Shown here in pieces: positions 1 through 64,000 of a DNA stretch of 64,000 nucleotides. The translations under genes were made by a program, and so were the position numbers. Source of the stretch: Clostridia bacterium (GTDB lineage: Bacteria; Bacillota; Clostridia; Peptostreptococcales; Anaerovoracaceae); assembly GCA_024403115.1 (NCBI GenBank), contig JAKSSL010000004.1, positions 1 through 64,000 of the forward strand, read 5' to 3'. Positions within the stretch are counted from its first letter, which is position 1, and every line of letters starts with the position of its first letter. The notes under the pieces were generated by a model, which was given only the letters and a program-made list of their open reading frames with translations, did not search any database and had not been told where the DNA came from.

Positions 1-8
1 GCATTTAG

Positions 9-17
9 TGGTATAAT
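9..17 (+). promoter_or_regulatory. Extended -10 promoter element for metG
   Basis: TG, one base, then TATAAT at 12-17 forms an extended -10 element. A start site near 24 would give a leader of about 40 nt before the metG ATG at 67. The -35 region lies outside the window. A short CTGCC/GGCAG inverted repeat lies in the leader. Confidence 0.5.
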
Positions 18-66
18 ATACTCAACTATTATGGGCTGCCCCATTTGGCAGACGAAAGGAAGAAAA

Positions 67-1989
67 ATGACAGAAAAAAAGAAGTATTACATTAGTACAC
101 CAATTTATTATCCAAGTGCGAACCTTCATGTAGGTCACACTTATTGTACAGTTATGGCTGACGCTATGGCTAGATACAAAAGAGCAACAGGATATGACGT
201 AATGTTTTTAACAGGTGCTGACGAGCACGGACAAAAGATCCAAACTTTAGCTGAAGCTAAGGGCGTTACACCTCAAGAATATGTTGATGAAGTCGTTGAA
301 GGAATTAAGGACCTTTGGAAGACAATGGAAATTTCCTACGATGATTTCATTAGAACAACTGAACCTCGCCACGTTAAGAGAGTTCAACAAATCTTCATGA
401 AGATGTATGAAAAAGGGGATATTTACAAGGGCGAATATGAAGGCTTATATTGCACACCTTGTGAATCATTCTGGACTGAAAGCCAATTGGTAGATGGTTG
501 TTGCCCTGACTGTGGCAGACCAGTACAAAAGGCTAAGGAAGAAGCATACTTCTTCAAGATTTCAAAATACCAAGACAGATTAATTGAGCTACTTAGTGGG
601 GACGAATTCCTACAACCAGCAAGTCGTAGAAATGAAATGCTTGGATTTATTAACCAAGGACTAGACGATTTATGTATTTCAAGAACATCATTTGACTGGG
701 GAATTCCAGTTCCAATTGATGACAAGCATGTAATCTATGTATGGTTAGATGCTCTTACAAACTACATTACAGCTTTGGGATACCCAGATGAACCTGAAAA
801 GTATGAAAAATACTGGCCAGTTAATGTTCACCTTGTAGGTAAGGAAATCGTTAGATTCCACTCAATCATTTGGCCTGCAATTCTAATGTCAATTGATGAA
901 CCACTACCTCAAAAGGTTTTGGGCCATGGATGGTTATTAATGGGCGATAGCGGAAAGATTTCCAAGTCAAAAGCTAACAAGGGCGTAGATGTAATTGACC
1001 CAGTAGTATTAATCGACAGATACGGCGTTGATGCTTTAAAATATTTCTTGTTAAGAGAATATACATTTGGACAAGATGGCCATTTCAACAACGAAGTTAT
1101 GCTTAAGAGATTAAACTTCGACCTTGCAAATGACCTTGGAAACCTTGTATCCAGAACTGTATCCATGATTGAAAAATACAATGATGGAATCATTCCAGAT
1201 GCAAAGATCGAAGATGAGTTCGACAAGGATTTGAAGAAGATTGCTATCGGTGCAGCTGACAAGGTTGATGCTCAAATGGATAAGTTCGCTTTCAACATGG
1301 CTTTAGAAGAAATATGGGTAGTTATTAGAAGAGCGAACAAGTACATTGATGAGAAAATGCCTTGGGTATTAGCTAAGGATGAGGCTCAAAAGGATAATTT
1401 AGACACTTGCCTTCACAATCTTGCTGAAGCACTTAGAATAGTTTCCATATTGATTAATCCATTTATGCACACTACTGCAGGAAAGATCAGAAAGCAATTG
1501 GGAATCGCTTTATATGATATCGTTTGGGAAGACGCTAGCGAATTCAATATGCTTTGCCAAGAAAAGGTTAAAAAGGGAGATGCAATATTCCCAAGACTTG
1601 ATATTGAAAAGGAATTAGAAGAGCTTGCGGAATTAGCAGGTGGTCCAAAGGAAGAACCTATGGTTTACAAGGACGATATCGAGTTTGATGATTTTGATAA
1701 AGTAGATTTAAGAGTTGCAAAAGTTTTGGAATGTGAAAAGCATCCAAATGCTGATAAATTATTGGTATTCCAATTACAAGTTGGCACTGAAAGAAGACAA
1801 ATCATTTCTGGTGTTGCAAAGGACTTCAAGCCTGAAGAATTAATTGGAAAGAATGTAATTATAGTTGCAAATCTAAAACCAAGAAAATTAAGAGGTTTAG
1901 AATCACAGGGAATGATTCTATATGCTGAAAATGGCGAACATTTAGCTTTAGTTTCAACTGAGGCTGAGAATGGAAATTCTGTAAACTAG
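67..1989 (+). CDS. metG: Methionyl-tRNA synthetase with C-terminal tRNA-binding domain
   Basis: This enzyme charges tRNA-Met with methionine in the cytoplasm. The 640-residue product shows the class I signature HVGH near residue 22, a zinc knuckle (CTPC and CCPDCG), a KISKS version of the KMSKS loop near residue 297, and a C-terminal EMAPII/Trbp111-type domain from about residue 535 ([20 protein letters not shown]), which helps hold tRNA and supports dimerisation. The length fits the long bacterial MetRS with this domain. I chose ATG 67 over the in-frame ATG at 31 because AAAGGAAG precedes it and the protein then starts directly at the Rossmann fold. No T-box leader is visible. The cytidylate-kinase-like gene follows after 10 nt, so the two are probably cotranscribed. 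Confidence 0.97.
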
Positions 1990-1999
1990 GAGGAAGCTT

Positions 2000-2620
2000 A
2001 TGAAAAAGTTAATTACTATTAGTAGAGAATATGGAAGTGGCGGATTAAAGGCAGGAAAAATCTTAGCAGAAAAGTTAGGAATCCCATTCTATGACAGAGA
2101 AGAAATCTTCAAGAAAATTGAAGAACAAGGCTATTCACGCGAAATGATCGAAACAGCTGAAACAAAGGCAAAGAACGGTTTTTCATACGGTTTAGGTTCA
2201 GCTTTATTTAGAACTGACTACACTGCTGCAGGCAATCTATCAGTTAATGAAAAGATTTTCTTAGCAAACTACAATGTTGTTAAGGAAATTTGTGCCAGCG
2301 GTGAAGGCGTTATAGTTGGTAGATGTGCAGACTACATTTTGGACGATGTTCCAGGAGTAACAAATGTATTCGTATATGCTGAACTGGAAGACAGAATCAA
2401 AAAGGTAAAAGAAGACTACGGTATTGAGTACGACAATATGGAAAAATACGTAAAGGATTATGATAAGGGTAGAGCAAACTACTATCACTATCACACAGGT
2501 CGTAAGTGGGGAGATTTCCACTATTACAATTTGATGATCAATTCCAGCTATATCTCAGCAGACGAGATTGCAAATCTAATTCAAAGCTATATTGAAAATA
2601 GAGATTACGATGAGGAATAG
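2000..2620 (+). CDS. Cytidylate kinase-like family protein
   Basis: The 206-residue product begins with a P-loop-like segment (ISREYGSGGLKAGKILAEK) followed by GIPFYDREE, the pattern of the Cytidylate_kin2 (AAA_26-like) family, which is related to but distinct from classical Cmk. Members are presumed nucleotide kinases, but the substrate is generally unproven. The C-terminal half is rich in Tyr and His (YYHYHTGRKWGD), which is typical of the family. A strong AGGAGG lies just before the ATG. It follows metG closely and is closed by a terminator, so it is probably the last gene of the metG transcript. Confidence 0.8.
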   Translation: MKKLITISREYGSGGLKAGKILAEKLGIPFYDREEIFKKIEEQGYSREMIETAETKAKNGFSYGLGSALFRTDYTAAGNLSVNEKIFLANYNVVKEICASGEGVIVGRCADYILDDVPGVTNVFVYAELEDRIKKVKEDYGIEYDNMEKYVKDYDKGRANYYHYHTGRKWGDFHYYNLMINSSYISADEIANLIQSYIENRDYDEE

Positions 2621-2628
2621 TATATGAA

Positions 2629-2653
2629 GGTGGCTTTAGGGCCACCTTTTTTT
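2629..2653 (+). terminator. Rho-independent terminator after the kinase-like gene
   Basis: GGTGGC (2629-2634) pairs with GCCACC (2641-2646) and is followed by a run of seven T. Confidence 0.9.
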
Positions 2654-2698
2654 GTGAAGAAAAAAACACATAGAGTTCACAATTAAATGATAATTTTT

Positions 2699-2707
2699 TG
2701 TTAGAAT
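2699..2707 (+). promoter_or_regulatory. Possible extended -10 element for the 3D-pot operon
   Basis: TG, one base, then TAGAAT lies about 22 nt before the ATG at 2729. No good -35 is visible. This is a weak call resting mainly on its position after a terminator. Confidence 0.35.
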
Positions 2708-2728
2708 AGGTGCAAGTTGGAGAAAAGT

Positions 2729-3520
2729 ATGGAAACATTGAAAAATAGTACATACAAGTTAAAAGAACTTGCCTCAAAACTATGGCAAAGTAAGCGAAAA
2801 CAAGTTATAATTGGTATCATAGTTTTTATATGCTTGATAATACTTGTTGTGCTTTTAAATTCTTTGAGGGAATTTGTTCCTGCAGAGCTTTCAGCCTACG
2901 GACAAGATGGCGAAATAAGCAATGCCTATACGGACAAAGGACAGTTGGAGAAGAAGATCGATTTCTCATCTCTAACTCGATACGAATATGCCTACAAGAA
3001 TAAAGCCATAGGGCACACTACAGTGAGAAAAGCATCCAATAAGCTTCCTACCGGGGTTATAGGCCTTGCGGATAGTGGCAACGATGGTGTTTTAACTAAG
3101 GTGTACCTTAACAAGTATAAGGGAGACAAATTTGTAAGTAAGGAGTATATCGAGACTAAGGTTACAAAGAAAGCCCATGACAGAATCATAGGATATGGCA
3201 CAAAGGGCATGCCCCGTTTTGAGGACTATCAAGGAGAAGTTCATGTTAAGAAGACCTTGAAAGGATGCAGGGCCTCCGCTTATTCCGGCGGGCCTAATGC
3301 ACGAGGTGCTTCTGGAAATCCTTGCACTTATGGAACCATGGCGGTAGACACAAGTGTTATACCAATGGGAAGCCTATGCTATGTTGAGGGGTATGGATTT
3401 GCAATCGCAAATGATACAGGCTCAGGTATTAATGGAAAAGATATAGACGTATTTTTCAATCAATATGAAACTGCCTGTCGCTGGGGCATTAAATATGTAA
3501 CCGTATATGTCTTGCAGTAA
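2729..3520 (+). CDS. G5 and 3D domain cell-wall protein
   Basis: This 263-residue protein has a basic N-terminus, one membrane anchor (about residues 28-46), a G5-like segment (about 85-160, ending in IIGYGTK) and a C-terminal 3D domain (about 170-263). The three Asp signature is visible in MAVDTSVIPMGS, NDTGSG and GKDIDVFF. 3D domains occur in secreted, peptidoglycan-acting proteins such as YocH and YabE and resemble lytic transglycosylase folds. Export with cell-wall binding or cleavage is therefore likely, but the exact activity is inferred. I chose ATG 2729 because GGAGA sits just upstream; an in-frame TTG at 2717 overlaps that ribosome site. potA follows after 6 nt. Confidence 0.8.
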   Translation: METLKNSTYKLKELASKLWQSKRKQVIIGIIVFICLIILVVLLNSLREFVPAELSAYGQDGEISNAYTDKGQLEKKIDFSSLTRYEYAYKNKAIGHTTVRKASNKLPTGVIGLADSGNDGVLTKVYLNKYKGDKFVSKEYIETKVTKKAHDRIIGYGTKGMPRFEDYQGEVHVKKTLKGCRASAYSGGPNARGASGNPCTYGTMAVDTSVIPMGSLCYVEGYGFAIANDTGSGINGKDIDVFFNQYETACRWGIKYVTVYVLQ

Positions 3521-3526
3521 AAACCA

Positions 3527-4600
3527 TTGGCAAAGGAATTAATAAGACTTGATAATTTAACAAAAAGCTTTGGAGATAACACAGTTCTAAAAGGACTTTC
3601 CCTTAGCGTTCACGAAAATGAATTTATAACTCTTCTTGGCCCATCTGGCTGCGGTAAAACCACTACTTTGAGAATCATTGGTGGTTTTGAAAAGCCTGAT
3701 GAGGGAAGAGTTTTTTTTGAGGGCAAAGACATTACAGATCTTGAGCCTAATCATAGACACATTAATACAGTATTCCAAAAATATGCTCTGTTCCCACATA
3801 TGAATGTTGAACAAAACATAGCTTTTGGATTAAAGGTGAGTAAAAAGTCCGACGAGTATATCAAGGAAAAGATTAATTACGCTTTGAAGCTTGTTAACCT
3901 TGAGGGTTATGAAAAGCGCAATATCAATTCTCTTTCCGGAGGGCAACAACAAAGAATAGCCATGGCAAGAGCCATCGTCAATGAACCTAAGGTTCTGCTT
4001 TTAGATGAGCCTTTGGGAGCTTTGGATTTAAAGCTACGCCAAGAAATGGAGTACGAGCTTATCAGATTGAAAAATGAGCTTGGCATTACTTTTATCTACG
4101 TAACTCATGACCAAGAGGAAGCTCTTACTATGTCTGACAAGGTTGTCGTTATGAACGAGGGTGTTATTCAACAAATGGGTACTCCTGAGGAAATATATAA
4201 CGAGCCACAAAACGCTTTTGTCGCTGACTTTATTGGTGACAGTAATATAATCGACGGCTTTATGATACACGATAAATTGGTAAATATCTGCGGTGTTGAC
4301 TTCCCATGCGTGGACAGCGGTTTTGGGGAAAACAAGGCGGTGGACGTTGTTATTAGACCAGAGGACGTGGAACTTGGAAAGCCTGGCAAGGGCCAGTTGG
4401 ACGGAGAAGTAATACATAATGTTTTCATAGGAGTTCACTATGAAATGGAGGTTATGGCAGGAGACTATGAATGGCTGGTTCAAAGCACAACTAGTCATCC
4501 TGTAGGTGAAAAGGTCAGCATTAAGGTAAAAGCTGACAACATTCAAATAATGCACAAGCCACAAAGCAAGGATGAGGAGGCTTTAGACTTAGATGTATAA
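3527..4600 (+). CDS. potA: Spermidine/putrescine ABC transporter, ATP-binding subunit
   Basis: This is the ATPase that powers polyamine import with PotB and PotC. It shows Walker A GPSGCGKTT (about residue 37), the signature LSGGQQQRIAMARA, Walker B VLLLDEPLGALD, the H-loop VTHDQEEALTMSD and a C-terminal TOBE-like domain from about residue 240, all typical of the MalK/PotA type. The start is TTG at 3527, giving MAKELIRLDNL, the usual start of the family. No good ribosome site precedes it, so translation may be coupled to the 3D-domain gene ending at 3520. It overlaps potB by 8 nt. Confidence 0.93.
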   Translation: MAKELIRLDNLTKSFGDNTVLKGLSLSVHENEFITLLGPSGCGKTTTLRIIGGFEKPDEGRVFFEGKDITDLEPNHRHINTVFQKYALFPHMNVEQNIAFGLKVSKKSDEYIKEKINYALKLVNLEGYEKRNINSLSGGQQQRIAMARAIVNEPKVLLLDEPLGALDLKLRQEMEYELIRLKNELGITFIYVTHDQEEALTMSDKVVVMNEGVIQQMGTPEEIYNEPQNAFVADFIGDSNIIDGFMIHDKLVNICGVDFPCVDSGFGENKAVDVVIRPEDVELGKPGKGQLDGEVIHNVFIGVHYEMEVMAGDYEWLVQSTTSHPVGEKVSIKVKADNIQIMHKPQSKDEEALDLDV

Positions 4601-5408
4601 GCACAGAGGTTTTGCTTTGCCATTTATCATCATGATAATCATAGGAACTTTAGTGCCTTTATGTAGCATAGTTTTCTATGGTTTCACAGATGATACTGGC
4701 AATTTTACAATTGAAAACTTTCTGGCGATGTTTAGCGAAGAGCATATAAAAGCCTTGATTTTTTCAGTGCTATTAGCATTGATAAGTACTTTTATTTGTC
4801 TTATCCTAGCATATCCTTTGGGATTGATTCTAAGGAAAAGCAAGCTTGGCAAATCCGGCTTTGTAATATTTATATTTGTACTGCCAATGTGGATGAATTT
4901 CCTTCTTAGAACTATGGCATGGCAAGTTATATTGGAAAGAAATGGTTTGTTGGATCATTTCTGCCAATTCTTAAATATTCCTTTTGTGGAGATTATAAAC
5001 ACGCCTTTTGCAGTTGTGCTGGGCATGGTTTATGATTTTCTACCTTTTATGATTTTGCCTATTTACAACGTTTTAAAGAGCATGGACGAAGGCCTAATCG
5101 AAGCTTCTTACGACTTGGGCGCAGGGAAGTTTACAACCCTTAGAAAGGTAATTTTGCCTTTGAGCGTCCCAGGAATAATCAGTGGCATTACTATGGTATT
5201 CGTACCATCTCTAACAACTTTTGTAATATCAAATATGTTAGGTGGCGGCAAAATCAATTTAATAGGAAATATTATTGAGCAAGAATTTACCGTTTCGGCA
5301 AATTGGAATTTAGGTTCTGGTTTGTCTTTCGTCATGATGATATTAATCGTGGTCAGCATGGTAATATTCACTAAACTGGATGAAGACGGGGAGGTGAACT
5401 TGCTATGA
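4593..5408 (+). CDS. potB: Spermidine/putrescine ABC transporter, permease
   Basis: This is one of two membrane permeases of the polyamine importer. The 271-residue protein has about six membrane spans and an EAA-type loop for docking to PotA (ASYDLGAGKFTTLRKVILPL, about residues 170-189). The order potA-potB-potC and the overlaps (8 nt with potA, 4 nt with potC) support tight coupling. GGAGG lies at the end of potA, 12 nt before the ATG. Confidence 0.92.
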   Translation: MYKHRGFALPFIIMIIIGTLVPLCSIVFYGFTDDTGNFTIENFLAMFSEEHIKALIFSVLLALISTFICLILAYPLGLILRKSKLGKSGFVIFIFVLPMWMNFLLRTMAWQVILERNGLLDHFCQFLNIPFVEIINTPFAVVLGMVYDFLPFMILPIYNVLKSMDEGLIEASYDLGAGKFTTLRKVILPLSVPGIISGITMVFVPSLTTFVISNMLGGGKINLIGNIIEQEFTVSANWNLGSGLSFVMMILIVVSMVIFTKLDEDGEVNLL

Positions 5409-6190
5409 GAAAGATAGGAAAAGGCTTGTACATAGCTTTAATAATGTTCTTCCTGTATCTTCCTATTGGATTTTTAATCGTATTATCTTTTAACGAGGGA
5501 AGATCTATGGCAGCGTGGACAGGTTTCTCATTCCACTGGTTTGAGGAGATGTTTGAAAGCCGTATGATAATGGATGCCTTGTATAACACATTTACCATAG
5601 CTTTGGGAGCATCTTTGGCTGCAACTGCTATAGGGGTGCTGGCTTGTATCGGCCTTCAAGCTATGGGATATAAATCAAGACAAAGCTTACTTACATTAAA
5701 CAATATACCTATGCTTAATGCAGATATTGTAACAGGTATATCCTTGATGCTTACTTTTGTAGCATTTGGTATATCTCTTAACTACGAGACAATAATGTTC
5801 TCACACATTTGTTTCTGCATACCATATGTGATATTGTCCGTATTGCCAAAGTTCAAGGAGATAGGGGACAATACTTTTGAGGCAGCTCTTGATTTGGGTG
5901 CAACTAAAACAAAGGCTTTTATAAAAGTAATACTGCCTGAAATTATGCCGGGCATACTGTCAGGATTCTTATTGGCATTCACCATGTCCGTTGATGATTT
6001 TGTTATTACTCATTTCACAAGAGGTGCAGGAATAAACACCTTATCCACTTTGATTTACAGTCAGGTAAAAGTTGGGGTAAGACCTACCCTTTATGCTTTA
6101 TCAACTGTGATTTTTGTGGTAATATTAATAGTGCTGGTATTAACCAATATTATTTCCAGCAAGAGAGAAAAAAGAAGGCTGGAATTGTAG
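5405..6190 (+). CDS. potC: Spermidine/putrescine ABC transporter, permease
   Basis: This is the second permease of the polyamine importer: 261 residues, about six membrane spans, with the EAA loop ALDLGATKTKAFIKVILPEI at about 160-179. The ATG overlaps the potB stop (ATGA), and GGAGGTGA lies upstream. Instead of potD, the next gene is a RibU-like ECF substrate-binding subunit. Confidence 0.92.
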   Translation: MRKIGKGLYIALIMFFLYLPIGFLIVLSFNEGRSMAAWTGFSFHWFEEMFESRMIMDALYNTFTIALGASLAATAIGVLACIGLQAMGYKSRQSLLTLNNIPMLNADIVTGISLMLTFVAFGISLNYETIMFSHICFCIPYVILSVLPKFKEIGDNTFEAALDLGATKTKAFIKVILPEIMPGILSGFLLAFTMSVDDFVITHFTRGAGINTLSTLIYSQVKVGVRPTLYALSTVIFVVILIVLVLTNIISSKREKRRLEL

Positions 6191-6199
6191 GAGGAAAAC

Positions 6200-6754
6200 T
6201 TGGAAAAGAAATATAGTACTCAAAAATTAGCAAAGATGGGAATGATGACAGCCATTGCTGTAGTCCTTGGATTTGTAAAGTTCCCAATTATTCCAACTGT
6301 TAGTTTTTTGACATATGATTTTGCCGATATCCCAATTTTAATAACAAGCTTTGCATACGGCCCATTGGCTGGATGCATTATTTTGACAATTGTAAGTTTC
6401 ATTCAAGCTTTCTTACTAGGCGGGGATGGTATTTACGGTTTTGTTATGCATATGCTTGCTTCAGGCGCATTTATTATAATCGCTGGAAATATGTACGAAG
6501 CTGGCAAGAGCAAGCAAAGAGCTATTTCTGCAATGATCTGTTCAACTATTGCAATGATTATGGTTATGGCTTTGGCCAACTATTTCATTACACCGTTTTA
6601 TATGGGCACAGCTGATACTTATGACCAAATGCAGGAAATGGTTTCAAGCTTGATGGTATTTATTTGTCTATTTAATTTAATCAAAGGTGCAGCAAACTCG
6701 GTAATTACATTCTTTGTATATAAGAGAATATCGCCGTTCTTGCACAAACTTTAA
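6200..6754 (+). CDS. ECF transporter S component, RibU-like (riboflavin)
   Basis: This 184-residue, about six-span membrane protein has the features of an ECF substrate-binding subunit: an N-terminal LAKMGMMTAIAVVL helix, the segment YDFADIPILITSFAYGPLAG close to RibU (KMDFSDIPxLIxxFAFGPxAG in known members, from memory), and a C-terminal FNLIKGAANSV. It would capture a vitamin, probably riboflavin, and use the shared EcfA1-A2-T module encoded at 27-29.5 kb. Start is TTG 6200 with AGGAGG six bases upstream. It sits inside the polyamine operon between potC and potD. No FMN riboswitch is visible near it. The substrate is inferred from similarity. Confidence 0.7.
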   Translation: MEKKYSTQKLAKMGMMTAIAVVLGFVKFPIIPTVSFLTYDFADIPILITSFAYGPLAGCIILTIVSFIQAFLLGGDGIYGFVMHMLASGAFIIIAGNMYEAGKSKQRAISAMICSTIAMIMVMALANYFITPFYMGTADTYDQMQEMVSSLMVFICLFNLIKGAANSVITFFVYKRISPFLHKL

Positions 6755-6758
6755 TAAA

Positions 6759-7820
6759 ATGAAGAAAATGGTTTTAATAGTTCTACTAGTTATGATGACG
6801 GTAGGACTATTGTTTGTTAGCGGATGTGGAAGAGCATCTGACTACATTGGACAAGTTCACATATATTGCTTTGGAGATTATTTTGATCCAGATTTAATCT
6901 ATTCCTTCGAGGATGAAACAAGAATCCAAGTCGTTTTGGATACTTTCGATACCAACGAGGAACTTTATCCTGTGGTTAAAAACAGAACTGTAGATTATGA
7001 TTTAATCTGCTGCTCCGACTATATGGTCTGCAAGCTGATGAAGGAAGGCCTTTTGGATAAGGTGGACAAGGAAAAGCTTTCCAATTACAAATATATGGAT
7101 GAGAAAGCTTTGAAAATGCTTCAAAATATTGACAAGAACAACGATTATGAAGTTCCACACACTTGGGGAACTTATGGAATAATATATAATCCTACTATGA
7201 TCGATGGACCTATGCCTAAATCATGGGATGATTTGTGGGATGCTAGATTCAAGAACCAAATAATAATGACTGACAGTTTGCGTGAGAGCTTCATGGTAGC
7301 CTTAATGCGTGGCGGTTATTCTCTAAACTCAAAGGATTTAGATGAGCTTAGCTATGCTCGCGATGAGCTTTTAAAGCAAAAAGAGCTGGTATATAAATAC
7401 AGCAATGATTCCACTAGAGATTTAATGATCGGCGGAGCTGCAGCCCTTGGAGTCATCACTTCTGGGGAAGTCCTTTATGCTCAGGAATGCAATGAGGATT
7501 TGGAATATGTAATCCCTGAAGAAGGTAGCGAGCTTTGGACTGACTGCTGGGCAATTACAAGCTATGCCAAGGAAAAGGATTATGCATATAAGTTTTTGGA
7601 CTATATGCTAAGACCTGAAAACGCATATAAGAATTTTGAATATCTAACTTATGCAATTCCAAATACAGGCATGTACGAATTAATGGACGAGGAAGAAAGA
7701 AACAGTGACATAGTTTTTCCTAGTGATAAACAGTTGAAGAAATGTCAGGTATTGGAGAATTTAGATAACAAAACTAATAAAATATATAGTCAGTTTTGGA
7801 AAGAAGTCAAAGGAAAATAG
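6759..7820 (+). CDS. potD: Spermidine/putrescine ABC transporter, substrate-binding lipoprotein
   Basis: This 353-residue extracytoplasmic binding protein delivers polyamine to PotBC. It begins with a lipoprotein signal peptide (hydrophobic run, then lipobox VSGC with Cys at residue 23), followed by a type 2 periplasmic-binding fold (VHIYCFGDYFDPDLIYSFED at about 32-51; PHTWGTYGIIYNP; DCWAITSYAK). ATG 6759 was preferred to an upstream in-frame start because it gives the normal signal peptide. There is no clear ribosome site, and it starts 4 nt after the ECF gene, so coupled translation is likely. Confidence 0.9.
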   Translation: MKKMVLIVLLVMMTVGLLFVSGCGRASDYIGQVHIYCFGDYFDPDLIYSFEDETRIQVVLDTFDTNEELYPVVKNRTVDYDLICCSDYMVCKLMKEGLLDKVDKEKLSNYKYMDEKALKMLQNIDKNNDYEVPHTWGTYGIIYNPTMIDGPMPKSWDDLWDARFKNQIIMTDSLRESFMVALMRGGYSLNSKDLDELSYARDELLKQKELVYKYSNDSTRDLMIGGAAALGVITSGEVLYAQECNEDLEYVIPEEGSELWTDCWAITSYAKEKDYAYKFLDYMLRPENAYKNFEYLTYAIPNTGMYELMDEEERNSDIVFPSDKQLKKCQVLENLDNKTNKIYSQFWKEVKGK

Positions 7821-7822
7821 AG

Positions 7823-9556
7823 ATGAAATTTGAGAAAGCAAATATCAAAACACCTTGGGAAAAATATATGGGACCAGTTCCTATGGAATTGGATTATTTT
7901 GATGGAAGCATGTCCGAAAAAGTAGAGGATTGTGCTAAAAATTATCCCAACATTACTGCCTATGAGTTCATGGGTAAAAAGGTGAAATACAAAGAGTTTT
8001 ATGCACATATTGAAAGGGCTGCAAAGAGCTTAAAGGCTTTGGGCGTAAAGGAAGATGAAGCGGTTACAATCTGTATGCCTAACTGTCCTCAAGCTATAGT
8101 AATGTTCTATGCTGCCAACATGATAGGGGCTAAAGCTAATATGGTGCACCCACTTTCAGGTGAAGAGGAAATAGCTTTTTGCATTAATGAAACAAGAAGT
8201 GCAATTTGTTTGGGCCTAGATCAATTCTATGAAAAATTTGATAACTTAATTCATGATAAGAAGATACATCTTAGAGCTTTAATTATTGCAAGTATTAGAG
8301 ATGAATTAAAGGCTCCTCTTAAAGTGGGCTATGATTTAAGTGAGGGCAAAAAGTATAAAAAGGTTAAACCTAGCAAAGAGGTTACTTTGTGGAACGATTT
8401 CCTGAGAAACGGCAAAAACTTTGCTGGGGAATACAAGGTAAAAAGAAAGTATAGTGATCCTGCTGTAATACTGTATAGCGGTGGTACTACAGGCACTATG
8501 AAGGGAATAGAACTTAGCAATTTCAACTTCAATGCTTTGGGTCAGCAAGTAATTGCAACAAATCCTATGTTCAAGCCTGGAGATAAGATGCTAGCTGTTA
8601 TGCCCGTATTCCATGGTTTTGGCCTAGGTGTATGCATCCATTCAATGCTTTCCAATGGAGGATGCAGTTTGTTAATCCCAAGGTTTGATGTTAAGTCATA
8701 TGCTAAGCTTTTAAAGAAACACAAACCAAACTTTATTGCAGGGGTGCCTACTTTGTATGAGGCATTGATTAGACTGGATTCCATGGACGGCGTGGACCTT
8801 TCATGTTTGAAGGGAATATTTAGCGGTGGAGATTCCCTGTCCATTGAGCTTAAAAAGAAACTGGATAAATTCTTGGCTGAACACAAGGCTTCAGTAAGGG
8901 TAAGAGAAGGCTATGGAGCTACTGAATGCGTAACAGCTTGTTGCCTTACTCCTTTAACTGAGGAGAGAGAAGGAAGCATTGGAATTCCATTCCCAGACAC
9001 CTTCTTTACAATTTGCAAGCCGGGAACTTGCGAGGAATTGCCATATGGAACAGAGGGTGAAATTTGCCTGGCAGGGCCTACTGTGATGATGAGATATATT
9101 AATAATCCTGAAGAAACAGAGAACACTTTGAGAGTTCACGCAGATGGCATGACTTATGTACATACTGGCGATTTGGGACTTATGGATGAGGATGGCTTTG
9201 TATATTTCAAGCAAAGAATCAAGAGAATGATCGTAACAAGTGGATACAATGTTTATCCATCACAAATAGAAAACATTCTGGATGCTCATGACATAGTTCA
9301 TATGAGCTGTGTAATAGGAGTTCATGACGACTACAAGGTTGAAAAGGTTGTTGCCTATGTTGTTCTAAAGCCTAATGTAAGGTTAACTGAGGACATGGCT
9401 CGTGACCAATTGAAAGAATATTTATACAAAAGAGTTGCAAGATATGCTGTTCCGAAAGAGATTCATTTTAGAGATGATTTACCAAAAACTTTAGTGGGTA
9501 AGGTTGCTTACAGGAAACTTCAAGAGGAGATAGAGCAAGAGGCTAAAGGTGAATAA
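7823..9556 (+). CDS. AMP-forming acyl-CoA/acyl-ACP synthetase
   Basis: This 577-residue ANL-superfamily enzyme activates a carboxylic acid as acyl-AMP and passes it to CoA or a carrier protein. Visible motifs are the P-loop YSGGTTGTMKGIE (about 217), GYGATECVTACC (about 365), the hinge region YVHTGDLGLMDEDGFVYF (about 447) and a C-terminal Lys in PKTLVGKVAYRK. The chosen ATG 7823 follows AGGAAA and starts 2 nt after the potD stop. acpP is next, behind its own promoter, which makes fatty-acid loading onto ACP or CoA plausible; the chain length cannot be read from the sequence. Confidence 0.85.
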   Translation: MKFEKANIKTPWEKYMGPVPMELDYFDGSMSEKVEDCAKNYPNITAYEFMGKKVKYKEFYAHIERAAKSLKALGVKEDEAVTICMPNCPQAIVMFYAANMIGAKANMVHPLSGEEEIAFCINETRSAICLGLDQFYEKFDNLIHDKKIHLRALIIASIRDELKAPLKVGYDLSEGKKYKKVKPSKEVTLWNDFLRNGKNFAGEYKVKRKYSDPAVILYSGGTTGTMKGIELSNFNFNALGQQVIATNPMFKPGDKMLAVMPVFHGFGLGVCIHSMLSNGGCSLLIPRFDVKSYAKLLKKHKPNFIAGVPTLYEALIRLDSMDGVDLSCLKGIFSGGDSLSIELKKKLDKFLAEHKASVRVREGYGATECVTACCLTPLTEEREGSIGIPFPDTFFTICKPGTCEELPYGTEGEICLAGPTVMMRYINNPEETENTLRVHADGMTYVHTGDLGLMDEDGFVYFKQRIKRMIVTSGYNVYPSQIENILDAHDIVHMSCVIGVHDDYKVEKVVAYVVLKPNVRLTEDMARDQLKEYLYKRVARYAVPKEIHFRDDLPKTLVGKVAYRKLQEEIEQEAKGE

Positions 9557-9559
9557 AAC

Positions 9560-9588
9560 TTGCATTTTATACAGAATTATATTATAAT
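9560..9588 (+). promoter_or_regulatory. Sigma-A promoter of acpP
   Basis: TTGCAT (9560-9565), 17-bp spacer, TATAAT (9583-9588). It gives acpP its own transcript. Confidence 0.8.
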
Positions 9589-9616
9589 TGCAAGGTAATC
9601 AAAGGAGGACAGATAT

Positions 9617-9847
9617 ATGACTTTTGATAAGATTAAGGAAATTATCGTAGAACAATTAGATGTTGATGCAGATCAAATCACTCTAGATACAAACCTTATG
9701 AAGGATTTGGAAGCTGATTCATTAGATGCAGTTGAAATTATCATGGCAATTGAGGAAGAATACAATGTTGAGATTCCTGATGATGTGGCTGAAACTCTTG
9801 AAACAGTAGGAGACATAGTAGAATTTGTTGAAAAAGCTAATCAATAA
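9617..9847 (+). CDS. acpP: Acyl carrier protein
   Basis: This 76-residue acidic protein carries the growing acyl chain in fatty acid synthesis. The phosphopantetheine site is the Ser in EADSLDAVEIIMAIEEE (residue 36). Helix and acidic content match the AcpP family, and the length is normal. AAAGGAGG stands 9 bases before the ATG. It has its own promoter and terminator, so it is monocistronic, in line with high demand. The adjacent acyl-activating enzyme could be a functional partner. Confidence 0.96.
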   Translation: MTFDKIKEIIVEQLDVDADQITLDTNLMKDLEADSLDAVEIIMAIEEEYNVEIPDDVAETLETVGDIVEFVEKANQ

Positions 9848-9860
9848 TTAGTATTAGAGA

Positions 9861-9887
9861 AGATGGGTGCATACACCCATCTTTTTT
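9861..9887 (+). terminator. Rho-independent terminator after acpP
   Basis: AGATGGGTG and CACCCATCT form a perfect 9-bp stem with a 4-nt loop, then a T run. Confidence 0.93.
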
Positions 9888-9944
9888 GTTATAATACTTG
9901 GAGTAATATTTGGGGAAACAGTGGCTTTGGGCAGTGAAACCATG

Positions 9945-9972
9945 AAAAAACCGCCTTCATATGAAAGCGGTT
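9945..9972 (-). terminator. Rho-independent terminator after the ferredoxin gene
   Basis: Read on the minus strand, AACCGC pairs with GCGGTT, with an inner TTC/GAA stem around ATAT, followed by a T run. It lies 27 nt beyond the ferredoxin stop. Confidence 0.9.
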
Positions 9973-9998
9973 CACAAGCTTGTGTTATTTAATAACCA

Positions 9999-10169
9999 TT
10001 AAGCTTCAACTGGTGCATCAACTGGGCAAGTATCTGCGCAAGCTCCACAGTCGATGCAAGTTTCAGCGTCGATTACATAGATTCCATCGCCTTCAGCGAT
10101 AGCTTCTACTGGGCAATCTGCTGCACATGCACCACAAGCGATGCAGCTGTCTTCAATTTTGTAAGCCAT
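9999..10169 (-). CDS. 2[4Fe-4S] ferredoxin, 56 residues
   Basis: This short gene encodes a clostridial-type ferredoxin, a low-potential electron carrier. The protein begins MAYKIEDSCIACGACAADCP and has two cluster motifs, CIACGACAADCP and CIDCGACADTCP, with the internal symmetry expected of the family. The length (56) matches clostridial ferredoxins. AGGAGG precedes the ATG, and the gene has its own promoter and terminator. It is a natural electron donor for the Rnf complex encoded at 39-44 kb, though that pairing is inferred. Confidence 0.96.
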   Translation of the reverse strand: MAYKIEDSCIACGACAADCPVEAIAEGDGIYVIDAETCIDCGACADTCPVDAPVEA

Positions 10170-10224
10170 GTTTATTTCCTCCTATTATATTTTATCCCTA
10201 AGATGTATATCTTTGGATACCTAA

Positions 10225-10253
10225 ATTATATCATAGTAAATGCTTTTAGTAAA
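10225..10253 (-). promoter_or_regulatory. Sigma-A promoter of the ferredoxin gene
   Basis: On the minus strand: TTTACT (10253-10248), 17-bp spacer, TATAAT (10230-10225). It lies within a possible 5' extension of the glycosylase gene and so supports the later start of that gene. Confidence 0.75.
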
Positions 10254-10274
10254 GAACAAAGGAATCAAGATAGA

Positions 10275-11132
10275 GTGAACACATTGATTTTTAACAATAT
10301 ACGAGACTTTGACTTGGAACAGATTTTTGAATGCGGTCAATGTTTCAGATGGAAGGCCTGCGCCGACAATATGTACGAGGGCGTTGCTTTTGACCGTTAT
10401 GTGCAGGTGGAATATATAGACCATAGGCTTGCAATCTACGGTGCTGATGAAGCTGACAGAGAGCTTTGGGCTTCCTATTTTGATTTGGACAGAGATTATG
10501 GCTATATAAAAGCAAAGATTTCATCAGATGATGAGAATATGGCAAAAGCCATTGAAAAGGGACCTGGCATTAGAATCCTAAAGCAGGATCCTTGGGAAGC
10601 GATTATTTCCTTTATTATTTCCCAAAACAATAATATTCCAAGGATTAAATCTTCAATAGAAAAGCTGTGCCAATGCTACGGCAAGGACTTAGGGGAGGGC
10701 CATTATGCTTTTCCTGATATAGACACTTTGGCAGATTTAAATGAGGGAGATCTTGATCAGCTGAAGCTGGGATACAGACAGGCATATATAATCCATACAG
10801 CAAAGAAGATAAAGAGCCTTGGGGCCTATTCCTATTTAGACAAATTGCTAGGTGATGATTACGATTATGAGGCTTGCTACAATGAGCTGATTCAGTTTAA
10901 GGGCATTGGACCAAAGGTGGCAAACTGCATCGCTTTATTTGGATTTAACAAGTTTGATGCTTTCCCTATAGATGTTTGGATGAAGAGGGTTATGAATAAG
11001 CTTTATGGTTTCGAGGAAAGTGACCTTGAGGGGATGAGCGCTTATGCAAAAGAACATTTTGGGGAGTATAGAGGTATTGCGCAACAACATTTATTTTATT
11101 ATATGAGGGCTTTGGATGGAGAGCATAATTAA
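10275..11132 (+). CDS. 8-oxoguanine DNA glycosylase/AP lyase, OGG1-like
   Basis: This base-excision repair enzyme would remove oxidised guanine. It has an OggN-type N-terminal domain (FECGQCFRWKA) and a helix-hairpin-helix GPD domain with FKGIGPKVANCIALFG, whose Lys matches the OGG1 catalytic Lys, and an Asp in FPIDVWMKRV that matches the catalytic Asp. I chose GTG 10275 (285 residues), preceded by AAAGGA, because the reading frame further upstream (open from 10203) covers the divergent ferredoxin promoter. TTG 10284 is an alternative. The gene overlaps the next by 17 nt. Confidence 0.85.
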   Translation: MNTLIFNNIRDFDLEQIFECGQCFRWKACADNMYEGVAFDRYVQVEYIDHRLAIYGADEADRELWASYFDLDRDYGYIKAKISSDDENMAKAIEKGPGIRILKQDPWEAIISFIISQNNNIPRIKSSIEKLCQCYGKDLGEGHYAFPDIDTLADLNEGDLDQLKLGYRQAYIIHTAKKIKSLGAYSYLDKLLGDDYDYEACYNELIQFKGIGPKVANCIALFGFNKFDAFPIDVWMKRVMNKLYGFEESDLEGMSAYAKEHFGEYRGIAQQHLFYYMRALDGEHN

Positions 11133-11820
11133 AGTAACAATTGAAGCTGTGATTTTTGGCGGTCTGGGCCTTTTCTTCGGCTTTGGCGGAAGCTGGTTTT
11201 TCAACAAGATGCCAGCTAAGTGGCTTTGCGATTATGATGAAGAACCGGACGGCAAGCTTTTGCTGGAGAATCAAAGGATTAAGACTTATCCGTGGAAGTT
11301 TGTAATAGCTGCTTTTTTGATGATTGCGGGAGTGCGCTTCGCTTTGATAGATGCATATTTCGCTGGCGGAGCTTTAATACTGAGCACTGCCTTGGTTTTC
11401 ATCGCGGTGGCAGATTACAAGTATTCAATAATCCCCGATCAACTGGTATTATTCGCCTTGCTTTCAGCCATAGGTTTCGTTAAAAGCAATGGGGGCATAG
11501 TAAATATGTTAATCGGCGCTGGGATTGCTGTTGGAATACTATTGCTAATTGCGGTAAGCGGAAAGCTGATTTTCAAAAAGTGGCCCATGGGTGGTGGCGA
11601 CTTTAAGCTTTATGCGGCTTTAGGTTTAGCTTTGGGGCCTTATGGTTTTTTAATCGTTTTCGCTATTTCGACCATATTGAGCGCACTTGCTTTTGCATAT
11701 AAAATGGCAAAAGGCAAGAGCAAATTAGGGGATGAGCTTCCTTTGGGACCATATATATTTGTGGGAACAGAGATATATCTATGCCTATTGTATAGCTATT
11801 CATTCAATTTAATGTTATAA
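11116..11820 (+). CDS. A24-family prepilin peptidase-like membrane protease
   Basis: This 234-residue, multi-span membrane protein carries the two aspartate motifs of type IV prepilin peptidases: ADYKYSIIPD (about 95-104) and GGGDFKLYAALGL (about 157), plus ELPLGPYIF near the end. Such enzymes cleave leader peptides of type IV pilins or competence pseudopilins. The N-terminal cytoplasmic domain is short and lacks the CxxC pairs of bifunctional PilD, so methylation is unlikely. No pilin genes are nearby. It overlaps the glycosylase by 17 nt, so it is cotranscribed with it. Confidence 0.78.
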   Translation: MESIIKVTIEAVIFGGLGLFFGFGGSWFFNKMPAKWLCDYDEEPDGKLLLENQRIKTYPWKFVIAAFLMIAGVRFALIDAYFAGGALILSTALVFIAVADYKYSIIPDQLVLFALLSAIGFVKSNGGIVNMLIGAGIAVGILLLIAVSGKLIFKKWPMGGGDFKLYAALGLALGPYGFLIVFAISTILSALAFAYKMAKGKSKLGDELPLGPYIFVGTEIYLCLLYSYSFNLML

Positions 11821-11850
11821 TCTTATAAGTATGTTGAAAGAGAGACGTGT

Positions 11851-12150
11851 ATGATTACTAGCAAACAGAGAAGTTATTTGAAAGGTCTTGCACAGGGCAT
11901 TGATGCCACAGTATATATTGGCAAGGCTGATTTGACAGATAATATAGTTAATGAAATAGATAATGGCCTACAAGCAAGAGAGTTGGTTAAGGTAAAGATT
12001 CAAGATAGTTCTTTGCTAGATCCAAAGGAAGTTGCAAACAAGGTGGCCGAAGAGCTTGGAGCTGAGTTCGTTCAAGCTATAGGCAGAAAATTTGTTTTGT
12101 ACAGACAGGCCAAGGACAAAGATAAACGCAAAATATTTTTACCTAAATAG
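11851..12150 (+). CDS. yhbY: YhbY/CRM-domain RNA-binding protein
   Basis: This 99-residue protein is a single CRM domain. It starts with TSKQRSYLKGLAQ, has the GxxG-type loop region AIGRKFVLYR, and ends in a basic tail. Family members associate with pre-50S ribosomal particles. It starts at ATG 11851, 30 nt after the peptidase gene, and is followed 2 nt later by truA, another RNA-related gene. Confidence 0.9.
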   Translation: MITSKQRSYLKGLAQGIDATVYIGKADLTDNIVNEIDNGLQARELVKVKIQDSSLLDPKEVANKVAEELGAEFVQAIGRKFVLYRQAKDKDKRKIFLPK

Positions 12151-12152
12151 CA

Positions 12153-12974
12153 ATGGAAAAGAATGTGCTTCTTACAATAGCATATGATGGCAGTGGCTTC
12201 AGCGGTTGGCAAAGACAAAAAGGTCTTAGAACTGCACAGGGCGAAATTGAAAGAGTACTTTCCCTACTATGCAATCAGGAGATTAGCGTTGATGGCACTA
12301 GCCGTACCGATGCGGGGGTCCATGCTTTGGATCAGCATGCCAGTTTCAAAGGAGATTTTTCAATACCTGTTGAAAACATTCCGAGGGCAGCCAACGACTT
12401 ATTAGCAGCAGGGCTTTATACGGAAATGGAAAAGGGCTACAAAGGGAAATCTGCCGACATTAGAATTCTAGAGGCTAAGGAAGTTCCTATGGATTTCCAT
12501 GCTCGCTTTAATAGTAAGGGTAAAATGTACAGGTATTTGATCGATACCAGTGAGGAATGCGACCTGTTCAGCAGAAATACAGCATATAATTTGGGACAAG
12601 CTTTGGACATTGAGGCAATGAATGAGGCTTGTAAATATATTATAGGAACCCATGATTTTAAAGCTTTTGAAGCTGCCGGTTCAACTCCAAGGGAGAGCAC
12701 AGTAAGAACTATTTATGGACTTAGAGTTTTCCCTTTGGGCAACAGTGGTTTAATTGCCGTAGAAGTGAAGGGGGATGGCTTCCTTTACAATATGGTGAGA
12801 ATAATGGTGGGAACTCTTGTAGATGTGGGTCTTGGCAAAAGGTCTGCAGAGGAGCTACCAGATATATTAGAAAGTTTGGATAGAACTAAAGCAGGTCCAA
12901 CTGCACCTGCTGAGGGTCTATACTTAGCAAAAGTATATTATGAAGAAGAGGATTTGAAGACATGGAAAGAATAA
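12153..12974 (+). CDS. truA: tRNA pseudouridine(38-40) synthase
   Basis: TruA isomerises uridines 38-40 in the tRNA anticodon arm. The 273-residue product has the N-terminal [12 protein letters not shown] and the catalytic motif [11 protein letters not shown], where the Asp is the nucleophile (about residue 54). The length is normal. It lies 2 nt after yhbY with no good ribosome site, and overlaps the following deaminase gene by 13 nt. Confidence 0.95.
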
Positions 12975-13420
12975 GCTGGGACGAATATTTTATGGACATG
13001 GCAGAGTTAACTGCTAAGCGTTCAACTTGCATGCGCAGACAGGTAGGTGCTGTAATTGTAAAGGACAAGCACGTTATGGCAACAGGCTACAATGGTGCGC
13101 CTATGGGAATTAAGCATTGCGATGAGAGAGGTGGCTGTCTTCGCCAACAATTAAATGTTCCATCAGGTGAAAGACACGAATTGTGCATGGCTTTGCACGC
13201 TGAACAAAATGCAATAATCCAAGCTGCAAGACTTGGCCAAAGCATTGAGGGCGCAAGCATTTATGTAACTCATCAACCATGTGCAATATGCGCAAAAATG
13301 ATTATTAATTCTGGTATTGACAAGATCATTGTTAGAGAAGGTTATCCAGATGATTTAGCGAAATCAATTCTTGAAGAGGCTGGAAAACACGTAATTAGAA
13401 TTGGAGATATGAGCAAATAG
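12962..13420 (+). CDS. Deoxycytidylate (dCMP) deaminase
   Basis: This 152-residue zinc enzyme converts dCMP to dUMP, the substrate of ThyA (24 kb). It shows the ComEB-type layout: [18 protein letters not shown], then HAEQNAI (catalytic Glu, zinc His) and PCAICAK (zinc Cys pair). It also has the segment [11 protein letters not shown], typical of dCMP deaminases. The start ATG is inside truA, which supports translational coupling. Confidence 0.92.
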
Positions 13421-13441
13421 TTTAAGGAGCTTACTTAATAT

Positions 13442-14557
13442 ATGTATATGTACACAAAACTGTGGGTTTCTCTATTGACCGCTTTTGCTATTGCTTTAGT
13501 GGCAACACCGCTTTCCATGAAGGTGGCTGTTAAAATAGGAGCCATGGATGTGCCTAAGGACAAGAGGCGCATGCACAAAAAACCCACTCCAAGATTCGGC
13601 GGTATGGCCATTTATCTTGGAACTACAATTTCATTAATTGCATATATGACTTTTGACATTAGAGTCGTTGGCGTCATAATCGCAGGTACATTTATTTATG
13701 TCCTTGGCATTATCGATGACCTATATGATTTGCCGGCAAAGGTGAAATTCCTTGCTCAAAGCTTGTGCGCTGTAATGGCATATAGCTTTGGTATTAGATT
13801 GGACTTTCTGAGCAGAACTTTTGAAAATATCGGTGGAGAAACTTTTAGCGAAATATGCGCGTTCTTCATTACCGTTATATGGATAGTTGCTTTGACAAAC
13901 ACTGTAAATCTAATAGATGGTTTAGATGGCCTGGCAGCAGGAACTTCATGTATTGCAGCTCTTTGTATCGCTTATGTTGCATACATTCACGGAATGTACT
14001 TAGTGACAGCGGCTATGCTTGCAATTGTTGGAGGAACACTTGGATTTTTACCATTTAATTTCTCGCCAGCAAAGACATTTATGGGCGATGGAGGGTCTCT
14101 GTTCTTGGGTTTTTCTATTTCCACCTTGTCCTTACTTGGTTCTGTAAAAGGAGCGACTTTAGCGGCAGTTCTAGTACCTATATTGGTGCTGGCATTACCT
14201 ATATTTGATACTGCTTTTGCAATACTGAGAAGACTGATCAACCACAAGCCTATTATGGAGGCAGACAGAGGACATTTGCATCACAGATTGATGGACTCTG
14301 GCCTTGGCCAAAGAAGAACAGTTTTGATGTTGTACGGTATCAGCGGCATTATGGGCATATCTGCCATTGAGATCAGCCGTGGTCTATATGTTGAATCTAT
14401 GGGCTGTTTCATCGTGGCAGCTATATACATCTATGTTTTCATAACAGATGCGAAGCATGCTTTACCACAGCTTAAGGCGGTGAATATTGCTGAGCGTGAA
14501 AAAGCTTTCGAAAGAGATATTAAGAGAGCGGGAAAAGCTGAAAGAATTGACGATTAA
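13442..14557 (+). CDS. Undecaprenyl-phosphate GlcNAc-1-phosphate transferase (WecA/TagO type)
   Basis: This membrane glycosyltransferase links a sugar-1-phosphate to undecaprenyl phosphate, the first step for teichoic acid or other wall polymers. The 371-residue product has about 10-11 spans and family motifs: DKRRMHKKPTPRFGGMA, IDDLYDLPAK, NLIDGLDGLAAG, FMGDGGSLFLGF and a cytoplasmic HLHHRL motif. The last separates WecA/TagO enzymes from MraY. The start could be ATG 13442 or 13448; AAGGAG is upstream. It ends at a bidirectional terminator. Confidence 0.9.
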   Translation: MYMYTKLWVSLLTAFAIALVATPLSMKVAVKIGAMDVPKDKRRMHKKPTPRFGGMAIYLGTTISLIAYMTFDIRVVGVIIAGTFIYVLGIIDDLYDLPAKVKFLAQSLCAVMAYSFGIRLDFLSRTFENIGGETFSEICAFFITVIWIVALTNTVNLIDGLDGLAAGTSCIAALCIAYVAYIHGMYLVTAAMLAIVGGTLGFLPFNFSPAKTFMGDGGSLFLGFSISTLSLLGSVKGATLAAVLVPILVLALPIFDTAFAILRRLINHKPIMEADRGHLHHRLMDSGLGQRRTVLMLYGISGIMGISAIEISRGLYVESMGCFIVAAIYIYVFITDAKHALPQLKAVNIAEREKAFERDIKRAGKAERIDD

Positions 14558-14576
14558 ATAGAAATTCTATAAATAA

Positions 14577-14610
14577 AAGGGTGCACATATCATGTGCACC
14601 CTTATTTTAT
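14577..14610. terminator. Bidirectional terminator between convergent genes
   Basis: A perfect 12-bp stem (14577-14588 with 14592-14603, 3-nt loop) is flanked by AT-rich runs on both sides. It can stop both the TagO-like gene and alaX. Confidence 0.9.
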
Positions 14611-14617
14611 TTAATTA

Positions 14618-15817
14618 TTAAATTTGTGAGATGAATTGTTCCATTGCATCATCTTCTAGCATGATTCTAGCTGACTTGTCATTGCCGCCACCTTTACCGC
14701 CATTTTGAGCGATAAATTCCTTAACTGTGGTTCCAGCTTTAAACTTATCATTTAGGCTGTAAACCAGCAGGGTATCCTTGTTCTTAACAAGCAAGGCTTT
14801 TCCTTGCAGTTTCTCGGATAAATCCTGAGCTAGCTTTGATGCGTGTTTTGAATCAAGCATATCTCCATCTACAAAGTACTTATCTTGAACTTCAAGCTTA
14901 AGAGTTTTCTCTGCAAGCATTTCACTTAAGCTAGTTTGCAGGCTGTATAATTGGTATTCGGCCTGGGATCTCTTATCCTTTTCTTTTCCCAAAGCTTCAA
15001 GAAGATTGTCATCATTGGCAGAGAAGTCTTTTTCAATTTGATCCAGTAAGTTTGCTTTTACTTGTAAAAGCTTGAAGGCTTTTGCTCCTGCCTCAAAGTA
15101 GAAACGCCACATTCCTTTGTAAGGTTCCACCTTAATGATTTTCAACAGGCCAACTTGACCAGTGGAATCTGGATGAGTTCCACAACAAGCGATGCAATCC
15201 CTTGGATTATCAAAGGAACCGATGGTTACTACGGTAATGTCCTTCTCGAATTCTATTGGTTTTCTTGTCTTTGTAAGGCTTGCTTCTTCCAAAGAATCGA
15301 ATTGCTCTATAGTAACGGGCAAGTCTTCCCATATAACTTTGTTAGCATAAAGCTCGATTTCATCGATGGTATCCTGGTTGAAAGCGGAAAGCTCCCTGAA
15401 ACCTTCTTTCTCAAAGTTGAAATCGGCAGTCATATAGTTGTCGCCCATATGAAAGCCTCTGTTAGTATAGCCATACTCTCTATCCATAACGCCAGCTAAA
15501 ATGTGTTCGCCACAGTGTCTTTGCATATTGTCGAAACGTCTTGACCAATCTATTGCTCCTAGAATTGTGTCTCCCTCCTTAAGTTCTGAGCCTTCCATTT
15601 CCACTTGGTGAATGATTCTTTCACCGTCTTCGTAGACATATTGAACTCTATGATCGGAAATATATCCTAAATCGCAAGATTGACCACCGCCTTCGGCAAA
15701 AAAGATGGTTTTATCCAGCTCAACAAGGAGGGAATTCTCCCCATTTTCTATGGACACTATTTCGCTTTCCAATTTATCCAAATACATATTTTCAAAATAT
15801 ATTTTCTCTGTTTTCAT
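14618..15817 (-). CDS. Alanyl-tRNA editing protein (AlaX-type, with DHHA1 domain)
   Basis: This free-standing editing enzyme would hydrolyse mischarged Ser- or Gly-tRNA-Ala. The 399-residue product has the editing-domain zinc motifs RHCGEHILAG and CIACCGTH, and a C-terminal DHHA1 domain with NGGKGGG, as in the AlaRS C-terminus but with no catalytic aminoacylation domain. A coiled region lies between them (about 265-300). It has its own sigma-A promoter, which abuts the yacL promoter, and ends at the shared terminator. Confidence 0.88.
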   Translation of the reverse strand: MKTEKIYFENMYLDKLESEIVSIENGENSLLVELDKTIFFAEGGGQSCDLGYISDHRVQYVYEDGERIIHQVEMEGSELKEGDTILGAIDWSRRFDNMQRHCGEHILAGVMDREYGYTNRGFHMGDNYMTADFNFEKEGFRELSAFNQDTIDEIELYANKVIWEDLPVTIEQFDSLEEASLTKTRKPIEFEKDITVVTIGSFDNPRDCIACCGTHPDSTGQVGLLKIIKVEPYKGMWRFYFEAGAKAFKLLQVKANLLDQIEKDFSANDDNLLEALGKEKDKRSQAEYQLYSLQTSLSEMLAEKTLKLEVQDKYFVDGDMLDSKHASKLAQDLSEKLQGKALLVKNKDTLLVYSLNDKFKAGTTVKEFIAQNGGKGGGNDKSARIMLEDDAMEQFISQI

Positions 15818-15837
15818 AGCCGTCTCCTTTGCTATGT

Positions 15838-15866
15838 ATTATACTCATTTCTCCTTGATTTTTCAA
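15838..15866 (-). promoter_or_regulatory. Sigma-A promoter of alaX
   Basis: On the minus strand: TTGAAA (15866-15861), 17-bp spacer, TATAAT (15843-15838). Its -35 box directly abuts that of the yacL promoter. Confidence 0.85.
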
Positions 15867-15883
15867 GCAAAAAAAGATATAAT
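15855..15883 (+). promoter_or_regulatory. Sigma-A promoter of the yacL operon
   Basis: TTGATT (15855-15860), 17-bp spacer, TATAAT (15878-15883). This is the only strong promoter I see for the following 14-kb gene run. Confidence 0.85.
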
Positions 15884-15930
15884 ATACTATGTATAGTCTT
15901 ACATTTAGTATAAGGGAAAGGAGGCAAAAA

Positions 15931-17025
15931 ATGAGACGTGTTGGAAGAATAATTTTCTCTCTAATTGGTGGAGCTCTGGGGTATGGAATATACCGTATCT
16001 GCAAGGAATTAATCGAAAGCCGTGCTACTGATGCATCGCAGCTTTTGACACAAGCAGACAGCATTATTTTAGGTATATCATTCGCAATTATTTTCATGTT
16101 AGTTTTTTACAGATTTACACCAACATTAAATCGTCAGGGAGAAACTGCGGCTTCTAGTATCGATGAAAACCTAAAGCATGTATCTAGTGGATCAATCATC
16201 GGAGTTATTGGATTGATCGTTGGATTTGTCATTGCATCATTTATAGCTCAGATATATGCAGTGGTTACAAGCGGCTACATTTATTTCTCTCTAACAATCA
16301 TAACTTACTTATTCTTGGGTTATGTGGGCTATCTAATAGCCAGCAGACGAGGTGCAGCCTTAATTGCAGACCTAAAGCTTTTGGACAATCTAAAGCTTAG
16401 GGAAGGCCACTCCAAAAAGACTCATGAACTTTCTCCAAAGATTTTGGACACAAGTGCCATCATCGATGGAAGAATAATGGAAATCATGAATACAGGATTT
16501 TTGGAAGGCCAAATCATAATTCCAGATTTTGTTCTTGTGGAATTAAGACATATTGCGGATTCTTCGGATAGCTTAAAAAGGCTTAAGGGAAGACGTGGTC
16601 TGGATATGGTTAACAAGATGGAAGAGCTTTACGGCATAGGCATCTATAACACAGACAAAGAGAATAAGATTAAAGTTATTCCAGAGGTTGATGTAAAGCT
16701 TTTAAAGCTAGCTCAAATTATGGGTGGTAAAGTTGTTACAAACGATTTCAATCTAAACAAGGTTGCGGCTATTGAAGGCATTGACGTTCTAAATGTTAAT
16801 GAATTGAGTAATGCGGTTAAGCCAGTATCCATACCAGGCGAGAAGATGACCATTGCTTTGGTAAAAGAAGGCAAGGACAAAAGACAGGCTGTAGGATATT
16901 TGGATGACGGTACTATGATCGTTGTTGAAGATGGTCAAAGCAAAATCGGAGAGACTGTTGACATTATTGTAACTAGTGTTATTCAAACTGCTGCAGGCAG
17001 AATGATATTTGGAAGATTGAAGTAA
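15931..17025 (+). CDS. yacL: PIN/TRAM-domain membrane protein, YacL-like
   Basis: This 364-residue protein has about four N-terminal membrane spans, a PIN nuclease-like domain starting at [12 protein letters not shown] (about 170) and a C-terminal TRAM domain (from about 295). YacL-type proteins are predicted RNases or RNA-binding proteins, with the role not settled. The order yacL-ispD-ispF matches Bacillus. I chose ATG 15931, preceded by AAAGGAGG, over an in-frame ATG at 15889 that lies at the predicted transcription start. Confidence 0.9.
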
Positions 17026-17036
17026 AAGGAAATTAT

Positions 17037-18170
17037 ATGTACAAAAATCTTAGAGTGGCAGCCGTCGTTTTGGTAGCAGGCACAGGTTCAAGAATGGGAG
17101 CCGAAGTGCCGAAACAGTTTTTGAAAATTGACGGCCAAGCTATGATGGTAAAGACAATTAAAAAGTTCTTGGACAACCCTTATGTGGATCAGATTGTTTG
17201 TGTAGTAAATCCTGATTTTGAAAAGGAAAGTGTAGAGCTTGTAAAAGAAGGAACTACTGCAGAGGAATGGTCCAAATTAGCTTTTGTTCCAGGTGGCGAA
17301 GAGAGAACGGATTCAGTCTATAACGCCTTGGCGGATTTAGAAGGCAAGTGCGATTACGTATTGATTCACGACGGAGCTCGTCCTTTCGTTCATCAGGAGA
17401 CAATCAATGAGTGTTTGGATACGGTCTATAAAAACAACAGTGCTATCTGCTGTGTGCCTGTAAAAGACACTATACGCAAAAAGACAGTGACACTAAATCG
17501 TTCAGAGCTTTATCAGGTTCAAACACCGCAAGCTTTCAATTACAATCTAATCTATGATTGCTACAAGAAAGCTAATAGGGATAGTTTCAAAGGGACTGAT
17601 GATGCTAGCGTAGCTGAGCATTATGGATATGAGCTAGATATTTGCGCTGGCACTTACGATAATATTAAGATTACGACGAAAGAAGATCTAAAAGTGGAAA
17701 CAAGAGTAGGAACAGGTTTTGATGTTCACCAACTGGTAGAAGGCAGAGACTTAATCCTAGGTGGAGTCAAAATAGGGTATGAAAAAGGGCTTTTGGGACA
17801 CTCCGATGCAGATGTGTTGCTTCACGCAATAATGGATGCTTTGCTGGGTGCTGCAGGCCTGGGGGATATAGGCAAACATTTCCCTGATAGTGACGACAAG
17901 TATAAAGGTATTTCAAGCATAAAGCTTTTGGAGCATGTTGCTGGGCTTTTGAAAGAAAATGGCTTTACTGTTGGAAACATTGATGGAACACTTATTGCCC
18001 AAGCGCCAAAGATCAGTCCATATGTGGGCGAGATGGTGACAAATATTGCAAAAGCGTTAAACATTGATGAGAAACAGGTCAATATTAAGGGAACTACTAC
18101 AGAAAAACTAGGCTTTACTGGCAGAGGTGAAGGAATTGCAGCCGAAGCGGTAGCTTTAATCAATTGTTAA
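17037..18170 (+). CDS. ispDF: Bifunctional IspD/IspF isoprenoid synthesis enzyme
   Basis: This fused enzyme carries out two steps of the MEP pathway: 2-C-methylerythritol-4-phosphate cytidylyltransferase and MECDP synthase. Residues 1-220 are IspD ([33 protein letters not shown]). Residues from about 222 are IspF ([11 protein letters not shown] with the metal Asp and His, [34 protein letters not shown]). The fusion is continuous with no frame break. The product feeds undecaprenyl phosphate used by the TagO-like enzyme. Confidence 0.95.
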
Positions 18171-18184
18171 GGAGAAATGATTAT

Positions 18185-19912
18185 ATGAGAATGTCAAAAA
18201 TGCACATTAAAACTTTAAGAGAAGCACCAAATGATGCGAAGATCCCAAGCCACATTTTATTGGTTAGAGCTGGAATGATTCGTCAATTGGTATCAGGAGT
18301 TTATGGCTTCATGCCTTTTGGATGGCGCTCAGTAAGAAAAATTGAAGAGATAGTCAGACAAGAAATGGATGCTGCTGGTGCACAAGAAATACATATGTCT
18401 GCTATTCAACCAAAGGAACTTTGGGAAGAATCAAACAGATGGGGAGCTTATGGTCCTGAACTTTGGAGAGTAAAGGATAGAAATGGCAGAGAGTTCTGCT
18501 TAGGACCAACTCACGAAGAAATATTTACTGATATTGTGAGAAATGATGTTACATCACACAAGCAATTACCATTGATGCTTTATCAAATTCAAACAAAGTA
18601 TAGAGATGAAGCTCGTCCTAGATTTGGACTTATGCGTTCAAGAGAATTCATTATGAAGGACTGCTATTCTTTTGACAAGGATGAGGCTGGTTTAGATGAA
18701 AGCTACAAGATTATGTATGACGCATATTCAAAGGTATTCACTAGATGCGGATTGAGCTTTAGACCGGTAGAAGCAGATACTGGTGCTATAGGGGGAAGCA
18801 ATTCTCACGAGTTTACAGCTTTATCAGAAGTTGGAGAAAGTGAAATCGCTTACTGCACAAGCTGTGATATGGCAGCAACTACTGAAAGAGCAGAATGCGT
18901 TGACGCAGAACCAGATGAAAGCCCAATGCTTGAGCTTGAAAAGGTAAACACTCCTGGAACTAAAACTATTGAAGAGGTTTCAGAATTCCTTGGAGTTAAG
19001 GCTGAGCAAACTCTGAAAGCTTTACTATTCGTTACTTACGATGATGAGGGCAAAGAAAACGGCTATGTAGCTGCTTTTGTCAGAGGTGATAGAGAGTTGA
19101 ATATGACAAAGCTTGTAAACGCTCTTGATATTCCTGAACATGCAATCGAATTTGCTGACGAAGAAAAGATGGGCAAGCTTACAGGCTGTGTTGGCGGATT
19201 TACAGGCCCTGTTGGTCTTCACGACTGCAAGATAGTAGTGGACAGCGAAATTCCAAATCTTAAGAATTTGGTAGCTGGTGCTAATGAAAAGGATTATCAC
19301 TACAAGAATGTAAACTACGGCAGAGATTATGAGGCTGACATTGTAACAGATCTTAAGACTTTACTTGAAGGCGACAAGTGTCCATGCTGTGGAGCTCCTG
19401 TTGCTCATGCAAGAGGTATTGAAGTAGGTCAAGTATTCAAACTTGGAACAAAGTATTCTAAGGCTATGGGTGCTTTATACAAAGATGAAAATCAACAAGA
19501 TCACGAAATCGTAATGGGATGTTACGGCATAGGTGTTACTAGAACTCTTGCAGCTGTTGTTGAACAACACCACGATGAGAACGGTATCATTTGGCCTATG
19601 TCTGTTGCACCATATCATGTAATAATCACAGTTATGAAGCCTGAGGATGAAGTTCAAGCTGCTTTGACAGATGACTTGGAAAGAATGCTTCAAGCTGGCG
19701 GTGCTGAAGTCCTAGTTGACGACAGAAAGGAAAGACCTGGCGTTAAGTTTAAGGACGCTGACTTAATAGGCATTCCTGTTCAAGTGACTGTTGGAAGAGG
19801 TGCAGTAGATGGTAAGGTTGAAGTCAAGTTTAGAGGCGAAGGCGAAAAGGAAGAACTTGATTTGGACACTGCATTCATTAAGGTAATCAGCAAGGTTAAT
19901 AGAGAAAAATAG
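18185..19912 (+). CDS. proS: Prolyl-tRNA synthetase (bacterial type with editing insertion)
   Basis: This enzyme charges tRNA-Pro. The 575-residue product is the long bacterial form with class II motifs 2 and 3 (PTHEEIFTD, YRDEARPRFGLMRSREF, and MGCYGIGVTR), an inserted editing (INS/YbaK-like) domain at about 220-390, and a C-terminal anticodon-binding domain. ATG 18185 is preferred, 10 nt after GGAG; an in-frame ATG at 18191 is also possible. It follows ispDF within 14 nt. Confidence 0.95.
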   Translation: MRMSKMHIKTLREAPNDAKIPSHILLVRAGMIRQLVSGVYGFMPFGWRSVRKIEEIVRQEMDAAGAQEIHMSAIQPKELWEESNRWGAYGPELWRVKDRNGREFCLGPTHEEIFTDIVRNDVTSHKQLPLMLYQIQTKYRDEARPRFGLMRSREFIMKDCYSFDKDEAGLDESYKIMYDAYSKVFTRCGLSFRPVEADTGAIGGSNSHEFTALSEVGESEIAYCTSCDMAATTERAECVDAEPDESPMLELEKVNTPGTKTIEEVSEFLGVKAEQTLKALLFVTYDDEGKENGYVAAFVRGDRELNMTKLVNALDIPEHAIEFADEEKMGKLTGCVGGFTGPVGLHDCKIVVDSEIPNLKNLVAGANEKDYHYKNVNYGRDYEADIVTDLKTLLEGDKCPCCGAPVAHARGIEVGQVFKLGTKYSKAMGALYKDENQQDHEIVMGCYGIGVTRTLAAVVEQHHDENGIIWPMSVAPYHVIITVMKPEDEVQAALTDDLERMLQAGGAEVLVDDRKERPGVKFKDADLIGIPVQVTVGRGAVDGKVEVKFRGEGEKEELDLDTAFIKVISKVNREK

Positions 19913-19915
19913 ACA

Positions 19916-20479
19916 ATGAAATTAAAAAATGACTATACAAGTTTATATTTTAATTTCTTAAAGTTTGGGCTTTTCACCATAGGCGGTGGTCTGGCAATGA
20001 TACCCCTAATTGAAAAGACTTGTGTCGAAGATAAACACTGGCTCGAGGAAGAGGAAATGGTGGATTGCGTGGCAATATCCCAGAGTCTTCCTGGAGTCAT
20101 AGCCATTAATGCGGCCACTTACATAGGCTATCATCTCAAGGGACTAAAGGGCAGCATTTGTTCTACTCTAGGTGTGATTACACCATCCTTGATAATCATG
20201 ATGCTTGTGGTTTTATTCCTGCAAGACTTTGGAGAAAATCCTTTTGTTGAAGGCGCGCTCTTTGGAATTAAATCGGGCTGCGTTGGGCTAATACTTTATA
20301 CCCTGTTAAAGCTAGGCAAAAAAATATTAAAGGATGCTTTCGCTTGGATTATGGCTATTGCATCTTTTGCCATCATAGCTTTTCTCAACATAAGCGTTGT
20401 ATGGGTAATACTTGGCGGAGCTTTGCTGGGCATAGCCTATAGCCTAGTGTTTAAGGAAAAGATGGAGGCGGAAGAATGA
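19916..20479 (+). CDS. Chromate transporter family protein, first half-size subunit
   Basis: This 187-residue membrane protein has one CHR domain: FLKFGLFTIGGGLAMIPLIE near the N-terminus and SQSLPGVIAINAATYIG at about 60. Half-size ChrA proteins work as pairs with opposite topology, and the adjacent gene encodes the partner. The name comes from the family; the natural substrate in anaerobes is not known, and resistance to chromate should not be assumed. Confidence 0.85.
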   Translation: MKLKNDYTSLYFNFLKFGLFTIGGGLAMIPLIEKTCVEDKHWLEEEEMVDCVAISQSLPGVIAINAATYIGYHLKGLKGSICSTLGVITPSLIIMMLVVLFLQDFGENPFVEGALFGIKSGCVGLILYTLLKLGKKILKDAFAWIMAIASFAIIAFLNISVVWVILGGALLGIAYSLVFKEKMEAEE

Positions 20480-21033
20480 TTTTATTTAGACTTTTTGCAT
20501 CCTTCTTTCAAATAGGATTATTTAGCTTTGGTGGCGGAATGGCCATGCTTCCATGGATATATCAGGTGGCATGCGATTTCGGAGCAATGAGCAAAAACGA
20601 ATTTGCCAATTTGGTAGGAATTGCTCAGGTGACACCTGGACCTGTTGCTGTAAACTCTGCAACATATGTGGGGTTTACTGTTGAAGGAGTTCTGGGAGCA
20701 CTTTCAGCTACCCTGGGAGTAGCCCTGCCATCATTTATACTGGTTGCCATAGTGGCTGGATTCTTGAAAAAGAACATGGAAAAGCCTTTGGTAAAGGGTG
20801 CTTTTAAGGGCATTAGACCAGTTACAGTTGGACTTATAGGTTCTGCAGAAGTCACAGTAGCGGAAGCTGCTCTGTGGTCAGGAGGTTTTAGTATTGCTGA
20901 TACTAATTGGCTAGGCCTTGGCTTTTGCATAGGAACTTTAATATTAATGTATAAAACAAAATTGGGACCAATTAAGATTATGCTAGGCTGTGGAGCCTTG
21001 GGCGCAATCTTATACGGTTTTGGAATAGTGTAA
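20476..21033 (+). CDS. Chromate transporter family protein, second half-size subunit
   Basis: This is the partner of the preceding gene: 185 residues, one CHR domain, with FQIGLFSFGGGMAMLPWIYQ near the N-terminus and AQVTPGPVAVNSATYVGF at about 55. The 4-nt overlap (ATGA) shows coupled expression. The two proteins are diverged copies, as expected for a short-chain pair rather than one broken long gene. Confidence 0.85.
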   Translation: MILFRLFASFFQIGLFSFGGGMAMLPWIYQVACDFGAMSKNEFANLVGIAQVTPGPVAVNSATYVGFTVEGVLGALSATLGVALPSFILVAIVAGFLKKNMEKPLVKGAFKGIRPVTVGLIGSAEVTVAEAALWSGGFSIADTNWLGLGFCIGTLILMYKTKLGPIKIMLGCGALGAILYGFGIV

Positions 21034-21044
21034 GGAGATAAGTT

Positions 21045-21527
21045 ATGAAAAAAGTAGTAATTGAAATGATGAACGGAAAGAAAATGGTAGGCGAGCTTTA
21101 TCCAGATATTGCACCTATCTCAGTTGAAAACTTTGAAAAATTAGCCAATGACGGTTTCTATGATGGACTTATCTTTCACAGAGTAATACCTGGGTTCATG
21201 ATTCAAGGTGGATGTCCTGAAGGCACAGGAATGGGTGGCCCAGGATATTGTATCAAGGGTGAGTTTGAGGCAAACGGTGTAAAGAATGATCTTAAGCATG
21301 AAACAGGTGTGTTATCCATGGCTAGAGCACAACATCCTGATTCAGCAGGCTCACAATTCTTTATCATGGTAGATGACGCTCCATATTTAGACGGACAATA
21401 TGCTGCTTTTGGTAAAATCACTGACGGAATGGACGTTGCTCAAGAAATCGTTAGTGTTAGAACAAATTTCATGGATAAGCCATTAGTAGAACAAAAGATG
21501 AAATCAATTAGAGTAACAGAAGAATAG
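21045..21527 (+). CDS. Cyclophilin-type peptidyl-prolyl isomerase
   Basis: This 160-residue cytoplasmic cyclophilin speeds cis-trans isomerisation of X-Pro bonds in folding proteins. It shows FHRVIPGFMIQGG, with the catalytic Arg, the GSQFFIMVDDAPYLDGQYAAFGK segment in part, and no signal peptide. AGGAGATAAG precedes the ATG. Confidence 0.93.
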   Translation: MKKVVIEMMNGKKMVGELYPDIAPISVENFEKLANDGFYDGLIFHRVIPGFMIQGGCPEGTGMGGPGYCIKGEFEANGVKNDLKHETGVLSMARAQHPDSAGSQFFIMVDDAPYLDGQYAAFGKITDGMDVAQEIVSVRTNFMDKPLVEQKMKSIRVTEE

Positions 21528-21542
21528 ATTTAGGACAGTATT

Positions 21543-22199
21543 ATGGGATATTTTAGTGATATCAAAGGACATATTGATGCTGCAATGGAAAACGACCCAG
21601 CAGCAAGAACAAAATTAGAGGTGTTCCTTCTTTATCCTGGAGTTAAAGCTTTAATCAGACACAAGAGGGCACACTGGTACTATGAACATGGTTGCTTGTT
21701 CCTTGCAAGATATGTGTCACAAAGGACAAGAAAGAAAACTGGTATTGAAATACATCCAGGTGCAAAAATCGGCAAGAAATGTTTTATTGACCATGGAATG
21801 GGAATCGTAATTGGAGAGACAACAGAAGTTGGCGACAATTGCGTAATATACCAGGGTGTAACTTTAGGAGGAACAGGAAAGGACAAGGGCAAGCGCCACC
21901 CAACTATTGGCAACAATGTTGTAATAAGTTGTGGGGCAAGAGTACTTGGACCATTTACAGTTGGAAATAATGTAAACATTGGTGCTGGTTCTGTAGTATT
22001 ACACGCAGTGCCAGACGATTGTACTGTAGTAGGAATTCCGGGAACAATTGTAAGAGTTAGGGGAGAAAATGCCCTTAGTCTTCGTCACGATGAAATGCCG
22101 GATCCAGTTGCAGCTGAACTAGAATGCTTACAAAATCATATTTTCAAACTAGAACAGGAATTAATTGAGGTGGAAAATGAACGTAAACAGACCAATTAA
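21543..22199 (+). CDS. cysE: Serine O-acetyltransferase
   Basis: This enzyme makes O-acetylserine for cysteine synthesis. The 218-residue product has an alpha-helical N-terminus and a left-handed beta-helix with hexapeptide repeats (IEIHPGAKIGKKCFIDHGMG, with catalytic His, then VIGETTEVGDNCVI). The next gene is cysS, so cysteine supply and tRNA-Cys charging are linked. Their reading frames overlap by 23 nt. Confidence 0.93.
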   Translation: MGYFSDIKGHIDAAMENDPAARTKLEVFLLYPGVKALIRHKRAHWYYEHGCLFLARYVSQRTRKKTGIEIHPGAKIGKKCFIDHGMGIVIGETTEVGDNCVIYQGVTLGGTGKDKGKRHPTIGNNVVISCGARVLGPFTVGNNVNIGAGSVVLHAVPDDCTVVGIPGTIVRVRGENALSLRHDEMPDPVAAELECLQNHIFKLEQELIEVENERKQTN

Positions 22200-23625
22200 A
22201 CTATATAATTCATTAACACATTCAAAGGATGTATTTACAACTCACGAAGAGGGAAAGTGCGGAATGTACACTTGTGGCCCTACAGTATATCATTTTGCCC
22301 ACATAGGAAATCTTCGTAGCTACATTATGGAAGACGTTTTAGAAAAATATCTTCGTTACTATGGCTATGATGTAAAAAGGGTAATGAATATCACCGATGT
22401 AGGACATTTGGCAAGCGATGCTGACACAGGTGAAGACAAGATGCTTAAGGGCGCAAAGCGTGAGAATAAATCTGTTATGGAAATAGCAAAATTCTATACA
22501 GATGCTTTCTTCAGCGACTGTGCGAAGTTAAACATTAAGACTCCAGATGTTGTTGAACCAGCAACAAATCTTATTCCTGAATACATTGAGATGATTACAA
22601 AGCTAATAGATACAGGATATGCATATCTTGCAGGAGGCAATGTATATTTCGACACTTCAAAGCTGGACAAGTACTATGTATTTAACGACCAAGCGGAAGA
22701 AGACCTTGAAGTAGGTGTTCGTGAAGATGTATTTGAGGATGAGAACAAGAAGAACAAAGCCGATTTCGTTTTGTGGTTTACAAAATCTAAATTCGAAGAC
22801 CAAGCTTTAAAATGGGATTCACCTTGGGGCGTAGGCTATCCAGGATGGCACATTGAATGTTCAGCCATATCAATTAAGCATATCGGTGAATTCTTAGACC
22901 TTCACTGTGGCGGAATCGACAATGCATTCCCTCATCACACTAATGAAATAGCTCAATCAGAAAGTTATTTGGGCCATTCATGGTGTAATCAATGGATGCA
23001 CGTTTTGCACTTAAATGATGAGAGCGGAAAGATGTCCAAATCAAACGGTGAGTTCTTAACAGTTTCCTTGTTAGAGGAGAAGGGCTACGATCCTATCGTT
23101 TATAGATTTTTCTGCTTGTTATCACACTATAGAAAGACTCTTACTTTCTCATTTGAGGCTTTGGATAATGCCAAACTTGCTTACGACAAGCTAATTCAAA
23201 AGATTGCTGAATTGGATGTGAACGAAGCAGATGCCTTGGACGAGGGAGCAATGGAACAATTGCGCATGAGATTTAATAATTCAATGTGCAACGACTTAAA
23301 TACTTCTATGGCTATTACAGCTCTTTATGATGTGCTAAAAGCAAAGACTAACGATAAGACAAAGAAGTACTTATTAGAAGAATTTGACAAGGTGCTTTCC
23401 ATCAATTTAATTGAGGCGTCTGACAAGTTAAAAGCTGAAATCGCTCAAGCTAAGGCTCAAGAGGATGCAAAGCTTACTCCTGAGATCAAGGCTTTAATTG
23501 AAGAAAGAACTATGGCCAAGAAGGAAAAGAACTTTGCTCGAGCTGATGAAATTAGAGATGAGCTTTTGGCAAAAGGAATCACTTTGAAGGATACTCCACA
23601 GGGAGTTGAAGTTATATGGAATTAG
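22177..23625 (+). CDS. cysS: Cysteinyl-tRNA synthetase
   Basis: This enzyme charges tRNA-Cys. The 482-residue class I enzyme has CGPTVYHFAHIGNLRS (HIGH-type motif and zinc Cys), a second zinc-binding segment (HIECSA, then HHTNEIAQSE) and GKMSKSNGE. I chose ATG 22177, with GAGGTGG just upstream inside cysE, over the in-frame TTG at 22165. It overlaps the MrnC gene by 10 nt. Confidence 0.96.
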   Translation: MNVNRPIKLYNSLTHSKDVFTTHEEGKCGMYTCGPTVYHFAHIGNLRSYIMEDVLEKYLRYYGYDVKRVMNITDVGHLASDADTGEDKMLKGAKRENKSVMEIAKFYTDAFFSDCAKLNIKTPDVVEPATNLIPEYIEMITKLIDTGYAYLAGGNVYFDTSKLDKYYVFNDQAEEDLEVGVREDVFEDENKKNKADFVLWFTKSKFEDQALKWDSPWGVGYPGWHIECSAISIKHIGEFLDLHCGGIDNAFPHHTNEIAQSESYLGHSWCNQWMHVLHLNDESGKMSKSNGEFLTVSLLEEKGYDPIVYRFFCLLSHYRKTLTFSFEALDNAKLAYDKLIQKIAELDVNEADALDEGAMEQLRMRFNNSMCNDLNTSMAITALYDVLKAKTNDKTKKYLLEEFDKVLSINLIEASDKLKAEIAQAKAQEDAKLTPEIKALIEERTMAKKEKNFARADEIRDELLAKGITLKDTPQGVEVIWN

Positions 23626-24008
23626 AACGAGTTAAAAATATTAATACTACCGCTTTGGCATATATGGGCGATGGGGTTTATGAAATCTACATTCGCAAAA
23701 TGCTAATGGAAAAAGGTGGCGTCAATGTTAATTTGATGCACAAGGAAGCCATAAGCTATGTAAGTGCTTTTGCACAGGCTAAAGCGATTAAAGCCATGGT
23801 AGAAAGCTTTCTTGATGATGACGAAATTGCTCTTGTAAAAAGAGCTCGAAATCACAAGATAGCTTCAAAAGCAAAGAATGCGGACCCTATGACATACAAA
23901 TGGGCCACAGCTTTTGAGGCCCTAATAGGCTTTCTTTACCTAAGCGAAAATACAAAAAGAATGGAAGAAGTTATTACTAAAGCAATTGAAATTATAGGAG
24001 AAGAATAA
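23616..24008 (+). CDS. mrnC: Mini-ribonuclease III
   Basis: MrnC trims 23S rRNA precursor ends in Firmicutes. The 130-residue protein is a lone RNase III catalytic domain without the dsRNA-binding domain. Its signature is LAYMGDGVYEIYIRKML, with a further acidic site in AFEALIGFLYL. The order cysS-mrnC is conserved in Bacillus. Confidence 0.93.
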   Translation: MELERVKNINTTALAYMGDGVYEIYIRKMLMEKGGVNVNLMHKEAISYVSAFAQAKAIKAMVESFLDDDEIALVKRARNHKIASKAKNADPMTYKWATAFEALIGFLYLSENTKRMEEVITKAIEIIGEE

Positions 24009-24009
24009 A

Positions 24010-24843
24010 ATGAGTAAAGCTGATAAGTTATTCGTAAACATGTGTCAAGAAATCATCGATAACGGTTATTCCACTGAGGGACAAACTGTAAGAGCAAGAT
24101 GGGAAGATACAAACGAAGCTGCTTACACAATCAAGACTTTTGGTGTTGTAAACAGATACAATTTACAAGAGGAATTCCCAGCACTTACACTTCGCCCAAC
24201 TGCAATCAAAACTGCAGCTGAAGAAATGTTGTGGATTTGGCAAAGAAAGTCAAACAATATTAACGATTTAGGTTCACATATTTGGGACCAATGGGCTGAT
24301 GAAACAGGTTCAATCGGTAAGGCTTATGGTTATCAAATGCAAAAGAAGTACAAGTTCGCTCAAGGCGAAATGGACCAAGTGGACAATGTGCTTTGGCAAT
24401 TAAAGAACCAACCTTATTCACGTCGTATTATGACAAATATTTATAACTTCGATGATTTAAGCGAAATGCACCTAGAACCTTGTGCATATAGCATGACTTT
24501 CAATGTAACTGGAAACAAGTTAAATGCTATTTTAAATCAAAGATCACAAGACATATTAGCAGCTAACAACTGGAACGTTTGCCAATATTCAATTTTATTA
24601 ATGATGATGGCTCAAGTTTCCGGTTTTGAACCAGGAGAATTAGTACATGTAATCAGCGATGCTCATATTTATGATAGACACATTGACATTGTTAAGGAAT
24701 TGATTACAAGACCTCAATATCCAGCTCCAACAGTAAAGCTTAACCCAGAAATCAAGAATTTCTATGACTTTACTAAAGCTGATATCATTGTTGAAAACTA
24801 TCAAAAAGGACCTCAAATCACAGGTATTCCAATTGCAGTCTAG
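24010..24843 (+). CDS. thyA: Thymidylate synthase, Bacillus ThyA-like subgroup
   Basis: This enzyme methylates dUMP to dTMP using methylene-tetrahydrofolate. The 277-residue product has the catalytic Cys in LEPCAYSMTF (about 160), the dUMP phosphate-binding Arg in NQRSQDILAANNWN and DAHIYDRHID. The usual PCH is PCA and the usual GxPFN is ANNWN. As I recall it, B. subtilis ThyA has PCV at this point, so the enzyme fits that subgroup. folA follows at 10 nt. Confidence 0.92.
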   Translation: MSKADKLFVNMCQEIIDNGYSTEGQTVRARWEDTNEAAYTIKTFGVVNRYNLQEEFPALTLRPTAIKTAAEEMLWIWQRKSNNINDLGSHIWDQWADETGSIGKAYGYQMQKKYKFAQGEMDQVDNVLWQLKNQPYSRRIMTNIYNFDDLSEMHLEPCAYSMTFNVTGNKLNAILNQRSQDILAANNWNVCQYSILLMMMAQVSGFEPGELVHVISDAHIYDRHIDIVKELITRPQYPAPTVKLNPEIKNFYDFTKADIIVENYQKGPQITGIPIAV

Positions 24844-24852
24844 GAGGATAGG

Positions 24853-25356
24853 ATGAAATTAATTGTTGCTGTTGATGAGAATTGGGGAATAGGTAAAGAC
24901 GGTCATTTGCTTTGCCATCTTTCTCAAGATTTGCAATATTTTAAAGAAAAAACCTTAGATCAGGTTGTAGTAATGGGTTTAAATACTTTGCTTTCTCTTC
25001 CAGGCTCAAAGCCATTGCCACATAGAGATAATGTGCTTTTAGCTTTTCCAAGCGACGACACAAAGGCTTATGAGGAAATGGGAGTTAAGGTGGTTCATTC
25101 CATTGAAGAAGTTCTAGACATGGAAAAGGATTATCCAGACAAGAGCATGTTTATTATTGGCGGAGCTAGTGTGTATAATCAATTTATCCCTTACTGCGAT
25201 ACTTGCTACATAACTAAAATTCATGAACGCTTTGATGCTGATGTTCACATAGAAAATCTGGATCAAAACGAGGATTTTATTATTAAAAAACATACAGGTG
25301 TTAAGGAAGAAAAGGGAATTAAATTCCAATTCCTAGAATATAAGAGAATTAAGTAG
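24853..25356 (+). CDS. folA: Dihydrofolate reductase
   Basis: This enzyme regenerates tetrahydrofolate after ThyA. The 167-residue product shows the N-terminal VAVDENWGIGKDGHLLCHLS, VVMGLNTLLSL and the FIIGGASVYNQF NADPH site. The usual catalytic Asp/Glu region is LSQDLQYFKEKT. It is coupled with thyA in the same run. AGGAGG lies before the ATG. Confidence 0.92.
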   Translation: MKLIVAVDENWGIGKDGHLLCHLSQDLQYFKEKTLDQVVVMGLNTLLSLPGSKPLPHRDNVLLAFPSDDTKAYEEMGVKVVHSIEEVLDMEKDYPDKSMFIIGGASVYNQFIPYCDTCYITKIHERFDADVHIENLDQNEDFIIKKHTGVKEEKGIKFQFLEYKRIK

Positions 25357-25360
25357 ATAT

Positions 25361-26095
25361 ATGGACAATATTATTATCGGCAGAAATGCCGTAATGGAAG
25401 CAATAGAAAATGACCACGCCATTGATAAAATCATGGTGGCAAAGGGTAGCCAGGGTTCTATAGGAAAGGTTTTGGCAAAAGCTAAGTCTAAGGGCTTAGT
25501 AGTTCAAAACGTTGATAAGAAACTATTGGATAAACTGGCAGAGGGACGCCCTCATCAAGGAATCGCTGCCCAAATTGCCGCATATCAATATGGCGAAATG
25601 GAGGATATATTCAGAATCGCAAAGGCAAAGCAAGAGGATCCTTTTGTAATAATTTTGGATGGCATTGAGGACCCTCACAATCTTGGCGCGATTATGAGAA
25701 GTGCTGAATGCGCAGGTGCTCACGGCATTATTATCCCTAAAAGACACAGTGCTGGCCTTACTGAAGTGGTTGCAAAAGCTTCAGCTGGTGCAATAGAGTA
25801 CATGCCTTGCGTAAAGGTTACAAATATTGCTCAGACCATAGAACAAATGAAGAAGGATGGCTTTTGGATTGCGGCTTGCGACATGGGCGAGCACATGTAC
25901 TATGAGCAAAATCTTACAGGACCTATTGCTGTAGTAATTGGAAGTGAAGGTTTTGGTATAAGCAAGCTGGTAAAAGAAAAGTGCGACTATGTGGTTTCAA
26001 TACCAATGAGAGGCCACATTACTTCTTTGAATGCTTCCAACGCAGCGGCCATTTTAATGTATGAAATCAGGAGACAGAGGGATGAAGGAAGATAA
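25361..26095 (+). CDS. rlmB: 23S rRNA 2'-O-methyltransferase of the TrmH/RlmB family
   Basis: This SPOUT-family enzyme methylates ribose in 23S rRNA. The 244-residue product has an N-terminal L30e-like domain and the SPOUT motifs LDGIEDPHNLGAIMRSAECA, VVIGSEGFGIS and SIPMRGHITSLNASNAAAI. The order cysS-mrnC-rlmB-sigma factor is a common Firmicutes arrangement; here thyA and folA sit within it. Confidence 0.93.
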   Translation: MDNIIIGRNAVMEAIENDHAIDKIMVAKGSQGSIGKVLAKAKSKGLVVQNVDKKLLDKLAEGRPHQGIAAQIAAYQYGEMEDIFRIAKAKQEDPFVIILDGIEDPHNLGAIMRSAECAGAHGIIIPKRHSAGLTEVVAKASAGAIEYMPCVKVTNIAQTIEQMKKDGFWIAACDMGEHMYYEQNLTGPIAVVIGSEGFGISKLVKEKCDYVVSIPMRGHITSLNASNAAAILMYEIRRQRDEGR

Positions 26096-26678
26096 ACTAA
26101 TGGCTCTTGAAAATGAAAAGCTAATCGAAATGGCAAAGGCTGGAAACAAGGAAGCGGAAGAAAGTTTAATAGAGAAAAACAAAGACTTTATTAAGAACTT
26201 CACCATTAAGGGTAAGCCTGTTGAAATTGTTGGCTTGGAGAAATCCGACATAGAGCAAGAACTTAGAATTGCCTTTTGGAAGGCCATCGAAAGCTACGAC
26301 GGAAGGACAAAATTCCTCACTTATGCGAGGAAGTGTATGGAGAATCGCATTTTTGATGTTTCCAAAAGCTATACCAAGAGGAATGAAGACAATCAAGTTA
26401 TTAACAATTTGAGCCTATATGGTGAGGACGGCGAAAGCTTGGATATAGAAGAAAAGAATAGTGGCGTTGAAGCCCGCTTTGTGGCAAAAGAGATTTCCAA
26501 AAACATTGAACAGGAATTGCAAATCGGCTTTTCTCGTCTAGAAAAGATGGTTTATGAAGCAATGCTCAATGGAAAAAAGAATAAGGAAATTGCTCAAGAA
26601 TTGGGCAAGGATGTTAAGTCCATAGAAAACACAAAGAGCAGAATAAAAGAAAAGATATTCAAAGCACGAGGTGAATAG
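26082..26678 (+). CDS. Sigma-70 family RNA polymerase sigma factor (SigH-like position)
   Basis: This 198-residue protein has a region 2-like segment (SDIEQELRIAFWKAIESYD, then LTYARKCMENRI) and a C-terminal region 4 helix-turn-helix (NKEIAQELGKDVKSIENTKS). Its place after rlmB matches sigH in Firmicutes, but the sequence is quite diverged, so the regulon is unknown. ATG 26082 follows GGAG by 8 nt; ATG 26100 is an alternative. It overlaps rlmB by 14 nt. Confidence 0.75.
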   Translation: MKEDKLMALENEKLIEMAKAGNKEAEESLIEKNKDFIKNFTIKGKPVEIVGLEKSDIEQELRIAFWKAIESYDGRTKFLTYARKCMENRIFDVSKSYTKRNEDNQVINNLSLYGEDGESLDIEEKNSGVEARFVAKEISKNIEQELQIGFSRLEKMVYEAMLNGKKNKEIAQELGKDVKSIENTKSRIKEKIFKARGE

Positions 26679-26679
26679 A

Positions 26680-26985
26680 ATGAAAAACGAAGAAATTAAA
26701 ACTTTTTTAGAAAAAATGGATTTTCCAAAAGTGATCAGTGGCTATGACACAAAGAAAATCGATAATCTTTTCCAACAATTGGACGAAAAATATGATAAAT
26801 ATTTTAGCGAGGAATTGGGCAAGAAGGAAAAGCTTATCAATGATCAAACTGAGGAAATTGCAGAGTTAAAAGCTAACTTAAAAAAGATTTTAAAAGAGAC
26901 TTTGGAAATAAGCGAAGAAAACAAGAGATTAGCAGAGGAAAATGAGCTTTTGGAAGAAGCTTTGGACGCAGTATTAGAGGATTAG
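26680..26985 (+). CDS. Small DivIVA-like coiled-coil protein
   Basis: This 101-residue acidic protein has an N-terminal segment like the DivIVA/GpsB membrane-targeting motif (FPKVISGYDTKKIDNLFQQL) followed by a coiled coil to the end (about 40-101). DivIVA-type proteins mark curved membrane and division sites. The family link rests on that short motif. ATG 26680 was chosen because GAGGTG lies 6 nt upstream. It sits between a sigma factor and the ECF operon. Confidence 0.55.
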   Translation: MKNEEIKTFLEKMDFPKVISGYDTKKIDNLFQQLDEKYDKYFSEELGKKEKLINDQTEEIAELKANLKKILKETLEISEENKRLAEENELLEEALDAVLED

Positions 26986-26989
26986 TATA

Positions 26990-27856
26990 TTGGAAAATTC
27001 AATTATTAAAATTGAAAATTTAATATATGAATACGTTAAGCAGGAAGTCTTGGATGATGGTAGCACTGTAGAAAAGGTAAAGCGTGCTCTTAACGGAATT
27101 AGCCTTGATATTGAAAAGGGCAGTTTTCTTGCCGTTGTAGGACAAAACGGTTCAGGAAAATCCACACTGGCAAAGAATATTAACGGCTTGCTTTTACCTA
27201 CAAGGGGAAAGATCACAGTCAAGGGCGTTGAACTTGCTGATGATGAAAGAATATGGGATATAAGACAGAATGTTGCCATGGTATTCCAGAATCCTGACAA
27301 TCAGCTGGTTGCATCCATAGTGGAGGATGATGTGGCTTTTGGCCCTGAGAATTTGGGCGTACCAAGCGAAGTGATTCGCCAACGTGTTGACGATGCTTTG
27401 AAGCTGGTTGGAATGTATGAAATGAGAAATAAGGCGCCTCATCTATTATCAGGTGGCCAAAAGCAAAGAATAGCTATAGCTGGAGCTTTGGCAATGGATC
27501 CTGATATTATTGTTTTTGATGAGCCTACAGCCATGCTGGACCCAAAGGGCCGCAAGGAAGTAATGGCTATAATCAACAAGCTTCATGAAGAGGGTAAGAC
27601 AATAATTTTGATCACTCACTTTATGGAAGAGGCGGTTCAAGCTGACAGAGTTGTCATATTGAAGAAGGGCAGTGGAATTCTATTGGACGGAAGTCCAAAG
27701 GAAGTTTTCTGTCAAAGCGAAACTTTGCGTGATGTGGATTTGACGCCACCTCTTGCAGTAGAATTGGGCGACAGGCTTAGAGCTAGAGGTATGGACATTC
27801 CACAAGATATTACTAGAATAGAAGAATTGGTTGAATATTTATGTCAATTGAAGTAA
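26990..27856 (+). CDS. ecfA1: ECF transporter ATPase EcfA1
   Basis: This is one of two ATPases of the energy-coupling module shared by vitamin and metal S components. The 288-residue product has Walker A VGQNGSGKST, Q-loop FQNPDNQLVASIVEDDVAFG, signature LSGGQKQRIAIAGAL and Walker B IIVFDEPTAMLD. The start is TTG 26990, with GAGG 9 nt upstream. It overlaps ecfA2 by 16 nt. A likely client is the RibU-like protein at 6.2 kb. Confidence 0.93.
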   Translation: MENSIIKIENLIYEYVKQEVLDDGSTVEKVKRALNGISLDIEKGSFLAVVGQNGSGKSTLAKNINGLLLPTRGKITVKGVELADDERIWDIRQNVAMVFQNPDNQLVASIVEDDVAFGPENLGVPSEVIRQRVDDALKLVGMYEMRNKAPHLLSGGQKQRIAIAGALAMDPDIIVFDEPTAMLDPKGRKEVMAIINKLHEEGKTIILITHFMEEAVQADRVVILKKGSGILLDGSPKEVFCQSETLRDVDLTPPLAVELGDRLRARGMDIPQDITRIEELVEYLCQLK

Positions 27857-28689
27857 AGAATTTATGCCACGTTTATGAGGCGGGGACTCCATCAGAATCT
27901 CGTGCGCTGGAGGATGTGAGCTTTACAATTGAAAATGGTAAATTTGTTGGAATCGTAGGACATACAGGTTCGGGAAAATCCACCTTATTGCAACATCTTA
28001 ACGGTTTGCTAAAACCTACTTCCGGTCAAATTCTCATCGATGGTGTTGATATTACAGCCGATGGAACTAGTATGCTGGATATTAGAAAAAAGGTGGGCTT
28101 GGTTTTCCAATACCCTGAATATCAGCTTTTTGAGGAGACCATTGCAAAAGACGTAGCTTTTGGCCCTAAGAACCTAGGAATAGAGGGCGAGGAACTTGAA
28201 AACTTAGTTCGTGAAGCTATAGAAATGGTGGGACTTGACTATGAGGACTACAAGGACAAGTCTCCTTTCGAGATTTCAGGTGGTCAAAAGAGAAGGGTTG
28301 CCATTGCTGGAGTTTTGGCCATGAAGCCAGAGATTTTGATTTTGGATGAACCTACAGCAGGCCTTGACCCAAGAGCCCACAAGGACGTGATGGATATGAT
28401 TAAAAATATCCATGAGAAATACCACAACACTGTAATTTTTGTTTCCCACAATATGAACGACATAGCAAATCTTTCGGACCAAGTATTGGTTTTTGCAAAA
28501 GCTAAGCTTCTTAAGGATGCAAGCCCTAGAGAAGTCTTTGCTATGAAAGAGTGGGTTTTAGATAAGGACTTAGATTTGCCAGATGTAACAAATTTGTGCG
28601 AAGCTTTGAGAGAAAAGGGATTTGATCTTAGCGAGACAATAATAGACATAGACCAGGCAGAAAAAGAGATTTACGACATTTTTAAATGA
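27841..28689 (+). CDS. ecfA2: ECF transporter ATPase EcfA2
   Basis: This is the second ATPase of the ECF module: 282 residues, Walker A VGHTGSGKST, FQYPEYQLFEETIAKDVAFG, signature ISGGQKRRVAIAGVL and Walker B ILILDEPTAGLD. It pairs with EcfA1 as a heterodimer that drives EcfT. It overlaps EcfT by 4 nt (ATGA). Confidence 0.93.
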   Translation: MSIEVKNLCHVYEAGTPSESRALEDVSFTIENGKFVGIVGHTGSGKSTLLQHLNGLLKPTSGQILIDGVDITADGTSMLDIRKKVGLVFQYPEYQLFEETIAKDVAFGPKNLGIEGEELENLVREAIEMVGLDYEDYKDKSPFEISGGQKRRVAIAGVLAMKPEILILDEPTAGLDPRAHKDVMDMIKNIHEKYHNTVIFVSHNMNDIANLSDQVLVFAKAKLLKDASPREVFAMKEWVLDKDLDLPDVTNLCEALREKGFDLSETIIDIDQAEKEIYDIFK

Positions 28690-29486
28690 TAAGAGATATA
28701 ACTTTAGGACAATATTATAATGCGGATTCGGTGATACATCGCCTTGACCCTAGAATTAAAATTATCGCTTCACTACTATACATTGTGGAGCTTTTCGTTG
28801 TGGATAGTTTTATAGGGTTCTTTTATGCTACTGCAGCATTAGGCCTTGTAATCGCCTTGTCAAAGGTACCTCTATCCTTTATTTTTAGAGGGATGAAAGC
28901 CTTATTGATCATTTTGATTTTTACCTTTGTGATAAATCTGTTTATGATTGATGGAACCATAATATTCAAGCTTTGGATATTTACAATAAGCAAGGAAGGC
29001 TTGTATGCAGCATTGTTTATGACTTTTAGATTGGTATTGCTCATCACAGGTACATCCCTGTTGACTCTAACCACTAAGCCAATCAGTTTGACAGATGGCC
29101 TTGAAAGACTTTTGTATCCTCTTTCAAAGCTAAAAGTTCCAACACATGAAATAGCTATGATGATGACTATAGCCCTAAGATTTATACCGACTCTTTTAGA
29201 GGAAACGGATAAAATCATAAAGGCTCAACAGGCTAGAGGGGCTGACTTTGAAAGCGGAAACTTAATTAATCGTGCTAAGAATCTAATACCAATAATAGTT
29301 CCACTATTTGTAAGTGCTTTTAGAATAGCTCACGATTTGGCCATGGCCATGGAAGCTAGATGTTACAAGGGCGGTGAAGGAAGAACAAGACTTCATCCAA
29401 TGAAATATGGGAAAAGAGACCTGGTCGCATATGTTTTGGTTTTCGCCTTTTTGGCATCAATAATATTACTTAGGATATTCATATAA
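28686..29486 (+). CDS. ecfT: ECF transporter transmembrane subunit EcfT
   Basis: This is the membrane scaffold joining the ATPases to S components. The 266-residue protein has about five to six spans and the coupling-helix motifs QARGADFES and EARCYKGGEGRT (the two Ala-Arg motifs). It begins with a PRIKI segment typical of the family. It overlaps the trmB start by one base. Confidence 0.92.
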   Translation: MIRDITLGQYYNADSVIHRLDPRIKIIASLLYIVELFVVDSFIGFFYATAALGLVIALSKVPLSFIFRGMKALLIILIFTFVINLFMIDGTIIFKLWIFTISKEGLYAALFMTFRLVLLITGTSLLTLTTKPISLTDGLERLLYPLSKLKVPTHEIAMMMTIALRFIPTLLEETDKIIKAQQARGADFESGNLINRAKNLIPIIVPLFVSAFRIAHDLAMAMEARCYKGGEGRTRLHPMKYGKRDLVAYVLVFAFLASIILLRIFI

Positions 29487-30193
29487 TGAGACAGAGAAGA
29501 CTTAAAAACTTAGATGAAAAGATGGAAGAAATGAGACAAATTCTTCCAGATAATTTTATAGATAATGAACTGATGGAAAGTGGACAGTTGCAAGGAAAGT
29601 GGGCACAAAGCTTTAAGGAGGCAGGAAAACCCTTGTTCCTTGAGATAGGATGCGGAAAGGGAAAGTTCATCGTTGAAAGCGCTCAAAAGCACCCAGAAAA
29701 TAACTATCTTGCAATTGAAGGACAGGCAAGCGTATTGCATTACGCCCTTAGAAAGATTAAGGACAAGCCTCTTGCAAATCTTAAGTTCATTTCCAAGTAT
29801 TTATTGCAGGATCAGCTTTTAAGCTTTTTCGCCAAGGAGGAGTTGGACGGCATTTACCTAAACTTCAGCGATCCCTGGCCAAAAGCAAGACACGCAAAGC
29901 GCAGACTGACTTATCACAAAAACCTGCTTATATACAGGGAGCTGATCAAGAAGGGTGGCTTTATTCAATTTAAAAGCGACAATGATGGCCTCTTCGATTT
30001 TACGTTAGAAGAACTGAAACTTATCGAGGAAGAATTTGCCAAAGACGGCAAGGAGAATCCTTTCGAAATTCTAAAGGTGGAGAGAGACCTTCACAATAGT
30101 GAACTTGCAGTGGATAATATAATGACAGAGTATGAAACTAAGTTTTCAGAGAGAGGTAAAAACATCAATTATCTGTTGGTGAAAATAAGATAA
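29486..30193 (+). CDS. trmB: tRNA (guanine-N7)-methyltransferase
   Basis: TrmB makes m7G46 in tRNA. The 235-residue product has the SAM-binding motif LEIGCGKGKFI (about 51), then NYLAIEG, and the family motif YLNFSDPWPKARHAKRRL. It is the last gene of the long yacL-trmB run and is followed by a terminator. Confidence 0.94.
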   Translation: MRQRRLKNLDEKMEEMRQILPDNFIDNELMESGQLQGKWAQSFKEAGKPLFLEIGCGKGKFIVESAQKHPENNYLAIEGQASVLHYALRKIKDKPLANLKFISKYLLQDQLLSFFAKEELDGIYLNFSDPWPKARHAKRRLTYHKNLLIYRELIKKGGFIQFKSDNDGLFDFTLEELKLIEEEFAKDGKENPFEILKVERDLHNSELAVDNIMTEYETKFSERGKNINYLLVKIR

Positions 30194-30198
30194 ATATA

Positions 30199-30221
30199 AG
30201 CTCGCCAAGGCGGGCTTTTTT
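30199..30221 (+). terminator. Terminator after trmB
   Basis: AGCTCGCC and GGCGGGCT form a GC-rich stem (one G-T pair, tight loop) followed by six T. The T run is also part of the palindrome at 30217-30243. Confidence 0.85.
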
Positions 30222-30243
30222 GTTCACAAATTGTGAACAAAAA
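30217..30243. promoter_or_regulatory. 27-bp perfect palindrome upstream of ydbC, possible operator
   Basis: Two 13-bp arms, TTTTTGTTCACAA and TTGTGAACAAAAA, meet around a single A. It ends 15 bp before the ydbC -35 box. No regulator is identified. It could also act as a weak second hairpin. Confidence 0.45.
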
Positions 30244-30258
30244 GCGGGTATTTTCCTA

Positions 30259-30287
30259 TTGATTTTCCAAGCTAAAGAATATATAAT
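30259..30287 (+). promoter_or_regulatory. Sigma-A promoter of ydbC
   Basis: TTGATT (30259-30264), 17-bp spacer, TATAAT (30282-30287). Confidence 0.8.
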
Positions 30288-30325
30288 CTTCACACCTGGG
30301 GAATTATGGGAAAGGAGGAAATGAG

Positions 30326-30601
30326 ATGGAAGAAAAGGCTGTTGTTTTTGAAATCAAGGAACACATTGGTGAAGTAGCCACATATCAAACAGGCTGGAAG
30401 AAGGAAATCAATTTGGTTTGCTGGAACAATGGAAGCACTAAGGTTGATATTCGTGACTGGGAACCTGACCACGAGCACATGTCAAGAGGCATTACTCTTC
30501 ACATGGACGAAGCCAGAACTCTTGTAGAACTGTTGAACGGATACTTCCAAAGAGTTGACAAAGAACAAGGAAACAAGAAAGAAAAAACAGAAGAAAAGTA
30601 G
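30326..30601 (+). CDS. ydbC: YdbC-family PC4-like single-stranded nucleic-acid-binding protein
   Basis: This 91-residue protein matches the YdbC family, bacterial homologues of the eukaryotic coactivator PC4 that bind single-stranded DNA. The family segments are GWKKEINLVCWNN, KVDIRDWEPDHEHMSRGITL and a Leu-rich helix with a charged tail. AAAGGAGG precedes the ATG. It has its own promoter and terminator. The cellular role is not settled. Confidence 0.85.
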   Translation: MEEKAVVFEIKEHIGEVATYQTGWKKEINLVCWNNGSTKVDIRDWEPDHEHMSRGITLHMDEARTLVELLNGYFQRVDKEQGNKKEKTEEK

Positions 30602-30651
30602 AAAAAATTAATAGAAAAGAATGTAATAATATCTAAAATTTTGTTTTGTTT

Positions 30652-30692
30652 AAAAAAGCACCTTAAGAGCAATTCTAATGGGTGCTTTTTTG
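30652..30692 (+). terminator. Terminator after ydbC
   Basis: AAAAAAGCACC pairs with GGTGCTTTTTT across an 18-nt loop, ending in a T run. Confidence 0.8.
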
Positions 30693-30721
30693 TTGTAAAT
30701 GCAAGGCTTTTATAGTATAAT
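30693..30721 (+). promoter_or_regulatory. Sigma-A promoter of the zinc-ribbon/UPF0182/serS operon
   Basis: TTGTAA (30693-30698), 17-bp spacer, TATAAT (30716-30721). Confidence 0.75.
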
Positions 30722-30801
30722 CATTGTGTATAACTAAAACGTAAAATAGGACTTTTATATATTACAGAAAGGGAAGGCTTTTGCCAAGAAAAGGTGAAAA
30801 G

Positions 30802-32622
30802 ATGATTTGTAAAAGTTGTGGAAAATTATTAAACGATGACGCTAGATTCTGCTCATACTGCGGAACAGCGACTCTGTATATTGGGGGAATGACACCACCA
30901 CCGCTTAATAGCTCCCATGATACAAATTTTGAGCCAAAGAGACCAATTAAACATGAGAAATTAGATCTATATTGGGATACTTCAGATTATCCTTCAGCAA
31001 AACCAAAGAAGAAGGCTGAGGAGATAGTTTTCGAGTGGGGAGACTTTGGCGGTAATGGTTCAAGCACTAGAGGCTTGCCTGATGAGAATCGATTCAAAGT
31101 ACCGGAGGAAAAAGTACAGACTACAGGAATACCTGAAGGCGAGTTCGAGACAACTTTTACACCCGCTTTTAAAGAAAAACAGTTCAGCGCAGTTAGTCAA
31201 GACTGGACTGAATCCATCAGAGCTTTTATTGAAGAAGAACAAAGCCGTGATGACAAGGAAGAGATTGAAATCAATCTAGACCTTGATGAAGAAAAGCGTG
31301 CTATTGAGAAGGAAATCTCTGATGAGACTATTAGAATATCCAAGGACGATTTGAACAAGTTCATGGCAGAGCAAGAAGAGGCTCTTGAAAAGCAGGATGA
31401 ACTTAATGTAGAAGATGAATTGGAAAAGGAATTGGCAGAAGATGCTGTTGAGGAGAAGGTAGAGGCTGAACCAGTAAAGGAAGAGCCTGTATTTGTAGCT
31501 GAACAAAAACCAGCAGAGCCTCAAGTAGAACCGGTAGAAGTACAAGTAGAAGAACCAGTTCAAGCTGAGCCTGTTCAAGAACCTGTTCAAGAACCAGTTC
31601 AAGCTGAGCCTGTTCAAGAAGAAAAGCCTGCTCCAGTGAAAACTACTCCAGAGGCTAAGCCTGTAGACGAACAGGATAAATTCAAAACTTTCCATGAGAA
31701 AAACGAGAGATTCCAAGCTCTATTGGATATGGAGTATGCAAAGCTTCAATCAGATAAATCCATTGATGAGCTTAAGGAACAAGTTCGCGATGAGAATAAA
31801 CAAGCAGAAATGCTTGCAAAAGCAAACTTTGCTCCTGTAGAAGCAGAGAAGAAGAACGAAGGACTATCCAATACTACTAGCGGTCCAGAACTTGAAAAAC
31901 AAAGAGAGGCTGCAAGAAAGGCTTGGGAAGACTTCAATGCTGAACAGGAAAAAGTCTATGGCAAAGAAGATAAGAAGGCGTTAAAAGAAGCTAAGAAAGC
32001 TGAAAAGGAAAGACGCAAAGAAGAAAAAGCCATGGAAGAAATCAATGAAAACGGTGGAGATGTAGCATTTAAGATTGCAGTTACAATTCTAATCGTTATT
32101 GCCTTAGCTCTTGGAGCGTGTGTGGGATTCAAGATTTTTGATCCAAATGGCGCAATCGCAAAGGGCGTAGACAGTGTTATTTATGACATCACTTCAATCT
32201 TTGGCGCTGAAAGCTCTAAGCCTGTAAATATTAGTTCATACATCAATAGTGAATTAGCTATTGAAGCCAATGAAGCAGGCATAGTTGTTCAATATGATAA
32301 GAACTTGGCTTTTGACTCCAGCAAGGATTACGGCTATGATGCCATATTAACTTCAAATGTATTTACAGATAATGACTTTTATATAGACGAAAAGGGGGAA
32401 CAGATTACAGACGGACAAGCTCTAATGGCTACAGTCATTGGGGAATACGGAAAGAAGTATAAAGATATTACCGCTCTAAACATTGGAGACATTCGCTCCG
32501 GTGAAAGTGAATTCTACGTGATTCTATCCTGTGAAAGAGAGAACGGAACAAAGAATCAAATCGTAAAATTGGAGAAGGGCGATAAGAAAATGGGAATTAG
32601 TGACATTATCGACTTTAAATAA
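30802..32622 (+). CDS. Zinc-ribbon single-pass membrane protein with long acidic repeat region
   Basis: I do not recognise a specific family for the whole protein. The 606 residues comprise an N-terminal zinc ribbon (CKSCGK, then CSYCG), a long acidic low-complexity region with repeated EPVQ and AEPVQ units (about 225-275), a Lys/Glu-rich helix (about 365-415), one membrane span (about 424-444) and an extracellular C-terminal domain of about 160 residues. The zinc ribbon is predicted to be inside and the C-terminal domain outside. I chose ATG 30802 after AAGGTG so that the protein starts at the zinc ribbon. UPF0182 follows after 14 nt, so the two proteins may act together. Confidence 0.75.
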   Translation: MICKSCGKLLNDDARFCSYCGTATLYIGGMTPPPLNSSHDTNFEPKRPIKHEKLDLYWDTSDYPSAKPKKKAEEIVFEWGDFGGNGSSTRGLPDENRFKVPEEKVQTTGIPEGEFETTFTPAFKEKQFSAVSQDWTESIRAFIEEEQSRDDKEEIEINLDLDEEKRAIEKEISDETIRISKDDLNKFMAEQEEALEKQDELNVEDELEKELAEDAVEEKVEAEPVKEEPVFVAEQKPAEPQVEPVEVQVEEPVQAEPVQEPVQEPVQAEPVQEEKPAPVKTTPEAKPVDEQDKFKTFHEKNERFQALLDMEYAKLQSDKSIDELKEQVRDENKQAEMLAKANFAPVEAEKKNEGLSNTTSGPELEKQREAARKAWEDFNAEQEKVYGKEDKKALKEAKKAEKERRKEEKAMEEINENGGDVAFKIAVTILIVIALALGACVGFKIFDPNGAIAKGVDSVIYDITSIFGAESSKPVNISSYINSELAIEANEAGIVVQYDKNLAFDSSKDYGYDAILTSNVFTDNDFYIDEKGEQITDGQALMATVIGEYGKKYKDITALNIGDIRSGESEFYVILSCERENGTKNQIVKLEKGDKKMGISDIIDFK

Positions 32623-32636
32623 GGGGGAGAGCAAGA

Positions 32637-35483
32637 ATGAAGGAATTACTTAAGAAAAATAAACTCACAGTTGTTCTTTTTATAATTTTGGCTTTAGTAG
32701 GAATATTCTTCCTATTGATCGATTTTATAACTGACTGGATGTGGTTTGCAGAAATGGGATATGTTGATGTATTCCTTAAGCAACTGGTAACAGAGCTAAA
32801 GGTTGGAATACCTGCATTTATCATTATCTCATTATTGATGAGACTATATCTTGGCCATATTAAGAACAATTATTTTAAGAAAGTTAAATCACATGAGGTA
32901 ACAAACCTTTCCAGATTGAGCAAGATTACTACTGTAATAGCAATAATCTTTGGTGCTCTTACATCTGTTTTCGCAGTACAGGAATTGTGGTTCAAGATGC
33001 TTCAATTCGCTAACGCAAGCGGATTTGATATTAAAGATCCATTGTTTGATTTAGATATTTCGTTCTACATTTTCAAACTGGAATTCCTAACAGAGACAGT
33101 TCAAGTATTAATCGGTTTAATAGTATGCTTCATATTAGCAACAGTAATATTCTATGGAGTGCTAGTTACTGTACATACTCCAGATATAATGGTTGACGAA
33201 GAAGAATACGCTCAAAAAGGCGAGGAAGCTTTCAAGGAAGCTGAAGAAGAGAGCAATCCTTTCAAGGGAACTCTTTTTGAAAAATTCTTTGGAAAGAGCA
33301 AATCACCAAGACAAGTTGATCATAAGAACTTGGGCAAACTTTTGGAAATTGCAAAGAATCAAATCTGCATAGTTATAGTTATATTCTTTGTAATGCTTGG
33401 CATCAACTTCTTCTTGGAACAATTCGATTTGCTTCATGCACATACAGGAGTTGTATACGGTGCTGGATTTACTGATGTAAATATTAAGCTTTGGATGATT
33501 AGAGCTTTAATCGTACTTTCATTGGTAGGCGCTGTTGTATCAGTTATCAAGATTAAGAAGAAGGAATTTGTAAAAGTTTTATATGTTCCTGCTATTATGA
33601 TAGCTGTTGCTTTAGTAGGAAACGGAGTTGCTTTATTAGCTCAAAACTTCATCGTATCTCCTGACGAAATCAACAAGGAAGATACATATCTAGAGAACAA
33701 TATTAAGTACACTCAATTAGCTTACGATCTTGACAATATTACAATTAAATCATATACAGCAAGTCCAAACCTAAGCGCTGCAGATTTAGACAAGAACACA
33801 GAGACTATTACTAACATTAGAATCAACGACTACAATCCAGTAAAGACTTTCTACAACCAAACTCAAAGTATTAGAAAGTACTACACTTTCAATGATGTTG
33901 ACGTTGACAGATATTACATAGACGGAGAGCTTACACAAACTTTCCTAGCAACTCGTGAAATTGACGAGAACAAGATTTCAGACACATGGTTGAATAGACA
34001 CATTAAGTACACTCACGGATATGGTGTTACTTTATCAAGAGTAGATACTGTTACTTCAAGTGGACAAGCTGACGTATTAATTGGAAATATTCCATCAGAA
34101 AGTTCCGTTAAAAAGGATATAGACGTTAAGAATAACGCTGTTTACTTCGGTGAGTCAACAAATGATTACATCCTTGTAAACACTGATGAAAAGGAATTTG
34201 ACTATCCTGATGGAGATAGCAACAGGTACACAAACTATGAAGGCAATGCTGGAATTAGAATGAATTTCTTGAATCGTCTTCTGTTCTCTGTAAAAGAACG
34301 CAGTTTGAAGATGTTGGTATCATCTAATATTTCTTCAGATTCTAGAATAGTAATCAACAGAAATATTATGACACGTATTCAGACTATCATGCCATTCCTA
34401 AAGTATGATTCGGATCCATATCTTGTTACAGTAGATGGTAATTTATATTGGATAGTTGATGCATATACAACAAGCTCATATTATCCTTACTCAGAGCCAT
34501 ATGTAAATGAGGAAACAGGCGAGAGCGTAAACTACATTAGAAACTCAATTAAGGTTGTAGTGGATGCTTACAACGGAAATACAGATTTCTATATTGTTGA
34601 TGAGAATGACCCTATTGCACAAACATATGCAAAGATTTATCCAACATTGTTCAAGGCTGTTGACAAGATGGATGAGGGCTTGAAGGCTCACATCAGATAT
34701 CCAAACTATTTATTCGATATTCAAGCTCAAGTTTATGGCAAGTACCACATGTCAGATGTAAAGGTATTCTATCAATCAGAAGATAACTGGGATATTGCCA
34801 ATGAAACATACGGAACTGATACAGTAAAGCAAGAACCTAGCTACTATATCTACAAGCTTCCTGGAGAAAAGCAAGCTGAATTCGTTTCATCCGTTGCTTA
34901 TACTCCTCAATCAAAGCAAAACATGACTGCTTTGCTTGTTGCTCGTAGTGATGGTGAAAACTATGGTAAGTTTGTACTATATCAATTCCCTAAGAGCAAG
35001 ACTGTATATGGTCCAGAGCAAGTAGAAGCCATGATTGACCAAAATACAGAAATATCTAAGGAATTCTCATTGTGGAACTCCTCAGGTTCAAAATATAGCC
35101 GTGGAAATCTATTCATAATACCAATTGAAGATTCCATCGTCTATGTTGAGCCAGTATATCTGGAAGCAACAAACTCAAGTATTCCAGAAGTAAAGCGTGT
35201 TATCGTAGTATTTGGCGATAAGATTTCATATAAGGAAACTTTGGGCGAAGCTTTAGCAGACATGTTCGGCGACAGCGATGTAACAAAGAGAACTAGCGGC
35301 GAAGATGAGGACGATAACAAGGGCAACAACAAGGGCGACAAGCACTTAAGCCAAGCTCAATTAATAGACAAGGCTGTACAAGCATATAACAATGCGGTTA
35401 AGGCCCAAGAAAGTGGCGATTGGTCAAAGTATGGTAAGTACTTAGATCAATTGGAAGAATATTTAAACAAGTTGAACAAGTAA
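32637..35483 (+). CDS. UPF0182 family membrane protein
   Basis: This 948-residue protein has about seven membrane spans in the first 335 residues (starting KLTVVLFIILALVGIFFLLI) and a large extracellular part beginning near SPDEINKEDTYLENNIKYTQ, with NIRINDYNPVKTFYNQTQSI, that is characteristic of UPF0182. The C-terminus has a Gly/Asp/Asn-rich linker and a helix resembling the family's YxxAxxAxxxGDWxxYGxxL segment. The function is unknown. It sits between the zinc-ribbon protein and serS in one operon. Confidence 0.85.
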   Translation: MKELLKKNKLTVVLFIILALVGIFFLLIDFITDWMWFAEMGYVDVFLKQLVTELKVGIPAFIIISLLMRLYLGHIKNNYFKKVKSHEVTNLSRLSKITTVIAIIFGALTSVFAVQELWFKMLQFANASGFDIKDPLFDLDISFYIFKLEFLTETVQVLIGLIVCFILATVIFYGVLVTVHTPDIMVDEEEYAQKGEEAFKEAEEESNPFKGTLFEKFFGKSKSPRQVDHKNLGKLLEIAKNQICIVIVIFFVMLGINFFLEQFDLLHAHTGVVYGAGFTDVNIKLWMIRALIVLSLVGAVVSVIKIKKKEFVKVLYVPAIMIAVALVGNGVALLAQNFIVSPDEINKEDTYLENNIKYTQLAYDLDNITIKSYTASPNLSAADLDKNTETITNIRINDYNPVKTFYNQTQSIRKYYTFNDVDVDRYYIDGELTQTFLATREIDENKISDTWLNRHIKYTHGYGVTLSRVDTVTSSGQADVLIGNIPSESSVKKDIDVKNNAVYFGESTNDYILVNTDEKEFDYPDGDSNRYTNYEGNAGIRMNFLNRLLFSVKERSLKMLVSSNISSDSRIVINRNIMTRIQTIMPFLKYDSDPYLVTVDGNLYWIVDAYTTSSYYPYSEPYVNEETGESVNYIRNSIKVVVDAYNGNTDFYIVDENDPIAQTYAKIYPTLFKAVDKMDEGLKAHIRYPNYLFDIQAQVYGKYHMSDVKVFYQSEDNWDIANETYGTDTVKQEPSYYIYKLPGEKQAEFVSSVAYTPQSKQNMTALLVARSDGENYGKFVLYQFPKSKTVYGPEQVEAMIDQNTEISKEFSLWNSSGSKYSRGNLFIIPIEDSIVYVEPVYLEATNSSIPEVKRVIVVFGDKISYKETLGEALADMFGDSDVTKRTSGEDEDDNKGNNKGDKHLSQAQLIDKAVQAYNNAVKAQESGDWSKYGKYLDQLEEYLNKLNK

Positions 35484-35497
35484 TTTAGGAGAAAGAA

Positions 35498-36772
35498 ATG
35501 CTAGATATTAAAAGAATTAGAGAAGATTTTGATGCTGTAAAAGCAGGTGTAGAAAGACGTCAAAAAGGCGATTTTGGTATCGAAAAAGTAAAAGAGTATG
35601 ACGAAGAAAGAAGAAAGTATTTAGCTTTATTTGAAGAAATGAAAACAAAGCAAAATGCTGTTTCAAGACAAATCCCTCAAATGAAGAAAGCAGGAGAAGA
35701 TACTACTGCTATTATGGCTGAAATGAAGGAATTGTCAGAAAAGATTAAGGAATACGAAGCATTGGTAAGCGATGCTGAAGAAAACATGAAGAATGCTTTA
35801 CTTGGCGTTCCAAACATTCCTGCTGATGATGTTCAAATCGGAAATGATGATACAGAAAACGATGAACTAAGAAAGTTTATGGAACCTACAGAGTTCGACT
35901 TTGAACCAAAGGCTCACTGGGATATCGGTACTGACCTTGACATTTTAGACTTTGAAAGAGCTGCAAAGATTGCAGGTGCTAGATTCACAGTTTATAAGGG
36001 TTTAGGCGCTAGATTGGAAAGAGCTGTAATCAGCTTCATGCTTGACTTACACACTATCGATCAAGACTACTTAGAAATCCTACCACCTTTCATGGTAAAC
36101 AGAGATGCTATGATTGGAACAGGCCAATTGCCAAAATTTGAAGAGGACATGTTCTATGTTCCACAAAAGGATTTCTTCTTGATTCCAACAGCAGAAGTTC
36201 CAGTAACTAACCTAAGAGATAAGGAAATTATGCCAGAAGCAGAGCTTCCAATTTACTACACAGCATATACTCCTTGCTTTAGAGCAGAAGCAGGTTCCGC
36301 AGGAAGAGACACACGTGGTCTTATTAGACAACACCAATTTAACAAGGTTGAATTGGTTAAGTTTGTAAAGCCTGAAACTTCATGGGACGAATTAGAAAAA
36401 TTAACTGATGATGCTGAAGAAGTACTAAGATTACTAAAGATTCCTTACAGAGTAGTTAGACTTTGCACAGGAGACCTTGGTTTCTCATCAGCAAAGACTT
36501 ATGACATTGAAGTTTGGATGCCAAGCTACGGCAGATATGTTGAAATTTCATCATGCTCAAACTTCCTTGATTACCAAGCTCGTAGAGGAAATATCAAGTA
36601 TAGAAACGAAGAGACAGGAAAAGCTGAATATGTTCATACTTTAAATGGTTCAGGCCTTGCAGTAGGTAGAACAGTTGCAGCAATACTAGAAAACTATCAA
36701 CAAGAAGACGGCTCTGTTGTTATCCCTGAAGTACTAAGAAAGTATATGGGCGGAGCTGAAGTAATTAAGTAA
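35498..36772 (+). CDS. serS: Seryl-tRNA synthetase
   Basis: This enzyme charges tRNA-Ser. The 424-residue product has an N-terminal coiled-coil arm (about 25-105) that grips tRNA-Ser, the class II active site with [11 protein letters not shown], motif 2 [22 protein letters not shown] (in part) and motif 3 [24 protein letters not shown] precedes the ATG. There is no T-box leader, and expression depends on the upstream operon. Confidence 0.96.
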
Positions 36773-36788
36773 AATTTTGGAGGCAAAT

Positions 36789-37883
36789 ATGTCATTTAAA
36801 ATTCCAAAGTATATTGAACCTGATTTCAATTTGGAAAAGTTTATAAAAGCTCCTGATGTAGTTTTAGTTGAAGCACCAAGAGACAAGGCGGCACCTGACA
36901 ATTACCATGCTATGAGCATTTATCCCGAGTATTTCAAGATAAATGGAGAGTGGGTTTTTGCAGAAGAAAGCCGTATGGATACAGTAGCCGTTTGGGATGG
37001 TGAAAAGATTCATACATTGGAGTTTAGAAATCTGCACAAGGGCGACAAGGTCGTTGTGGGAAGAAGTGAGAATGCTGAAGAGGGCATTTATGTCCACTTT
37101 AATGCCTGGGATGAAGAAGAACAGGAAGAGGGCGATTTATTCGCTTTCCGTCAAGGCAGAAGCAGAGAAACTGGCTTCACTTACGACTACGAAGGCCTTA
37201 TTGAATTATTAAAACATGAGAGAGATAATGGCGGATATGTGGTATGGGTAATGGGACCTGCATGCAGTTTCGATTACCAATCCAGAATAGCTTTTGGAAA
37301 GCTTGTTGAAGATGGATATTGCCAAGCTTTACTTGCTGGAAATGCTTTGGCAACCCATGACTTGGAAGGCGCATATCTGGGCACAGCTTTGGGAAGCGAT
37401 ATAGTAACACAAATGCCTCACAAACTAGGCCATTACAACCATTTGGACTTAATCAATAAAGTATGTCAATACGGCAGCATAAAAGACTTTATTGAAGGCG
37501 AAAAGATTAAGAATGGTATAATTTATAGCTGTGTTAAGGCAGATGTTCCTTTTGTATTGACAGGATCAATAAGGGATGATGGACCTCTTCCAGAAGTTTT
37601 TGGTAATGCCTATGAAGGTGCTAACGAAATGCGTAAGCACGTAAGAAAAGCCACAACAGTAATAGGTATGGCAACTATGTTACACACAATTGCTACTGGA
37701 AATATGACACCATCATTTAGAGTTTTGGAAGATGGCACAGTACGACCTGTATATTTCTATGCGGTTGATGCCAGCGAATTTGTTGTAAATAAATTATCGG
37801 ACAGAGGTAGCCTTTCTGCAAAAGCTATGGTTACAAATGTACAGGATTTCGTAAAATATTTATCAAAAGAGTTATGTGAATAA
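36789..37883 (+). CDS. Ornithine-cyclodeaminase-like LOR/SDH-domain protein (TIGR00300-like)
   Basis: The 364-residue product resembles, by recall, the LOR/SDH domain of archaeal-type ornithine cyclodeaminases, also found in the ArgZ/AgrE proteins. Supporting segments are NYHAMSIYPEYFKINGEWV, AGNALATHDLEGAYLGTALG, KLGHYNHLDLINKV, SCVKADVPFVLTGSIRDDG, ATMLHTIATGNMTPS and ASEFVVNKLSDRGS. The substrate is inferred only. It could act on ornithine or another amino acid with NAD. ATG 36789 sits 5 nt after TGGAGG. An amidohydrolase follows at 10 nt. Confidence 0.7.
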   Translation: MSFKIPKYIEPDFNLEKFIKAPDVVLVEAPRDKAAPDNYHAMSIYPEYFKINGEWVFAEESRMDTVAVWDGEKIHTLEFRNLHKGDKVVVGRSENAEEGIYVHFNAWDEEEQEEGDLFAFRQGRSRETGFTYDYEGLIELLKHERDNGGYVVWVMGPACSFDYQSRIAFGKLVEDGYCQALLAGNALATHDLEGAYLGTALGSDIVTQMPHKLGHYNHLDLINKVCQYGSIKDFIEGEKIKNGIIYSCVKADVPFVLTGSIRDDGPLPEVFGNAYEGANEMRKHVRKATTVIGMATMLHTIATGNMTPSFRVLEDGTVRPVYFYAVDASEFVVNKLSDRGSLSAKAMVTNVQDFVKYLSKELCE

Positions 37884-37893
37884 GGAGGTCGTA

Positions 37894-39183
37894 ATGCTAT
37901 TTAAGAACATTGGAATTGTTGATGAAAATTATCAATATCAAAAGGACATGTTTGTTGGTATAAAGGACGAAAAAATCGCCTATATATCATCAAAAGAACC
38001 AGAAGAAGATTTCGGAGAAGTTTATGATGGAAAGGGCAAAATCCTAATGCCTGCTTTCTATAACGCTCACGGACATTCACCAATGACATTGTTGCGTGGA
38101 TATGGAGAAAACCTAAATCTTCAAGACTGGTTATTCAACCTAATATTCCCATTCGAGGATCATTTAGACAGTGATGCTGTTTATTGGGGACAAATGATGG
38201 CTATGGCTGAATCATTCAAATACGGAATTGCAAGTACAAGTGATATGTATTACTTTACTGATGACATGGTTAGAGCCACAATAGAAGCAGGGGCAAAGAT
38301 CAATGTTAGCCGTGCCGTTTCTGCTACAGAAATAGACGCACCAAGCTTGAAAGACATGAACAGATTGATTCAAGAATATAAGACTTTCAAAAATGATAAG
38401 ATTATTTTTGAAACATCCATTCATGCAGAATATACAAATAACGAGGCAGTATGCCGTTATATTGCTGAAGCTGCAAAGGAAAATGGCCTTGGTATGCACG
38501 TACACGTTTCAGAGACTAGACCTGAAACAGAGGAATGCAAAGCAAGAAACAACGGTATGACACCTACTCAATTCTTAGATATGTGTGGAGCTTTTGATGT
38601 TAGAGCTATTGCCGCTCACTGCGTATGGTGCACAGATGAGGATTTAGATATTCTAAAAGCAAAGAATGTAACAATTGCTTCTAACCCAGTAAGCAATTTG
38701 AAGCTTGTAAGTGGAAACTGCAGAAGCGTTGATATTTACAACAAGGGTATTAACCTTGCAATTGGCACAGACAGCGTTGCCAGCAACAACAGCTTAAACT
38801 TCTTTGAAGAAATGAAGCTGTTTACAATTGCTGGAAAGATGACTGCACAAGATCCTGCGGCAATGAGACCTGAACAAGTTCTTCACAGCGCAACAAGAGC
38901 AGGAGCCATTGCACAAGGAAGAGAGGACTGCGGATTGCTTAAGGAAGGATTCAAGGCTGACTTAATGGTTCTTGATGGACAGGCTTCAAATATGCAACCA
39001 GAACACAATGCAATAAATAACATTATTTATGCTGCTGATCCTACAAATATCCTAATGACTATGGTAGACGGAAAAGTTGTATATAAGAATGGGGAATATA
39101 CAACAATCGATATGGAAAAGACTATCTTCAATTTGGAGAAGCAAAGACAAAGAATTCTTGGCGAGTTAGCAGCAGAAAAGTAA
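37894..39183 (+). CDS. Amidohydrolase, MTA/SAH deaminase-like
   Basis: This 429-residue metal-dependent amidohydrolase has AHGHSPMTLLRGYGENLNLQ (metal-binding His pair), MHVHVSETRPETEE, IAAHCVWCTDEDL and IGTDSVASNNSLNFFEEM, the pattern of 5'-methylthioadenosine/S-adenosylhomocysteine deaminases and related aminohydrolases. The exact substrate is not determined. ATG 37894 follows AAGGAGG. It is the last gene of the operon and is closed by a terminator. Confidence 0.82.
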   Translation: MLFKNIGIVDENYQYQKDMFVGIKDEKIAYISSKEPEEDFGEVYDGKGKILMPAFYNAHGHSPMTLLRGYGENLNLQDWLFNLIFPFEDHLDSDAVYWGQMMAMAESFKYGIASTSDMYYFTDDMVRATIEAGAKINVSRAVSATEIDAPSLKDMNRLIQEYKTFKNDKIIFETSIHAEYTNNEAVCRYIAEAAKENGLGMHVHVSETRPETEECKARNNGMTPTQFLDMCGAFDVRAIAAHCVWCTDEDLDILKAKNVTIASNPVSNLKLVSGNCRSVDIYNKGINLAIGTDSVASNNSLNFFEEMKLFTIAGKMTAQDPAAMRPEQVLHSATRAGAIAQGREDCGLLKEGFKADLMVLDGQASNMQPEHNAINNIIYAADPTNILMTMVDGKVVYKNGEYTTIDMEKTIFNLEKQRQRILGELAAEK

Positions 39184-39202
39184 TAAAAATCTTTGAAATA
39201 TG

Positions 39203-39226
39203 AGGGCACAAAAGTGCCCTTTTTTA
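39203..39226 (+). terminator. Terminator after the amidohydrolase gene
   Basis: AGGGCAC pairs with GTGCCCT around an AAAA loop, followed by a T run. Confidence 0.92.
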
Positions 39227-39255
39227 TTGAAAAAATAAAGCTTATATAGTATAAT
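39227..39255 (+). promoter_or_regulatory. Sigma-A promoter of the rnf operon
   Basis: TTGAAA (39227-39232), 17-bp spacer, TATAAT (39250-39255). The -35 directly follows the T run of the upstream terminator. Confidence 0.85.
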
Positions 39256-39264
39256 AACCATGTA

Positions 39265-39300
39265 TGATTTCATGCGTGCTTTTTGCGTGCTTTGAAATCA
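39265..39300 (+). promoter_or_regulatory. Leader hairpin of the rnf operon with tandem repeat loop
   Basis: TGATTTCA (39265-39272) and TGAAATCA (39293-39300) form an 8-bp inverted repeat. The 20-nt loop is two copies of a TGCGTGCTT unit separated by TT. It lies between the predicted start site and rnfC, so it is part of the 5' untranslated RNA. The function is unknown. Confidence 0.5.
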
Positions 39301-39339
39301 GAATCGTTTGATTAAAACAAAGAAAGGATGGTCTCACAC

Positions 39340-40656
39340 ATGAGTCAAAAGAAGCATTTGCACAGCGTGCATGCACCTCACTTCAAAAACACTGCAAAGT
39401 GTGCAACAGAAGTAATGGATGTACCTGCCGTTGTGAAAATTTCAATGTCTCAACACATTGGTGCTCCATGTACTCCACAAGTAGCAAAGGGTGACACAGT
39501 AAAAGTTGGTCAACTAATTGGTGCTAGTGAAGCATTTGTAAGTGCACCTATTCATTCCAGTGTATCAGGAACTGTAAAAGCTATTGAAACTCAAAGAGCA
39601 GGAAATGGCGGAGCTGAAACACTAGTTGTTATTGAGACAGATGGAAAGCAAGAAGTTTGGGAAGGAGTAAAGGCTCCAGAAGTAAACGACTTTGACGGAT
39701 TCGTTCAAGCAATTAAGGAATCAGGATTAGTTGGTCTAGGTGGTGCTGCATTCCCAACACACATCAAGTTCAATCCAAAGAACAAAGACGACGTTCACAC
39801 TCTAATCGTTAACGCAGCAGAATGTGAACCATTTATCACATCAGACCACAGATTAATGCTTGAAGAAGCAGATGATCTAATTGATGGTATGGAAATCTTA
39901 ATGAAGTATATTGGATTAGATCACGCATACATTGGTATTGAAGACAATAAGATGGATGCAATCGAACATCTTGATGCTGTAATCAAGGAAAGAGGATTAC
40001 AAGATAAGATGGAAACATTCAAGCTTCAAGCAAGATATCCAAAGGGTGCTGAAAGAGTATTAGTATACGAAATTACTGGCAAGACTATGGATGCAGGCGT
40101 TTTACCAGCTGATTTAGGTATTATTCTTTCAAACGTTACAACTATCGCTTTCGTAGGCAAGTACTTTAAGACTGGTATGCCACTAGTTTCAAAGAGAATG
40201 ACTGTTGATGGCGATGCAGTTGAAACACCAAAGAATGTTATTGCACCAATTGGTACATCAGTTCATGATGTTATCCAATTCTGTGGCGGCTATAAGGCTG
40301 AACCAAAGAAAATCCTTATGGGCGGTCCTATGATGGGTAAAGCATTGTATGCTGATGATATGCCAATTGTAAAGAACAACAATGCAATCTTAGCTTTCTC
40401 AAGCGCAAAAGCAATTCTTCCAGAAGAAACAGCTTGCATTAATTGCGGCAGATGCGTTGCAGTATGCCCATTCAATCTAATGCCAGTTCAACTTGCTGAC
40501 GCTTATGATAAGAGAGATGCAGAACAACTAGAAAAATTAAGAGTAATGCAATGTATGGAATGTGGAAGCTGCTCATTTATTTGCCCAGCACACAGACCAC
40601 TTGGATTCATTAATAAGTTGGGAAAAGCTGTAGTAAAGGAGGCTGGAAATAAGTAA
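39340..40656 (+). CDS. rnfC: Rnf complex subunit RnfC
   Basis: RnfC is the peripheral NADH-interacting subunit of the ferredoxin:NAD+ oxidoreductase that pumps Na+ or H+. The 438-residue product has a flavin/NADH-binding region (GLVGLGGAAFPTHIKF, about 130) and two [4Fe-4S] motifs near the C-terminus, CINCGRCVAVCP and CMECGSCSFICP. ATG 39340 is preferred because AAAGGA then has proper spacing; ATG 39328 touches it. The stop overlaps rnfD by one base. Confidence 0.95.
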   Translation: MSQKKHLHSVHAPHFKNTAKCATEVMDVPAVVKISMSQHIGAPCTPQVAKGDTVKVGQLIGASEAFVSAPIHSSVSGTVKAIETQRAGNGGAETLVVIETDGKQEVWEGVKAPEVNDFDGFVQAIKESGLVGLGGAAFPTHIKFNPKNKDDVHTLIVNAAECEPFITSDHRLMLEEADDLIDGMEILMKYIGLDHAYIGIEDNKMDAIEHLDAVIKERGLQDKMETFKLQARYPKGAERVLVYEITGKTMDAGVLPADLGIILSNVTTIAFVGKYFKTGMPLVSKRMTVDGDAVETPKNVIAPIGTSVHDVIQFCGGYKAEPKKILMGGPMMGKALYADDMPIVKNNNAILAFSSAKAILPEETACINCGRCVAVCPFNLMPVQLADAYDKRDAEQLEKLRVMQCMECGSCSFICPAHRPLGFINKLGKAVVKEAGNK

Positions 40657-41663
40657 TGGAAAATAAGAATGAATATAAGAACTTACTAGTATCTTCAGCT
40701 CCACATATTGTTACAAGCATAGATACACAAAAAACAATGTTGTTGGTACTACTTGCTTTAGTACCTTCATTCTGTGTAAGTATTTACGTATTTGGCTTTA
40801 GCGCAATACTATTAACTGCAGTATGCGTTATCGCATCAGTTTTCTTCGAATGGGCTTGGAACAAGCTAATGAAGAAAGAACAAACTGTTGGCGATTTATC
40901 AGCAGTACTTACAGGTGTACTAATTGCATTCAACTGCCCATCAGAGCTTCCTCTATGGATCGCAGTAATTGGATGTTTCGTTGCAATCATCGTTGTAAAA
41001 CAACTTTACGGTGGTATCGGCAAGAACTTAGTTAACCCTGCAATTACAGCTAGAATCGTGCTATTTATTTCATTTGCAACTCAAATGACTACATGGCCAC
41101 TACCTTTACAAGACCAAGCAGCAGATGTTACTACAGGTGCAACTCCTCTTGGTTTATTAGCTGAAGGTGGAGAATCACTTCCTTCAAACCTAGACTTATT
41201 CTTAGGTTTCGTTGGCGGTTCAATGGGCGAAGTCAGTGCTTTAGCATTACTAATCGGCGGAGCATTCCTAGTTTGGAAGAAGATTATTTCACCAATCATT
41301 CCAGCTTGCTTCATCGGAACAGTATTCCTATTCGCTTTAGTATACTATGCTGCAGCAGGAGTTCCTGAAATCGCAACAGGTTACGGCGTATTTGACATGG
41401 CTTTATTCCATGTTTTAGCAGGTGGTGTTATGTTAGGTGCAATCTTCATGGCAACTGACTATGTAACTTCACCAATGTTACCTTTAGGCAAGGTTATTAT
41501 GGGTGTTGGCTGTGGTGTCATCACTATGTTAATCAGATTATTTGGTGCATATCCAGAAGGTGTTTCATTCTCAATCTTAATTATGAACATCTTAGTACCA
41601 TTAATTGATAATTTTGCTTTAAAGATGGAAATCAAAAAACAAGCGAAAGGTGGTGCTAAATAA
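40656..41663 (+). CDS. rnfD: Rnf complex subunit RnfD
   Basis: This is an integral membrane subunit with a covalent FMN. The 335-residue protein has about nine spans. The predicted FMN-Thr lies in VTTGATPLGLL, matching the family's (S/T)GATPL motif. It starts within the rnfC stop (TAATG) and ends in the rnfG start in the same way. Confidence 0.94.
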   Translation: MENKNEYKNLLVSSAPHIVTSIDTQKTMLLVLLALVPSFCVSIYVFGFSAILLTAVCVIASVFFEWAWNKLMKKEQTVGDLSAVLTGVLIAFNCPSELPLWIAVIGCFVAIIVVKQLYGGIGKNLVNPAITARIVLFISFATQMTTWPLPLQDQAADVTTGATPLGLLAEGGESLPSNLDLFLGFVGGSMGEVSALALLIGGAFLVWKKIISPIIPACFIGTVFLFALVYYAAAGVPEIATGYGVFDMALFHVLAGGVMLGAIFMATDYVTSPMLPLGKVIMGVGCGVITMLIRLFGAYPEGVSFSILIMNILVPLIDNFALKMEIKKQAKGGAK

Positions 41664-42262
41664 TGAAGAACAATAGTACTTGGAATCAATGGATAGCACC
41701 TATCGTAGTGCTTGTAGCTATTTGTCTAGTTATCACTTTTGCTTTAGCAGAAACAAACTCATTTACAGCACCTGTAATCGCTGCAAATGAAAAAGCAACA
41801 GCTGACCAAGCTAGAACTGAATTATTATCAGATGGTGATGCATTCACACAATATGATGGCGAACTTATTCCAGCAACAAGCGATGGAAAATGCCACGTAG
41901 AAGAAGTTTACACTGCTGATAACGGCGCAGGCGTTGTTATTACAGTAGTTACAAAGTCATTCGGCGGAGATTTAACTGAAATGATCGGTATCGACAAGGA
42001 TGGCGCTATTACAGGAGTTAAGGTAACAAAGCATGCTGATACTGCAGGTCTTGGTACTAAGGCTCATGACCCAGCTCACGTAGTTAATTACGTAGGTGTT
42101 AAAGAGTTAAACTCAACAAAAGCTAAGGAAGAAACAGCAACAATCGGTGAACAAAATGATGGCGCTTGGTACATTACTGGTGCTACTATTTCATCAAACG
42201 CTGTTCACTATGGCGTTCACGAAGCTTTAGCTCAATTTGAAGCTATGGGAGGTGAACAATAA
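41663..42262 (+). CDS. rnfG: Rnf complex subunit RnfG
   Basis: This is an extracytoplasmic flavoprotein subunit held by one N-terminal span. The 199-residue product has HADTAGLGTKAHDP and the FMN attachment motif TGATISSNAVHYGV near residue 170. Its FMN_bind domain and position in rnfCDGEAB are typical. One-base overlaps on both sides. Confidence 0.94.
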   Translation: MKNNSTWNQWIAPIVVLVAICLVITFALAETNSFTAPVIAANEKATADQARTELLSDGDAFTQYDGELIPATSDGKCHVEEVYTADNGAGVVITVVTKSFGGDLTEMIGIDKDGAITGVKVTKHADTAGLGTKAHDPAHVVNYVGVKELNSTKAKEETATIGEQNDGAWYITGATISSNAVHYGVHEALAQFEAMGGEQ

Positions 42263-42960
42263 TGGGCAATAAATTAGGTATATTAACAAAGGGCATCATT
42301 AAAGAAAACCCAGTATTGATTCTATTACTAGGTACATGTCCTACACTAGCAACAACAAGTTCCGCTATTAACGGTCTTGGTATGGGTGTTTCAGCAACTG
42401 CAGTACTTATTTGCTCAAACATCGTAATTTCATTATTAAGAAACATCATTCCTGATAAGGTAAGAATCCCTTGCTACATCGTAGTAATTGCCGGATTCGT
42501 AACAGTTGTTCAATTTATCTTACAGGCATATGTTCCATCACTATACGAATCACTAGGTTTATTCATTCCTCTAATCGTAGTAAACTGTATCATTCTTGGT
42601 AGAGCAGAAATGTTCGCAAGCAAGAACAGTGTATTTGACTCAGCATTAGATGGTATGGGTATGGGTATCGGATTCACTTTAGCATTAGGTGTTATGGGTC
42701 TAATCAGAGAAATCATCGGAGCAGGTACATTCTTCGGATTACCAATCTGTGACTTCTTAACTGAAAACCCTTGCATGATCATCGCTCTTGCACCAGGTGG
42801 ATTCTTCGTATACGCTTGCATGATCGCAGCAATCAATTACTTCACAAATGGTAAGGCTATCAAGAAGAAGGAATTTGGATGTGCAGGTTGTGCAATGGCA
42901 GCTATTTGCCAACAAGAAAAATGCGTCAAGGAACTTGACGGGGAAGGAGCTAATGCATAA
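42262..42960 (+). CDS. rnfE: Rnf complex subunit RnfE
   Basis: This is a membrane subunit with about six spans (232 residues), related to NqrD. It starts GILTKGIIKENPVLILLLGTC in part and carries the buried Cys segments expected of RnfE/NqrD proteins. The short Cys-rich tail (FGCAGCAMAAICQQEKC) is notable. It overlaps rnfG and rnfA by one base each. Confidence 0.93.
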   Translation: MGNKLGILTKGIIKENPVLILLLGTCPTLATTSSAINGLGMGVSATAVLICSNIVISLLRNIIPDKVRIPCYIVVIAGFVTVVQFILQAYVPSLYESLGLFIPLIVVNCIILGRAEMFASKNSVFDSALDGMGMGIGFTLALGVMGLIREIIGAGTFFGLPICDFLTENPCMIIALAPGGFFVYACMIAAINYFTNGKAIKKKEFGCAGCAMAAICQQEKCVKELDGEGANA

Positions 42961-43541
42961 TGGTTAAGTTTTTAATGATTTTATTATCAGTTATACTTGT
43001 AAATAACTGCATTTTGGCTCAGTTCCTTGGTATTTGTCCATTCCTAGGTGTATCTAAGAAATTAGATTCAGCCGTAGGTATGGGTGTTGCTGTAACATTC
43101 GTAATGGTACTTGCAACAGCAGTAACTTGGCCAGTTCAAAATTTATTGAACAGTTTTGGAATCGGATATCTACAAACAGTAGTATTCATTCTAGTAATCG
43201 CATCACTAGTACAATTAGTTGAAATGTTATTGAAGAAGTTTATCCCTTCCTTGCACAAGGCTTTAGGTGTATACCTTCCTCTAATCACTACAAACTGTGC
43301 TGTACTAGGTGTAACTATCAACAATATTGATTATGGTTATACATATGCAGAATCATTGGTTAACGCTTTAGGTACAGGTCTTGGATTCTTACTAGCAATG
43401 ATCATCTTCTCAGGAATGAGATCAAAGTTAGAAGGCAACACTGCAATTCCAAAGGCTTTCCAAGGTGTTCCAATCGTATTAGTTAGTGCATCAATCCTTT
43501 CCCTAGCATTCATGGGATTCAGCGGATTAGTTACTTTATAG
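42960..43541 (+). CDS. rnfA: Rnf complex subunit RnfA
   Basis: This is a membrane subunit of 193 residues with about six spans, related to NqrE and RnfE. Typical motifs are NNCILAQFLGICPFLGVS and LITTNCAVLG, where the Cys residues of RnfA/RnfE hold an Fe-S centre in the membrane. rnfB follows after 17 nt with its own AGGAGG. Confidence 0.94.
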   Translation: MVKFLMILLSVILVNNCILAQFLGICPFLGVSKKLDSAVGMGVAVTFVMVLATAVTWPVQNLLNSFGIGYLQTVVFILVIASLVQLVEMLLKKFIPSLHKALGVYLPLITTNCAVLGVTINNIDYGYTYAESLVNALGTGLGFLLAMIIFSGMRSKLEGNTAIPKAFQGVPIVLVSASILSLAFMGFSGLVTL

Positions 43542-43558
43542 GATAGGAGGTAGAAATT

Positions 43559-44395
43559 ATGGGAGCAATATTTACACCAGTAGTTTTAGTTGTTGTTATA
43601 GGCTTAATTCTATCTGTCATCCTAACTATCGCATCAAAGGTATTCTTTGTACCAGTTGATGAAACAGTAACAAAGTTAGTTGAAGAATTACCAGGAGCAA
43701 ATTGCGGTGCTTGTGGTTTTGCAGGATGTAATGACTATGCAGAAGCTATGGCAGCTGATCATTCACTTTCAACTTCAATGTGCCCTGTTGGTGGCGCTGC
43801 AGTAGCAGCAAAACTTGCAGAAGTTTTAGGCGTTGAAGCTGGTTCAGCTGAAAAGAAGGTAGCAGTAGTTCACTGTAACGGAAATTGTGATGCTAGAGGT
43901 TCAATCCTTGAATTACAAGGTATTACAACTTGTGAAGGTGCAAAGCAATTCTATGGTGGCGTAAGCGCTTGTAGCCATGGTTGTCTTGGCTTCGGAGATT
44001 GCGAAGCAGTCTGCGACTTTGATGCAATTCATGTTTGCAACGGTGTTGCCGTAGTAGACAGAGAAAAGTGTGTATCATGTGGAAAGTGCGAAAAGGTATG
44101 TCCAAATGATGTCATCACTATTGCACCAGAAAAGAACAAGGTCATTGTACAATGCAAGTCAACTGAAAAGGCTAAGGATACAATGAAGGCTTGTAAGAAT
44201 GGATGTATTGGATGTGGAAAGTGCGTAAAGGTTTGTAAGTTTGAAGCAATCAAGGTTGAAAACAATGTTGCATTTATCGACCCTGAACTTTGCAAGAACT
44301 GCGGATTATGTGCTAAGGAATGTCCAGTAGGTGCTATCAACAATATGAGAGCAAAGAGAAAACCTGCAGCTCCAAAGGAAGCAGCAGAAGCATAA
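43559..44395 (+). CDS. rnfB: Rnf complex subunit RnfB
   Basis: RnfB is the ferredoxin-facing electron entry subunit. The 278-residue protein has one N-terminal span (about 5-27), a Cys-rich domain (CGACGFAGCNDY, then MCPVGG), a second Cys group (CSHGCLGFGDCEAVC) and three ferredoxin-type motifs (CVSCGKCEKVCP, CIGCGKCVKVCK, CKNCGLCAKECP). The many clusters match clostridial RnfB. The small ferredoxin at 10 kb could donate electrons to it. Confidence 0.95.
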   Translation: MGAIFTPVVLVVVIGLILSVILTIASKVFFVPVDETVTKLVEELPGANCGACGFAGCNDYAEAMAADHSLSTSMCPVGGAAVAAKLAEVLGVEAGSAEKKVAVVHCNGNCDARGSILELQGITTCEGAKQFYGGVSACSHGCLGFGDCEAVCDFDAIHVCNGVAVVDREKCVSCGKCEKVCPNDVITIAPEKNKVIVQCKSTEKAKDTMKACKNGCIGCGKCVKVCKFEAIKVENNVAFIDPELCKNCGLCAKECPVGAINNMRAKRKPAAPKEAAEA

Positions 44396-44427
44396 TGTGA
44401 GATCAAACGATTATTATGTTTAAATAG

Positions 44428-44454
44428 ACCCACTACTTTAGTAGTGGGTTTTTT
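44428..44454 (+). terminator. Terminator of the rnf operon
   Basis: ACCCACTAC pairs perfectly with GTAGTGGGT around TTTA, followed by a T run. Confidence 0.93.
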
Positions 44455-44470
44455 CTTTTCTCCTTTTTTA

Positions 44471-44479
44471 TGTTATAAT
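44471..44479 (+). promoter_or_regulatory. Extended -10 promoter of the M20 peptidase operon
   Basis: TG, one base, TATAAT (44474-44479). The -35 (TTTTCT at 17 bp) is weak. Confidence 0.55.
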
Positions 44480-44518
44480 ATACGAAAGGTTTTCGGAAAT
44501 AAAACAGAGGAGGTTAGA

Positions 44519-45868
44519 ATGGGTCAAAAAAGCAATATGGAATATGGCGAGATTCTTGCTAAAATGCTTCAAAAGGAAACCATATCGGAAATGGATCCTG
44601 AGCAGGACAAGACCAAGTTCAGAGAATTTCACGTGCTATTAAGAGAACTTTTCCCAAATGTTTTTAAAGCTTGTGAATTCGAAGAATTTGATGGCAGCAT
44701 TTTGTTAAGATGGCCATGTGAAGAGGGTAGTGATCCTATCGAGGCGGCAAAGAAAAATGCCCCAGTATTATTCATGAACCATCACGATGTAGTTGAGGCC
44801 AGTGGCAATTGGAAATATCCACCTTTCTCGGGTACAATTGCTGAGGGAAAAGTGTGGGGCAGAGGAGCCATAGACACTAAAGGAGGCCTATTTGGCATGT
44901 TACAAGGTGCCGAGGAACTGATTATGGAAGGGTTTAAACCTAGGAGAGACATTTACTTCCAGTCAGCTTGTAATGAGGAAACAACTGGATTGGGAAGTGA
45001 TAGTATTTCTAAAGTCCTACAGGAGAGAGGCATCAGATTTAAGTTCCTATTGGATGAAGGTGGTATGATACTTTACGATCCTATTGGCGGTGCTGATGGA
45101 ACTTTTGCCATGATAGGTGTAGGAGAAAAGGGCTGTGCAGATCTTAAGTTCATCGCACATTCCAATGGAGGACATGCATCTACTCCAGACAAGGACACTC
45201 CACTGGTTAGACTTGGAAAGTTTATGGCCGAATGTGATAACGGAAAAATATTCGATGCCTATGTGTCCGATGCGGTTACAGAAATGTTTTCCAGAATGGC
45301 ACCTACAATGAATGGTATTACAAAAGCATTATTGGGAAATGCGAAGAATTTGAGAAATACCTTGAAGAGAATTTTACCAAACATTTCACCGACAGCAAAC
45401 GCTTTGGTAAAAACAACCATCGCATTTACAATGGCACAGGGTTCAGGCGGAACCAATGTAATACCTGAGGAAGCATGGGTTATAGGTAATATGAGATATT
45501 CTCATCATCAAGGCCGAGAGGAAAGCATTAATGAAATCATAGAGGTGGCTAAGAAGTATGATTTGGAAGTGGAAGTTCTAGATCCAGGATTTGAATCTGA
45601 GCTTAGCGATTATAATGCTGATGAGTTTAAGCTTCTTGAAGAAGGGGTAAGAGAGAATTTTGATGGTGTTTATACTTCACCATATATTATGACAGGGGCA
45701 AGCGATGCCAGATTCTTTGGCAGAGTTTGCGATAAGTGTTATCGTTTTGTTCCATTTGTTATTAGCGAGGAACAGTTAGAGGGTATTCATGGTCTTAATG
45801 AAAGTGTTGATCTTGATACTTTAGGGCCAGCAGTAGACTTTTACAAATATGTAATGAAAAATGCATAG
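44519..45868 (+). CDS. M20-family metallopeptidase/deacylase
   Basis: This 449-residue cytoplasmic zinc enzyme has the M20 metal ligands: MNHHDVVEAS, GRGAIDTKGG and SACNEETTG, with a dimerisation domain in the middle (about 210-330). It resembles carboxypeptidase PM20D1-like or dipeptidase members, which release amino acids from peptides or N-acyl amino acids. ATG 44519 follows GAGGAGG. A YfcC-type carrier is next in the operon, so it may bring in the substrate. Confidence 0.85.
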   Translation: MGQKSNMEYGEILAKMLQKETISEMDPEQDKTKFREFHVLLRELFPNVFKACEFEEFDGSILLRWPCEEGSDPIEAAKKNAPVLFMNHHDVVEASGNWKYPPFSGTIAEGKVWGRGAIDTKGGLFGMLQGAEELIMEGFKPRRDIYFQSACNEETTGLGSDSISKVLQERGIRFKFLLDEGGMILYDPIGGADGTFAMIGVGEKGCADLKFIAHSNGGHASTPDKDTPLVRLGKFMAECDNGKIFDAYVSDAVTEMFSRMAPTMNGITKALLGNAKNLRNTLKRILPNISPTANALVKTTIAFTMAQGSGGTNVIPEEAWVIGNMRYSHHQGREESINEIIEVAKKYDLEVEVLDPGFESELSDYNADEFKLLEEGVRENFDGVYTSPYIMTGASDARFFGRVCDKCYRFVPFVISEEQLEGIHGLNESVDLDTLGPAVDFYKYVMKNA

Positions 45869-45880
45869 GAGGGAGCCAAA

Positions 45881-47287
45881 ATGAGTAACGAGAAAGAGAA
45901 AAAAGGATTAAACATTAGTGCCAAATCCTTTATTGGCGCCATTGTAGTAATTTTTGTTTTAATGGTAGTAACATATGTTTTAACATTCCTTGTTCCAGGT
46001 GGTGAATATGCCAGAATAATTAATGAAAACGGAGATACTATTATTGACACAGCAGGTGGTTTTACTGCTGTAGCTGGAGGAATTCCTTTCTGGAAATGGA
46101 TTCTTTCACCATTCCTAGTGCTAACTGCAGATGGAAGTGCAACAATCATCGCAGTTATCATTTTTATCCTAATCATCGGTGGTGTATTTAACAGTTTAGA
46201 CAAATGCGGTGTAATGAAATACATGCTTGATAAAATTGTTCACCGCTATGGGGATAGACGCTACAAGCTGATGGGAGTTATAGTACTATTCTTCATGTTA
46301 ATGGGTTCTTTTGTTGGATCCTTTGAAGAAGTTGTTCCACTTATTCCTATTGTAGTTTCACTGGCTATAGGACTTGGTTGGGATTCCATAACAGGACTTG
46401 CAATGTCACTATTGTCAATCGGTTGTGGTTTCGCAGCAGGTGTATGTAATCCATTTACAGTCGGTGTCGCTCAAGAACTATCAGGCCTACCAATGTTCTC
46501 AGGAATGTGGTACAGAGCTGTTGCATTCGTATTGATTTATGCTTTGCTAATGTTGTTCATTAGATCACATGCAAAGAAAATAGAAAAGCCAATATTGGAA
46601 GTAGAAGGCAAGAATTTCGTTGACGATCCTAAGATGGATAAAGCTTTGCTTCTATTTGTAATAATACTTGGAATAGGAATTATATTAATTATTAGTTCCA
46701 TTTTCATTTCAGCTTTGAAAGATTACACTATGATCATCGTGGCTATTATGTTCCTTGTTGCAGGTGTAAGCGCATCCTTGACAGCAGGAATAGGCGGCAA
46801 GGGTCTTGGAACTACATTCTGGAATGGCTTGGTTTCCATTGCACCAGCAGTTATTATGATATTAATGGCTTCTTCAATTAGATATACTTTGGAAGAAGCT
46901 AAGATTCTGGATACTATTTTGCACGGTGCTGTAGATATTGCAGGAGTAATGCCAAAGGCGGCAGTAATTCTGTTCATCTACTTGGTAGTATTGGTTATGA
47001 ACTTCTTCATAAGTTCAGGATCTGCTAAGGCATTCTTGCTGATTCCGCTGATTATACCAATAGCACAAATCTTTGGAATTCCTGCACAGCTTTGCATTAT
47101 GGCATATGCTTTTGGAGACGGATTCTCAAATGTTTTCTATCCAACAAATCCAGTTCTACTAATCGGTTGCGGAATAGCCGACGTGCCTTATACAAATTGG
47201 GCAAAATGGACTTGGAAATTCCAAGGCTTGAATTTAATATTGACAAGCGGATTGCTATTAATAGGTTTAGCAATTGGATATGCATAA
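45881..47287 (+). CDS. YfcC-family membrane transporter
   Basis: This 468-residue carrier has about 11-12 spans. It has the family start LTFLVPGGEYARI and internal repeats such as GVFNSLDKCGVMKYMLDKIV and CNPFTVGVAQELSGLP, as in YfcC/DcuC-type proteins. Members are predicted to move amino acids, peptides or C4 acids; the substrate here is unknown. AGGAGGG precedes the ATG, 12 nt after the M20 peptidase, so a joint peptide-use unit is likely. Confidence 0.8.
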   Translation: MSNEKEKKGLNISAKSFIGAIVVIFVLMVVTYVLTFLVPGGEYARIINENGDTIIDTAGGFTAVAGGIPFWKWILSPFLVLTADGSATIIAVIIFILIIGGVFNSLDKCGVMKYMLDKIVHRYGDRRYKLMGVIVLFFMLMGSFVGSFEEVVPLIPIVVSLAIGLGWDSITGLAMSLLSIGCGFAAGVCNPFTVGVAQELSGLPMFSGMWYRAVAFVLIYALLMLFIRSHAKKIEKPILEVEGKNFVDDPKMDKALLLFVIILGIGIILIISSIFISALKDYTMIIVAIMFLVAGVSASLTAGIGGKGLGTTFWNGLVSIAPAVIMILMASSIRYTLEEAKILDTILHGAVDIAGVMPKAAVILFIYLVVLVMNFFISSGSAKAFLLIPLIIPIAQIFGIPAQLCIMAYAFGDGFSNVFYPTNPVLLIGCGIADVPYTNWAKWTWKFQGLNLILTSGLLLIGLAIGYA

Positions 47288-47318
47288 AAAAATTAGGCTC
47301 TCATGTGAGAGCCTTTTT
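47286..47318. terminator. Bidirectional terminator between convergent genes
   Basis: AGGCTCTC and GAGAGCCT enclose ATGT, with A run at 47286-47292 and T run at 47314-47318, so it works both ways. Confidence 0.9.
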
Positions 47319-47321
47319 AGT

Positions 47322-47918
47322 TTATTTCTTCTTCTTTGTGCCAGCTTTTTCCATTTTCTTTTCGTTACTGCGGTATTGTACTCTGATTACTAAAGCAAGA
47401 GTTAGGGCACTTACTGCAATGAACTTGGATAGTGGTTGAGAGCTCATTATTAAGCTCAAATCGCCTGTATCAAGGACGATTGCATATATTCCGACAAATA
47501 GTTCGATAAGAGCTGCAATCACGCCAATAGTGATAGAAAGCTCTTGCTCATGCTTAAATGTAATGCTGAATATTAGCATCAATACTAGGGAAGCACATAG
47601 TAGCAATATGATCAAAGCGTTTGTGCTTTCAATGCTAGTGTATCCCATTAGCAAATCCTTTATAGCAAGTACATCTGCCATAAGGAAAGTTGTAATAGCT
47701 AGTCTGAAACTGTTTGCTTTATGTTTGTAGCCGTAAAGAGCATATATGATGATAAAAGCAAACATGAACATATATATGATACTTGGTGCTGAGCTGTTTC
47801 CAAAGGATCCACTAACGAAGGTATCTACAGTTTGATACAGGGCATCCACGAAACCTACAGCAACAAGTAAGGCTTCAAATATTATTAAAATCACATGATA
47901 AAATTTATATTCTTTCAT
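47322..47918 (-). CDS. Uncharacterised membrane protein, about six spans
   Basis: I do not recognise this 198-residue protein. It has about six hydrophobic spans, short loops and a strongly basic tail (EKKMEKAGTKKKK) that should lie in the cytoplasm. No catalytic motif is visible. AGGAGG precedes the ATG and it has a full consensus promoter. It is monocistronic, lying between a terminator and the upstream transporter gene. Confidence 0.7.
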   Translation of the reverse strand: MKEYKFYHVILIIFEALLVAVGFVDALYQTVDTFVSGSFGNSSAPSIIYMFMFAFIIIYALYGYKHKANSFRLAITTFLMADVLAIKDLLMGYTSIESTNALIILLLCASLVLMLIFSITFKHEQELSITIGVIAALIELFVGIYAIVLDTGDLSLIMSSQPLSKFIAVSALTLALVIRVQYRSNEKKMEKAGTKKKK

Positions 47919-47943
47919 ATATAAACCTCCTAAATGTATTGAT

Positions 47944-47972
47944 ATTATACCCTATTCACAAAAACTTGTCAA
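47944..47972 (-). promoter_or_regulatory. Consensus sigma-A promoter of the 198-residue membrane protein
   Basis: On the minus strand: TTGACA (47972-47967), 17-bp spacer, TATAAT (47949-47944). The -35 overlaps the T run of the NSS gene terminator. Confidence 0.9.
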
Positions 47973-47996
47973 AAAAAGAGCCTGCATAGCAGGCCC
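47971..47996 (-). terminator. Terminator after the NSS transporter gene
   Basis: On the minus strand GCCTGC pairs with GCAGGC around TAT, followed by seven T. Confidence 0.9.
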
Positions 47997-48012
47997 TTAA
48001 ATAGATTCTTTA

Positions 48013-49404
48013 TTATAAAGTAACAATTCCGAATGTTGTTAAGATTCCTAAAGCGAATACTATAAAGATGATTAGTGGAAGTACATATGTCATGTATCCT
48101 CTCATCCAAGGCTTAACCTTAAGTCCAACACCAGTATTTGCTTCTTCCATAAAGTTCTTGAATCCCCAACCCTTCTTTGATGTACAGAATAGTACAAATG
48201 CTAGGGAACCAAGAGGTAGTAAGCAACTTGATACGATGAAGTCTTCTAAGTCTAATACAGCACTTCCTTCGCCTAAAGGTTGGAATCCTGATAGTAGGTT
48301 GAATCCCAATTCGCAAGGTAATGCAAGTACTAGCATGCCAACACAGCATATTAAAGCAGTCTTTTGACGGCTCCAATCAGTTGCTTCGCTAACCATAGCT
48401 TGAATATTTTCAAATACAGCGATTACAGTTGACATTGCAGCGAAAATCATGAATAGGAAGAATGCTGCTCCAACCCATCTGCCTGCAGCGCCCATGTTAT
48501 TAAATACGCTAGCCATTGTTTCAAATAGTAAGCCAGGGCCTGCTCCAACTTGTTCCTCAGCAGCACCACCGAAGTTTTCAGCAGTATAGCCGTTTGCGAA
48601 ACATGAAGGGAAGATAATTGTTCCTGCAAGAAGTGCAACAACTGTATCCAAAATGATTACATTCTTTGATTCTGAAACCAAAGCATGAGTTTTGTCTATA
48701 TAACTTCCGAATATTGCCATTGAACCCATACCAACACTAAGAGTGAAGAATGCTTGGTTCATAGCACCTACAACAACTGGAATAGTGATCTTTGAGAAAT
48801 CAGGAACCAAGTAGAATTTCAATCCTTCCATAGCTCCATCCAAAGTTAAACTATAAATTGCTACACCTATCATTAGGATGAATAAAGCAACCATTATTAC
48901 TTCTGTTGCATCTTCAACACCCTTTTGTAAGCTTGATGAAATTAACAAGAAGCCAACAACAATTACAATGGATGTACAAGTTACATTTATTGCAGGGTTA
49001 GAAATCATATCCACAAAGCCAGCACGTTGGCCGTTGCCTGTTAGGAAGATGTAGAAGTAGTATACAAACCATCCTGAAATAGTTGTATAGAACATCATTA
49101 ATACAACATTACCTATTAAAGCAAACTTTCCGTGAATATGCCATTTTGAACCTGCAGGTTCCAGTTTCTTATGCATATGTAGTGGGCTGACTTGAGCAGC
49201 TCTACCTACTGAGAATTCCATAGTCATTACTGGAAGACCTAAAATTATTAAGAAAATAATATAAACAAGAACAAAGGCACCTCCGCCGTATTCGCCTGTC
49301 ATCCATGGGAATTTCCAAACGTTACCGCAGCCGATAGCACAACCTGCACTAAGTAATATGAAACCTAGTCGAGTGCCCAGTTTTTCTCTGTCCATAATAT
49401 CCAT
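48013..49404 (-). CDS. Neurotransmitter:sodium symporter (NSS) family transporter
   Basis: This is a Na+-coupled amino acid importer: 463 residues, about 11-12 spans. The start REKLGTRLGFILLSAGCAIG and GNVWKFPWMTGEYGGGAF carry the NSS sodium- and substrate-site signature. Prokaryotic relatives include LeuT, MhsT and tryptophan or tyrosine carriers; the substrate is unknown. Na+ coupling would suit an Rnf-driven Na+ gradient, which is inferred. AGGAGA precedes the ATG. A consensus promoter lies 50 nt upstream. Confidence 0.88.
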   Translation of the reverse strand: MDIMDREKLGTRLGFILLSAGCAIGCGNVWKFPWMTGEYGGGAFVLVYIIFLIILGLPVMTMEFSVGRAAQVSPLHMHKKLEPAGSKWHIHGKFALIGNVVLMMFYTTISGWFVYYFYIFLTGNGQRAGFVDMISNPAINVTCTSIVIVVGFLLISSSLQKGVEDATEVIMVALFILMIGVAIYSLTLDGAMEGLKFYLVPDFSKITIPVVVGAMNQAFFTLSVGMGSMAIFGSYIDKTHALVSESKNVIILDTVVALLAGTIIFPSCFANGYTAENFGGAAEEQVGAGPGLLFETMASVFNNMGAAGRWVGAAFFLFMIFAAMSTVIAVFENIQAMVSEATDWSRQKTALICCVGMLVLALPCELGFNLLSGFQPLGEGSAVLDLEDFIVSSCLLPLGSLAFVLFCTSKKGWGFKNFMEEANTGVGLKVKPWMRGYMTYVLPLIIFIVFALGILTTFGIVTL

Positions 49405-49455
49405 TATCGTTTCTCCTTTTGCGTATAAATTTTGTCATCATTAATAGATGTTTAG

Positions 49456-49484
49456 ATTATACTAGTAAAATCAAGGCCTGTCAA
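49456..49484 (-). promoter_or_regulatory. Consensus sigma-A promoter of the NSS transporter gene
   Basis: On the minus strand: TTGACA (49484-49479), 17-bp spacer, TATAAT (49461-49456). Confidence 0.9.
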
Positions 49485-49517
49485 CGATTTTTTATAGAAA
49501 TTACAAAAAATTTTTTC

Positions 49518-49540
49518 ATTTTTGTAAAAATTACAAAAAT
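49518..49540. repeat. AT-rich 23-bp inverted repeat, possible operator or terminator stem
   Basis: ATTTTTGTAA (49518-49527) and TTACAAAAAT (49531-49540) are perfect inverted arms with a 3-bp centre. A third half-site, TTACAAAAAA, is at 49501-49510. The repeat ends at the mutase stop codon and lies upstream of the NSS promoter, so either role is possible. Confidence 0.45.
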
Positions 49541-51051
49541 TATACTTGAATATCCCCATATCTTTGTAAAAAGCCGTCTATAAGGGCTAAAATGTCTTGG
49601 CAAGAGCCCACACTACATTCCACGTTTAAAGCCAAAATTGGATCGTGAAGGGACTTTCTTAGCAAGCACCATCCTTTTAAACTATCTCTGTTAAAGTTGA
49701 TTCTAACGCCTTCATAGTTTGGCTCACACAGTTCTGCACCATCAATGCCTTGGGCCCAATCCTTAATTTCAAGGAGCACCTTATCACCTAAAGCTGAGAA
49801 GTCTTGACAGCTAATAGGGTAGCGCTTTTCCATTGCATCGGCAGGTTCTTTAAGAGGAGCTATTAAGCAGTCAATGCCTTGACCTTGTTTTGCAAGTTGA
49901 GCTGCTTTTATAACTATCTTTGTGGCAAGATAAGCTCCATCATCTAGGAAGTAATTTTCCTTGTATGCTCCGTGGCCCGATGTTTCAATGGCCAGTTGAG
50001 AATCTGTACCATTTTCGTTAAGCTCTATGGACTTGTTGATTACATTTCTGTAACCTCTTTTGAATCTTAGATGCTTTAGACCTAAGCAATTTTCCAAATA
50101 ATCCTTAAGCTCATCAGAAGTTATACTATCTGTTACTACAGTTGTTCCCGGATGTTCAACTGCTATCAATGCGGCCGCAATTGCCACTATGCCATTTCGT
50201 GCAATTGTTTTACCACTTTTATCTATGGCTGCAACTCTGTCAACGTCTGTATCAAAGACAAGACCAAAGTCAGCACCACATTTTATTAACTGATCTGAAG
50301 CCATTTTCATAGCAAGTTTATCTTCAGGGTTAGGAACGTGGTTAGGGAAATTACCATCTGGTTCAAGATATTGGCTTGAGCTAATATCAGCACCAAGAGG
50401 CTTTAGCACCTTTTCAGCATAGAAGCCGCCAGCGCCATTGCCCGCATCAACCATAATCTTCAGTCCCCTAAGAGGGTGAATGTAGTCATCAGCCATAACT
50501 TGTGTCATAATGAGATTTCTAAGGTGGCTAGCATAGGCATACATCAAATCGTTGTTGTGCCAATTATCTTCAGGGTTACCCTTGAAAAGGGGTATTTCAT
50601 CGAAGGATTCTTTTTCTGCTAAAGCTATAATCTCAGAAATATCTTGTTTATTCAAACCACCCTCTTTTGTGAAATATTTAAATCCATTTCTATTAAATGG
50701 AAGGTGGCTTGCTGTGATCATAATACTTCCATCGCATGAAAATTCTGGGAAGATGCAGGACATAAACATGGCAGGAGTGGAGGATAGGCCAGTATAACTT
50801 ACCTTAACTCCTATTTCTGTCATAGCATCTACAGAAGCTTCTGTTAGCATGTCTGCTGTGATTCTTGAATCATGGCCTATGGCGATGTGAAGATCAGGGA
50901 TGTCTTTTTCTGTCTTTTGCGATAACCATAGAACAAAAGCTTTTGCCAAATCCTTAGCAATGTTTTTATCTAAATTAACTTGTTCATCTTCAGTGGGAAG
51001 AACGATTCCACGAATGTCACTTCCGTTTTGTAATTTTTTGTAGTCTTTCAT
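49540..51051 (-). CDS. Phosphohexomutase (phosphomannomutase/phosphoglucomutase family)
   Basis: This enzyme moves a phosphate between C1 and C6 of a hexose. The 503-residue product has the four-domain family layout: GHDSRIT, the active-site Ser in MITASHLPFNRNGFK (about 115), the metal loop FDTDVDRVAAID (about 265) and the sugar-binding ETSGHGAYKENYFLDDGAY (about 360). Mannose or glucose specificity cannot be fixed by eye. AAGGAG precedes the ATG. It has its own promoter, which overlaps the divergent sortase promoter. Confidence 0.87.
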   Translation of the reverse strand: MKDYKKLQNGSDIRGIVLPTEDEQVNLDKNIAKDLAKAFVLWLSQKTEKDIPDLHIAIGHDSRITADMLTEASVDAMTEIGVKVSYTGLSSTPAMFMSCIFPEFSCDGSIMITASHLPFNRNGFKYFTKEGGLNKQDISEIIALAEKESFDEIPLFKGNPEDNWHNNDLMYAYASHLRNLIMTQVMADDYIHPLRGLKIMVDAGNGAGGFYAEKVLKPLGADISSSQYLEPDGNFPNHVPNPEDKLAMKMASDQLIKCGADFGLVFDTDVDRVAAIDKSGKTIARNGIVAIAAALIAVEHPGTTVVTDSITSDELKDYLENCLGLKHLRFKRGYRNVINKSIELNENGTDSQLAIETSGHGAYKENYFLDDGAYLATKIVIKAAQLAKQGQGIDCLIAPLKEPADAMEKRYPISCQDFSALGDKVLLEIKDWAQGIDGAELCEPNYEGVRINFNRDSLKGWCLLRKSLHDPILALNVECSVGSCQDILALIDGFLQRYGDIQV

Positions 51052-51083
51052 AATAACTCCTTATTAATATACTGCATATATAT

Positions 51084-51111
51084 ATTATAAAGCTTGGACA
51101 TATTTTTGCAA
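51084..51111 (-). promoter_or_regulatory. Promoter of the phosphohexomutase gene
   Basis: On the minus strand: TTGCAA (51111-51106), 16-bp spacer, TATAAT (51089-51084). Confidence 0.7.
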
Positions 51112-51123
51112 GTGGAGTATAAT
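51095..51123 (+). promoter_or_regulatory. Promoter of the sortase operon
   Basis: TGGACA (51095-51100), 17-bp spacer, TATAAT (51118-51123). It overlaps the divergent mutase promoter almost completely. Confidence 0.7.
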
Positions 51124-51149
51124 ATATTGGAGTCTTGAGGGAGGGAAAA

Positions 51150-52034
51150 ATGGAGAAGAATAACAAGAACAAAGGCTTTTTAATAGTGATAATGATATTA
51201 CTCATAGGGGTGATAGCTTTTTGCGCTTATAAATTGCTTGATATAGGCAAGGGATATTTAGATGATAGAAAAGCTTATACAGAAATCGTCAAGATATCCA
51301 AAATAGATGAGGGGGAAGATGTAGACTTTAAAGCTTTGGAAAAGACCAATGATGGTGTTAAAGCATGGATCTATTCTCCTAAAACAATTATCAATTACCC
51401 CGTAGTTAAAGGGGAAGATAATGATTACTATTTGAATCATAATTTTAGTAAGGATAGCGCAGCCTGCGGGGCCCTGTTTATTGACAAGGATAACAATGGG
51501 GATTTTCAAGATTTCCTTACTATAATCTATGGGCATAGAATGCGAGATGGAAGCATGTTTGCCAGTCTTGGAAACTATTTAAAGCAGGATTATTATGATA
51601 AGCATAACTATATGGTTCTAAGGACAAAGTCCAAGGCGTATAAGCTGGAACTTTTTGCAGGAAACATAATCGAGGGACATAGTGAATACTATGACTTGTC
51701 CAGATACACAAATAATGAAGTTAAAGAAGCTTTTATAAAGGAAATCGTTGATAACAGTAGTTTCAAAAGCGATGTAAGTGTAGGAGTTAATGATAGAATC
51801 GTCTGCCTTAGCACTTGCACCTACGAGATAGATAACGGCAGATATGTATTGTTTGGTAAGCTGAGCGAATTGGACGAGCCTGAATACAAGGAAGTAATCA
51901 GGTATGAAGAGCCAAGTCTTACTGAAAGCGTATCCGATGAGGTGCTGTGGATTCTGGTCGGCGCTTGCGCTGTGGTATTACTATTATTAGTTATATTAAT
52001 TAGAGCAATGGTGAAGAAGAGGTCAAGAAAGTAA
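51150..52034 (+). CDS. Class B-like sortase with N- and C-terminal membrane spans
   Basis: This membrane-bound transpeptidase would link secreted proteins to the wall. The 294-residue product has an N-terminal span (about 10-28), the catalytic His in IIYGHRMRDGSMFASLGNY, the catalytic Cys in IVCLSTCTYE and the Arg in DNGRYVLFGKL. A second hydrophobic span (about 266-286) with a basic tail is unusual for class B and recalls pilus (class C) sortases. ATG 51150 follows GGGAGGG. No sorting-signal substrate is visible in the window. Confidence 0.87.
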   Translation: MEKNNKNKGFLIVIMILLIGVIAFCAYKLLDIGKGYLDDRKAYTEIVKISKIDEGEDVDFKALEKTNDGVKAWIYSPKTIINYPVVKGEDNDYYLNHNFSKDSAACGALFIDKDNNGDFQDFLTIIYGHRMRDGSMFASLGNYLKQDYYDKHNYMVLRTKSKAYKLELFAGNIIEGHSEYYDLSRYTNNEVKEAFIKEIVDNSSFKSDVSVGVNDRIVCLSTCTYEIDNGRYVLFGKLSELDEPEYKEVIRYEEPSLTESVSDEVLWILVGACAVVLLLLVILIRAMVKKRSRK

Positions 52035-52708
52035 TGGGAGTATCAAAATTTCAATTAATTATATCTGTAGCCATAATTTTGGTGGGCGTGGCTTTAAAAA
52101 AGTATGACATGGGAACAGCTGGTACCATTGTAATTATTTGTGGCGTAGGCCTATATATCCTGTTTATACTTTTCAACAATACTATCAAAAAGGCGCAGGC
52201 TGAAGAGGCTGCCAAAATTGAGGCACAAAAATATAATCCTAACAGGGTTTTTGAAGAATATGGGCGCAAGGTTCCAGGCACAGAAATTGAGCTATTGGAT
52301 AGAGATACTGCTTTGGACAGAACGGACGAAGATTTAGCTTATGCAAAGCAATTGTACCAAGAGCATATTAGTAATATTGCAGTAATCGACGAAGACAGGG
52401 AAAGATTTAGCTTTTACCTAATAGATGATGACAAGGATGTTAATTATCTAAGCGATGAATTTTGTACAAGCGTTTGCTGGAACTGTTACGAAAAGATTAA
52501 GGAGTACAGGGAAAAGCTGAGAGAGCAGTTTGATAAGGCTGAGACTTTGCAAGCTGGCGAAGAAATGGAATACGTTTCATATATTAAGACTTATAAATAT
52601 TATGTTATATCTCTCCACCAAATGATGGAATCAATAGTGTACATGGCTGCATTATACAATGAGAAAATCAAGGAGAGGGAAGAGAGCGGAGAAGACTTTG
52701 ATGAATAG
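52034..52708 (+). CDS. Uncharacterised protein with two N-terminal membrane spans
   Basis: I do not recognise this 224-residue protein. Two spans (about 5-22 and 29-47) form a hairpin, followed by an acidic, helix-rich cytoplasmic domain of about 175 residues with CTSVCWNCYEKI in the middle. Its start is joined to the sortase stop by one base (TAATG), and it overlaps the YitT gene by 8 nt, so it is a fixed member of a sortase operon. A cytoplasmic helper role is possible but only inferred. Confidence 0.75.
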   Translation: MGVSKFQLIISVAIILVGVALKKYDMGTAGTIVIICGVGLYILFILFNNTIKKAQAEEAAKIEAQKYNPNRVFEEYGRKVPGTEIELLDRDTALDRTDEDLAYAKQLYQEHISNIAVIDEDRERFSFYLIDDDKDVNYLSDEFCTSVCWNCYEKIKEYREKLREQFDKAETLQAGEEMEYVSYIKTYKYYVISLHQMMESIVYMAALYNEKIKEREESGEDFDE

Positions 52709-53579
52709 GCTAGAAGGTGGCACAGCAAGTGTCGTAAAAAGAGAAATTATATCAATATTTGCTATCAGTGTGGGAAGCTTGTTTTTGGCACTGGGAGTAA
52801 ATTGCTTTGTAGATATTGGTGGTTTATATCCAAGTGGCTTTACAGGCGTGACCGTTTTGGCTCAAAGGGTATGCTTCAGTTTTCTGGGGATTTCCATACC
52901 TTTTTCCTTGGTATACATTCCATTGAATGTGATTCCTGCCATATTGGCTAGAAACTATTTGGGAAAACGATTTTTGATCTATTCCTTCTATTCGGCAATT
53001 TTAACAAGTATACTGACAGATGCTTTGCCAAACATTGATATTACAGATGATATTCTACTAATTGCAATATTTGGCGGTATTGCCAACGGCATAGGAAATA
53101 CCATTTGTCTTCTTGTGGATGGAAGCACAGGTGGAACAAGCTTTATTTCCATTTACGTATCAGAAAAGTATGGCAAGGATGCGTGGAATTACATTTTCGC
53201 CGGAAACGTGGTTGTGCTTCTTTGCGCAGGTTTGCTGTTCGGTATTGATAAAGCTTTATACTCAATTATTTATCAATTTACAGCTACACAAATCATCAAC
53301 ACTTTCTTTAAAAAGTATCAAAAAGCAGCGCTTTGGATTATTACAGATATGCCAGAGTCAGTCTATGCTAAGATAAAGAATATTACTAATCATAGTGCCA
53401 CTATGTTTAAGGGAACAGGCTTTTATGACGGCAAGGAGCAGAATATGGTATATTCTGTAGTTGGTAGAGACCAAGTTAACACTGTGGTAAAAGCTATAAC
53501 GCAAGTGGACGAGAGGGCTTTTGTCAACGTTACAAAAGTTAAAGAAGTTCAAGGAAACTTTTATAATAAACCAAATTAA
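52701..53579 (+). CDS. YitT-family membrane protein
   Basis: This 292-residue protein has a DUF161 membrane part with about five spans (ISVGSLFLALGVNCFVDIGG, YPSGFTGVTVLAQR, GSTGGTSFISIYV) and a C-terminal DUF2179 domain (AALWIITDMPE, then ATMFKGTGFYDGKEQNMVYS). The function of the family is unknown, with transport suggested. ATG 52701 follows GGAG and lies within the end of the previous gene. The operon ends at the next terminator. Confidence 0.88.
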   Translation: MNRLEGGTASVVKREIISIFAISVGSLFLALGVNCFVDIGGLYPSGFTGVTVLAQRVCFSFLGISIPFSLVYIPLNVIPAILARNYLGKRFLIYSFYSAILTSILTDALPNIDITDDILLIAIFGGIANGIGNTICLLVDGSTGGTSFISIYVSEKYGKDAWNYIFAGNVVVLLCAGLLFGIDKALYSIIYQFTATQIINTFFKKYQKAALWIITDMPESVYAKIKNITNHSATMFKGTGFYDGKEQNMVYSVVGRDQVNTVVKAITQVDERAFVNVTKVKEVQGNFYNKPN

Positions 53580-53582
53580 AAT

Positions 53583-53612
53583 AAGGGCCGAATCTAAGGA
53601 TTCAGCCCTTTT
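53583..53612. terminator. Bidirectional terminator between yitT-like gene and xpt
   Basis: AAGGGC/GCCCTT outer stem and GAATC/GATTC inner stem around TAAG, with one mismatch between. T run on the plus side. Confidence 0.85.
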
Positions 53613-53615
53613 AAA

Positions 53616-54188
53616 TTACTCTACAAAACTTATAGTATCATCCTCAATGGATGCGATTCTTGCTAAAGAGTGGATAGTATATCCTTTGTCTCTAAGCTCT
53701 TTACCGCCTGGTTGAAAGGCTTTTTCAACGGCAATAGCGGCACCAACAACTTGTGCACCCGCCTGATTGCAAAGATCAATCAGCCCTTTTAAAGCGTTGC
53801 CCATAGCAAGAAAATCATCAACGATTAGAACCTTGTCTTCTGGCCCTAGAAATTCCTTGGATACAATCACATTCTTGTCTTCTGCTTTTGTATATGAGAA
53901 GACTGTGGTATGGAAAACATCCTCAGAAATGTTATTGCTCATAGCTTTCTTGGCAAACACCATGGGGCATCCAAGCTCCAAGGCCACCAAAGTAGCCATG
54001 CTAATACCGGAAGCTTCAATGGTTAGAACTTTATTAATCTCCTTGTCTTGGAATAGTCGTACCATTTCTAGCGCGATTTCTTTACATAGCGCTGGATCCA
54101 CTTGGTGATTTAGGAAATTGTCTATTTTGACGATTTGCCCTGGCTTGATTACGCCGTCTTTTAGTATTCTTTCTTCTAATAGTTTCAT
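53616..54188 (-). CDS. xpt: Xanthine phosphoribosyltransferase
   Basis: This enzyme salvages xanthine to XMP. The 190-residue product shows the PRPP-binding motif VLIVDDFLAMGNALKGL (about 115), NHQVDPALC and TIEASGISMATL as in Bacillus Xpt, and EKAFQPGGKEL. I chose ATG 54188 (MKLLEERI) to match the family start; an in-frame TTG at 54224 would add 12 residues. The ribosome site is weak, and a 6-codon ORF with a strong site lies upstream. No purine riboswitch is visible. Confidence 0.9.
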   Translation of the reverse strand: MKLLEERILKDGVIKPGQIVKIDNFLNHQVDPALCKEIALEMVRLFQDKEINKVLTIEASGISMATLVALELGCPMVFAKKAMSNNISEDVFHTTVFSYTKAEDKNVIVSKEFLGPEDKVLIVDDFLAMGNALKGLIDLCNQAGAQVVGAAIAVEKAFQPGGKELRDKGYTIHSLARIASIEDDTISFVE

Positions 54189-54227
54189 AGTAAATTTTCC
54201 AATTTCGTGCTTTGTATGGCACAATTT

Positions 54228-54248
54228 TTATTGTTCTGCTTGAGCCAT
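54228..54248 (-). CDS. Possible six-residue leader peptide of xpt
   Basis: ATG with six sense codons (MAQAEQ) and a TAA stop. A strong GGAGGG site lies 5 nt upstream of the ATG. It ends 39 nt before the xpt ATG. Such a tiny ORF may be chance, but its ribosome site is far better than that of xpt. Confidence 0.35.
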   Translation of the reverse strand: MAQAEQ

Positions 54249-54301
54249 AACAGCCCTCCGTTTTTGATGAAATTATAGCCCTTAAAAAAGGCAAATGGTT
54301 A

Positions 54302-54664
54302 TGGTGGAGATGGCGAGAGTCGAACTCGCGTCCAAAAGCATTTCCATAAGACTTTCTCCGAGTGCAGTTAATGATTAGACATTCCCTTTGGCCACTGCCC
54401 ATTAACAGGCCATGTCCATTAGTATCTCCTTTGTTCCCTTATCAATCGGAGAGCTTTGATAAAGTTTTCCTGTATAAGTCGTCGCCAGTATCTAAGCCTA
54501 CAGGTAAACCTAGGCTAGCGCGCGGGCTGCAAATTAGGCAGCTAATGCGAATGATCTGCTATTTGATTTAGCGTTTATATTTAAGTTTCCCCTTTTAACG
54601 TAGACTGGGAGACTACGACTCGCTTATCTTACTTCTACACCCCTGTCGAAACCTTTACATCCCC
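54302..54664 (-). ncRNA. ssrA: Transfer-messenger RNA (tmRNA)
   Basis: On the minus strand, the RNA begins GGGGATGT at 54664 and ends CCACCA at 54302, so the CCA end is encoded. The 5' GGGGATG pairs with CATCTCC near the 3' end as the acceptor stem, and the 3' end carries the TTCGACTC T-loop. The tag reading frame is at 54572-54534 and codes for AKSNSRSFALAA with a TAA stop, assuming GCT at 54572 is the resume codon. The ALAA ending is the usual protease tag. With SmpB (63.1 kb) it rescues stalled ribosomes. Confidence 0.95.
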
Positions 54665-54677
54665 TGAGTGCATATAC

Positions 54678-54705
54678 ATTATACCAAAAAAACGAAAATA
54701 ATCAA
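54678..54705 (-). promoter_or_regulatory. Promoter of ssrA
   Basis: On the minus strand: TTGATT (54705-54700), 16-bp spacer, TATAAT (54683-54678), about 13 nt before the mature tmRNA 5' end. Confidence 0.8.
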
Positions 54706-54753
54706 AAGTTTTATATACACACGCGTATCGGTGTTTCCTAAAAGATAATTTTG

Positions 54754-54762
54754 TGATATAAT
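54754..54762 (+). promoter_or_regulatory. Extended -10 promoter of whiA
   Basis: TG, one base, TATAAT (54757-54762). The -35 (TTTCCT at 17 bp) is weak. GAGGAGAG follows before the whiA ATG at 54784. Confidence 0.6.
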
Positions 54763-54783
54763 CAGTAATGAGGAGAGAAAAAT

Positions 54784-55737
54784 ATGTCTTTTGCAAGTGA
54801 AACTAAAAATGAATTATCCCACATCGAAGTGGAAAGAAAGTGTTGCCAGTTAGCTGAAATAGCTGGATTTTTCCGTGTGGCAAGCAGTATTAAGCCCATG
54901 GGCGGTGGTAAATTTGAATTGCTTGCAGAAACAAAGAATCCTGCAGTAGCACGACATTTCAAAAAGCTGATACAGGATTATTTCGATATAGAGACTCAAC
55001 TACAGGTTCAAGAAAACAACTATTTTGACAAGGGATACAACTACTATATTGTAATAGGACCTGATAACAAGAGTGAACTGATCATGCGTGAAACAGGCAT
55101 CCTAATGGTCAAAGAGGGATATAATACTTTCAGTGATGGTATTTCCAGCGCAATAGTCAAAAAGAAATGCTGCAAGAAGGCTTTTCTAAGGGGAATATTC
55201 CTGGGAGTAGGTAGCGTGAATGATCCGGAGTCAAGCTATAATATTGAGTTTGTTTGCAATACTAAAGTCATAGCTGAAGATTTAAGAAAGCTGATTAGAA
55301 CCTTTACAGATCTTAATGCTAATATAGCGGAGAGAAAAGGAAAGTATGTAGTATATATGAAATCCTTTGCCAATGTTAGCGATACTCTTGCCATCATGGG
55401 CGCTCACAGGCAGGTCCTTGAGATTGAGAATATAAAAATTCAAAAGGAAATGAAAACCCGTGCGACTAAAATCGTTAACTGCGATAATGCAAACATTGAT
55501 AAGTCTGCAGCCGTTTCGGACAGACAAATAGATATAATAAAGGCTATTGATAAGGATTGTGGTATAGATGCTATGCCATTAATTTTAAGAGAAATAGCTA
55601 GGCTGAGATTGGAAAATCCAGATGCCAATTTGACTCAGCTGGGCCAGATGCTGGAACCACCAATTCAGCGCTCAGCAGTACATAAAAGAATGTCGAAAAT
55701 TGAGAAATTCGCGGAGAATAGAGGCATAGAAATTTAA
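54784..55737 (+). CDS. whiA: DNA-binding protein WhiA
   Basis: WhiA is a conserved Gram-positive DNA-binding protein linked to division or sporulation control. The 317-residue product has an N-terminal WhiA domain (SFASETKNELSHIEVERKCC), a degenerate LAGLIDADG-like core (KAFLRGIFLGVGSVNDPESS in part) and a C-terminal helix-turn-helix (RSAVHKRMSKIEKFAE). In many Firmicutes it follows rapZ and yvcK; here it stands alone with its own promoter. Confidence 0.92.
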   Translation: MSFASETKNELSHIEVERKCCQLAEIAGFFRVASSIKPMGGGKFELLAETKNPAVARHFKKLIQDYFDIETQLQVQENNYFDKGYNYYIVIGPDNKSELIMRETGILMVKEGYNTFSDGISSAIVKKKCCKKAFLRGIFLGVGSVNDPESSYNIEFVCNTKVIAEDLRKLIRTFTDLNANIAERKGKYVVYMKSFANVSDTLAIMGAHRQVLEIENIKIQKEMKTRATKIVNCDNANIDKSAAVSDRQIDIIKAIDKDCGIDAMPLILREIARLRLENPDANLTQLGQMLEPPIQRSAVHKRMSKIEKFAENRGIEI

Positions 55738-55738
55738 G

Positions 55739-55764
55739 AAAAGGGCTAAAATTAGCCCTTTTTT
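55739..55764 (+). terminator. Terminator after whiA
   Basis: AAGGGCTA pairs with TAGCCCTT around AAAT, followed by a T run. Confidence 0.9.
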
Positions 55765-55814
55765 GCTTGTTTTTATAGCTCGAACAAAAATAATCATAAT
55801 GACCGTAAAAAACT

Positions 55815-55947
55815 TGTGGATAAGTTTTTCGAAAATGCTATTGACAAATGGGAATATATTGAAAATTAGCCATTTATAGCACTTTAGTTTTCCACATAAA
55901 CATGTTGACAAAATTGTATACAATCTGCGTGTTCTCTGTGGAAAACT
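55815..55947. other. DnaA-box cluster and nested dyad in a convergent intergenic region
   Basis: Three sequences match DnaA boxes (TTATCCACA type): TGTGGATAA at 55815-55823 (perfect, minus orientation), TTTTCCACA at 55888-55896 and TGTGGAAAA at 55937-55945. The last two belong to an 11-bp perfect inverted repeat, AGTTTTCCACA (55886-55896) and TGTGGAAAACT (55937-55947). A 12-bp palindrome, ATTGTATACAAT (55913-55924), sits close to its centre. The flanking genes converge, so no promoter role is needed. Nothing else is seen in 55765-56006. Confidence 0.5.
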
Positions 55948-56006
55948 GCATTTTTTTTGTAATTTTAAAGCTTTAAGCCTTTGTGAAGAATTTTGTCGAA
56001 CAAGGT

Positions 56007-57212
56007 TTACATAATAAAATCTATAAAGTCTAAAAAATTATTTATTTGACTATCCTCAAAGTGCTGTAATATTGGCTCTGAGAACTGATATTTATCAATT
56101 AGCTTTAGTTTCTTGTAAAGAGGACTAGTGCTAATGCTGTACTCCATCTTTAATTGATAGCTTAGCTTTTGGGAAACCACCAAGATTTGATTAGCCTTGC
56201 TCAAAAAGTATGAACCATCAAAATCCTCTGAAAGAAAATATGGGTTTTGGGATACATGGGAATTGTTTTCGTGAAAAACTAAATAATTCCTTCCGTTATT
56301 TTTCTCAATGGAATATGAGTTTCTCAAATTTGCTTTTTCAAAATCACCGATCAAGTCATCGCCCTGGTATTCATAAAGGGTAATGAACTCCGGTTTATTA
56401 AGCAGGGCAGAGTATTCTTCAAAAGCCAACTCTTTACTATCACAAATTGCGAAGGATTTAACTTTACCATTTTCAACGGCAAGCTTTGTCAAATAGAAAT
56501 AGTATATACCATCTTTTTGAAAAATGGATTCTGAATATCCCTGATCATTGATAAGGTTTTTGTAAAGAGTTCCTCCTAAGTGGAGAAACTTACTGCTGTG
56601 GGAATTAGCTTTCTCATGGAATATGGATTTAAGAGCTTCTTCACAGTTCAAACTTGATGTATCTGCCAAAAGCTCCATTCCCTCCAAATCGTTGCCGAAC
56701 AATCTCATAAGAAAATAGTTTTGCAGGGTAGTGGAGTCTTCAATTTCCACGCATGAAAGTGAGTTTAGCTTTGCTTTTGAATAGGAAGAAGTATCCGCTT
56801 TTAGATAATAGTTAAAGCTAGGGATATATGTTCTAATACCTGCATCCAATGATTTTTCAATGCATTCCTTTATAGCCCCCAAAGCTGTAGCTTCGTCCAG
56901 CTCCATTTGCCTACCACCAAGACCACTGAAAAGCTGGTGCTCCAGTTTGTCGATTTCCTCATTGCCTATTAGCAGGGAGTCGTTCATACAGTCCAGGGCA
57001 TCGCCCTCGTAATCATAGTAAAAAAGCGCCTTGTACCTATAGGAATCCTCGCCTACAAACTTTGAGTTTTCGGGTTTTGTCAGCATGTATTCTATGCAAA
57101 AGCCACACACTCCCATAAGCCTTGTATCTGTGACATAGGCCCTTAGAAACTCCTTATCATAAAGGTCTAAAGCTGTTAAATTGTCGCCTTTAATAATTTC
57201 TAATTTATTCAT
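56007..57212 (-). CDS. Uncharacterised 401-residue protein
   Basis: I do not recognise this protein. It is acidic, with no signal peptide or clear membrane span. Repeats are not evident. The N-terminal half contains GVCGFCIEYML, and the rest is mixed alpha/beta with many Tyr and Asn. An extended -10 (TGcTATAAT, 57227-57219, minus strand) lies so close that transcription would begin at about the ATG, and no ribosome site is present, which suggests a leaderless message. Orphan, monocistronic, divergent from metK. Confidence 0.7.
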   Translation of the reverse strand: MNKLEIIKGDNLTALDLYDKEFLRAYVTDTRLMGVCGFCIEYMLTKPENSKFVGEDSYRYKALFYYDYEGDALDCMNDSLLIGNEEIDKLEHQLFSGLGGRQMELDEATALGAIKECIEKSLDAGIRTYIPSFNYYLKADTSSYSKAKLNSLSCVEIEDSTTLQNYFLMRLFGNDLEGMELLADTSSLNCEEALKSIFHEKANSHSSKFLHLGGTLYKNLINDQGYSESIFQKDGIYYFYLTKLAVENGKVKSFAICDSKELAFEEYSALLNKPEFITLYEYQGDDLIGDFEKANLRNSYSIEKNNGRNYLVFHENNSHVSQNPYFLSEDFDGSYFLSKANQILVVSQKLSYQLKMEYSISTSPLYKKLKLIDKYQFSEPILQHFEDSQINNFLDFIDFIM

Positions 57213-57218
57213 AGCTAT

Positions 57219-57227
57219 ATTATAGCA
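57219..57227 (-). promoter_or_regulatory. Extended -10 element of the 401-residue protein gene
   Basis: On the minus strand: TG, one base, TATAAT, 6 nt before the ATG. No good -35 at 17 bp. Confidence 0.5.
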
Positions 57228-57234
57228 TATACTA

Positions 57235-57262
57235 TTGACATTATAGGCTAAATAAGTATAAT
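57235..57262 (+). promoter_or_regulatory. Sigma-A promoter of metK
   Basis: TTGACA (57235-57240), 16-bp spacer, TATAAT (57257-57262), upstream of the SAM riboswitch. Confidence 0.85.
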
Positions 57263-57288
57263 AAATATGGTAAATAACTTAATAAAAT

Positions 57289-57384
57289 CCTTATTTCGAG
57301 AGACGGAGGGAATAGGCCCTATGAAGTCCAGCAACCTAGTTTATCTAAGGTGCTAAATCCTACAGAGAAATCTGAAAGATGAGG
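57289..57384 (+). ncRNA. SAM-I (S-box) riboswitch aptamer controlling metK
   Basis: The S-box core is present in order: GAGACGGAGGGA, GGCCCTATGAAGTCCAGCAACC, AAGGTGCTAAATCC and CTGAAAGATGAGG (first parts quoted). CCTTAT (57289-57294) pairs with ATGAGG (57379-57384) as the closing P1 stem. It is followed 15 nt later by a terminator hairpin. High SAM would favour termination and lower SAM synthetase expression. Confidence 0.93.
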
Positions 57385-57399
57385 TATGAATTTGCAGCT

Positions 57400-57426
57400 A
57401 ACCTCTTCTTTTATGAAGAGGTTTTT
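57400..57426 (+). terminator. SAM riboswitch expression-platform terminator
   Basis: AACCTCTTC pairs with GAAGAGGTT around TTTTAT, followed by T. The GAGGT at 57381-57385 in the P1 strand can pair with ACCTC in the 5' arm, giving an antiterminator. Confidence 0.9.
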
Positions 57427-57463
57427 GTTATAAGGATTAATGGTAAGGGAGGTTTTTAAAAGT

Positions 57464-58603
57464 ATGAAAAAATTATTTACATCAGAATCTGTTACAGAAG
57501 GCCATCCTGATAAAATCTGTGACCAAATATCAGATGCTATTTTAGATGCTATTTTGGAGCAAGATCCAAATGGCAGAGTTGCTTGTGAAACAACTACAAC
57601 TACAGGCTACGCAATGGTAATGGGAGAAATTACTACATCTGCTTACGTAGATATCCCTGGAATTGCGAGAAACGTTATAAAAGAAATCGGCTATGACAAG
57701 GGCGAATACGGCTTTGACGGCAATACTTGTGCTATTTTATCAGCAATAGATGAGCAATCAAGCGATATTGCTATGGGTACTAATGACGAAGTTGGCGGAG
57801 CAGGAGACCAAGGAATTATGTTTGGCTATGCTTGCAACGAAACAGAAGAATTAATGCCAGCACCAATTTCTTACGCACACAAGCTTGCAAAGCAACTTAC
57901 AAAGGTAAGAAAAGACGGCACATTGACTTATTTAAGACCAGACGGAAAGACTCAAGTAACAGTTGAGTACGATGGAGATCAAGTAAAGAGAATCGATACA
58001 GTCTTAATTTCAACTCAACACGATGAGGATGCTACTCAAGAGCAAATCAAGAAGGATTTAATCGAATACGTTATTAAGCCAATTATCCCAGCAGAATTAT
58101 TGGATGAGGCAACTAAGATTTACGTAAATCCAACAGGAAGATTCGTAATTGGAGGACCTCATGGAGATAGCGGTTTAACAGGAAGAAAGATTATTGTTGA
58201 TACTTACGGCGGATATGCTAGACATGGCGGCGGTGCTTTCTCAGGAAAGGACCCAACAAAGGTTGACCGTTCAGCAGCATATGCAGCAAGATACGCTGCA
58301 AAGAATTTAGTTGCAGCAGGCCTTGCAGATAAGGTTGAAATTGAATTAGCATATGCAATCGGTATTGCAGAACCTGTTTCCATCCTTGTTGATAGCTTTG
58401 GAACAGGAAAACTAAGCGATGAAAAATTATCAGAAATCGTTGCAGAAAACTTCGACTTCAAGCCAGCTTCAATTATTAAGGAGTTAGGTTTAAGAAAGCC
58501 AATCTACAGACAACTTGCCGCTTATGGCCATATGGGAAGAACTGACCTAGGCGTTAAGTGGGAAGAAACTGATAGGGTTGATCAATTAAAGAAATACTTA
58601 TAG
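57464..58603 (+). CDS. metK: S-adenosylmethionine synthetase
   Basis: MetK makes SAM from methionine and ATP. The 379-residue product begins with [19 protein letters not shown] and has the P-loop-like [12 protein letters not shown] (about 110) and [20 protein letters not shown] (about 250). ATG 57464 gives the family start; GGGAGG is 11 nt upstream. It is controlled by the SAM-I riboswitch. A polysaccharide deacetylase gene follows 9 nt later and probably shares this regulation. Confidence 0.97.
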
Positions 58604-58612
58604 TTTACAAAT

Positions 58613-59404
58613 ATGAGAAAAATATTGCTGATTCTGCTGGCTTTAATACTTGCCAGCGGAATTATTCTGATCAAGGACAATAGAACAGATGGCATACCTG
58701 TGCTTTGCTTTCACCGTATTGTAAAGGACGATGTGAAAGAAAAATACTACGAGAACAACAAGTGGGTTTCAGACAAAAGCACCTTTGAGGCAGAAATGAA
58801 ATGGCTTAAGGACAATTGTTATGAATGCTTATCTCTGGAGGAATTTTACAAATTAAAGCACAGTGGTGGAGACACTAGCAAGAAGGTCTTGCTAACTTTT
58901 GATGACGGCGATTACGAGTTCTATTATTTGGTAAAGCCTATTTTAGACAAGTACGATTTTAAAGCTACCATGTTTTTGATAGGCTCAAAAGTTGGTAAAA
59001 CCACAGCGCCTCTTACTTATAAGCGAGGCCGTTTAGGTCAGGATGTAATTTCCAAGATGGAAAATGTGGACTTTGAAAGCCACAGCTACGATCTTCACGA
59101 AAAGCGCGGTTGGACAGAGGAGTTCTCTCCAATTAAAAGGGGAGTTGCCCTTTCAAAGTATTATCTTGAACTTAAATCAGACAGCGAGAAGACAAAGGGT
59201 GCAACAGCTTTGGCCTATCCTTTCGGCGATTACAATGCTGACTATATAAAAGCCCTTAAGGATAGCGGATACAAGATGGGATTCAAATTCTCCTACATTG
59301 ATCAGAAGAAGTGCAATATGGAAACCGATGATTTCCAAATCCCTAGAATTAGGGTTACTGGAGATATGGACTTGACGGATTTTGTCCAAGCTATGAGAAA
59401 TTAA
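58613..59404 (+). CDS. Polysaccharide deacetylase, PgaB/IcaB-like
   Basis: This 263-residue exported enzyme would deacetylate a wall or capsule polymer. It has an N-terminal signal/anchor (ILLILLALILASGIILI), the NodB motif LTFDDGDYEFYYL (catalytic Asp pair) and ESHSYDLHE with the metal His residues, plus AYPFGDYNADYIKAL. The SHxYDLH form is closer to PgaB/IcaB than to classical chitin deacetylases. It lacks a good ribosome site and promoter and so likely depends on the metK transcript. Confidence 0.87.
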   Translation: MRKILLILLALILASGIILIKDNRTDGIPVLCFHRIVKDDVKEKYYENNKWVSDKSTFEAEMKWLKDNCYECLSLEEFYKLKHSGGDTSKKVLLTFDDGDYEFYYLVKPILDKYDFKATMFLIGSKVGKTTAPLTYKRGRLGQDVISKMENVDFESHSYDLHEKRGWTEEFSPIKRGVALSKYYLELKSDSEKTKGATALAYPFGDYNADYIKALKDSGYKMGFKFSYIDQKKCNMETDDFQIPRIRVTGDMDLTDFVQAMRN

Positions 59405-59412
59405 TAAGCATC

Positions 59413-59446
59413 AAAAAAACTCCTAGGAAAACCTAGGAGTTTTTAT
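59413..59446. terminator. Bidirectional terminator between the deacetylase gene and fba
   Basis: AAAAACTCCTAGG pairs with CCTAGGAGTTTTT around AAAA, a 13-bp perfect stem that works on both strands. Confidence 0.92.
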
Positions 59447-59447
59447 T

Positions 59448-60377
59448 TTACTTAGTGTTTGAGCTCTTCAATACATCGTGTATCTTGTGCTTAACCATAT
59501 CCTTGATTGCATCTCTGCCAGGGCCCAAGTATTTTCTAGGGTCGAATTCTTCAGGATGTTCGCTTAGAACTTGTCTGATCTTAGCTGTCATAGCAAGTCT
59601 TAAGTCTGTGTCTATATTGATTTTGCACACGCCGTATTTTGCTGCTTCTGTAAGCATTTCCTCAGGAACACCTTGTGCTCCAGGGATATTACCACCATAT
59701 TTGTTGCATTCTTGTACGAATTCAGGAATTACTGTTGAAGCTCCGTGAAGTACAAGTGGAACATCTGGAATAAGTGCGTGTATTTCTTTTAGTCTTTCAA
59801 AGTCTAGATAAGGAGTTCCCTTGAATTTATATGCTCCGTGGCTAGTACCAATGGCAACTGCCAATGAGTCTACGCCAGTTCTCTCTACAAATTCTTTGGC
59901 TTCGCTAGGTACTGTGAAGCTTGCATCACGTGCATCAACGTTAACTGCATCTTCAATACCAGCCAATTTGCCAAGTTCTGCTTCAACAACTACTCCCTTT
60001 GAGTGAGCATATTCAACAACTTGCTTTGTAAGTGCGATATTCTCTTCAAATGGTAGCTTGCTTCCATCTATCATAACGGAAGTGAAGCCGTTATCTATAC
60101 AATCCTTACATAGTTCGAAGCTGTCACCATGGTCTAAGTGCAAACATACATCTATACCAGTGTCTTCAATAGCAGCCTCTACTAGTTTTCTTAGATATGC
60201 AGGTTTTGCATATTTTCTAGCGCCAGCTGATACTTGTAAGATGATTTGTGCATTCTCTTCCTCTGCAGCATCAACTATTCCTTGGATGATTTCCATGTTA
60301 TTAACATTAAAAGCACCAATTGCATAATCAGCATGTAATGCTTTTTCGAACATTTTTTCTGAAGTAACTAAAGCCAT
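59448..60377 (-). CDS. fba: Class II fructose-bisphosphate aldolase
   Basis: This zinc enzyme cleaves fructose-1,6-bisphosphate in glycolysis. The 309-residue product has GAFNVNNMEIIQGI at the start, the zinc/catalytic HLDHGDS (about 81), GTSHGAYKF (His at about 180) and LHGASTVIPEF. AAGGAGG precedes the ATG. It follows a 44-residue membrane-peptide gene with a gap of 10 nt. Confidence 0.95.
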   Translation of the reverse strand: MALVTSEKMFEKALHADYAIGAFNVNNMEIIQGIVDAAEEENAQIILQVSAGARKYAKPAYLRKLVEAAIEDTGIDVCLHLDHGDSFELCKDCIDNGFTSVMIDGSKLPFEENIALTKQVVEYAHSKGVVVEAELGKLAGIEDAVNVDARDASFTVPSEAKEFVERTGVDSLAVAIGTSHGAYKFKGTPYLDFERLKEIHALIPDVPLVLHGASTVIPEFVQECNKYGGNIPGAQGVPEEMLTEAAKYGVCKINIDTDLRLAMTAKIRQVLSEHPEEFDPRKYLGPGRDAIKDMVKHKIHDVLKSSNTK

Positions 60378-60387
60378 AAATTCCTCC

Positions 60388-60522
60388 TTATAAAGTGTTT
60401 GGATAATCCATAATTATTCCTAAGCGCCATAGTATAATTAAACAAGCTACCGCAATGATTGCAATAACAACTAAGATGTCGCTTGAATTATAGATAAAGT
60501 CTTTGAATCTGCTTTTTTTCAT
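60388..60522 (-). CDS. Small 44-residue single-span membrane protein upstream of fba
   Basis: This short ORF (ATG at 60522) has AGGAG upstream and ends 10 nt before fba. The product has a basic N-terminus (MKKSRFKDFIY), a hydrophobic span (about 16-38, ILVVIAIIAVACLIILW) and a short tail (MDYPNTL). The codon pattern and ribosome site support translation. The function is unknown, and it should be cotranscribed with fba. Confidence 0.7.
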   Translation of the reverse strand: MKKSRFKDFIYNSSDILVVIAIIAVACLIILWRLGIIMDYPNTL

Positions 60523-60543
60523 AATAAAACTCCTATAGCATAT

Positions 60544-60573
60544 ATTATATATATTTTAGTACAAACGAGGCAA
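60544..60573 (-). promoter_or_regulatory. Possible promoter of the small ORF-fba operon
   Basis: On the minus strand: TTGCCT (60573-60568), 18-bp spacer, TATAAT (60549-60544). An alternative is TTGTAT (60581-60576), 17-bp spacer, TAAAAT (60558-60553). Confidence 0.45.
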
Positions 60574-60592
60574 ATATACAAGTGGCCCGCCC

Positions 60593-60621
60593 TTGATATT
60601 TTGAGCATTTTAGTGCATAAT
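60593..60621 (+). promoter_or_regulatory. Promoter of the RluD-type synthase operon
   Basis: TTGATA (60593-60598), 17-bp spacer, CATAAT (60616-60621). The predicted start falls on about 60628, the ATG itself. Confidence 0.65.
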
Positions 60622-60627
60622 ATATTT

Positions 60628-61647
60628 ATGAGAAGTATGAGAATAGAGAGAAATGACAGCGAGCAAAGAGTTGACAGATACTTGAAAAAATACCTCGCTA
60701 ATGCCTCTCTTAGTCAGATATACAAAATAATCAGGAAGGATTTGAAGGTCAATTCCAAAAGAGTGAAGGAAAACCATATTCTTCATGAGGGAGATATTCT
60801 GGATTTGTATATAGGCGAGGATGAACTTAACAAGCTGGTGAAGGAAGAAAAGGCTTTTCATGGAGCAAAGAAACAGTTCAAGATTGTCTATGAGGATGAG
60901 AATATTATTGCCGTAAACAAACCTGCTGGCCTGCTGGTTCACGGGGACAGACAGGAGAAGAAGAATACTTTGGTAAATCAAGTCACTGATTATTTGATTG
61001 CAAAGGGCGACTACATACCTCGACTTGAGAAAACTTTTAGCCCAGCTTCGGCTAATAGAATAGATAGAAACACCAGTGGTCTGGTTATATTCGGTAAAAA
61101 CAGTATGGCTTTAAAAGCCTTAAACCGAATTATCTCAAACAAGGAAGCCGTGAAAAAGGAATACTTTGCAATAGTGGACGGAATAGTGGCACAAGAAATC
61201 TTGCTTAAGGACAGCTTTGTTAAGGACGAAGGCAGAAACCAAGTCTTTCTGGATCAAGAGGAAGGCAAGGAGATGGAGACTAGAGTAATCCCTCTATGTC
61301 ACGGAAAGAATGCCACACTTCTTAGGATAGTCTTGTTGACTGGAAGAACACATCAGATTAGAGTTCAGCTTGCTAAGGCAGGACATCCCATAATAGGCGA
61401 TCCTAAATACGGTGTAGATAAGCGTGGAAATGCTAACAGAAAAAGTTCCAGTGCAAACAAGGAAGCAAGAAATAAGGGGCAAATGCTTCACAGCTATAGC
61501 TTAGAATTTCTTTCTTGCCCTGAAGAATTGAAATATTTAGAGGAAAAACGTATAGAGGCTTTGCCTCCAGAGTATTTTATAAATGAAGTGAAAAATTTGT
61601 TTGGTCAGGAAGGTTTATCATGGATAAAAATCGTGAAGAAAAATTAG
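60628..61647 (+). CDS. RluC/RluD-family 23S rRNA pseudouridine synthase
   Basis: This 339-residue enzyme isomerises uridines in 23S rRNA. It has an N-terminal S4 RNA-binding domain (RVDRYLKKYLANASLSQIYK) and a catalytic domain with NRIDRNTSGLVIFGK, where the Asp is the nucleophile (about 143), and LLTGRTHQIRVQL. ATG 60628 sits at the predicted transcription start; ATG 60637 is an alternative. Either way the leader is very short. It overlaps the next gene by 28 nt. Confidence 0.88.
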   Translation: MRSMRIERNDSEQRVDRYLKKYLANASLSQIYKIIRKDLKVNSKRVKENHILHEGDILDLYIGEDELNKLVKEEKAFHGAKKQFKIVYEDENIIAVNKPAGLLVHGDRQEKKNTLVNQVTDYLIAKGDYIPRLEKTFSPASANRIDRNTSGLVIFGKNSMALKALNRIISNKEAVKKEYFAIVDGIVAQEILLKDSFVKDEGRNQVFLDQEEGKEMETRVIPLCHGKNATLLRIVLLTGRTHQIRVQLAKAGHPIIGDPKYGVDKRGNANRKSSSANKEARNKGQMLHSYSLEFLSCPEELKYLEEKRIEALPPEYFINEVKNLFGQEGLSWIKIVKKN

Positions 61648-62471
61648 AATTAATCAACACTTTCATAAAAGCCATTGACGCGGACGATATTTTCGATGTA
61701 GTTGAAAAACCTTTATTCAAAAAAGTTGATACTACAGGAAATGTAGTTCCAGAAGAAAGCGCTTGGGAAAGATATTTGCGTCAGCAAATGGATTTGGAAG
61801 ATAAGAAAGAAAGCGCTCGCAATGTAGAAGTAAAAGCAGAACCAATGGAACAAAAGCCAGTGGAAGCTCCAGTAGAAGAACCAAAAGTAGAAGCTGTAGC
61901 AGAGCCACCTAAGCCAGAAGAGCCAAAGAAAAAGAAAAAGAGCAAGGGCAAAGCTTGGCTAAGGGATATAATAATCGCAGTAATTATAGTGGCAGCTTTA
62001 TTGTTCTTCTTCAGACCGGTTCAAAACATTAACCAAGCCATGACTCCTAATTTTGGAGATGGTGATATTCTAATTGCGTCAAGACAAACATATAAATTGT
62101 TGGGCGGATTCCCTAGCAGAGGTGATGTTGTTGCAATTAAAACAGGCGTAGATGAAAATGGTAAGAATGAAGTCATCGTGAAGCGTGTCATTGGATTACC
62201 AGGGGAACACGTAGAAATAAAGGATGGATACGTTTACATAAATGGATCCAAGCTTAATGAGCCTTATCTTGCAAAAGAAGGGGAAACTGATGCAGGACTA
62301 GATGGTCCAAGCTTGTATCAAGTTCCAGCAGGCAAGGTATTTGTTATGGGCGACAATCGTCCTTTGAGCATAGACAGCAGAAATGCAGCAATGGGATGTA
62401 TAGATGTTGACGATATTGTAGGTCAAATATTAGTGAAGGTTTATCCTTTCAAAGAAATAAAGGTGTATTAA
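61620..62471 (+). CDS. Signal peptidase I-like protein lacking the catalytic serine
   Basis: This 283-residue protein has an N-terminal cytoplasmic region of about 110 residues rich in Glu, Pro, Val and Lys, one membrane span (about 113-131) and a signal peptidase domain. The paralogue next to it has [10 protein letters not shown]; this protein has AMTPNFGDGD, so the catalytic Ser is Ala140. The Lys is kept (Lys188 in IVKRVIGLPGE) and GDNRP is present. It should therefore be inactive as a Ser/Lys protease unless the residue is replaced in another way. It overlaps the upstream synthase by 28 nt and the intact signal peptidase by one base. Confidence 0.9.
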   Translation: MDKNREEKLELINTFIKAIDADDIFDVVEKPLFKKVDTTGNVVPEESAWERYLRQQMDLEDKKESARNVEVKAEPMEQKPVEAPVEEPKVEAVAEPPKPEEPKKKKKSKGKAWLRDIIIAVIIVAALLFFFRPVQNINQAMTPNFGDGDILIASRQTYKLLGGFPSRGDVVAIKTGVDENGKNEVIVKRVIGLPGEHVEIKDGYVYINGSKLNEPYLAKEGETDAGLDGPSLYQVPAGKVFVMGDNRPLSIDSRNAAMGCIDVDDIVGQILVKVYPFKEIKVY

Positions 62472-63055
62472 TGGGTATTAAAGAGAAAATCGAAAATATG
62501 AGTCCAAAGACTAAGAAGGAAATAAAATCCTGGGCAGTAGATATAGCTATAGCTGTAGTTTTAGCCCTGCTCGTATTGGCTTTTATAAAGCCGACTTCAG
62601 TTAATGGACCATCAATGGAACCCACTTTTGAGGATGGAGATTATCTGTTCATATCAAGACAGAGCTATGGACTTTTCGGTGGCGTGCCTGAGAGGGGAGA
62701 TGTGGTTATAGCTAAGTCACATCTAAGCGACGTTGAAACGAATAGCACTAATATTAATATTATAAAGAGAGTTATTGGGGTTCCGGGAGACACAGTGGCT
62801 TTAAAAGAAGGATACGTATACGTTAACGGCGAGAAATTGGAAGAAGCTTATCTTGGCGATCAAGGACAAAGCTACGGAGAATTCGCAGACAACCAAACAT
62901 ACAAGGTCCCTGAAAATTGTGTCTTTCTAATGGGAGATAATAGAATTGTAAGTGAGGATAGCCGCTTTGAAGATGTGGGCTACGTTCCATATGACAATAT
63001 CATTGGACGAGTTATCTTGAGAGTATTTCCTTTCAACAAAATGGCAACTTATTAG
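62471..63055 (+). CDS. lepB: Signal peptidase I
   Basis: This membrane protease removes signal peptides from exported proteins. The 194-residue product has one N-terminal span (about 22-40), the catalytic Ser48 in [12 protein letters not shown], the catalytic Lys99 in [11 protein letters not shown] and the box E motif MGDNR with SEDSR. The length is normal for the Gram-positive type. Its start is joined by one base (TAATG) to the Ser-less paralogue, so the two are made together. Confidence 0.95.
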
Positions 63056-63063
63056 GTGAAACT

Positions 63064-63516
63064 TTGGGAAGAAAAATTATAGCTAACAATAAAAAAGCGA
63101 GACATGATTATTTTATAGAAGATACCTATGAGGCAGGTCTAGCTCTTAAAGGAACAGAGATCAAATCCATCAGACAGGGTAGAGTGAATCTTAAGGAAAG
63201 CTTTGCCAAGGTGGAAAATGAGGAGGTCTTTGTTTATGGTATGCACATCAGCCCCTATGAACAGGGAAACCGTTTTAACCATGATCCTTTAAGACCAAAG
63301 AAACTGTTGCTCCACAAAAGGGAGATTAGAAAACTCATCGGTCTTTGCGCCCAAGATGGGTTTACCTTGGTACCATTGAGCGTGTACCTAGATGATAGGG
63401 GCAGAGCGAAAATGGAGTTGGCTGTAGCCCGCGGAAAGCACAATTACGATAAGAGAAAGACTATTGCCAAGAGAGATTCTGATAGAAAAATAGACAGAAT
63501 TTTAAAACAACACTAG
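63064..63516 (+). CDS. smpB: SsrA-binding protein SmpB
   Basis: SmpB delivers tmRNA to stalled ribosomes. The 150-residue product has the family motifs [30 protein letters not shown] and [10 protein letters not shown]. The start is TTG at 63064 with AGGTGA 5 nt upstream. The gene is the last of the operon starting at 60.6 kb. Its RNA partner ssrA is 8.4 kb away in the opposite orientation. Confidence 0.95.
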
Positions 63517-63572
63517 TTTATTTATGATATACAATGAATATTCATAAACTATGCATAAGCTAAAAAGTGAGC

Positions 63573-63610
63573 AAAAATAGTGATTTCGTATAGGAAATCA
63601 CTATTTTTTT
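63573..63610 (+). terminator. Terminator after smpB
   Basis: AAAAATAGTGATTTC pairs with GAAATCACTATTTTT around GTATAG, a 15-bp perfect stem, with a T run. Confidence 0.92.
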
Positions 63611-63640
63611 GAAAAAAATAAAAAAATTTTAAAAAAATGC

Positions 63641-63674
63641 TTGCATAATTATTCATAAGGGTGTATATTATTCA
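63641..63674 (+). promoter_or_regulatory. Promoter overlapped by ARG-box-like operators
   Basis: The -35 TTGCAT (63641-63646), 17-bp spacer and -10 TATATT (63664-63669) form a promoter. TGCATAATTATTCA (63642-63655) differs by one base from the ArgR half-palindrome TGAATAATTATTCA and covers the -35. A second, weaker site, TGTATATTATTCA (63662-63674), covers the -10. The direct repeat ATTATTCAT is shared by both, 19 bp apart. Confidence 0.55.
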
Positions 63675-63754
63675 TTGTCAGATAGACAAGTTAATATTTT
63701 TTACACAAAGTTAATAAAAAAAGGAAATAAATTTTAGCACAAAGGAGAACCAAA

Positions 63755-64000
63755 ATGAAAAAAGTATTAGTATTGGCATTATCATTAGCAATGGTATTTT
63801 CACTATCAATAATGACAACAGCTTGTGGAGATGAAGAAAACGGTACTTTATTAGCAGTAACAGAACCTACATTCCCTCCATTCGATACAACAGATGAAGA
63901 TGGAAACCTTGTAGGATTCGATATGGACTTAATGAATGCGATCGCTGAAGATCAAGGATTCAAAGTTGAATATCAAGCTTTAAGCTTTGACGCATTAATT
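63755..64000 (+). CDS. Amino acid ABC transporter substrate-binding lipoprotein, truncated by window end
   Basis: The first 82 residues are visible. A signal peptide with lipobox TTAC (Cys about 24) precedes a family 3 solute-binding fold: LLAVTEPTFPPFDTTDEDGN and GFDMDLMNAIAED are the usual N-terminal signature of amino-acid-binding proteins. AAAGGAG precedes the ATG. The ARG-box-like sites over its promoter suggest arginine or another basic amino acid, which is inferred. The gene runs past the window end. Confidence 0.88.
   Translation, partial: MKKVLVLALSLAMVFSLSIMTTACGDEENGTLLAVTEPTFPPFDTTDEDGNLVGFDMDLMNAIAEDQGFKVEYQALSFDALI

What the first reader, a model, noticed from the sequence alone, without database searches (positions are those of the whole stretch)
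61620..63055. Tandem signal peptidases, one with the catalytic serine replaced by alanine
The first of two adjacent signal peptidase I genes has AMTPNFGDGD where the second has [10 protein letters not shown], so the Ser nucleophile is Ala140. Lys188 and the GDNR box are kept, so the fold is probably intact. It also has an extra N-terminal cytoplasmic region of about 110 residues. The two genes share one base of overlap, so they are produced together. This suggests a pseudoenzyme that binds signal peptides or regulates the active LepB, rather than a decayed copy, since the reading frame is fully open.
Basis: partly seen in the sequence, partly recalled or inferred. Interest (0 to 1): 0.65.

Follow-up and report, generated by a model that had tools for sequence, protein, structure and literature searches.

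The report
Dead signal peptidase beside active one
This small-genome bacterium makes, from one overlapping gene pair, an active signal peptidase (the enzyme that trims exported proteins) and a look-alike that has lost its cutting residue, and related bacteria have evolved such uncutting partners about ten separate times at the same spot, which suggests the dead copies do a job.

Summary
ORF A (61620-62471, 283 aa) is a full S26 signal peptidase I domain with Ala140 (GCC, 62037-62039) in place of the Ser nucleophile; Lys188, GDNR and DSR are kept. ORF B (62471-63055) has Ser48/Lys99. They overlap by one base in an operon-like row rluD-like/A/B/smpB. A keeps 20 of 21 columns near-invariant in active relatives, but has Asn136 where all 187 active relatives compared have Val/Ile/Leu, the residue bridging the S1 and S3 pockets. 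So A is not just a one-base-broken enzyme, and its usual signal-peptide pocket is altered. Its first ~70 residues have no credible homologue in 350 family genomes. The one same-genus genome has a single active copy here.

In 140 such loci (47 genera), 65 carry tandem copies and 30 carry a copy lacking Ser or Lys, about 10 independent losses; an intact copy always remains (one locus is cut by a contig end). A clade of mostly Ala-nucleophile copies in six genera looks to be under purifying selection.

Best reading: a maintained pseudo-signal-peptidase partner of LepB, comparable to staphylococcal SpsA and streptococcal SipA but not a proven orthologue of either. Its role is inferred, not shown.

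The parts
60601..61647 (+). RluD-like RNA pseudouridine synthase, upstream gene of the conserved locus; its end overlaps A by 28 bases
   Evidence: PF00849 101.6 bits; the same neighbour is seen in most loci surveyed
61620..62471 (+). ORF A: pseudo-signal peptidase I, 283 aa, nucleophile Ser replaced by Ala140
   Evidence: PF10502 and TIGR02227 above cut-off; alignment; AlphaFold2 model with SpsB and SipA among the best PDB matches
61620..61934 (+). N-terminal cytoplasmic region of A (residues 1-105): predicted helices 3-20, 22-28 and 48-72, then a Pro/Glu/Lys-rich linker
   Evidence: AlphaFold2 secondary structure (low to medium pLDDT, no homologues in the alignment for this part); residues 1-70 have no credible match in 350 family genomes
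62025..62027 (+). Asn136 codon, the S1/S3 bridge position (Ile32 in SpsB)
   Evidence: 187 of 187 active relatives have Val, Ile or Leu; pocket role from PMC4704075
62037..62039 (+). GCC = Ala140 where active enzymes have the Ser nucleophile
62181..62183 (+). Lys188, general-base position, retained
62471..63055 (+). ORF B: active-type signal peptidase I (LepB), 194 aa, Ser48/Lys99
   Evidence: PF10502 145.5 bits; all 21 near-invariant columns kept; the only P-type copy in the genome with the Ser/Lys dyad
63064..63516 (+). smpB, downstream gene of the conserved locus
   Evidence: PF01668 211 bits

Best explanation
A is a maintained pseudoenzyme: a membrane-anchored protein with the signal peptidase I fold that cannot cleave because the Ser nucleophile is Ala and whose S1/S3 pocket bridge is now Asn. 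It is translated from the same message as the active LepB (B), with an overlapping stop and start, and most likely works as a non-cleaving partner or scaffold of B. It would sit in the membrane beside it, with an orphan cytoplasmic tail of about 105 residues, and tune B's activity or its supply of clients rather than act as a general signal-peptide trap. Shown by sequence: fold, loss of nucleophile, altered pocket strand, gene overlap, one Ser/Lys P-type enzyme in the genome, recurrence of dead tandem copies in the family. Inferred: lack of activity, contact with B, and the regulatory or scaffold role.
For: Full S26 domain with Ala140. 20 of 21 near-invariant columns kept, the nucleophile the only departure. 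Remodelled strand around the nucleophile, P = 7e-4, Asn136 never seen in 187 active copies. Codon adaptation 0.62 (0.56-0.69) against 0.52 (0.44-0.61) for B and 0.45 (0.39-0.51) for the gene upstream, which argues against a decaying gene. One-base overlap and a plausible ribosome-binding site. In the family 30 of 140 loci, in 14 genera, have a copy lacking Ser or Lys beside an intact copy; no complete locus has lost the intact copy. About 10 separate losses on the tree. The clade of seven dead copies, six of them Ala-type, spans six genera, and its same-genus pair has dN/dS about 0.06 at dS about 2.6. A polar or small residue at the S1/S3 bridge occurs only in dead copies (10 of 29 against 0 of 188, P = 4e-10, rows not independent).
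Against: No orthologue of A was found, so purifying selection on A itself is untested and it may be confined to one lineage. Lys188 and the rest of the site are intact, unlike most older dead copies, which also fits a recent loss. Physical contact with B, expression and lack of activity are not shown. Most dS values used for the related clades are near saturation.
Confidence: 0.52

Rival explanations
1. A is a duplicate signal peptidase that lost its nucleophile recently and is on the way to being lost; it has no function now.
For: Lys188 and all other near-invariant residues still stand, whereas the full-span dead copies of related genera depart at 3-17 of the 21 columns and most have lost Lys. 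Only one genome has A; the same-genus genome has a single copy. Duplication at this locus is frequent (65 of 140 loci).
Against: The binding strand has changed in step with the nucleophile, so more than one hit has occurred with the frame intact. Codon adaptation is as good as B's. A/B divergence is already large (44% identity, dS saturated), so A has been kept for long. Small genome (1.08 Mb).
Confidence: 0.25
2. A works like S. pyogenes SipA: a dead signal peptidase that helps a class B sortase assemble or anchor surface proteins.
For: The genome's only sortase is class B (TIGR03064, 202 bits, cut-off 154) at 51135-52034 in the same window; the same-genus genome, which lacks A, has no sortase match. 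SipA is among the best structural matches of A. SipA is needed for pilus assembly with a class B sortase (PMC4049620).
Against: Sortases are in 295 of 350 family genomes, so presence beside a dead copy (28 of 30) is not informative (P = 0.13). No LPXTG-anchor match over the cut-off in the genome (this model would not see all class B substrates). No pilin gene was recognised beside the pair. The sortase lies about 9.6 kb away among unrelated genes.
Confidence: 0.12
3. A is a natural signal-peptide trap, equivalent to the S36A mutant of SpsB: it holds signal peptides without cutting and so delays or stores exported proteins.
For: Only the nucleophile is lost among near-invariant columns and Lys and GDNR are kept. 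The laboratory S36A form of SpsB keeps the fold (PMC4704075).
Against: Asn136 replaces the aliphatic bridge between S1 and S3 found in every active relative; by position, Tyr30, Ile32 and Asp74 of SpsB correspond to Val134, Asn136 and Val185. Peptide complexes in that paper were made with the wild-type enzyme, and SipA showed no peptide binding in vitro.
Confidence: 0.08
4. The Ala codon is a sequencing or assembly error in a draft genome, and A is an ordinary second signal peptidase.
For: One base (GCC versus TCC) separates Ala from Ser; the window is in a 50-contig assembly and no second strain was found.
Against: Neighbouring residues 136, 137, 138 and 142 are also outside the range of active copies; the Ala nucleophile recurs in other genomes at the same locus (L064, L176, L178, L179, L194, L213, L147).
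Confidence: 0.03

Closest known systems
Staphylococcus aureus SpsA (with SpsB)
   Same: Two type I signal peptidase homologues; SpsA lacks catalytic residues and is dispensable, SpsB is essential (PMC12445088, PMC2721850). From memory, spsA lies next to and before spsB, the order seen here.
   Different: SpsA lacks two catalytic residues; A keeps Lys188 and the whole of box E. A has an orphan N-terminal region. No evidence of orthology; the locus here is rluD-like/lep/smpB. Function of SpsA is unknown.
Streptococcus pyogenes SipA
   Same: Signal peptidase fold without catalytic residues, membrane-associated (PMC4049620); among the top Foldseek matches of A (4n31, E 6e-8).
   Different: SipA has Asp and Gly for Ser and Lys, lies in a pilus gene cluster and keeps the peptide cleft. 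A keeps Lys, has an altered pocket bridge, has no pilin neighbours, and no SipA was among its sequence matches in the PDB.
Dead tandem copies at the same locus in this family (e.g. L064, L178, L194; L016, L021; L007-L012)
   Same: S26 paralogues without Ser and/or Lys beside an intact copy between rluD-like and smpB; three of them also share Asn at the bridge and Ala at the nucleophile.
   Different: They lost Lys in most cases, many the GDNR part too, and have no long N-terminal region. The tree neither joins A to the Ala-type clade nor excludes it (AU p = 0.53).
iRhom pseudoproteases (analogy only)
   Same: Membrane proteases that lost catalytic residues and regulate clients or active relatives (PMC3149277, PMC6451368).
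   Different: Rhomboid fold, animals; no homology.

Membership tests
Peptidase_S26 / signal peptidase I fold | Match above the curated cut-off over the whole domain | tested here: met
   PF10502 125 bits (cut-off 22.9), TIGR02227 123 bits (cut-off 47); Foldseek best matches SpsB and SipA
Active signal peptidase I | Ser nucleophile in the S-M-x-P box | tested here: not met
   Ala140
Active signal peptidase I | Lys general base | tested here: met
   Lys188 aligned with B Lys99
Active signal peptidase I | Aliphatic S1/S3 pocket bridge (Ile32 and Val76 in SpsB) | tested here: not met
   Val187 kept, but Asn136 replaces Ile/Val (roles from PMC4704075)
Active signal peptidase I | Cleavage of signal peptides | not testable with these tools
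   needs an assay
SpsA of staphylococci | Lacks two catalytic residues | tested here: not met
   only the nucleophile is lost in A; definition from PMC12445088
SpsA of staphylococci | Beside an active P-type signal peptidase | tested here: met
   B overlaps A by one base; that spsA adjoins spsB is from memory
SipA of streptococci | Encoded in a pilus gene cluster with pilins and a class B sortase | tested here: not met
   neighbours are rluD-like and smpB; class B sortase about 9.6 kb away, no anchor-motif match over cut-off
SipA of streptococci | Ser and Lys replaced (Asp, Gly), cleft conserved | tested here: not met
   Lys188 kept, bridge residue changed
Ala-type dead clade of this family (L061, L064, L176, L178, L179, L194, L213) | Common descent | tested here: inconclusive
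   AU test does not reject A with the clade (p 0.53) nor A with B (p 0.36); no excess of shared derived residues beyond Asn136/Ala140

The most novel reading that the evidence does not exclude
Bacteria of this family repeatedly evolve a two-subunit signal peptidase at the rluD-like/lep/smpB locus: a catalytic LepB plus a co-translated dead paralogue that is a working subunit, a bacterial parallel to the multi-subunit eukaryotic signal peptidase complex.
Probability: 0.17. Interest if true: 0.78.

Novelty: new variant of a known kind. Interest (0 to 1): 0.5.

Why it matters
The dead signal peptidases described in the papers found here come from two Gram-positive pathogens, and how they act is unexplained. 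If the recurrence found here holds, one family offers about ten parallel cases, each with its intact partner next door, for asking why a cell keeps a signal peptidase that does not cut and whether bacterial signal peptidase can work as a heteromer. Signal peptidase I is an antibiotic target, so a natural partner or modulator would be of practical interest.

Tried and rejected
(1) Close orthologues of A by protein search in genus, family and order genomes and in GTDB contigs: none; best relatives are active copies at up to 52% identity. (2) dN/dS of A: not possible, A-B and A-L005 synonymous sites are saturated. (3) Placing A by tree: AU tests reject nothing. (4) A as a member of the Ala-type dead clade: shared Asn136/Ala140 is suggestive, but no excess of other shared residues. 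(5) Sortase link: present in own genome and absent in the same-genus one, but too common in the family to mean anything. (6) N-terminal region as a known domain: no Pfam match over cut-off and one marginal, unconvincing hit among 350 genomes (E 0.009). (7) N-terminal extension as a mark of the dead copy: rejected, active copies in other genera also have long tails (up to about 167 residues before Ser in L036 and L069). (9) A Biophys J paper on S. aureus signal peptidase dynamics is not held.

Full report
What is there. The window holds, in this order on the + strand, an RluD-like pseudouridine synthase (60601-61647), ORF A (61620-62471), ORF B (62471-63055) and smpB (63064-63516). A and B are both complete signal peptidase I domains. 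The genome (1.08 Mb, 50 contigs, 97% complete) has one further, distant S26 protein of the SipW/ER-like kind, below the Pfam cut-off (L003), so B is the only P-type copy found with the Ser/Lys dyad.

Relatives. In the one other genome of the genus (G001, locus L005/L214) the same place holds a single active copy. Searches in 350 family genomes, 394 genomes of the order and GTDB contigs found no close orthologue of A; its best relatives are active copies at 51-52% identity.

The locus in the family. I scored every S26 copy at this locus in 140 genomes, the window's included (47 genera). The rluD-like/lep/smpB order is widely conserved. Of 140 loci, 65 hold two to four copies, and 30, in 14 genera, hold at least one copy without Ser or Lys (one doubtful hit, L058, is left out). 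In no complete locus is the intact copy missing; the apparent exception, L033, is cut by the contig end. On a tree built without the two catalytic columns the loss needs 10 changes, again leaving out L058 and the cut copy of L033. Two dead groups are old: seven full-length copies in six genera, six of them with Ala at the nucleophile (L061, L064, L176, L178, L179, L194, L213), and twelve truncated copies following the active one in three genera. dN/dS is about 0.06 for the g19 pair of the first group and 0.14-0.43 among the g75 members of the second, against 0.01-0.05 for the active copies of g75; dS is high throughout, so these values are rough. The survey was chosen by similarity to A and is not a random sample.

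A compared with active copies. Twenty-one columns are at least 95% conserved in 188 active copies; A departs at one, the nucleophile. The dead copies in related genera depart at 3 to 17. Taken alone this would suggest a very recent loss. But the strand just before the nucleophile has changed as well: Asn136 stands where 187 active copies have Val, Ile or Leu, and residues 137, 138 and 142 are also outside the usual range; 5 of A's 16 rare residues, the Ala included, fall in these 8 columns (P = 7e-4), and no active copy has more than 3. In SpsB the residue equivalent by position to 136 is Ile32, which with Val76 bridges the S1 and S3 pockets that hold the Ala-X-Ala of the signal peptide (PMC4704075). 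Across the set a non-aliphatic residue there is found in 10 of 29 dead and 0 of 188 active copies (related rows are not independent). So A has probably lost canonical substrate recognition along with catalysis, which argues against a sequencing error and against a simple signal-peptide trap.

Is A decaying? Its frame is open, and its codon adaptation (0.62, 95% 0.56-0.69, measured against metK, fba and two rnf genes) is at least that of B (0.52, 0.44-0.61) and above the gene upstream (0.45, 0.39-0.51). A and B are 44% identical with saturated synonymous sites, so if they arose by duplication it was long ago. Direct evidence of selection on A is missing because there is no orthologue.

Structure. 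AlphaFold2 with 33 sequences gives mean pLDDT 78, with the S26 part mostly at 80-95, helices at 3-20, 22-28 and 48-72, a low-confidence linker and the membrane helix 106-130. The best solved structures are S. aureus SpsB, S. pyogenes SipA and other signal peptidases. Residues 1-70 have no credible match in 350 family genomes; long tails as such also occur on active copies.

Function. Established by sequence: fold, missing nucleophile, altered pocket, overlap with the only P-type active enzyme, and recurrence in relatives. Inferred: that A is inactive, that it meets B in the membrane, and that it modulates B or presents clients. A SipA-like role with the genome's single class B sortase (51135-52034) is possible: the same-genus genome lacks both. 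But sortases are in 295 of 350 family genomes, so the link is not informative.

Known systems. S. aureus SpsA lacks two catalytic residues and is dispensable (PMC12445088, PMC2721850); SipA has Asp and Gly for Ser and Lys and is essential for pilus assembly (PMC4049620). A resembles both in kind but fails defining features of each: Lys is kept, and there is no pilus gene cluster. I therefore call it a new variant of a known kind. The repeated origin of dead copies at one locus is the more unusual result; seven library searches showed no report of it in the titles and abstracts listed, but the library lacks most subscription journals.

Noticed in passing
window 51135-52034: The genome's only sortase match, a class B sortase (TIGR03064 202 bits), followed directly by a 224-aa protein (52034-52708) without an NCBIfam match; the same-genus genome G001 has no sortase match.
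   Followed up: partly
L007, L008, L009, L010, L011, L012, L022, L025, L028, L033, L062, L156: A clade of truncated (about 120-160 aa) S26 copies follows the active signal peptidase in genera g17, g61 and g75; Lys is replaced by Arg (Gly in L009) and the GDNR part is missing.
   Followed up: partly
L016, L021, L147 (genus g76): In genus g76 up to three signal peptidase copies stand in tandem; the third keeps Ser in some species and has Gly in L016 and L021, and L147 has an Ala-type copy, a natural series of nucleophile loss.
   Followed up: partly
L149, L158, L170 (genus g54): Tandem copies that keep the Ser nucleophile but have Ser in place of the general-base Lys.
   Followed up: no
L003 282-770 (G000 contig 9): A SipW/ER-like S26 protein of 162 aa with SGSMEP and a VTHRI motif, i.e. 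apparently a Ser/His type, below the Pfam cut-off.
   Followed up: no
L036, L069 (genus g16), L055 (g66), L060 (g34): Active signal peptidases with long, low-complexity N-terminal tails (about 130-167 residues before the Ser), of unknown role.
   Followed up: no
window 56007-57212 (- strand): A 401-aa ORF without an NCBIfam match.
   Followed up: no
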